A program made the translations under genes and the position numbers. 20,175 bases of DNA from a virus. Where the stretch lies: positions 1-20,175 of the IMG/VR virus record IMGVR_UViG_3300017697_000135. The stretch is one strand, 5' to 3'. The notes below the pieces were generated by a model, which had not been told where the DNA came from, made no database searches, and saw nothing but the letters and a program-made list of their open reading frames with translations. This document shows positions 1 to 20,175 of the stretch, piece by piece (within the stretch, counting starts at the first letter, position 1; every line of letters begins with the position of its first letter).

Positions 1-735
1 AAGCAACAAGAAACTGATGGTGTTAATAACTTCAACAAGAAACAAGCCAAACTACAATTATTCTTAATGGAACAACAACACAAGAAAAAAATGGCATTCA
101 ATAAGAAAGTGGCAGAGGCTGAAAAAGCATTCAATGAAAATAGAACAACGGCATTACAATCATACACAGAAGGTTTTATGGCGGAGATGAAGAATCAAGA
201 AACCGTGTTCGAACAATTACAACAAGCAGGTGCCAATGCTTTCCACGGTATGGCAGATGCTTTAACAAACTTTGTAATGACAGGTAAGTTTAAGTTTAAA
301 GATTTCGCCAATATGGTCATAAGAGAACTTGTAAGGATAGCAATACAGGCCGCTATCACATTCGCATTGAAGAAGATAGCAGGTTCATTCTTTGGTATCC
401 CATTCCTAGCAGATGGCGGACCTGTCAAAAGAGGCCAACCATATGTGGTGGGGGAAGAAGGCCCCGAACTTTTTGTACCGGGCCAGAGCGGACAAGTTTT
501 CCCAAATGAAGCGATGTCCAATGGTGGAACACCTGTTCCAAGTGATCGGGTAACAAAAATATCAGAAACACCGGCGGAAAGACCGGCAAGCACCAAGAAT
601 GTCACTATCAATTTCCAGGTCACGGCTTTGGATGCCGCGAGTTTTAAAGATAAACTGGCAGAAACAAGAAGTACAATAGTGGGACTGGTGAATGAAGCAG
701 TCACAGACAGCGGAAGGAGTCCAATAACAGCATAA
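1..735 (+). CDS. Tail tape measure protein, C-terminal part
   Basis: The reading frame is open from the first base of the window, so this is the 3' end (244 residues) of a larger gene. The N-terminal part seen here is charged and helical, followed by a segment rich in F, I and A (a helical, partly hydrophobic stretch with FKFKDFANMVIRELVRIAI), then the FLADGGPVKRGQPYVVGEEG segment with ELFVP. That glycine-rich ADGGP...VGE.GPE.FVP signature is typical of the C-terminus of lambda-type tape measure proteins. Such proteins set tail length and help DNA delivery. The next gene starts within the stop codon (TAATG), as expected in a tail operon. Family call is firm. Total length is unknown. Confidence 0.9.
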   Translation, partial: KQQETDGVNNFNKKQAKLQLFLMEQQHKKKMAFNKKVAEAEKAFNENRTTALQSYTEGFMAEMKNQETVFEQLQQAGANAFHGMADALTNFVMTGKFKFKDFANMVIRELVRIAIQAAITFALKKIAGSFFGIPFLADGGPVKRGQPYVVGEEGPELFVPGQSGQVFPNEAMSNGGTPVPSDRVTKISETPAERPASTKNVTINFQVTALDAASFKDKLAETRSTIVGLVNEAVTDSGRSPITA

Positions 736-1322
736 TGGCAGAATTTAATAACATATTACCATCAGGAGTTGACATAAGAGCGATAGAATTATCAAGTGTC
801 CAACCCACAGTTAGAACAACATCATTGAGTGGTAGGCAACAGGTTAGAAGTTTTGGCGGACAATATTATTCAGCCACGATCACTATGCCATTGCTCACTG
901 AAGCAGATTTAAGAACAGTTTATGCTTTTTTGATAAAGCAAAGAGGGGGTAGAAACTCTTTTACAATAGCACCAACTAACTTAACAAGGGTTAGTGGAAC
1001 ACAAGGTACAAGTGTAGATTGCGGAGCAGGCACAATCGGAAACACTACTATCGGATTAGATTCAGGAACGGGTCTATACAAAGCAGGTGATATGATCAAA
1101 TTCAGTGGTCATTCCAAAGCATATATGATAGTAGAAGATCAACCAGGCACCACAACAATAACATTTGAACCACCATTGACGACAACAGTGGCTTCAAGCG
1201 AAAGTATAAAAAGTGGATCAGCATTTGAAATGACAGTCAGACTCACGGAAGATGCCATAACTTATTCACTTGATGAGAATGGCTATGGTGAATTAGATTT
1301 TAAAATAGTGGAGGCTGTATAA
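735..1322 (+). CDS. Distal (minor) tail protein, lambda gpM-like position
   Basis: This 195-residue protein directly follows the tape measure gene, overlapping by one base, with an AAGGAG at 714-719. It contains LPSGVDIRAIELSS, GGQYYSATITMP and VYAFLIKQRGGRNSF near the N-terminus, then a GDMIKFSGHSKAYMI segment and a C-terminal TVRLTEDAITY stretch. I know this arrangement from phage distal tail proteins encoded right after the tape measure protein, where they form the ring joining tail tube and tip. The role comes from motif memory and gene order. A catalytic function is not expected. Confidence 0.75.
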   Translation: MAEFNNILPSGVDIRAIELSSVQPTVRTTSLSGRQQVRSFGGQYYSATITMPLLTEADLRTVYAFLIKQRGGRNSFTIAPTNLTRVSGTQGTSVDCGAGTIGNTTIGLDSGTGLYKAGDMIKFSGHSKAYMIVEDQPGTTTITFEPPLTTTVASSESIKSGSAFEMTVRLTEDAITYSLDENGYGELDFKIVEAV

Positions 1323-1951
1323 TGGCTCGTGTAAGTAATGAGAACTTATATAACACATCAGGTGGCACAGGTGATTTACAGAAAGATGCTGTCAATTGCT
1401 TTCATTTATTAGAAGTATATCTAGACACTCCAGTCAATCTCACAGACAGATTCCACGAAACAACGATAACAACACCAACCAAAGGTACCAGCACAGTCTA
1501 TGAGGCTGTGGGTGGATTGTTGGGTTTTTCCAGTGTGGTTGAAACCACACAGATCAAAGTCAATACGATATCAATAAGTTTGAATGCCGGTAATAACACA
1601 TCATCAGGTTTAATAGCAAAAGTGATGTCAGAAGATTTAGTCAACAAGAGAGTGGCAATTTATAGAAGTTTCGATACTGATATTTCCATAGGTGATATGA
1701 ATCAAACATTTTTAATATTTGATGGAAACATAAGAAGTTTCAATGTCAGTGAAGGAGCAACAGGTTCATCGGTCAGTATCAAAGTGGCGACTCATTGGGC
1801 GAACTTTGAAGCCAAGGCGGGTCGTATAACAAACACAACAACACAATCAAACACAACAAGATATGCCAGCACACAACGATTCACATCAGATAAAGGGTTT
1901 GAATATTCAAGTGCTATGATAGCCGATATACAATGGGGGCCAAGTAATTAA
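1322..1951 (+). CDS. Minor tail / baseplate hub-type protein, lambda gpL-like position
   Basis: The protein has 209 residues. The start follows GGAGG (1310-1314) with a 7-nt spacer and overlaps the previous stop. Features are a mid-protein IFDGNIRSFNVSEG segment and a C-terminal VATHWANFEAKAGRITN followed by FTSDKGFEYSS and DIQWG. The pairing of a (W/F)DG.I..F.VSE segment with a later ATHWANFE...GR.TN and DKGFE segment is typical of phage minor tail proteins in the slot before the tail tip protein. It probably forms part of the tail tip complex. No enzymatic motif is visible. Confidence 0.72.
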   Translation: MARVSNENLYNTSGGTGDLQKDAVNCFHLLEVYLDTPVNLTDRFHETTITTPTKGTSTVYEAVGGLLGFSSVVETTQIKVNTISISLNAGNNTSSGLIAKVMSEDLVNKRVAIYRSFDTDISIGDMNQTFLIFDGNIRSFNVSEGATGSSVSIKVATHWANFEAKAGRITNTTTQSNTTRYASTQRFTSDKGFEYSSAMIADIQWGPSN

Positions 1952-2439
1952 TGATGGGAATAACAACACATATCCGTACAGCAGTCACTAATGATATTCC
2001 ACATATTATAAAATTGGCTGAACTCGAATACAATCATTTTGATCAGACTACTCCATTTGATCCTTTCTTATGCGAAAGATATATTTGGACTATCTTAAAC
2101 AATCCGGAAACGGTTTCAATAGTGTTAGTTGATAACAGAGATATTCCATTTGGTTATTTGACAGGTCTTTTGGATTACATAGATTTAAGTACAGAACCAA
2201 CAGCAGTGGCTCGTCAATTTTTTGTCAATAATCCTAAACAGATGTATGGAAATAGAAATTATGGACTCGAACTTATAGCAAGTTTCGAAGGTTGGGCCTC
2301 TCACAAGGGAGCAAAGAGAACTATGATTGGTTTTAGGATGAATCCAGGCCAAAGAAGGAACTATGATAGGACTTTTAAATCAATAGATTACCAACCAAAT
2401 GTGGTCTATTACAGCAAAGATATGAAGGAAACGAAATAA
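1951..2439 (+). CDS. GNAT-like N-acetyltransferase-fold protein in the tail operon
   Basis: This 162-residue protein begins with an IRTAVTNDIPHIIKLAELEY segment, the usual first strand and helix of a GNAT fold. It continues with a VLVDNRDIPFGYLTG strand and turn, YGLELIASFEGWASHKGA (helix before motif A) and a C-terminal FKSIDYQPNVVYYSKDM similar to the closing GF....YYKK strands. The classic Q/R-x-x-G-x-G/A acetyl-CoA loop is not clear, so activity is uncertain. ATG codons lie at 1951 and 1954; I chose the first, which overlaps the previous stop. It sits between the L-like and J-like genes, the slot usually taken by the K/I tail tip genes. It could modify a virion or host surface protein. 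Confidence 0.65.
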   Translation: MMGITTHIRTAVTNDIPHIIKLAELEYNHFDQTTPFDPFLCERYIWTILNNPETVSIVLVDNRDIPFGYLTGLLDYIDLSTEPTAVARQFFVNNPKQMYGNRNYGLELIASFEGWASHKGAKRTMIGFRMNPGQRRNYDRTFKSIDYQPNVVYYSKDMKETK

Positions 2440-4499
2440 TGGGTGGTGTAGCAGATTTCATAGGAGATGTTTTTGATGGAGTCGTAGGTTTTGTAGTAGA
2501 TATATTCCAAGGCTTTATGGGTGCCTTCGGTATGAGTTTTGATACTCCGGAAATGAGTGGGCAAAGCAATTATGATGCCGTGGCAAAAGGTATCACAGTT
2601 AATAAACAATCAAATGTAGCAGGTATCCCTGTTGTATATGGTAAAAGAAAAGTAGGCGGTGTTAGAACATTCGTGGCTACCAAAGGTGAAGATAACAAGT
2701 ATCTATATATTTGTTTGGCAGTAGCAGAAGGTGAGATAAATGGTTTCACAAAGATATACATCAATGATGAAGCACAAAATATATCAAGTTTTCCTGTCAA
2801 TCCGACCAATACTACAACGGTAGATGTACCAAATGATTCAAAGTTTTTTGTAGATGGCTCAGCGAGAGCAAAATTCCAATTTTTCACAGGAACAGAAGAT
2901 CAACAATACAGCCAACTCCTAGGAGAACACGGCAATTGGGGGAGCGAACACAGATTGAGAGGTGTGGCTTATGTGGCTTGTAGGTTTGAATGGGTCAAGG
3001 CAGATTTTGCTGATGATAATTCAGGTGACCAAACATTATTCAATCCGTGGCAAGGTATTCCAGTTATCAATGTCGAGATAGAAGGTAAAAAAGTTTTAAC
3101 AAATTATCCAAATTCAGGCAGTGGGGCAAGTTTGTCCAATGCCAAAGACACAAACAATGACACATCAAGTTATGGCACAGACTATTCAAGTGGTTTCAGT
3201 TATAGTAATAATCCAGCAGACTGTTTGATGGACTATTTACGATCGCCAAGATTTGGAAAAGGACTTAATGACAACAGAATTGATTTTAAAGCATTCCAAT
3301 TGGCTCGAGCCATATGTGACACAAATAAAAACTTCAGTTCGCCATTGTCATCAGCACATTTCTTAGATTGTAATACACACATAGATGTCGAAGAAACTAT
3401 GTTCGAGAACACCAAAAAAATATTACAGACCTGTAGGGGTTTCTTACCATACACAAATGGAAAATATCAATTGAAGATCGAAGCAGGTGAAACAGCACCA
3501 GAAAACTTATTGACGATAACAGATGAAATGATAATTGGTTCTATATCCGTATCCAGTGAAGAAAAGAATGCCAAATACAATGAGGCACATATGACTTTCT
3601 CCAATGAAGAAAAACAATATGAATCAGATACGGCGATATACAAAGCAGATGGATCGACTATTAATGGTGTGGCCACAAACGATCATTTAGCAACAGATGG
3701 CGAACCATTGATATTAAAGATGGCGGCTCCGGGTATAACAAGAAGAGAAAGAGCCTTACAATATGCTGAATATATGGTTGAAAGATCAAGAAAACAATTA
3801 CAGGTATCATTCACAGCAACAACAGAAGCACAGAATCTAGTAGCAGGTGATTTAGTAATGGTAGTTCATAGATATGAACACATAGACAAAGCCACAGGCA
3901 CAGCCAAATATGATTATTTGTTTAATAGTGTAGCGAACAGTGAAGCAACAAGTTATACTAATCCTAAAAAGATATTCAGAGTGATATCACAGAAATTAAA
4001 TTATGATGGTACTGTGGATTTAATTTTATTAGAACACCAAAACTCTATCTATGATGTGAGAGTACAAAGTGAAGATAAAGATTTGAGTCCCATATCCACA
4101 ATAAGACCAAGTGTACCAACTTGGCCTGTGAAACCAACACCACCTGTTAAACTTCCGCCAGTGGCAAGTCAAAAATTCAAGATAGAAACAGCATACAATA
4201 TGGACAATGGTGTCAAGAGAGCACAGATAAGAACTAACAATGTGAGCCATTCAGATGCCTTTGCTACACATTATATCTACACACTCAAGAATGGTAGTAA
4301 TCAAGAAGATAGATTAACACCTTACCTAGACAGCAGGATCAATTATTACAATAAAATTAACAATAGTTTTCTTCCTTTCAATAGTACCATTGAAGTAAAG
4401 ATTTATAGTTTATACAACAATGGACAGAAGAACTTGGTAGAAACACAGACGGTCACAACACCAGCAGATCCAAATGCCGTCAGCAGTGGAGGAATTTAG
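2439..4499 (+). CDS. Tail tip / host specificity protein, J-like
   Basis: The protein has 686 residues, and its start overlaps the previous stop (TAATG). A G- and F-rich N-terminus of about 35 residues is followed by GIPVVYGKRKVGGVRTF and YLYICLAVAEGEI (about residues 60-105), a well-known signature of phage tail tip attachment proteins. NPADCLMDYLRSPRFGKGLN at about 260 is a second one. A proline-rich linker (PTWPVKPTPPVKLPP, about 557-573) separates the hub from a C-terminal domain that looks fibronectin-like. The protein would form the central tail tip, open the route for DNA and contact the host. It is much shorter than lambda J, so receptor binding may be handed to the separate fibre genes downstream. 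Confidence 0.85.
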   Translation: MGGVADFIGDVFDGVVGFVVDIFQGFMGAFGMSFDTPEMSGQSNYDAVAKGITVNKQSNVAGIPVVYGKRKVGGVRTFVATKGEDNKYLYICLAVAEGEINGFTKIYINDEAQNISSFPVNPTNTTTVDVPNDSKFFVDGSARAKFQFFTGTEDQQYSQLLGEHGNWGSEHRLRGVAYVACRFEWVKADFADDNSGDQTLFNPWQGIPVINVEIEGKKVLTNYPNSGSGASLSNAKDTNNDTSSYGTDYSSGFSYSNNPADCLMDYLRSPRFGKGLNDNRIDFKAFQLARAICDTNKNFSSPLSSAHFLDCNTHIDVEETMFENTKKILQTCRGFLPYTNGKYQLKIEAGETAPENLLTITDEMIIGSISVSSEEKNAKYNEAHMTFSNEEKQYESDTAIYKADGSTINGVATNDHLATDGEPLILKMAAPGITRRERALQYAEYMVERSRKQLQVSFTATTEAQNLVAGDLVMVVHRYEHIDKATGTAKYDYLFNSVANSEATSYTNPKKIFRVISQKLNYDGTVDLILLEHQNSIYDVRVQSEDKDLSPISTIRPSVPTWPVKPTPPVKLPPVASQKFKIETAYNMDNGVKRAQIRTNNVSHSDAFATHYIYTLKNGSNQEDRLTPYLDSRINYYNKINNSFLPFNSTIEVKIYSLYNNGQKNLVETQTVTTPADPNAVSSGGI

Positions 4500-4501
4500 A
4501 T

Positions 4502-5311
4502 ATGCCAAATTATACTTTAGACACAAACACAAGAACACTGACACACAATGGTGATATATTATGGAACACAGGTAGTTTGACTTGGGGAACATATACAAGT
4601 TGGACAACACACACGGCATCAGCAGATCACACAGGTGTGGTAGGAACACCTTTGTACTATCAAACAGATATAATTGATTTAGGTTCCAGCCAGACTGTTT
4701 ATCCAGAAATTAATTACAGTGGTAATGGAGATGTAAGAGTAGTGATAGAATATCATACTTCGAACAGCGATTTAAGTGGAGCAAGTTTCTTAGGCAAATA
4801 TACAACTGATAATGCTAACAATACTTCAGTGGTCACATATGATGTATTAGATTACCAAGAAGCAGGATACACTAATGAAGACAGTTCTACGAACAGCAAT
4901 TACACGGCCTTCACAGCAAGGTATGTTAGATTCACAGCATTCGTAGATAAGTTTGATACAGCAACAACAAGAGATATACAAACTTTAGAAAATATGAATT
5001 GGGCATTAAAAACAGATACGGTATCAGAACAATTAAATGATATTGCTACAAGTGGTTTAGGTGGTAGCGATGAAGCAAGAGTAATAGCATTTGATCAGAT
5101 AGGCAGTATCATCCAGATCAATATAACACCACATAGCCAAACCAATAAGAAATTAGAGGCACAAATAGTAAATAAAACTAACAAAACATTTAGGGTTTTA
5201 GATTCAAATTCATTTAGTGTAGCAGGAGTACCAGCAACGGTTGATATAAGTGCTACAGGAATTCCAGGTAGTTTAGAAGCCTCTACAGAAGGAATAGGAT
5301 TAATCACATAA
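4502..5311 (+). CDS. Putative virion (tail tip or fibre) protein
   Basis: This 269-residue protein starts after GGAGGA (4488-4493), which is embedded in the end of the J-like gene, with an 8-nt spacer. The composition is rich in T, S, N, D and aromatics, with alternating polar and hydrophobic stretches as in beta-rich phage surface proteins. A segment TARYVRFTAFVDKF around residue 145 resembles the ARYVR strand of carbohydrate-binding (discoidin-like) modules. No membrane segment or enzyme motif is visible. Its place between tail tip and fibre genes supports a structural role. The exact product is unknown. Confidence 0.6.
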   Translation: MPNYTLDTNTRTLTHNGDILWNTGSLTWGTYTSWTTHTASADHTGVVGTPLYYQTDIIDLGSSQTVYPEINYSGNGDVRVVIEYHTSNSDLSGASFLGKYTTDNANNTSVVTYDVLDYQEAGYTNEDSSTNSNYTAFTARYVRFTAFVDKFDTATTRDIQTLENMNWALKTDTVSEQLNDIATSGLGGSDEARVIAFDQIGSIIQINITPHSQTNKKLEAQIVNKTNKTFRVLDSNSFSVAGVPATVDISATGIPGSLEASTEGIGLIT

Positions 5312-6297
5312 TGAGTTATAGTTATCCAACAAAATTAACAGCAAGTGGATTAGTAAGTGATGTACAAGGTAAACTTGATTCACTTATTGATGTTTTTGAT
5401 TTGGCAGGAGAACCAACAAATGGACACATATTATCTTATAACTCAACATCAAAACATTTTGATGCCATAGCAAATCCGGGTGGCGGCATAGCATTATCAG
5501 ATATAAGTGTCACTGACTCAGGTGGCGATGGAAGTTTAGCATACAATAATTCAACAGGTGTTATTACATACACAGGGCCAAGTGCTAGTGATGTAAGAGC
5601 ACATTTTTCAGCAGGTGAAGGTATTGATATCAGTTCAGGTGCCATATCAGGAGAAGATGCGACAGTATCAAACAAAGGTATCGCGAGTTTTAACACAAAT
5701 CATTTTTCAGTGAGTTCAGGTGCCGTATCATTAGCAACCGGAATCAATAGTTTATCAGATGTTGATACAACAGGTGTAGCAAACAATAAAATTTTAAAAT
5801 ACAATTCATCATCATCAAAATTTGTAATAGCAGATGAAAGTGGTGGTGGCATAGCACTCACAGACATAAGTGTTAGTACAGGATCAAACTCGCACAATGG
5901 TGGATTGAGTTATAACAACTCAACTGGTGTTTTTACACATCACCCTGTAGCACCAACTTGGCTCGATCACGGCACGATAGCCATTGCTGGTAGCATAACA
6001 CTCAACTATGCCACGGCCACAATACACAGAGTTGGGGTCACAGCGGCATCATCTGGATCGATAGCATTAAACACACCAACAAATATGGAACAGGGTGCTG
6101 AAATGACTGTGATATTCAATGGTGTAGGAGCAAGTGGTCAAGATGCTGACATAACACTCAACATAACAAATTTAAAAATAGATACAAGTTTAACTTCAGG
6201 CTTTAATGTAGATTATGGTAAATGGCAAATATGGAAAATAATATATGATGGCACAAACTATTTTATGTATAAAGCGAGTAATTCGGACTTATCTTAA
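5311..6297 (+). CDS. Tail fibre-like repeat protein
   Basis: The 328-residue protein overlaps the preceding stop by one base. It is built from repeats: HILSYNSTSKHFDAIANPGG near residue 47 and KILKYNSSSSKFVIADESGG near 163, and GIALSDISV plus LAYNNSTGVITY near 58-90 recurring as GIALTDISV plus LSYNNSTGVFTH near 179-210. Such ILxYNSxSxxF and YNNSTGV units are typical of trimeric beta-rich tail fibres of marine phages. The last 100 residues differ and include LNTPTNMEQGAEMTVIFNG and a closing YGKWQIWKIIYDGTNYFMYK, like fibre head or tip domains. It is probably a receptor-binding or accessory fibre. Confidence 0.75.
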   Translation: MSYSYPTKLTASGLVSDVQGKLDSLIDVFDLAGEPTNGHILSYNSTSKHFDAIANPGGGIALSDISVTDSGGDGSLAYNNSTGVITYTGPSASDVRAHFSAGEGIDISSGAISGEDATVSNKGIASFNTNHFSVSSGAVSLATGINSLSDVDTTGVANNKILKYNSSSSKFVIADESGGGIALTDISVSTGSNSHNGGLSYNNSTGVFTHHPVAPTWLDHGTIAIAGSITLNYATATIHRVGVTAASSGSIALNTPTNMEQGAEMTVIFNGVGASGQDADITLNITNLKIDTSLTSGFNVDYGKWQIWKIIYDGTNYFMYKASNSDLS

Positions 6298-6316
6298 TAA
6301 ATATAATTAACAGGAG
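6295..6316 (+). promoter_or_regulatory. ATAAATATAAT element plus ribosome binding site before 6326
   Basis: The 11-mer ATAAATATAAT (6297-6307) lies just after the stop of the preceding fibre gene and is followed by AGGAG (6312-6316), 9 nt before the ATG at 6326. The same 11-mer recurs at 10203-10213, ahead of another structural gene. It includes a TATAAT but has no convincing -35. It may be a weak or late phage promoter element, or chance in A+T-rich DNA. Confidence 0.3.
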
Positions 6317-6325
6317 ATTTAACAT

Positions 6326-6751
6326 ATGGCTTGGGCAACAGCAGGAAATATAATTACAACCAATTTAGATGCGGCGGGAAAGTCACCGGCAGATGCTAGA
6401 CCGAATTTAAAAGCGGCATTAGATGAATTAACAATAGTATCAAACAACTTGGGCACCACAGATGGTGCGGCCAAGATAGAATCAACAGGAGTTATTAGTT
6501 CAGCAGTCACAGGAATTGGGACTACATCAGGATCACAAGATTTTAACATCACTCCAGGTTCTAAGATGGTTAATATTACAGATTTTATTAATCTTAATCC
6601 TGTTGCTTATGCTAGTTTACCAAGTTCGCCATCTAAAGGCGATATAGCATTCTTAACAACAGATGAAGATGGTGATGCTAGAAATATGCTGATAGTTTGG
6701 AATGGTACCGCTTGGACTTACATCCACGATAATAGTGCGGTAGTAGATTAA
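6326..6751 (+). CDS. Putative virion structural protein
   Basis: This 141-residue protein has its own AGGAG with a 9-nt spacer, unlike the coupled genes before it. The N-terminus contains TTNLDAAGKSPADARPNLKA and ALDELTIVSNN, a short helical start found in phage fibre-associated proteins. The C-terminal half has SPSKGDIAFLTTDEDGDARN followed by VWNGTAWTYIHDN, the 'GD.....DG...V.NGT.W' pattern common at the ends of fibre or collar proteins. No catalytic residues are recognisable. It is probably a fibre-associated structural protein. Confidence 0.6.
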   Translation: MAWATAGNIITTNLDAAGKSPADARPNLKAALDELTIVSNNLGTTDGAAKIESTGVISSAVTGIGTTSGSQDFNITPGSKMVNITDFINLNPVAYASLPSSPSKGDIAFLTTDEDGDARNMLIVWNGTAWTYIHDNSAVVD

Positions 6752-6855
6752 TGGGAAAAAAGTGTTGGAAGCATATATGCCTTATCTGTGCTATGCTTTG
6801 GCCTTTTAAAAAGTTTTGGAAATGGACCTTAAAGGGCTACAATGAAAAGGAATAA
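6751..6855 (+). CDS. 34-residue Cys/Trp-rich cationic peptide
   Basis: A short ORF starts on the last base of the preceding stop (TAATG) and ends 13 bases inside the next gene. The peptide has 3 Cys (5, 10, 13), 4 Trp (6, 17, 23, 25) and 8 Lys. A hydrophobic stretch, ICLICAMLWPF, is followed by KKFWKW. Overlaps at both ends suggest translational coupling, and the composition points to a membrane-active or membrane-bound peptide. The XhlA-like gene next to it suggests a role in lysis. There is no separate ribosome binding site, so expression depends on coupling. It could be a chance ORF. Confidence 0.5.
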   Translation: MGKKCWKHICLICAMLWPFKKFWKWTLKGYNEKE

Positions 6856-7084
6856 GGCAGTGAATAAAAAAGAACAAGAAAGACTTACTCAGGTAGAATT
6901 AGACACTAAAACAATTTCCACAGATGTACGAATCATCCAAAAAGATATATCTGTGATCAAAACAAACCACCTCAAACACATAGAAGACGATGTTAGGAAA
7001 ATAGATATGAGACTATGGGCCATATTGTTATTATTAGTGGCATCATTGTTTATTCCTTTTATCAAATCATTATGGTCGATCTAA
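6842..7084 (+). CDS. XhlA-like small membrane protein (holin or lysis accessory)
   Basis: The protein has 80 residues. AAAGGG (6831-6836) lies 5 nt before the ATG. A charged coiled-coil-like N-terminal part (residues 10-56, with TDVRIIQKDISVIKTNHLKH and IEDDVRKID) is followed by one transmembrane helix (about 58-74, RLWAILLLLVASLFIPFI). The pattern 'D...IKTNHLKHIE' and then a single C-terminal membrane span is typical of the hemolysin XhlA family, which occurs in phage lysis cassettes and assists holin and endolysin action. No endolysin is visible in this window. Confidence 0.7.
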   Translation: MKRNKAVNKKEQERLTQVELDTKTISTDVRIIQKDISVIKTNHLKHIEDDVRKIDMRLWAILLLLVASLFIPFIKSLWSI

Positions 7085-7212
7085 GGTTTGGATCACCTTT
7101 ATTTAGATTTACATTTGAAGAATACTTGACCCGTATATTAGGATATGAAATATACGAGTACGAACACCTCGATTGGTTATATGAAGAATATCTATCGATA
7201 GAACAAAGTTGA
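7072..7212 (+). CDS. Small acidic aromatic-rich protein, unknown function
   Basis: The chosen ATG at 7072 gives 46 residues and overlaps the XhlA-like gene by 13 bases. An in-frame ATG at 7015 would give 65 residues with an N-terminal hydrophobic stretch, but those bases are already used by the membrane helix of the overlapping gene. Out-of-frame readings of such sequence are often hydrophobic, so I prefer 7072. The product is rich in E, Y, L and F (FEEYLTRILGYEIYEYEHLD). No strong ribosome binding site precedes either start. It ends in a TGATG overlap with the next gene. Function is unknown. Confidence 0.5.
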   Translation: MVDLRFGSPLFRFTFEEYLTRILGYEIYEYEHLDWLYEEYLSIEQS

Positions 7213-7391
7213 TGAGAAAAAAGAAATTAAAGTTAAGAGATATCCAAGCAATAAAGACATATGATAATGTCTATTGTTTCTTCACGATGGCTTATTTGAA
7301 ACATCACGGTTGGAATAGAAAAGAAATATTAAAAGAAGCCAATTTGGTTTGGAAAGAAGGTTTATTTGAACACCTTTACAACGACAAATAA
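7212..7391 (+). CDS. Small basic protein, unknown function
   Basis: The protein has 59 residues. The ATG at 7212 overlaps the stop of the preceding gene (TGATG), which fixes the start; the TTG just before it is less likely. The N-terminus is lysine- and arginine-rich (RKKKLKLRDIQAIKTYD), followed by an aromatic middle (YCFFTMAYLKHHGW) and a helical end (NRKEILKEANLVWKEGLFEH). No known motif is seen. It is the last gene of the rightward block before the convergent gene pair. Confidence 0.55.
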   Translation: MRKKKLKLRDIQAIKTYDNVYCFFTMAYLKHHGWNRKEILKEANLVWKEGLFEHLYNDK

Positions 7392-7431
7392 TCTCCAGCA
7401 TACATACACACCAAAAACCATTTAGACCACC

Positions 7432-7459
7432 TTTAAAACCGCTCTAAGACGGTTTAAAA
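7432..7459. terminator. Possible bidirectional terminator hairpin between convergent genes
   Basis: AAACCG (7436-7441) pairs with CGGTTT (7450-7455) around an 8-nt loop, and TTT (7432-7434) can pair with AAA (7457-7459) after one A:A mismatch. It lies between the ends of rightward and leftward gene blocks, where a two-way terminator is expected. A clear run of T after the stem is missing on both strands, so the call is tentative. Confidence 0.35.
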
Positions 7460-7471
7460 AGTATAAAAATG

Positions 7472-7825
7472 CTACTTGTTGTTCTTTTTTGTAATTAATT
7501 CGCCAATGGACTCAGTTCTTTCCTTTTTCACGAACCTGTCATACATTTCCCAATATAGGTCATTGAATGGATCAATTGAACCTTTTGCTATGTCACCTTT
7601 TAATAGTCTATATAGATTACTCATCAATTGGTAATTGGTCATTTGTTTGGTATCCATATCACCAGGCTTGTATTCAAGTCCTTCAGGTATTGGACCTTTG
7701 TCTTCAGCAGATTTATATACGGCTTGTTTGGCTTCTTCTTCCGTCATTTCTCTGGAAGGAAATGCTTTGTCCTGCTTTTCTTTTATCATTTGTAATATTT
7801 GTTCTTTTGTATATTCTTTTTCCAT
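7472..7825 (-). CDS. Unknown 117-residue protein, second gene of leftward pair
   Basis: On the minus strand AGGAG (7838-7834) is followed by two in-frame ATGs. The one at 7825 has an 8-nt spacer and the one at 7831 only 2 nt, so I chose 7825. The product is charged: EYTKEQILQMIKEKQDKAF, EMTEEEAKQAVYKSAEDK, then a helical YQLMSNLYRLLKGDIAKG and FNDLYWEMYDRFVKK. Nothing in it is recognised. The ribosome binding site overlaps the stop of the upstream gene, so the two are co-expressed. Confidence 0.65.
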   Translation of the reverse strand: MEKEYTKEQILQMIKEKQDKAFPSREMTEEEAKQAVYKSAEDKGPIPEGLEYKPGDMDTKQMTNYQLMSNLYRLLKGDIAKGSIDPFNDLYWEMYDRFVKKERTESIGELITKKNNK

Positions 7826-7836
7826 TGTCATATCTC

Positions 7837-8427
7837 CTAGTTGGCCAATTCCATATAGCCTTTGTTTACGGTCTCGCATATTATTTCATAGTACTCTTTT
7901 TTCAATTTGTTTTGGTGAACCCTATCTCGCATTCTGTCTAGATGTTCAAAGATCCAGTCATTGCTTTTTTGTATGCTATGTTCAGTATGCCAGTAGGGTT
8001 CATTGTAATTGGGGACGGGACTATCATCAGTCCAAACATCTTTACCCCAATATTTTTTAAAAAACTTTTGGTTACGATCAGGTATGAATGCTTTGTCTTC
8101 ACACATTCTTTTGGCATTATAATTGCCGTACTTGGGATCAAAGAATCCCTCTTTGTTCCTGTGCTTGGTCATTTCATCCGTGTAGTCTGTTAGATCAGGT
8201 CCATAGTGTTTTTCAAGAAGTCGCATATAATCTTTTAAGTCGTTTCTCGCTTGGGCGATTACTTTACCACATTCAATTCTTCCGGTGTATGTTTCTACTA
8301 CATACGGTGTATCAGTTTTGGAATCATATCCCATTTTGTCTATTGAAGTTGGAACCAAATATTTTGTTGGAGTTTTGCCATACTTGGCTTCTTTGTATTT
8401 TGCTATCTTATATTTTATTCTGTACAT
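7837..8427 (-). CDS. Unknown 196-residue protein, first gene of leftward pair
   Basis: The start is supported by AGGAG with an 8-nt spacer and by a consensus promoter about 27 bases upstream of the start codon. The protein is rich in K, Y, D and W, with a basic start (MYRIKYKIAKYKEAKYGK), a YVVETYTGRIECGKVI segment, GFFDPKYGNYNAKRMC and a helical end (EHLDRMRDRVHQNKLKKEYY). No membrane span is visible. I do not recognise the family. The only other gene in its transcript is also unknown. Opposite orientation and its own strong promoter suggest an accessory cassette within the late region. Confidence 0.7.
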   Translation of the reverse strand: MYRIKYKIAKYKEAKYGKTPTKYLVPTSIDKMGYDSKTDTPYVVETYTGRIECGKVIAQARNDLKDYMRLLEKHYGPDLTDYTDEMTKHRNKEGFFDPKYGNYNAKRMCEDKAFIPDRNQKFFKKYWGKDVWTDDSPVPNYNEPYWHTEHSIQKSNDWIFEHLDRMRDRVHQNKLKKEYYEIICETVNKGYMELAN

Positions 8428-8453
8428 TTTAATTTCTCCTAAAAATCAATATT

Positions 8454-8483
8454 ATTGTAGCACGATTTGGCAAAGAATGTCAA
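8454..8483 (-). promoter_or_regulatory. Consensus sigma70 promoter for the leftward gene pair
   Basis: Reading the minus strand, TTGACA (8483-8478) and TACAAT (8459-8454) are separated by 18 nt, with TGC directly before the -10 (extended -10). Transcription should start near 8447, just ahead of the AGGAG and ATG of the 196-residue gene. Confidence 0.8.
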
Positions 8484-8493
8484 CACAAAAAGA

Positions 8494-8531
8494 AAGGTGG
8501 CTGTGAACTTTTACAAAAACACAACCACCTT
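8494..8531. repeat. 12-bp inverted repeat in divergent control region
   Basis: AAGGTGGCTGTG (8494-8505) and CACAACCACCTT (8520-8531) are complementary at 11 of 12 positions (mismatch C8501/A8524) around a 14-nt loop. It begins 10 bases beyond the -35 of the leftward promoter. No T run follows, so a terminator is less likely. It could be an operator or a hairpin in a rightward leader. Confidence 0.6.
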
Positions 8532-8540
8532 ACGATCTAT

Positions 8541-8620
8541 AGGAGTATAATACAATGCCATCATACTATACAAGGATGTAGCCAACAATGTCAGAAAAGG
8601 TTAACTACAAATATATTTAG
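8541..8620 (+). other. Two tiny ORFs in the leader region (8 and 10 codons)
   Basis: AGGAG (8541-8545) stands 9 nt before an ATG at 8555 that opens MPSYYTRM and stops at 8581. A second mini-ORF (MSEKVNYKYI, 8588-8620) follows after 6 bases. The CTATAGGAG context matches the ribosome binding sites of the genes at 9015 and 17319. A perfect TATAAT lies at 8546-8551 but lacks a -35. These may be leader peptides or remnants of a gene. The rest of 8428-8682 holds no gene I can support. Confidence 0.3.
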
Positions 8621-8682
8621 CAAAAAGAGAGAAAAAAGACTCTATATCGGGGTGATTTTGACGGTTTTTTGTAAATACAAGT

Positions 8683-8961
8683 ATGCCACAAAGCAATATA
8701 TCCAAAAACAAGTCTAAACAGATGGCCAGATTAGGTGAAGGAGCAGTAGTTCCAACCAATGATCAAGAAACCTGTTGGGTGTTTAAAAGGGTATTGAATT
8801 CAGAGTTGGATAGACATTTAATATACAAAGTGGTCTATGTCAAGGACTTGGACTTCGTTTCAAGGGGTGGTTGGAAAAGATATTTTGGGCAGGAATCAGT
8901 TGACAAGTATATTGTTGAACTCGATCAGAAGAATGGTTGGGGGAATCCGTGGGCAAAATAA
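8683..8961 (+). CDS. Unknown 92-residue protein
   Basis: The N-terminus is polar and basic (SNISKNKSKQMARLGEG), followed by an aromatic core (CWVFKRVLNSELDRHLIYKV, then VVYVKDLDFVSRGGWKRYFG) and a glycine/tryptophan-rich end (QKNGWGNPWAK). No ribosome binding site is visible at the ATG, and a later ATG at 8722 has none either, so the start is uncertain. A TTGACG at 8658-8663 lacks a suitable -10. Function is unknown. The gene is followed at once by a strong promoter for the next one. Confidence 0.55.
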   Translation: MPQSNISKNKSKQMARLGEGAVVPTNDQETCWVFKRVLNSELDRHLIYKVVYVKDLDFVSRGGWKRYFGQESVDKYIVELDQKNGWGNPWAK

Positions 8962-8963
8962 GT

Positions 8964-9009
8964 TTGACAAATCCAATAAAATAATTTATAATAAAGATCT
9001 ATATAGGAG
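8964..9009 (+). promoter_or_regulatory. Perfect consensus sigma70 promoter and ribosome binding site for 9015
   Basis: TTGACA (8964-8969) and TATAAT (8987-8992) are 17 nt apart, an exact consensus match. Transcription should start near 8999. AGGAG (9005-9009) lies 5 nt before the ATG at 9015. It should be strong with host polymerase and drive the 240-residue gene and probably the HNH gene after it. Confidence 0.88.
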
Positions 9010-9014
9010 ATAAT

Positions 9015-9737
9015 ATGAATAAAAAACACGAAACAGTACACGATACATTAACTAATATAACTAATATAAACAATATAACTGATATAACTAATGTAAAGAA
9101 TTTAATTAAGCAAAATAACGAATTGGCTCTTAATGAAGTCGCTCCGCTCTCTGTTGGGGGAGTGATAGTTCCCAAGGTAGGGGTAGGTAGGGAGATCGCC
9201 CACCTTCCGGAGAAATGGAGAAGTGCCAAATTTGATTTGTTCAACAATGCCACTGATGACGAATTGATCAAAGGCAAGTACAACTACACATTGAGCCTAA
9301 ACATATTCAAGTATAATCATTCAGAACAAGACAAGATATTCAATTGTAAGGCTAAACTTAACAGGACCAATCTAGATCTATTCAATGCTGACATAGACAA
9401 GACCGGCTCACACTACAAGACCTGTAGGAGTCTTAGAGATGAACTACGAGTAATATATGGCACATCAGCAGAACACATAAGCCTAAACAAGTTCTATCAG
9501 TCCAATTACAGAGGTGGTAAAGCAAGGATCATAGACAACTTGAGTGCTATATTGATGAGATTTGCTAATGAACATCAATTGATAATGATATACAAAAATG
9601 AAACTTACTCATATAAATTACCAAACACTAATATCAGCCCTAAAGCGAGACAATCCGGCTGTATAGGTTCGTTAGTGGTCACCAATGACACAAATGAAAA
9701 ATACAAGAAGATAAACCTCGATGATGAAGGTCTTTAA
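9015..9737 (+). CDS. Unknown 240-residue protein with N-terminal TNI repeats
   Basis: The start is set by the promoter and AGGAG. Residues 13-27 are five tandem triplets (TNI, TNI, NNI, TDI, TNV). A low-complexity linker follows, then from about residue 65 a polar globular part with LPEKWRSAKFDLFNNATDD, YNYTLSLNIFKYN and LRDELRVIYG, and a lysine-rich end. It resembles a nucleic-acid-binding or replication-type protein only in its general basic composition, and I cannot name a family. A consensus promoter suggests early expression, although the gene sits between structural blocks. Confidence 0.7.
   Translation: MNKKHETVHDTLTNITNINNITDITNVKNLIKQNNELALNEVAPLSVGGVIVPKVGVGREIAHLPEKWRSAKFDLFNNATDDELIKGKYNYTLSLNIFKYNHSEQDKIFNCKAKLNRTNLDLFNADIDKTGSHYKTCRSLRDELRVIYGTSAEHISLNKFYQSNYRGGKARIIDNLSAILMRFANEHQLIMIYKNETYSYKLPNTNISPKARQSGCIGSLVVTNDTNEKYKKINLDDEGL
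9051..9095 (+). repeat. Five tandem 9-bp units inside the 9015 gene
   Basis: The units are ACTAATATA, ACTAATATA, AACAATATA, ACTGATATA and ACTAATGTA. They stay in frame and code for the triplets at residues 13-27. They could arise by replication slippage, or act as a binding site just downstream of the promoter. Confidence 0.85.
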
Positions 9738-9742
9738 AACAG

Positions 9743-10201
9743 ATGAGATTGGTGCCAAGCAAAGATCAATTCTTACATCAGGCCTGGCAACTCTATAGAC
9801 ATATTGATATCCCAGAGCACCCCAAAAAGGATTGTTGGATATGGCAAGGACCATTAAATGGTGGTCCGGGCAACTATGGATATCTTTACACAGCGGGTCG
9901 TAAGCAGTTGGCCCATAGGTTGAGTGTGGAGATACACACACAGAAGAAGATCCCAGAGGGTAAAGTTATAAGTCATATCTGTAATAATCCCCAGTGTGTT
10001 AATCCATATCATCTAGAGGTAGCAACACAGAAACAGAATATGGCCCATATGTACAAATCAAAAAGGGACAACATAGGTAGGAAACTACAACCCAAAGACA
10101 TCGCAAACATCAGAAAAAGTACTCTGTCAGGAGTCAAATTGGCAAAAATATATAAAGTTTCAAATTCTACTATTAGTCTCATCAAAACAGGTAAGAAGTA
10201 G
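9743..10201 (+). CDS. HNH endonuclease with C-terminal helix-turn-helix
   Basis: This 152-residue protein shows the HNH_3-type pattern: CWIWQG at 31-36, NYGY at 44-47, AHRLS at 57-61, then H78-x-C80-x4-C85-x-N87-P-x-H90-L. H78, N87 and H90 fit the metal and catalytic residues, and C80 and C85 (with C31) a zinc site. Residues about 113-150 (LQPKDIANIRKSTLSGVKLA and KIYKVSNSTISLIKTGKK) form a helix-turn-helix such as those following HNH domains in phage homing endonucleases. It probably cuts DNA site-specifically and is a free-standing mobile gene. It starts 5 bases after the previous stop, with only a weak AAGG far upstream. Confidence 0.88.
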   Translation: MRLVPSKDQFLHQAWQLYRHIDIPEHPKKDCWIWQGPLNGGPGNYGYLYTAGRKQLAHRLSVEIHTQKKIPEGKVISHICNNPQCVNPYHLEVATQKQNMAHMYKSKRDNIGRKLQPKDIANIRKSTLSGVKLAKIYKVSNSTISLIKTGKK

Positions 10202-10246
10202 TATAAATATAATAGATATCAAAAATAACTTATTATAATAAGGGAG
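10202..10246 (+). promoter_or_regulatory. A+T-rich leader with palindrome before second structural block
   Basis: TATAAATA (10202-10209) resembles T4-type late promoter boxes and overlaps the 11-mer ATAAATATAAT (10203-10213) also found at 6297. CTTATTATAATAAG (10229-10242) is a perfect 14-bp palindrome, and AGGGAG (10241-10246) is the ribosome binding site for the ATG at 10255. No -35 fits either TATAAT. It may be a late or activator-dependent promoter. Confidence 0.35.
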
Positions 10247-10254
10247 AAATTCAA

Positions 10255-10716
10255 ATGGCAAATAATGCTTCAAATTATTTAGAAGAAAAGATTTTACAGC
10301 ATATTTTCAATAGCAATTCATCGCATAGTGCTTGGACGGCACCGGTGGATAATGCTATTTTTATTTCACTACACTCTACAGCAGGCCCACTAGATGATAA
10401 CTCAGGAACAGCAACAGAAGTTCCTTTCAATGGTGGTGCTACTGACTATGGTTATACAAGAGGTGGTGGATCTGTAAGTGCTTTAAATTGGACGGTAGCA
10501 GAATCAGGCGGAACAGTCACAGCAAAAAACAATGAGGCCATCGTGTTTCCACAGGCAACAAACAATTATCCAGCACAGATAACACACATAGGTATCTATG
10601 ATGCGGCATCAGGTGGTAATCTATTGTTCCACGGACAACTTACGGTACCGAAGACTGTCACAAATGGTGATACTTTCCAAATAAATGCTAATTCTTTAGT
10701 GATCACTTTAGAATAG
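10255..10716 (+). CDS. Phage tail / virion structural protein
   Basis: This 153-residue protein begins NNASNYLEEKILQHIF, has AIFISLHSTAG at about 35 and EVPFNGGATDYGYTRGGG in the middle, and ends ITHIGIYDAASGGNLLFHGQ and a GDTFQINANSLVITLE close. 'SNYLE.K.L.H', 'THIGI.DA..GGNLLFHG.L' and 'GDTF.....L...L' mark a common family of small phage tail-associated proteins. The role in the particle is not well defined to my knowledge. It opens the second structural block with AGGGAG at an 8-nt spacer. Confidence 0.75.
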   Translation: MANNASNYLEEKILQHIFNSNSSHSAWTAPVDNAIFISLHSTAGPLDDNSGTATEVPFNGGATDYGYTRGGGSVSALNWTVAESGGTVTAKNNEAIVFPQATNNYPAQITHIGIYDAASGGNLLFHGQLTVPKTVTNGDTFQINANSLVITLE

Positions 10717-10736
10717 TAATATAGAGGACAACATCA

Positions 10737-12920
10737 ATGGCAAATATCAAGACAAGAGTAGTCACAACAGGCAATGAAGTAGATCCAGGATCATCGAGTG
10801 CTAAAGGTTCGGCCTTAACACACTCGGAAATGGATTCAAACTTTTTATTGTTAAACAATAAAAAATTAGAGAACACAACAGCAGATTTCACAGGTGAATT
10901 AAAAATTAAAGGCTCAGGTGGATCAGCAACAGGAGCCGTAAGACTATATGACAACGATGATTCGAACTATGTTGATCTAAAAGCACCAGCAACGATCAGT
11001 GGCGATTACACTTTGACTTTACCAGCCAATGATGGTAGTCCCAATGAAGTATTGATCACAGATGGCTCAGGTAATATGAGTTGGAGTGCCACTTATGCGG
11101 GTGACATCATTTCCGTGACGGCAGGAAATGGTCTGTCAGGCGGTGGTGCCTCAGGTGCCATAAGTTTAGCAGTAGATGTCACAGATAGTAATACTGTCAA
11201 AGATGAAGACGATATGGCATCAGATAGTGCCACTCATTTAGCAACACAGCAGTCGATCAAGGCTTATGTAGATGCTTCAGGTGGATTAAGTTTGATAGAT
11301 GAAGATAATATGGCTACTGATAGTGCTACGAGACCACCTAGTCAGCAATCAGTCAAGGCTTATGTAGATGCTCAAATACTTACAAAAGATAACAGTGATG
11401 AGATCACTGAAGGATCAACAAATTTATACTTCACAAATGCGAGAGCAGATGCGAGAATTACAAATGCTCTTAAAGATGAAGACAATATGTCTTCCAATAG
11501 TGCTACACATTTGGCCTCACAACAATCAATCAAGGCTTATGTTGATGCTCAAACTTTATCATTGATAGACGAAGATAATATGTCAACAGATTCGGCAACA
11601 AGGCCACCGAGTCAGCAAAGTGTCAAGGCTTACATAGCAACTCAAATTGCTACAAAAGATAATTCAGATGAAATTACAGAGGGGTCAAGTAATTTATATT
11701 TCACTAATGCGAGAGCAGATGCGAGAATAACAGCGGCATTAATTGACGAAGACAATATGTCAACTAATAGTGCCACAAGACTTCCATCACAGCAATCAGT
11801 TAAGGCTTATGTAGATGCTCAAGTGGCTACAAAAGACAACACAGATGAAATGACAGAAGGTTCTACAAACCTTTACTTTACGAATGCCAGAGCACAGGCA
11901 GTTTCAATAAACAACTTATCAGAAGACACTTCACCGCAGTTAGGTGGAAGTTTAGATGTAAATGGTGAAAAGGTTGTATCTGTATCAAATGGAGATATTG
12001 ATATTGAACCACACGGAACAGGAGATGTTCTTTTAGGTAATTTTAAATTTGATGTTGATCAGACAGTTGGAGCAGGTACAGACAACTATGCTTTAACATA
12101 TGATAATTCAACAGGTAAGATATCATTAGAAGTTCTTCCATCATCATCAAATATTGTATCAGATACTTCACCACAGTTGGGTGGAGATTTAGATGTACAG
12201 GCAAACAAAATAGTCACATCAGCAACAAATGGTAATGTAATAAGTAAACCAGATCACACAGGTGCTACAGGAAACTATGGTGCCACAGGTGGTTGGGGTT
12301 GGGGAGGTGGTAAGACACACATCAACGGTCCATTATCAATCACAAATGATGACACACCAGATATAGGAGAACTATATAATGCGGGTATCCAAATTACAGC
12401 ACAAGGAGACAGTTTTCCTGCTGTGGTATTAGCGGCTAAATCAGACAATGATAGATTTGGTAATATTTGGTTCTTAAGATCAGGTTCAGATAGTGGAGAT
12501 GCCAGAGTAAGTGACGGTGACACACTGGGTGGCTTTTATGCTTCAGGTTATCAGGCGGCAGGTACAGGTGCCGATTATAACACGGTAAGTTCTGCTTGTT
12601 ATTTTGTCACAGCAGGAGATCACAGTGACACTAACTCAGGTGCTTACTTCCAAATCAAAGCGACCAATGAAGATTCAACCACACAGAGAACAATCGTAAA
12701 CTTTAAAGGTAATAGGGCACATTTCAACCCAGATAATCAAAACATAGACTTTAGGGTCGATGGTGATACAACAGATAATTTATTAGTGGTAGATGCCGGC
12801 ACAGAAGCAGTATCAAGTGTTTCAAGCAAAATTGATTTCACAAATCTTCCAACTTCAGATCCAGCATCAGCAGGCAGACTGTGGAATGATTCAGGAACAT
12901 TAAAAGTAAGTGCGGGTTAA
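10737..12920 (+). CDS. Long tail fibre protein with internal repeats
   Basis: The 727-residue protein has GAGG (10724-10727) 9 nt before the ATG. The N-terminus contains SALTHSEMDSNFLLLNNKK, the LTxxExDxNFxxL motif common at the start of phage fibres. Residues about 155-388 hold five units of the DEDNMxTDSATxxPSQQSVK type and three of the EITEGSTNLYFTNARADARI type. Two SPQLGGxLDV units follow, then a glycine-rich GGWGWGGGKTH stretch and a beta-rich C-terminal domain ending in TSDPASAGRLWNDSGTLKV. A trimeric fibre with a repetitive shaft and a C-terminal receptor-binding domain is the natural reading. Confidence 0.85.
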   Translation: MANIKTRVVTTGNEVDPGSSSAKGSALTHSEMDSNFLLLNNKKLENTTADFTGELKIKGSGGSATGAVRLYDNDDSNYVDLKAPATISGDYTLTLPANDGSPNEVLITDGSGNMSWSATYAGDIISVTAGNGLSGGGASGAISLAVDVTDSNTVKDEDDMASDSATHLATQQSIKAYVDASGGLSLIDEDNMATDSATRPPSQQSVKAYVDAQILTKDNSDEITEGSTNLYFTNARADARITNALKDEDNMSSNSATHLASQQSIKAYVDAQTLSLIDEDNMSTDSATRPPSQQSVKAYIATQIATKDNSDEITEGSSNLYFTNARADARITAALIDEDNMSTNSATRLPSQQSVKAYVDAQVATKDNTDEMTEGSTNLYFTNARAQAVSINNLSEDTSPQLGGSLDVNGEKVVSVSNGDIDIEPHGTGDVLLGNFKFDVDQTVGAGTDNYALTYDNSTGKISLEVLPSSSNIVSDTSPQLGGDLDVQANKIVTSATNGNVISKPDHTGATGNYGATGGWGWGGGKTHINGPLSITNDDTPDIGELYNAGIQITAQGDSFPAVVLAAKSDNDRFGNIWFLRSGSDSGDARVSDGDTLGGFYASGYQAAGTGADYNTVSSACYFVTAGDHSDTNSGAYFQIKATNEDSTTQRTIVNFKGNRAHFNPDNQNIDFRVDGDTTDNLLVVDAGTEAVSSVSSKIDFTNLPTSDPASAGRLWNDSGTLKVSAG
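11199..11900 (+). repeat. Repeated modules within the fibre gene
   Basis: Five copies of an about 27-codon module (DEDxMxxxSATxxxxQQSxK core) and three of an about 25-codon module (TKDNxDExTEGSxNLYFTNA core) alternate. At DNA level the copies differ mostly at third positions, so the duplications are not recent. They are a likely site of recombination between fibres. Confidence 0.8.
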
Positions 12921-12932
12921 GGAGGTGTCTAG

Positions 12933-14834
12933 ATGGCAACCATACTTGGCGAAGCAAATTTAAGCACATCATTCACATCAATTTTTAACGATACTCGTGT
13001 AGCCACATTTGACACGGATCGAGATACGACCACAGACTACAGAAGACCAATGATTGTTAGTGGTTTTGACACACTGACTCCAGTTGATCAACTTGTTCAT
13101 TTCAATCTATTAGATCACTACAACAACACAGGCGAAGATTATATTATAACCGGAACAGGTGATCCCAATCTTTTAATAAAAGATGCTAATGGCAGTAATG
13201 TGGTTGCCACAAGGACATTAGAATTCCAATTTGATTTCACAGACATAGATCAAAAGGCTACTTTCGACACAAATTCATTAGAGATTGAAATAGATCTACA
13301 GAGTAGTTTAAAAGGTTATGAAGCATATTCAGGCAATCAAAACAGCGGTGATCCTTACTTTGGATCTTACAAAGTGACTTTTGAAACAGTCACAACACAC
13401 AACATATCACAAGCAACAACCATCCAGTACAATAGTGGTAATGCTACAAAAATAACTTCATCGGATAGGCAGACCATAACACTACAGATGCCGGGACATT
13501 TTGTTTCACAATCAAACTTTGGATTAACACCAACCGTGAAGATACAATTTTTTGGCACAGTCAATAATCCATTAGTATCTACAGGCACAGCAGATGGAAA
13601 CTTTTCTTTCTCCGGCAGATATGACAATCCATATGGATATGAAATAAGGATATTCAGTGTCAAAGCCAGATATCACTACACAGGAAGAACAAATTTAACC
13701 ACAGGTTTTACAGCACCAACAGGTGGAGACTATGGTTTCACAAATATGATTCCTTCAACATCTGTGTATAAAGGTATGGGAACAATATACAGGTATCAAA
13801 CAAAAGAAACATCAGACACTCAAAACCGGCAGATGACATTAAAGAACAACACTAATGACAACCTTTTGAATGCCACAGGTACAAATGCTAAAACATCAGC
13901 ACCAAATATAGGAACACAACCATTTGATTCTTATAAGACAGATTTTACGATTGCTTATTCAACAGGTAATGAGGTTCAATGCCCCACAGTGATGTTATAT
14001 GTTAATGAATACACAGATGAGTGGGACGATGGATTAGTAAATGAAGTCACTCCAACTATATCTATGTTCAGAGATTCCAATTTAGATTTAGTGGCTTACT
14101 TCCAAGGTGCTGAACACTCAACTTATAGTGTTTTAGCAAGACAAGAATTAAACATAGCATATATGCCGGAACTAACAGGTTCATCATATATGAACACCGG
14201 TTTTACAACCACAGTACAAGGTAATTTAATACACAACATATTAGACAGTGGAATGAATGATATGGCATCCAGTTTCACAATGACCACATTAGGTGGATTT
14301 AGATTAAAAGATCCAGTTCCAGAAGTTGATGTCAGTTTCACAGTTGATGTCACAGCAAATCCTGTAATAGCACCAACGGTTGAAACATATTCATCAAGTT
14401 TTAGTGTACAGGCAGACTCTGTGGTGACATTGGGATCGGGTGCCACATCAGGATTGGCATTTGGAGTCACTGTGGTAGGAACGGTATTAATTGATACAGC
14501 ATTATCCGGCCCGGTGACTCTCGCAAACACATTCACATTCACACCGACGGCAAATAACACGATCGCAGTCACAGGTTTAACCAAAACAGAACCATCAGCG
14601 GCATTCGCCATTGCTTCATTAAGTGGTACAGCAGGAGATATTGATGTTGTTAGAAGACCAAGTGATGCTCGGAGACACATCATAAAAACAGAAACAAGAA
14701 CATATATAACAAATGAATTCTCGAGAACAATAACACCAGATTCATTCACGAGAATATATGCGGCAAATGAATTTGATAGAACAATAACATTAGAATCATT
14801 TACAACCACAATTGATGCGGAGTTTTTATTATAA
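12933..14834 (+). CDS. Large putative virion protein, 633 residues
   Basis: AAGGAGG (12919-12925) overlaps the stop of the fibre gene and sits 7 nt before the ATG, a near-ideal ribosome binding site. The protein is rich in T, N, D, S and Y with few Cys, as in phage surface proteins. Residues about 470-560 look like an Ig-like beta domain (VTLGSGATSGLAFGVTVVGT). The C-terminus carries an 18-residue duplication (NEFSRTITPDSFTRIYAA, then NEFDRTITLESFTTTIDA). I do not recognise the family. A fibre-associated or decoration role is inferred from neighbours. Confidence 0.65.
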   Translation: MATILGEANLSTSFTSIFNDTRVATFDTDRDTTTDYRRPMIVSGFDTLTPVDQLVHFNLLDHYNNTGEDYIITGTGDPNLLIKDANGSNVVATRTLEFQFDFTDIDQKATFDTNSLEIEIDLQSSLKGYEAYSGNQNSGDPYFGSYKVTFETVTTHNISQATTIQYNSGNATKITSSDRQTITLQMPGHFVSQSNFGLTPTVKIQFFGTVNNPLVSTGTADGNFSFSGRYDNPYGYEIRIFSVKARYHYTGRTNLTTGFTAPTGGDYGFTNMIPSTSVYKGMGTIYRYQTKETSDTQNRQMTLKNNTNDNLLNATGTNAKTSAPNIGTQPFDSYKTDFTIAYSTGNEVQCPTVMLYVNEYTDEWDDGLVNEVTPTISMFRDSNLDLVAYFQGAEHSTYSVLARQELNIAYMPELTGSSYMNTGFTTTVQGNLIHNILDSGMNDMASSFTMTTLGGFRLKDPVPEVDVSFTVDVTANPVIAPTVETYSSSFSVQADSVVTLGSGATSGLAFGVTVVGTVLIDTALSGPVTLANTFTFTPTANNTIAVTGLTKTEPSAAFAIASLSGTAGDIDVVRRPSDARRHIIKTETRTYITNEFSRTITPDSFTRIYAANEFDRTITLESFTTTIDAEFLL

Positions 14835-14968
14835 TGGCCAAAGTGAAAGAAACAAACACACACGAAGCAGTATTCCATAAGACAAGTATTGGAAGAAAAC
14901 CATCTACTTGTAAAATGAACAAATCAAAGAGAAGAAGTTTCAAAAAATATAGGGGGCAGGGCAAATAA
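14834..14968 (+). CDS. Small basic protein (44 residues) with KYRGQGK end
   Basis: This short ORF overlaps the stop of the gene before it and the start of the gene after it, both as TAATG. The product is strongly basic: VFHKTSIGRKPSTCKMNKSK, then RRSFKKYRGQGK. I recall small proteins ending in KYRGQG(K/R) encoded among structural genes of uncultured marine phages, but their role is unknown to me. The charge would fit binding to DNA, RNA or an acidic virion protein. Coupling at both ends argues that it is translated. Confidence 0.65.
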   Translation: MAKVKETNTHEAVFHKTSIGRKPSTCKMNKSKRRSFKKYRGQGK

Positions 14969-15300
14969 TGGCATTAACACCAACACAATGGCACCAAGGT
15001 AATCGAACAATGTATCTAGAAACCACATCAGGCTCAACCACTGATTTTAGTGTGGATCTATACAATGTACTAGACACCGGAGACACTTTGAGCACGGTGA
15101 CACCATCAACAACAAGTAGTAATTTAACTTTTGACAATGTCACTGTATATGCTGACTCAACACAGAATAGATCAGATGCTCATCAAATAGTGGGTTTTTT
15201 AACACCAGCAACAGCAGACACACACGATGTCAAATTAATCATAACAACAACACAAGGAAAAACTTTCGTATATCACTTTGATGTGTATGCGAAACAATAA
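14968..15300 (+). CDS. Ig-like virion protein, fibre-tail adaptor type
   Basis: This 110-residue protein starts one base inside the previous stop, with GGGGGCAGGG upstream. After ALTPTQWHQGNRTMYLETTSG it has a DLYNVLDTGDTLSTVTPSTT segment, SNLTFDNVTVYAD and a closing KLIITTTQGKTFVYHFDVYA strand pair. The order 'D.L.TGD...S', 'LT...V' and 'I.T..G.T....F.V' matches the small beta-sandwich seen in the next gene. Both probably attach fibres to the tail. The assignment is weaker for this one. Confidence 0.6.
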   Translation: MALTPTQWHQGNRTMYLETTSGSTTDFSVDLYNVLDTGDTLSTVTPSTTSSNLTFDNVTVYADSTQNRSDAHQIVGFLTPATADTHDVKLIITTTQGKTFVYHFDVYAKQ

Positions 15301-15308
15301 ATACTATT

Positions 15309-15614
15309 ATGACAACAGGATACGAAAGAGACAACCAAGGTGCTTTTATTAGGAAAGATCCAGAAAGTGTATTAGATTACATAATCAATTGGGCAACTTT
15401 CTTAACAACAGGCGATACTATCGCTTCAGCAACTTACACGGTGGGATCCGGACTCACGAAGGACTCATCGAGCAACACGACTACAACAACTACGGTTCAA
15501 TTGAGCGGTGGAACAGCAGGCACGGTATATGAAGTCAAGTGTGTGATAGTGACAGCGGCATCAAGAACAGTAGCAAGAAGGTTTAGGGTAAAAGTAGAAC
15601 AACTTCACTTATAA
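15309..15614 (+). CDS. Fibre-tail adaptor protein
   Basis: The 101-residue protein has the sequence of features seen in phage fibre-tail adaptor proteins: DPESVLDYIINWATFLTTGD near the N-terminus, IASATYTVGSGLTKD, TTTTTVQLSGGTAGTVYEVK and a C-terminal TAASRTVARRFRVKVEQ. The 'DY..(N/D)W...L..GDTI.S..(W/Y)TV..GLT' and 'LSGGTAG..Y.V' pattern is distinctive. It is a single Ig-like domain linking fibres to the tail. There is no classic ribosome binding site; AATAAATA (15296-15303) lies right before the ATG. Confidence 0.75.
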   Translation: MTTGYERDNQGAFIRKDPESVLDYIINWATFLTTGDTIASATYTVGSGLTKDSSSNTTTTTTVQLSGGTAGTVYEVKCVIVTAASRTVARRFRVKVEQLHL

Positions 15615-15670
15615 ACTGATAAGCCAATAACATAGGTGATACAACACCGTAAAAAAAGGAGGCAGAGAGT

Positions 15671-15790
15671 ATGAAATTTCAAGATTGGTTATTGAACCAA
15701 AACATCACAAGACAAGATTACCTAGCAAGAGATATCGAAGATCAGATTGATCTCATATCCAGATATCTATTAGGAGACGATTATGCCTAA
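15671..15790 (+). CDS. Small 39-residue acidic helical protein
   Basis: AAGGAGG (15656-15662) is 8 nt upstream of the ATG, one of the strongest ribosome binding sites in the window, so translation is likely. The product is KFQDWLLNQNITRQDYLARD followed by IEDQIDLISRYLLGDDYA, predicted all helical. It overlaps the next gene by 8 bases. The strong site may mainly serve to start translation of the coupled HTH gene downstream. Function is unknown. Confidence 0.6.
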   Translation: MKFQDWLLNQNITRQDYLARDIEDQIDLISRYLLGDDYA

Positions 15791-16193
15791 AGATAAAGAA
15801 AACCGAGAGAAAAAAGGTAATTTTGAAGAAGAATACAAAAGAAAACAAGAAAAATGGGGCACTATGACCAAAGAAGGTCTCATAGTGGGTAGGGGTGACA
15901 ATAAAAGGGTTATTCCACCAGATGAAGTGTATAAATTAGCGGCTCTCCATTGTAATTACCAAGAAATAGCGGATTGGTTTGATATCAAAAGGGAAACCTT
16001 AAAGTACAACTTTCGTGATTTGATACAAAAAGCATATTCAGAGACCAATCAAAGGTTGAGAAGAGCCCAAATTGAAACGGCATTGAAGGGAAACCCAGTG
16101 ATGCTTATTTGGTTGGGAAAGAATATGTTGAATCAGAGTGATAATCCAGTAAATAATGAAAACAATCAACCATTACCGTGGACTGAGGATTAG
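15783..16193 (+). CDS. HTH protein, possible terminase small subunit
   Basis: The protein has 136 residues. A charged N-terminal tail (residues 1-40) is followed by PDEVYKLAALHCNYQEIADW and FDIKRETLKYNF (about 46-77), a helix-turn-helix of the type used for 'step' recognition. RRAQIETALKGNPVMLIWLG and KNMLNQSD (about 93-120) follow. The combination of an HTH with 'R..Q...A..GN..M.IWLGK..L.Q.D' is common in phage proteins annotated as terminase small subunit. Those bind the packaging site and load the large subunit, which is not in this window. A gene regulator is the alternative. Confidence 0.65.
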   Translation: MPKDKENREKKGNFEEEYKRKQEKWGTMTKEGLIVGRGDNKRVIPPDEVYKLAALHCNYQEIADWFDIKRETLKYNFRDLIQKAYSETNQRLRRAQIETALKGNPVMLIWLGKNMLNQSDNPVNNENNQPLPWTED

Positions 16194-16196
16194 ACT

Positions 16197-16274
16197 ATGA
16201 TAAAAGCAATGATTTTGATAGCAATATTCAATATATTATTGTTTATAACATTATGGAATTGGTTAGGATACTAA
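16197..16274 (+). CDS. 25-residue single-span membrane peptide
   Basis: A tiny ORF with GAGG (16186-16189) 7 nt upstream starts 3 bases after the previous stop and ends one base before the next ATG. Nearly the whole product is one hydrophobic helix (MILIAIFNILLFITLWNWLG) with a single Lys at the N-terminus. Tight packing between two supported genes favours real translation. It may be a small membrane protein working with the 61-residue membrane protein that follows. Confidence 0.5.
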   Translation: MIKAMILIAIFNILLFITLWNWLGY

Positions 16275-16275
16275 A

Positions 16276-16461
16276 ATGACAAGAAAAACAAACACAATGT
16301 TGATAGGCTTATTGGGAACCATATTATTGGGACTTTCCACCTGGGCATTAATAACTATAATTGAACTACAAACAATGGTAGCAATGATGAGCCAAGAACT
16401 TATGAGTTTAGATAAAGTAATTGGAAGAATTTACAGTCATATGGATAGGTTATCAAAATGA
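16276..16461 (+). CDS. Small membrane protein with C-terminal helix
   Basis: The 61-residue protein has a basic start (MTRKTNT), one transmembrane helix (about 8-30, LIGLLGTILLGLSTWALITI) and an amphipathic helix (SQELMSLDKVIGRIYSHMDR). An N-terminal span with a helical tail outside the membrane fits a small holin-like, spanin-like or pore regulator protein. No lipobox is present. It overlaps the next gene through ATGA. The lysis role is inference. Confidence 0.6.
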   Translation: MTRKTNTMLIGLLGTILLGLSTWALITIIELQTMVAMMSQELMSLDKVIGRIYSHMDRLSK

Positions 16462-16559
16462 TAGACAGATGGTTATTGGCATTTTTTGGTGGGTTAGATA
16501 CAATATCAGAATGGATTGATCGATTGTTCCAACCTAGACCAAAAATAAAGAAAAAATGA
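16458..16559 (+). CDS. 33-residue amphipathic basic-tailed peptide
   Basis: This short ORF overlaps the gene before it and the gene after it, both by ATGA, forming a chain of coupled starts. The product has a hydrophobic, aromatic front (DRWLLAFFGGLDTISEWID) and a basic tail (PRPKIKKK). It could lie on the inner face of the membrane. Coupling at both ends is the main support; the function is unknown. Confidence 0.5.
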   Translation: MIDRWLLAFFGGLDTISEWIDRLFQPRPKIKKK

Positions 16560-16837
16560 GTAGACCATACGAATACACGGTGTTAGATACAACATCAGAC
16601 CAAATAGGTGGCAAAGACAGGGCCACTGTGGGTGTGGAGAAGATGTATGGCATCAAGTACAGGAACAGTGAAGGAGATTGGTGGGTCGGCAAGACCATAG
16701 TAGATGTGTTGTCCAACACCAGGAAATATCAGAAGATGTTCTTTGCCAACAAGCGATCAGCGATAACACAATGCGACAAACTCAATGAATTGTATAATGC
16801 CGCCGAATACAGGGTGGTAGAAGTGGCTGAAAGATAG
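16556..16837 (+). CDS. Unknown 93-residue protein
   Basis: The start lies in the stop of the preceding peptide (ATGA). The sequence has SRPYEYTVLDTTSDQIGGKD, a YGIKYRNSEGDWWVGKTIVD middle and a helical, basic KMFFANKRSAITQCDKLNEL stretch, ending RVVEVAER. It looks like a small soluble alpha/beta protein. No family is recognised. It is the last gene of the coupled chain begun at 15671; a new promoter follows 26 bases later. Confidence 0.6.
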   Translation: MSRPYEYTVLDTTSDQIGGKDRATVGVEKMYGIKYRNSEGDWWVGKTIVDVLSNTRKYQKMFFANKRSAITQCDKLNELYNAAEYRVVEVAER

Positions 16838-16863
16838 CCATAAAAAAGTGGCAAAATTACCGC

Positions 16864-16891
16864 TTGACATACTATTATTATATGTTATAAT
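16864..16891 (+). promoter_or_regulatory. Sigma70 promoter placed for a leaderless transcript
   Basis: TTGACA (16864-16869) and TATAAT (16886-16891) are 16 nt apart, with TGT before the -10. Only 6 bases separate the -10 from the ATG at 16898, so transcription should begin at or next to the A of the start codon. No ribosome binding site exists. Confidence 0.8.
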
Positions 16892-16897
16892 AGTGGT

Positions 16898-17260
16898 ATG
16901 GGAAAACAAGAAAGATTAATAAAAAAGACACTCAAAGAATATGATTGCCAGACCAGGATCGTGATAGCAGGATCAGGCCACATAAAAGCATATTTCAGTC
17001 ATCCAGATCACAAGCAAGAATTTGGACCAATGGTGTTCTCCAGCACCTCAGCCAATGAATTACATCCAAAATATATCATAACCAATGCCAGGAAGAAATT
17101 GAGGGAAAAGGGATTACCAACCGATCTATTCGAATCCAGATTAGAGCGAAAACAGATAGAACAATTCGAAAAAGAAAATAGGCCTAAAAAACAGATGGAT
17201 CCACATCGCAAGGCTTGGAAGGACAAACACAGATTGGCCAGAATGGAAAGATACAAATAA
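16898..17260 (+). CDS. Unknown 120-residue basic protein
   Basis: The start follows a consensus promoter directly and has no ribosome binding site. Residues 1-65 (LIKKTLKEYDCQTRIVIAGS, GHIKAYF, GPMVFSSTSANELHPKYI) suggest a helix-strand-strand-helix fold like the small HicA-type or double-stranded-RNA-binding-like folds, where a GGHxK strand is usual. This is a loose resemblance. The C-terminal 40 residues are highly charged (ERKQIEQFEKENRPKKQMD and RKAWKDKHRLARMERYK). It is a plausible nucleic-acid-binding early protein, not a firm family call. Confidence 0.65.
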   Translation: MGKQERLIKKTLKEYDCQTRIVIAGSGHIKAYFSHPDHKQEFGPMVFSSTSANELHPKYIITNARKKLREKGLPTDLFESRLERKQIEQFEKENRPKKQMDPHRKAWKDKHRLARMERYK

Positions 17261-17264
17261 ACAC

Positions 17265-17309
17265 TTGACAAAAAACCAATATATGTTAAAATACAAACAA
17301 CTATAGGAG
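17265..17309 (+). promoter_or_regulatory. Sigma70 promoter and ribosome binding site for 17319
   Basis: TTGACA (17265-17270) and TAAAAT (17287-17292) are 16 nt apart, with TGT before the -10. AGGAG (17305-17309) lies 9 nt before the ATG at 17319. The layout matches the promoters at 16864 and 19466 (16-nt spacer plus extended -10). Confidence 0.78.
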
Positions 17310-17318
17310 AAAAATAAT

Positions 17319-17936
17319 ATGTATGATTCATTTATGGATGTATATCCAGAAGATCTAAAAGAAAAAAAGATAAACCCGGGTGAGTTCTGTGAAAACGGTG
17401 ACTTGGGTTATAGAATAACCAGAAGATCACAACCGGTTTGGACAACAGCCAAGGACCTTTTCGATAGTATGGTCAATTTAAGTGACCTAGCACAATTCAA
17501 TCCAGATTTATTAATCTTAAGAGAAAGATTAGGAAAGAATGTTTTTGAAATAACATTCCAAGCAGGTTATGAATCAGGTAAAGAAGCCACAGAAGAAAAT
17601 CTATTCTTAGGTACATTTTGGTTCACTAAAACTATGTTAGGCAGACTTATTAAAAAGTTAGAACAAGGTATGTTGAACATCGAATTAAAGGTGGATAAGA
17701 AGGACATAGAAGAATATGAGGCAGGTGGTGCCAAAGAAAAATTCTATCCATTGATGGTGAAAGATGTTAGAAGTCTAGATGGTGATAACATAAAAGGTGA
17801 TTTCAAGATAATGGGACCTGTAAAAAGATTATCAGCAGATGGCAGTTCCAAGACCAATATGATGACCACAACACCAATTGACTTGGCCAAATATTTTAGA
17901 TACATCTATAAGCAATGGCCGGGTGGGGAGATATAA
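17319..17936 (+). CDS. Unknown 205-residue protein
   Basis: The start is backed by a promoter and AGGAG. The protein has an acidic N-terminus (DSFMDVYPEDLKEKKINPGE), a segment FDSMVNLSDLAQFNPDLLIL, an aromatic FEITFQAGYESGKEATEENL and a helical FWFTKTMLGRLIKKLEQGML. The C-terminal part contains KFYPLMVKDVRSLDGDNIKG. No metal site, nucleotide-binding loop or membrane span is seen. It precedes the sigma/alpha-like regulator and is probably in the same transcript. Confidence 0.65.
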   Translation: MYDSFMDVYPEDLKEKKINPGEFCENGDLGYRITRRSQPVWTTAKDLFDSMVNLSDLAQFNPDLLILRERLGKNVFEITFQAGYESGKEATEENLFLGTFWFTKTMLGRLIKKLEQGMLNIELKVDKKDIEEYEAGGAKEKFYPLMVKDVRSLDGDNIKGDFKIMGPVKRLSADGSSKTNMMTTTPIDLAKYFRYIYKQWPGGEI

Positions 17937-17937
17937 T

Positions 17938-18720
17938 ATGACGAAGAACTACTATAGGAACTTGACACCAGAAGCAAAAAAGAGGAAGATTGAAAACACC
18001 AAAAGAAATTATGAAAAACGGAAAAAGGAAAACTATGCCCTAGGTCTAAGGGCAGACGGTCAAGTGAGAAAAGCCAGACCAAAAATGACACCAGAAGAGA
18101 GTGCCAAAAAGATCAAAGAATCACAGTTAAAATACAGAAACAAATTCATAGCCAAAGGTCTAACGGCTAGTGGTCTAGAGAGAAGAATCCCAGATTATTT
18201 TTTCTCCACAGGCAAGACATTAAAGGAATGGCAAGGACTTCTAAAAAATGGAGAAATAGAGTACAAAGATCTACCCGAAAAGATCAAGGCAGTCATATGG
18301 GATCCGGCTGTTCCTAAACTGAAGCCCAGCAAAGTGAGAGATGAGACAGGCCTTACATTAGAGGAGTGGGGCAAAAAGTATAACATAACTCGTGAGGCAG
18401 TGAGACAACTTAAGAACAAGTGGGGCACGATAAATGATGAATTGATGATGAATAGAGGCAAATCGGGTGGTGCCCCATATTGGAAAGTGACAACAAATCC
18501 TTCATCGATGGAATATAGGACTAATATGATGCTCCAGATCACTTTAGTGAAAATAGTCTCTAGAGATCCTAGATTTAGATGGGTCAAGACCATAGAAGAT
18601 GTGTGTTTAATATCAGACGGAACATTAGCAACGATCTATAGTATGGGTCCGAAAAAGATCAACTTATTAAGGAAAATAGAAAATGACAAAAACATAGAAG
18701 GAGAAAAGAAATATGGATAA
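17938..18720 (+). CDS. Putative transcription regulator: sigma region 4-like HTH plus alpha-CTD-like segment
   Basis: The ATG at 17938 follows GGGGAG (17925-17930) with a 7-nt spacer; an earlier in-frame ATG at 17878 lies inside the preceding gene and is rejected. The 260-residue protein has three parts. Residues 9-85 hold two basic units (TPE...Y...GLxAxGxxRxxxP). Residues 140-158 (TLEEWGKKYNITREAVRQL) closely resemble sigma70 region 4.2 (TLEE.GK.(F/Y).(V/I)TRE.(I/V)RQ(I/L)). Residues 217-247 (KTIEDVCLISDGTLATIYSM, GPKKINLLRKI) resemble the helix-hairpin-helix of the RNA polymerase alpha C-terminal domain. Sigma regions 2 and 3 are absent, so it is not a full sigma factor. It probably binds promoters or host polymerase. 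Confidence 0.7.
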   Translation: MTKNYYRNLTPEAKKRKIENTKRNYEKRKKENYALGLRADGQVRKARPKMTPEESAKKIKESQLKYRNKFIAKGLTASGLERRIPDYFFSTGKTLKEWQGLLKNGEIEYKDLPEKIKAVIWDPAVPKLKPSKVRDETGLTLEEWGKKYNITREAVRQLKNKWGTINDELMMNRGKSGGAPYWKVTTNPSSMEYRTNMMLQITLVKIVSRDPRFRWVKTIEDVCLISDGTLATIYSMGPKKINLLRKIENDKNIEGEKKYG

Positions 18721-19072
18721 GAAAAAAAATATGGAGCAATATATGAAGTGGCAAGAAGCAAAAGAAAAAGCCAAAGCAGAAGGAACTTATAGTTGCGGCA
18801 ACATATATTTGGATGAATATCAAGACGGATCATTAGAATCAATAACAAAAGAGTTCGCGAAATTTGATATCACTGATATTATTAATTCAGCATTACATAG
18901 AGGCAAAATGTATGGAGCAGATGATCTACTTGATGATGAAGCCAAAGATGGCTTGATAGATTGTAATCCTTTATCACAATCGATCAAAGTGCTTGAAGAC
19001 TTAGGTGGCTGTAAAGGTGACATAGTAGAAGCATATCCTAAAATGGAAGATTTTGGATTAAAAAATGGGTAG
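18713..19072 (+). CDS. Unknown 119-residue acidic protein
   Basis: AAGGAG (18698-18703) is 9 nt upstream, and the start lies 8 bases inside the preceding gene. The N-terminus is lysine-rich and helical (KNMEQYMKWQEAKEKAKAEG). The rest is acidic, with GNIYLDEYQDGSLESITKEF, GADDLLDDEAKDGLIDCNPL and LEDLGGCKGDIVEAYPKMED. Three Cys (at 48, 84 and 99 by rough count) are not spaced as a zinc site. No family is recognised. Translation is probably coupled to the regulator gene. Confidence 0.6.
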   Translation: MDKKKNMEQYMKWQEAKEKAKAEGTYSCGNIYLDEYQDGSLESITKEFAKFDITDIINSALHRGKMYGADDLLDDEAKDGLIDCNPLSQSIKVLEDLGGCKGDIVEAYPKMEDFGLKNG

Positions 19073-19346
19073 GAATTTTGATTGGTCCAAACTGAAATAC
19101 AATGGTAAACAGATGGACTATGAATATGATAAACAACAAACGGCATATGATAGAGAAAGAGCAAGAGCAATAAGAAATACTACTATGCCGTTCGGTAAAT
19201 TCCAAGGTAAAAGGTTTAATAACATCCCTTTAAACTATCTACAATGGTGTATTAAAACATTTAAACCCCAACCCAGCAATCAAAGGTTGTTAGCAGGCAT
19301 TCGTACTGAAATAGAAAAGAGAACTAAAATAAATGAAGGAATATAG
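19065..19346 (+). CDS. DUF3820-like protein
   Basis: The protein has 93 residues. A charged N-terminal half (NFDWSKLKYNGKQMDYEYDK) is followed by TTMPFGKFQGKRFNNIPLNY and LQWCIKTF (about residues 39-66). 'MPFGK(F/Y)(K/Q)G(K/R).(F/L)..IP..YL.W' is the signature of the DUF3820 family, also seen at the end of some phage and bacterial exonuclease-like proteins. The biochemical role is undefined. The start lies 8 bases inside the preceding gene. Confidence 0.78.
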   Translation: MGRNFDWSKLKYNGKQMDYEYDKQQTAYDRERARAIRNTTMPFGKFQGKRFNNIPLNYLQWCIKTFKPQPSNQRLLAGIRTEIEKRTKINEGI

Positions 19347-19503
19347 ATCACAATCACTGACGGCACCTAAAGATGGTGTTTTTAAGATAAAATGTGGCCC
19401 AAGTGAGACCATATTATGGGTGAAAAAGGGTGAATCTGTTGATGTAATATGGGAAGAAGACCCCATTGACAGATCACAGAAATGTGCTACAATTAAGGAA
19501 TAA
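19333..19503 (+). CDS. Unknown 56-residue protein whose 3' end contains a promoter
   Basis: This ORF overlaps the DUF3820-like gene by 14 bases. The middle looks like a small beta protein (GVFKIKCGPSETILWVKKGE, SVDVIWEEDP), and the end is DRSQKCATIKE. The last 38 bases, including the stop codon, are an exact copy of a segment at 19931-19968 and form a sigma70-type promoter. The ribosome binding site is weak, so coupling to the preceding gene is likely. Function is unknown. Confidence 0.55.
   Translation: MKEYRSQSLTAPKDGVFKIKCGPSETILWVKKGESVDVIWEEDPIDRSQKCATIKE
19466..19503 (+). promoter_or_regulatory. Promoter repeat, copy 1 (within the 19333 gene)
   Basis: TTGACA (19466-19471) and TACAAT (19488-19493) are 16 nt apart, with TGC before the -10. 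The spacer contains CACA-GAAA-TGTG, a small inverted repeat that could be an operator half-site pair. It should serve the genes at 19518 and 19729. Confidence 0.72.
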
Positions 19504-19517
19504 TAAAGGAGAAAAAG

Positions 19518-19727
19518 ATGACGAAAATAACACCAGAAGTAAAAAAGATCATAGATTCTATGAAAGATAATAATCATTTTACTGAAGAAGAAAAATGGGT
19601 GTATGCGGGGTCATATGTGACAGGCCTTCCAACTCGTGTAGCCAGAGAAAAATACACTGACGAAGAATTAATTGAAATAGCACACGAAGGTAATTTAGTG
19701 ATGTGGAAATTAAAGAGGGAGGCATAG
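19518..19727 (+). CDS. Unknown 69-residue protein
   Basis: AAGGAG (19506-19511) is 6 nt before the ATG, behind promoter repeat copy 1. The product is helical and acidic: TPEVKKIIDSMKDNNHFTEE, EKWVYAGSYVTGLPTRVARE, then TDEELIEIAHEGNLVMWKL. The middle LPTRVAREKYTDEELIEIA could be a small helix-turn-helix, but the fit is weak. It is followed after one base by the next ATG and shares its ribosome binding region (GGGAGG) with the end of this gene. Confidence 0.6.
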   Translation: MTKITPEVKKIIDSMKDNNHFTEEEKWVYAGSYVTGLPTRVAREKYTDEELIEIAHEGNLVMWKLKREA

Positions 19728-19728
19728 G

Positions 19729-19917
19729 ATGATTGAACATAAAGATAGATTAGATAGAATTGCTCGAGCAATAATTGAAAGCAAACCCAAAATGGTTGAT
19801 GGTAAGGCAATATATATGGGCCAAAATTATGAATCACTTGATGATGCTTGGGATTGGTTTGAGGATGATTTAGATTTTATCAGATTTGATGTTAAAGAAA
19901 TGTTAGAGGAGGCATAG
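19729..19917 (+). CDS. Unknown 62-residue acidic protein
   Basis: GGGAGG (19717-19722) is 6 nt upstream, inside the end of the preceding gene. The protein is helical (HKDRLDRIARAIIESKPKMV) with an acidic, tryptophan-containing centre (YESLDDAWDWFEDDLDFIRF) and ends EMLEEA. Its last bases include GGAGG-CATAG like those of the preceding gene, yet no ATG follows. After the TAG the same frame stays open for 16 codons and ends in DRSQKCATIKE and TAA, the same tail as the 56-residue protein. Function is unknown. Confidence 0.6.
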   Translation: MIEHKDRLDRIARAIIESKPKMVDGKAIYMGQNYESLDDAWDWFEDDLDFIRFDVKEMLEEA

Positions 19918-19930
19918 GAAAATCCCCAGG

Positions 19931-19968
19931 TTGACAGATCACAGAAATGTGCTACAATTAAGGAATAA
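19931..19968 (+). promoter_or_regulatory. Promoter repeat, copy 2
   Basis: An exact 38-bp match to 19466-19503: TTGACA (19931-19936), 16-nt spacer ending in TGC, TACAAT (19953-19958), then TAAGGAATAA. It should drive the partial gene at 19990. CCCC precedes both copies at slightly different spacing, so the shared segment may once have been longer. Confidence 0.78.
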
Positions 19969-19989
19969 AACTAACAAAAGGAAAACAAA

Positions 19990-20175
19990 ATGAAAGTAGA
20001 TATAAACACAGATCCGGATCTCGTATATGAAAAGATTGCCAAAATGATGAACCCAGATCTATGGGATTGGCGAGAAGCACACTCACAAGGTATCAAGGCA
20101 ATGGGTGTTATTAATGGTGGCGAACCAAAGGTTTGTTTTACGATCCCAGCCGGCTGTAATATGGTTAATGGCCAA
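19990..20175 (+). CDS. Unknown protein, 5' part only
   Basis: AAAAGG (19976-19981) lies 8 nt before the ATG, behind promoter repeat copy 2. The frame is open to the window end (62 codons). The visible part includes VDINTDPDLVYEKIAKMMNP, DLWDWREAHSQGIKAMG and EPKVCFTIPAGCNMVNG. No family can be named from this much sequence. Strong promoter and position suggest an early phage gene. Confidence 0.6.
   Translation, partial: MKVDINTDPDLVYEKIAKMMNPDLWDWREAHSQGIKAMGVINGGEPKVCFTIPAGCNMVNGQ

Follow-up and report, generated by a model that had tools for sequence, protein, structure and literature searches.

Our results indicate that P0001, the product of a gene at positions 17938 to 18720 (+ strand) of a 20,175-base IMG/VR virus fragment (the whole of which is referred to here as the window), is most likely a member of a small, previously unnamed family of modular helix-turn-helix (HTH) proteins. 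The core of its HTH is sigma70 region 4.2-like, a resemblance supported by profile searches and residue mapping, and P0001 is not a sigma factor. The original prediction had the protein pair two polymerase-derived modules, this HTH and a helix-hairpin-helix like that of the RNA polymerase alpha subunit C-terminal domain (alpha-CTD); to the extent that sequence can decide, the alpha-CTD half is incorrect. The likeliest reading makes P0001 an accessory DNA-binding protein of a marine phage, mostly ordinary in character.

The P0001 gene, its surroundings, and its distribution

A tape measure gene is represented in the window by its end; the window also contains tail genes, long repetitive tail-fibre-like open reading frames (ORFs), a small-terminase-like gene, and then small genes. 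The tail protein at 2439 to 4499 is closest to proteins of the pelagiphages HTVC026P, HTVC111P, HTVC202P, and HTVC112P (about 32 to 34% identical). The small-terminase-like gene upstream of P0001, for which TerS is a working name (15783 to 16193), has a weak PHROG match (E = 0.047) and precedes the gene for the large terminase (TerL) in relatives; the latter lies within a few kilobases past TerS in related contigs, and no large-terminase match was found within the window. Elsewhere in the window, an acetyltransferase-like gene (PHROG 1249) is present between tail genes at 1951 to 2439, a place annotated in HTVC026P and HTVC112P as toxin-activating lysine-acyltransferase or RTX toxin acyltransferase family protein; two overlapping minus-strand ORFs (7472 to 7879 and 7837 to 8427) lie amid a plus-strand region, and for the second of these contig L007 has a relative at its left end; and the 93-residue product of 19065 to 19346 matches PF12843 (QSregVF_b) at 32.9 bits, over the cut-off, with a weak match to a PHROG annotated as DNA polymerase exonuclease subunit.

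The P0001 ORF comprises 260 codons plus a stop and is tightly packed between its neighbors. Its ATG lies 1 base past the stop codon of the upstream gene (17934 to 17936), its 3' end overlaps the downstream gene, which starts at 18713, and a Shine-Dalgarno-like GGGGAG (17925 to 17930, + strand) is located 7 bases 5' of the ATG. The gene is present as originally predicted, as are the letters quoted for it: TLEEWGKKYNITREAVRQL at residues 140 to 158, TIED at 218 to 221, and GPKK at 237 to 240.

Along the protein (all features on the + strand), two copies of a basic repeat come first, delimited by local alignment of the copies with each other at about residues 9 to 45 (17962 to 18072) and 50 to 82 (18085 to 18183); none of 2000 shuffles aligned as well. 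The tandem repeat (window 17962 to 18183) reads LTPEAKKRKIEN... / MTPEESAKKIKES...GLTASG. These are followed by the HTH core at residues 134 to 160 (18337 to 18417), a KWGTxxDxL(M/L)xxR segment at 161 to 173 (18418 to 18456), and a C-terminal segment at 174 to 260 (18457 to 18717) that includes the claimed alpha-CTD stretch, residues 217 to 247 (18586 to 18678). An AF2 run on an alignment of two sequences gave a mean pLDDT of 50 and predicted a helix at residues 11 to 34, in the region of copy 1 (block pLDDT of 81 to 87); residues 170 to 260, modelled alone, had a mean pLDDT of 44.

Homologues of P0001 are rare. None was found among 50,697 phage records (tblastn, E ≤ 1), and nothing convincing beyond the proteins of the IMG/VR contigs L010 and L111 was found in genome_contigs or in searches of viral contigs with other query segments. 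As search queries, TerS alone yielded related contigs, and the neighboring genes at 17319 and 19065 yielded none. The L010 protein (3387 to 4028; 213 residues), found in contigs related through TerS, matches P0001 with E = 9e-14 and carries two tandem HTH copies, while the L111 protein (1536 to 1808; 90 residues), found with a profile of the unit, is essentially one HTH unit, 64% identical to residues 137 to 180 of P0001. The L010 copy is located downstream of TerS and the L111 copy between TerL and the portal gene, and a homologue is found in 0 of the 25 related contigs that have TerS and TerL on one stretch (tblastn, E ≤ 1e-3). This absence and the shifting position identify P0001 as a sporadic accessory gene.

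The HTH unit and the C-terminal segment

The original prediction that residues 140 to 158 match the core of sigma70 region 4.2 holds, as a resemblance, for the HTH core and not for the rest of region 4. Residues 134 to 160 match Pfam Sigma70_r4 (PF04545) with E = 4.1e-5 and 23.4 bits for the whole protein, the curated cut-off being 24.1; the HTH segment alone scores 26.7 bits, the runner-up being HTH_28 at 13.2. Sigma70_r4 is the top HTH family also for the L111 protein (20.5 bits) and the L010 protein (17 bits). Thirteen of 26 residues are identical between the HTH and Escherichia coli RpoD 568 to 593, and R152, E153, R156, and Q157 of P0001 align with R584, E585, R588, and Q589 of E. coli sigma70, residues that include -35 contacts. 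W144 stands at the position of sigma70 V576. In a phmmer search of the PDB with P0001, most chains returned were RpoD or SigA (best E = 0.016), and the profile of the four known HTH copies returned almost only sigma factors (best E = 7.6e-4). The same profile gave an hhalign probability of 96% against a sigma region 4 alignment of sequences entered by hand. The match does not extend beyond the HTH core; it begins at position 16 of 50 in the Pfam profile and at sigma column 20 of 67 in hhalign; region 4.1 and the part past the recognition helix are unmatched by Pfam and hhalign. The string LPEKIKAVIW, considered as a region 4.1, was rejected, having no profile match. Sigma regions 2 and 3, predicted from the outset to be missing, are absent from the Pfam and NCBIfam hits to E = 10.

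The four copies, from three contigs and including that of P0001, define what we call a KWGT-type modular phage HTH (a class defined in this analysis), GxxLxxW ... RxL..KWGTxxDxL, with 12 invariant columns (G, L, W, R, L, K-W-G-T, D, L, and R). The KWGTxxDxL(M/L)xxR segment is conserved in all four copies, lies outside the sigma match, and is specific to this family. R-E-x-x-R-Q is kept in P0001 and L111, and the four key positions in L010 read R-E-R-R in copy 1 and M-V-R-G in copy 2.

Repeats of a related kind occur in other phage contigs. Contig L016 encodes, next to an ATPase-like gene, two adjacent stand-alone proteins (6185 to 6724 and 6734 to 7102), the first with three tandem HTH repeats and the second with two (YKGKTYRQWAQELGVHVETIR), and in L009 the TerS-TerL interval holds a 190-codon open frame (7309 to 7878) whose otherwise dissimilar product ends in one HTH of a similar type (GKSLQEWANELGCNHECVRR). 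The KWGT HTH profile matches the L016 tandem GKTYRQWAQELGV repeats at 96% in hhalign (E = 4e-9, 30 columns), and the L016 repeats match sigma at 19%; all these profile comparisons, that with sigma included, are uncertain on such short, shallow alignments. The match to L016 equals that to sigma and also spans the invariant W and the final G, both absent from sigma, and we therefore read the unit as a phage modular HTH repeat. Its sigma-like recognition helix may reflect either convergence or a distant common origin.

Nothing comparable emerged for the alpha-CTD. Residues 217 to 247 matched nothing in profile searches, the outcome that the original prediction had named as refuting it: PF03118 had no Pfam match at E ≤ 10 to the whole protein or to C-terminal pieces alone, nor anywhere in the window, whereas 14 of 14 control genomes do match it. 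Three RpoA CTDs aligned with P0001 at an hhalign probability of 0.1%, and the PDB matches of the C terminus included a chance Pumilio match and no RpoA. An RpoA-CTD HMM built from nine sequences scored the real C terminus at -2.0 bits, with 879 of 2000 shuffles equal or better (best, 8.8 bits); this set is biased to gammaproteobacteria, a bias that the Pfam model does not have, and its E. coli, Bacillus, and Thermus CTDs were entered by hand, the E. coli one matching over its full length. By eye, P0001 has nothing that corresponds to RSxNCLKxxxI, the motif of the first alpha-CTD helix in which the R265 position lies. A second, divergent HTH copy in the C terminus (RWVKTIEDVCL against KWGTINDELM in a forced alignment) was also considered and rejected, as shuffles gave no support. 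More broadly, profile, PDB, hhalign, and shuffle searches detected no homologue or known fold for the C-terminal 87 residues (174 to 260), and this segment has no convincing counterpart in the L010 protein and none in the L111 protein. In the relatives, then, the HTH occurs once or in tandem and the C-terminal segment is lacking, and a two-polymerase-module architecture is not a property of the family.

Candidate roles of P0001

We favor, with roughly even confidence, the reading that P0001 is an accessory DNA-binding protein built of modular HTH units, most likely a sequence-specific regulator of phage transcription. Its phage is tailed, with tail genes related to those of HTVC026P and HTVC112P, and the gene sits in a variable stretch past TerS. 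The working part would be the HTH unit, carried singly (90 residues), in tandem (213 residues), or inside a longer protein (P0001). DNA binding is probable from sequence: the HTH would make specific contacts, and the two Lys/Arg-rich N-terminal repeats would bind DNA nonspecifically, adding affinity. As to role, our first choice is that it regulates phage promoters; both this and the promoter acted on are conjecture. ArpU/RinA-type late regulators also lie near terminase genes; P0001 was rejected as one of these, the ArpU/RinA NCBIfam models having no match among hits to E = 10.

The main rival to regulation arises from the DNA-binding remnant of a homing-type element, which would have the same anatomy. 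Here P0001 would be a remnant or relative of phage mobile or homing-type proteins with a GKTxxxWA-type HTH, inserted sporadically and with minor or no phage function. We consider this somewhat unlikely, and it draws on the hhalign match to the L016 repeats, which themselves match many HTH families and PHROG HNH endonuclease families (best E = 4.5e-9), on the scattered occurrence of the gene and its varying place within the terminase region, and on the different L009 protein that ends in a similar HTH between TerS and TerL. Against it, no HNH nuclease domain is among the profile matches of the P0001, L010, or L111 proteins, and the L016 repeat proteins stand alone beside an ATPase-like gene rather than a nuclease.

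The recognition-helix residues retained in P0001 and L111, the nearly exclusive sigma matches of the family profile in the PDB, and its hhalign match to sigma region 4 raise the possibility of sigma mimicry, in which a stand-alone 4.2-like HTH would read -35-like elements and compete with or recruit host RNA polymerase. We regard this as improbable. Only 26 to 28 columns match, and the unmatched remainder of region 4 includes the helices H1, H2, and H5, which contact the beta-flap (PMC2988021); at the position of the sigma valine the family has an invariant W; and mimicry is weak because the L010 copies differ at the key positions, so that specificity is not conserved. That a family of phage proteins would carry the sigma70 -35-reading helix (R-E-x-x-R-Q) outside any sigma factor and use it, singly or in tandem, on -35-like elements of the phage's own promoters, occluding or recruiting host polymerase, is a still more doubtful proposition. 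The two-module protein first proposed, in which a sigma 4.2-like HTH and an alpha-CTD-like helix-hairpin-helix would together act as appropriator or activator, has TIED and GPKK in the expected order and shares the evidence for the sigma half; with the alpha-CTD signal absent by Pfam, PDB search, hhalign, and shuffle test, and a poorly modelled C-terminal segment that neither homologue shares, we judge it very improbable. We found no evidence that P0001 touches RNA polymerase.

The claimed polymerase mimic accordingly drops from the list of surprises, leaving a small family of modular HTH proteins that phages related to pelagiphages encode in their terminase region. The case also shows that a sigma-4.2 profile match in a phage protein can stem from a modular HTH unit instead of a sigma factor, a point of importance for automatic annotation.

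Comparison with known systems

With the alpha-CTD (PF03118), P0001 shares only the letters T-I-x-D and G-x-K, with no statistical similarity and no first-helix motif. With sigma70 region 4 (PF04545) it has in common the HTH core and the RExxRQ residues of the recognition helix; it differs in having no region 4.1, 2, or 3, in the invariant Trp at the V576 position, in the KWGTxxDxL that follows the recognition helix, and in the occurrence of the unit as tandem repeats. The GKTxxxWAxxLG repeats (L016 6185 to 7102; PHROGs 3377 and 7545) have the same GxxxxxW...G spacing, an HTH, a closing K.G, and a modular copy number, but they barely match sigma while matching many HTH families, and the HNH-associated ones differ from the P0001 family, which has no nuclease domain. 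The literature on proteins of the P0001 type offered background on sigma appropriation only, and between P0001 and T4 MotA/AsiA (PMC2988021) no sequence relation was seen, the likeness being limited to the type of mechanism proposed earlier. T4 remodels the host sigma region 4 through MotA/AsiA appropriation (PMC2988021), whereas P0001 merely resembles the HTH of that region.
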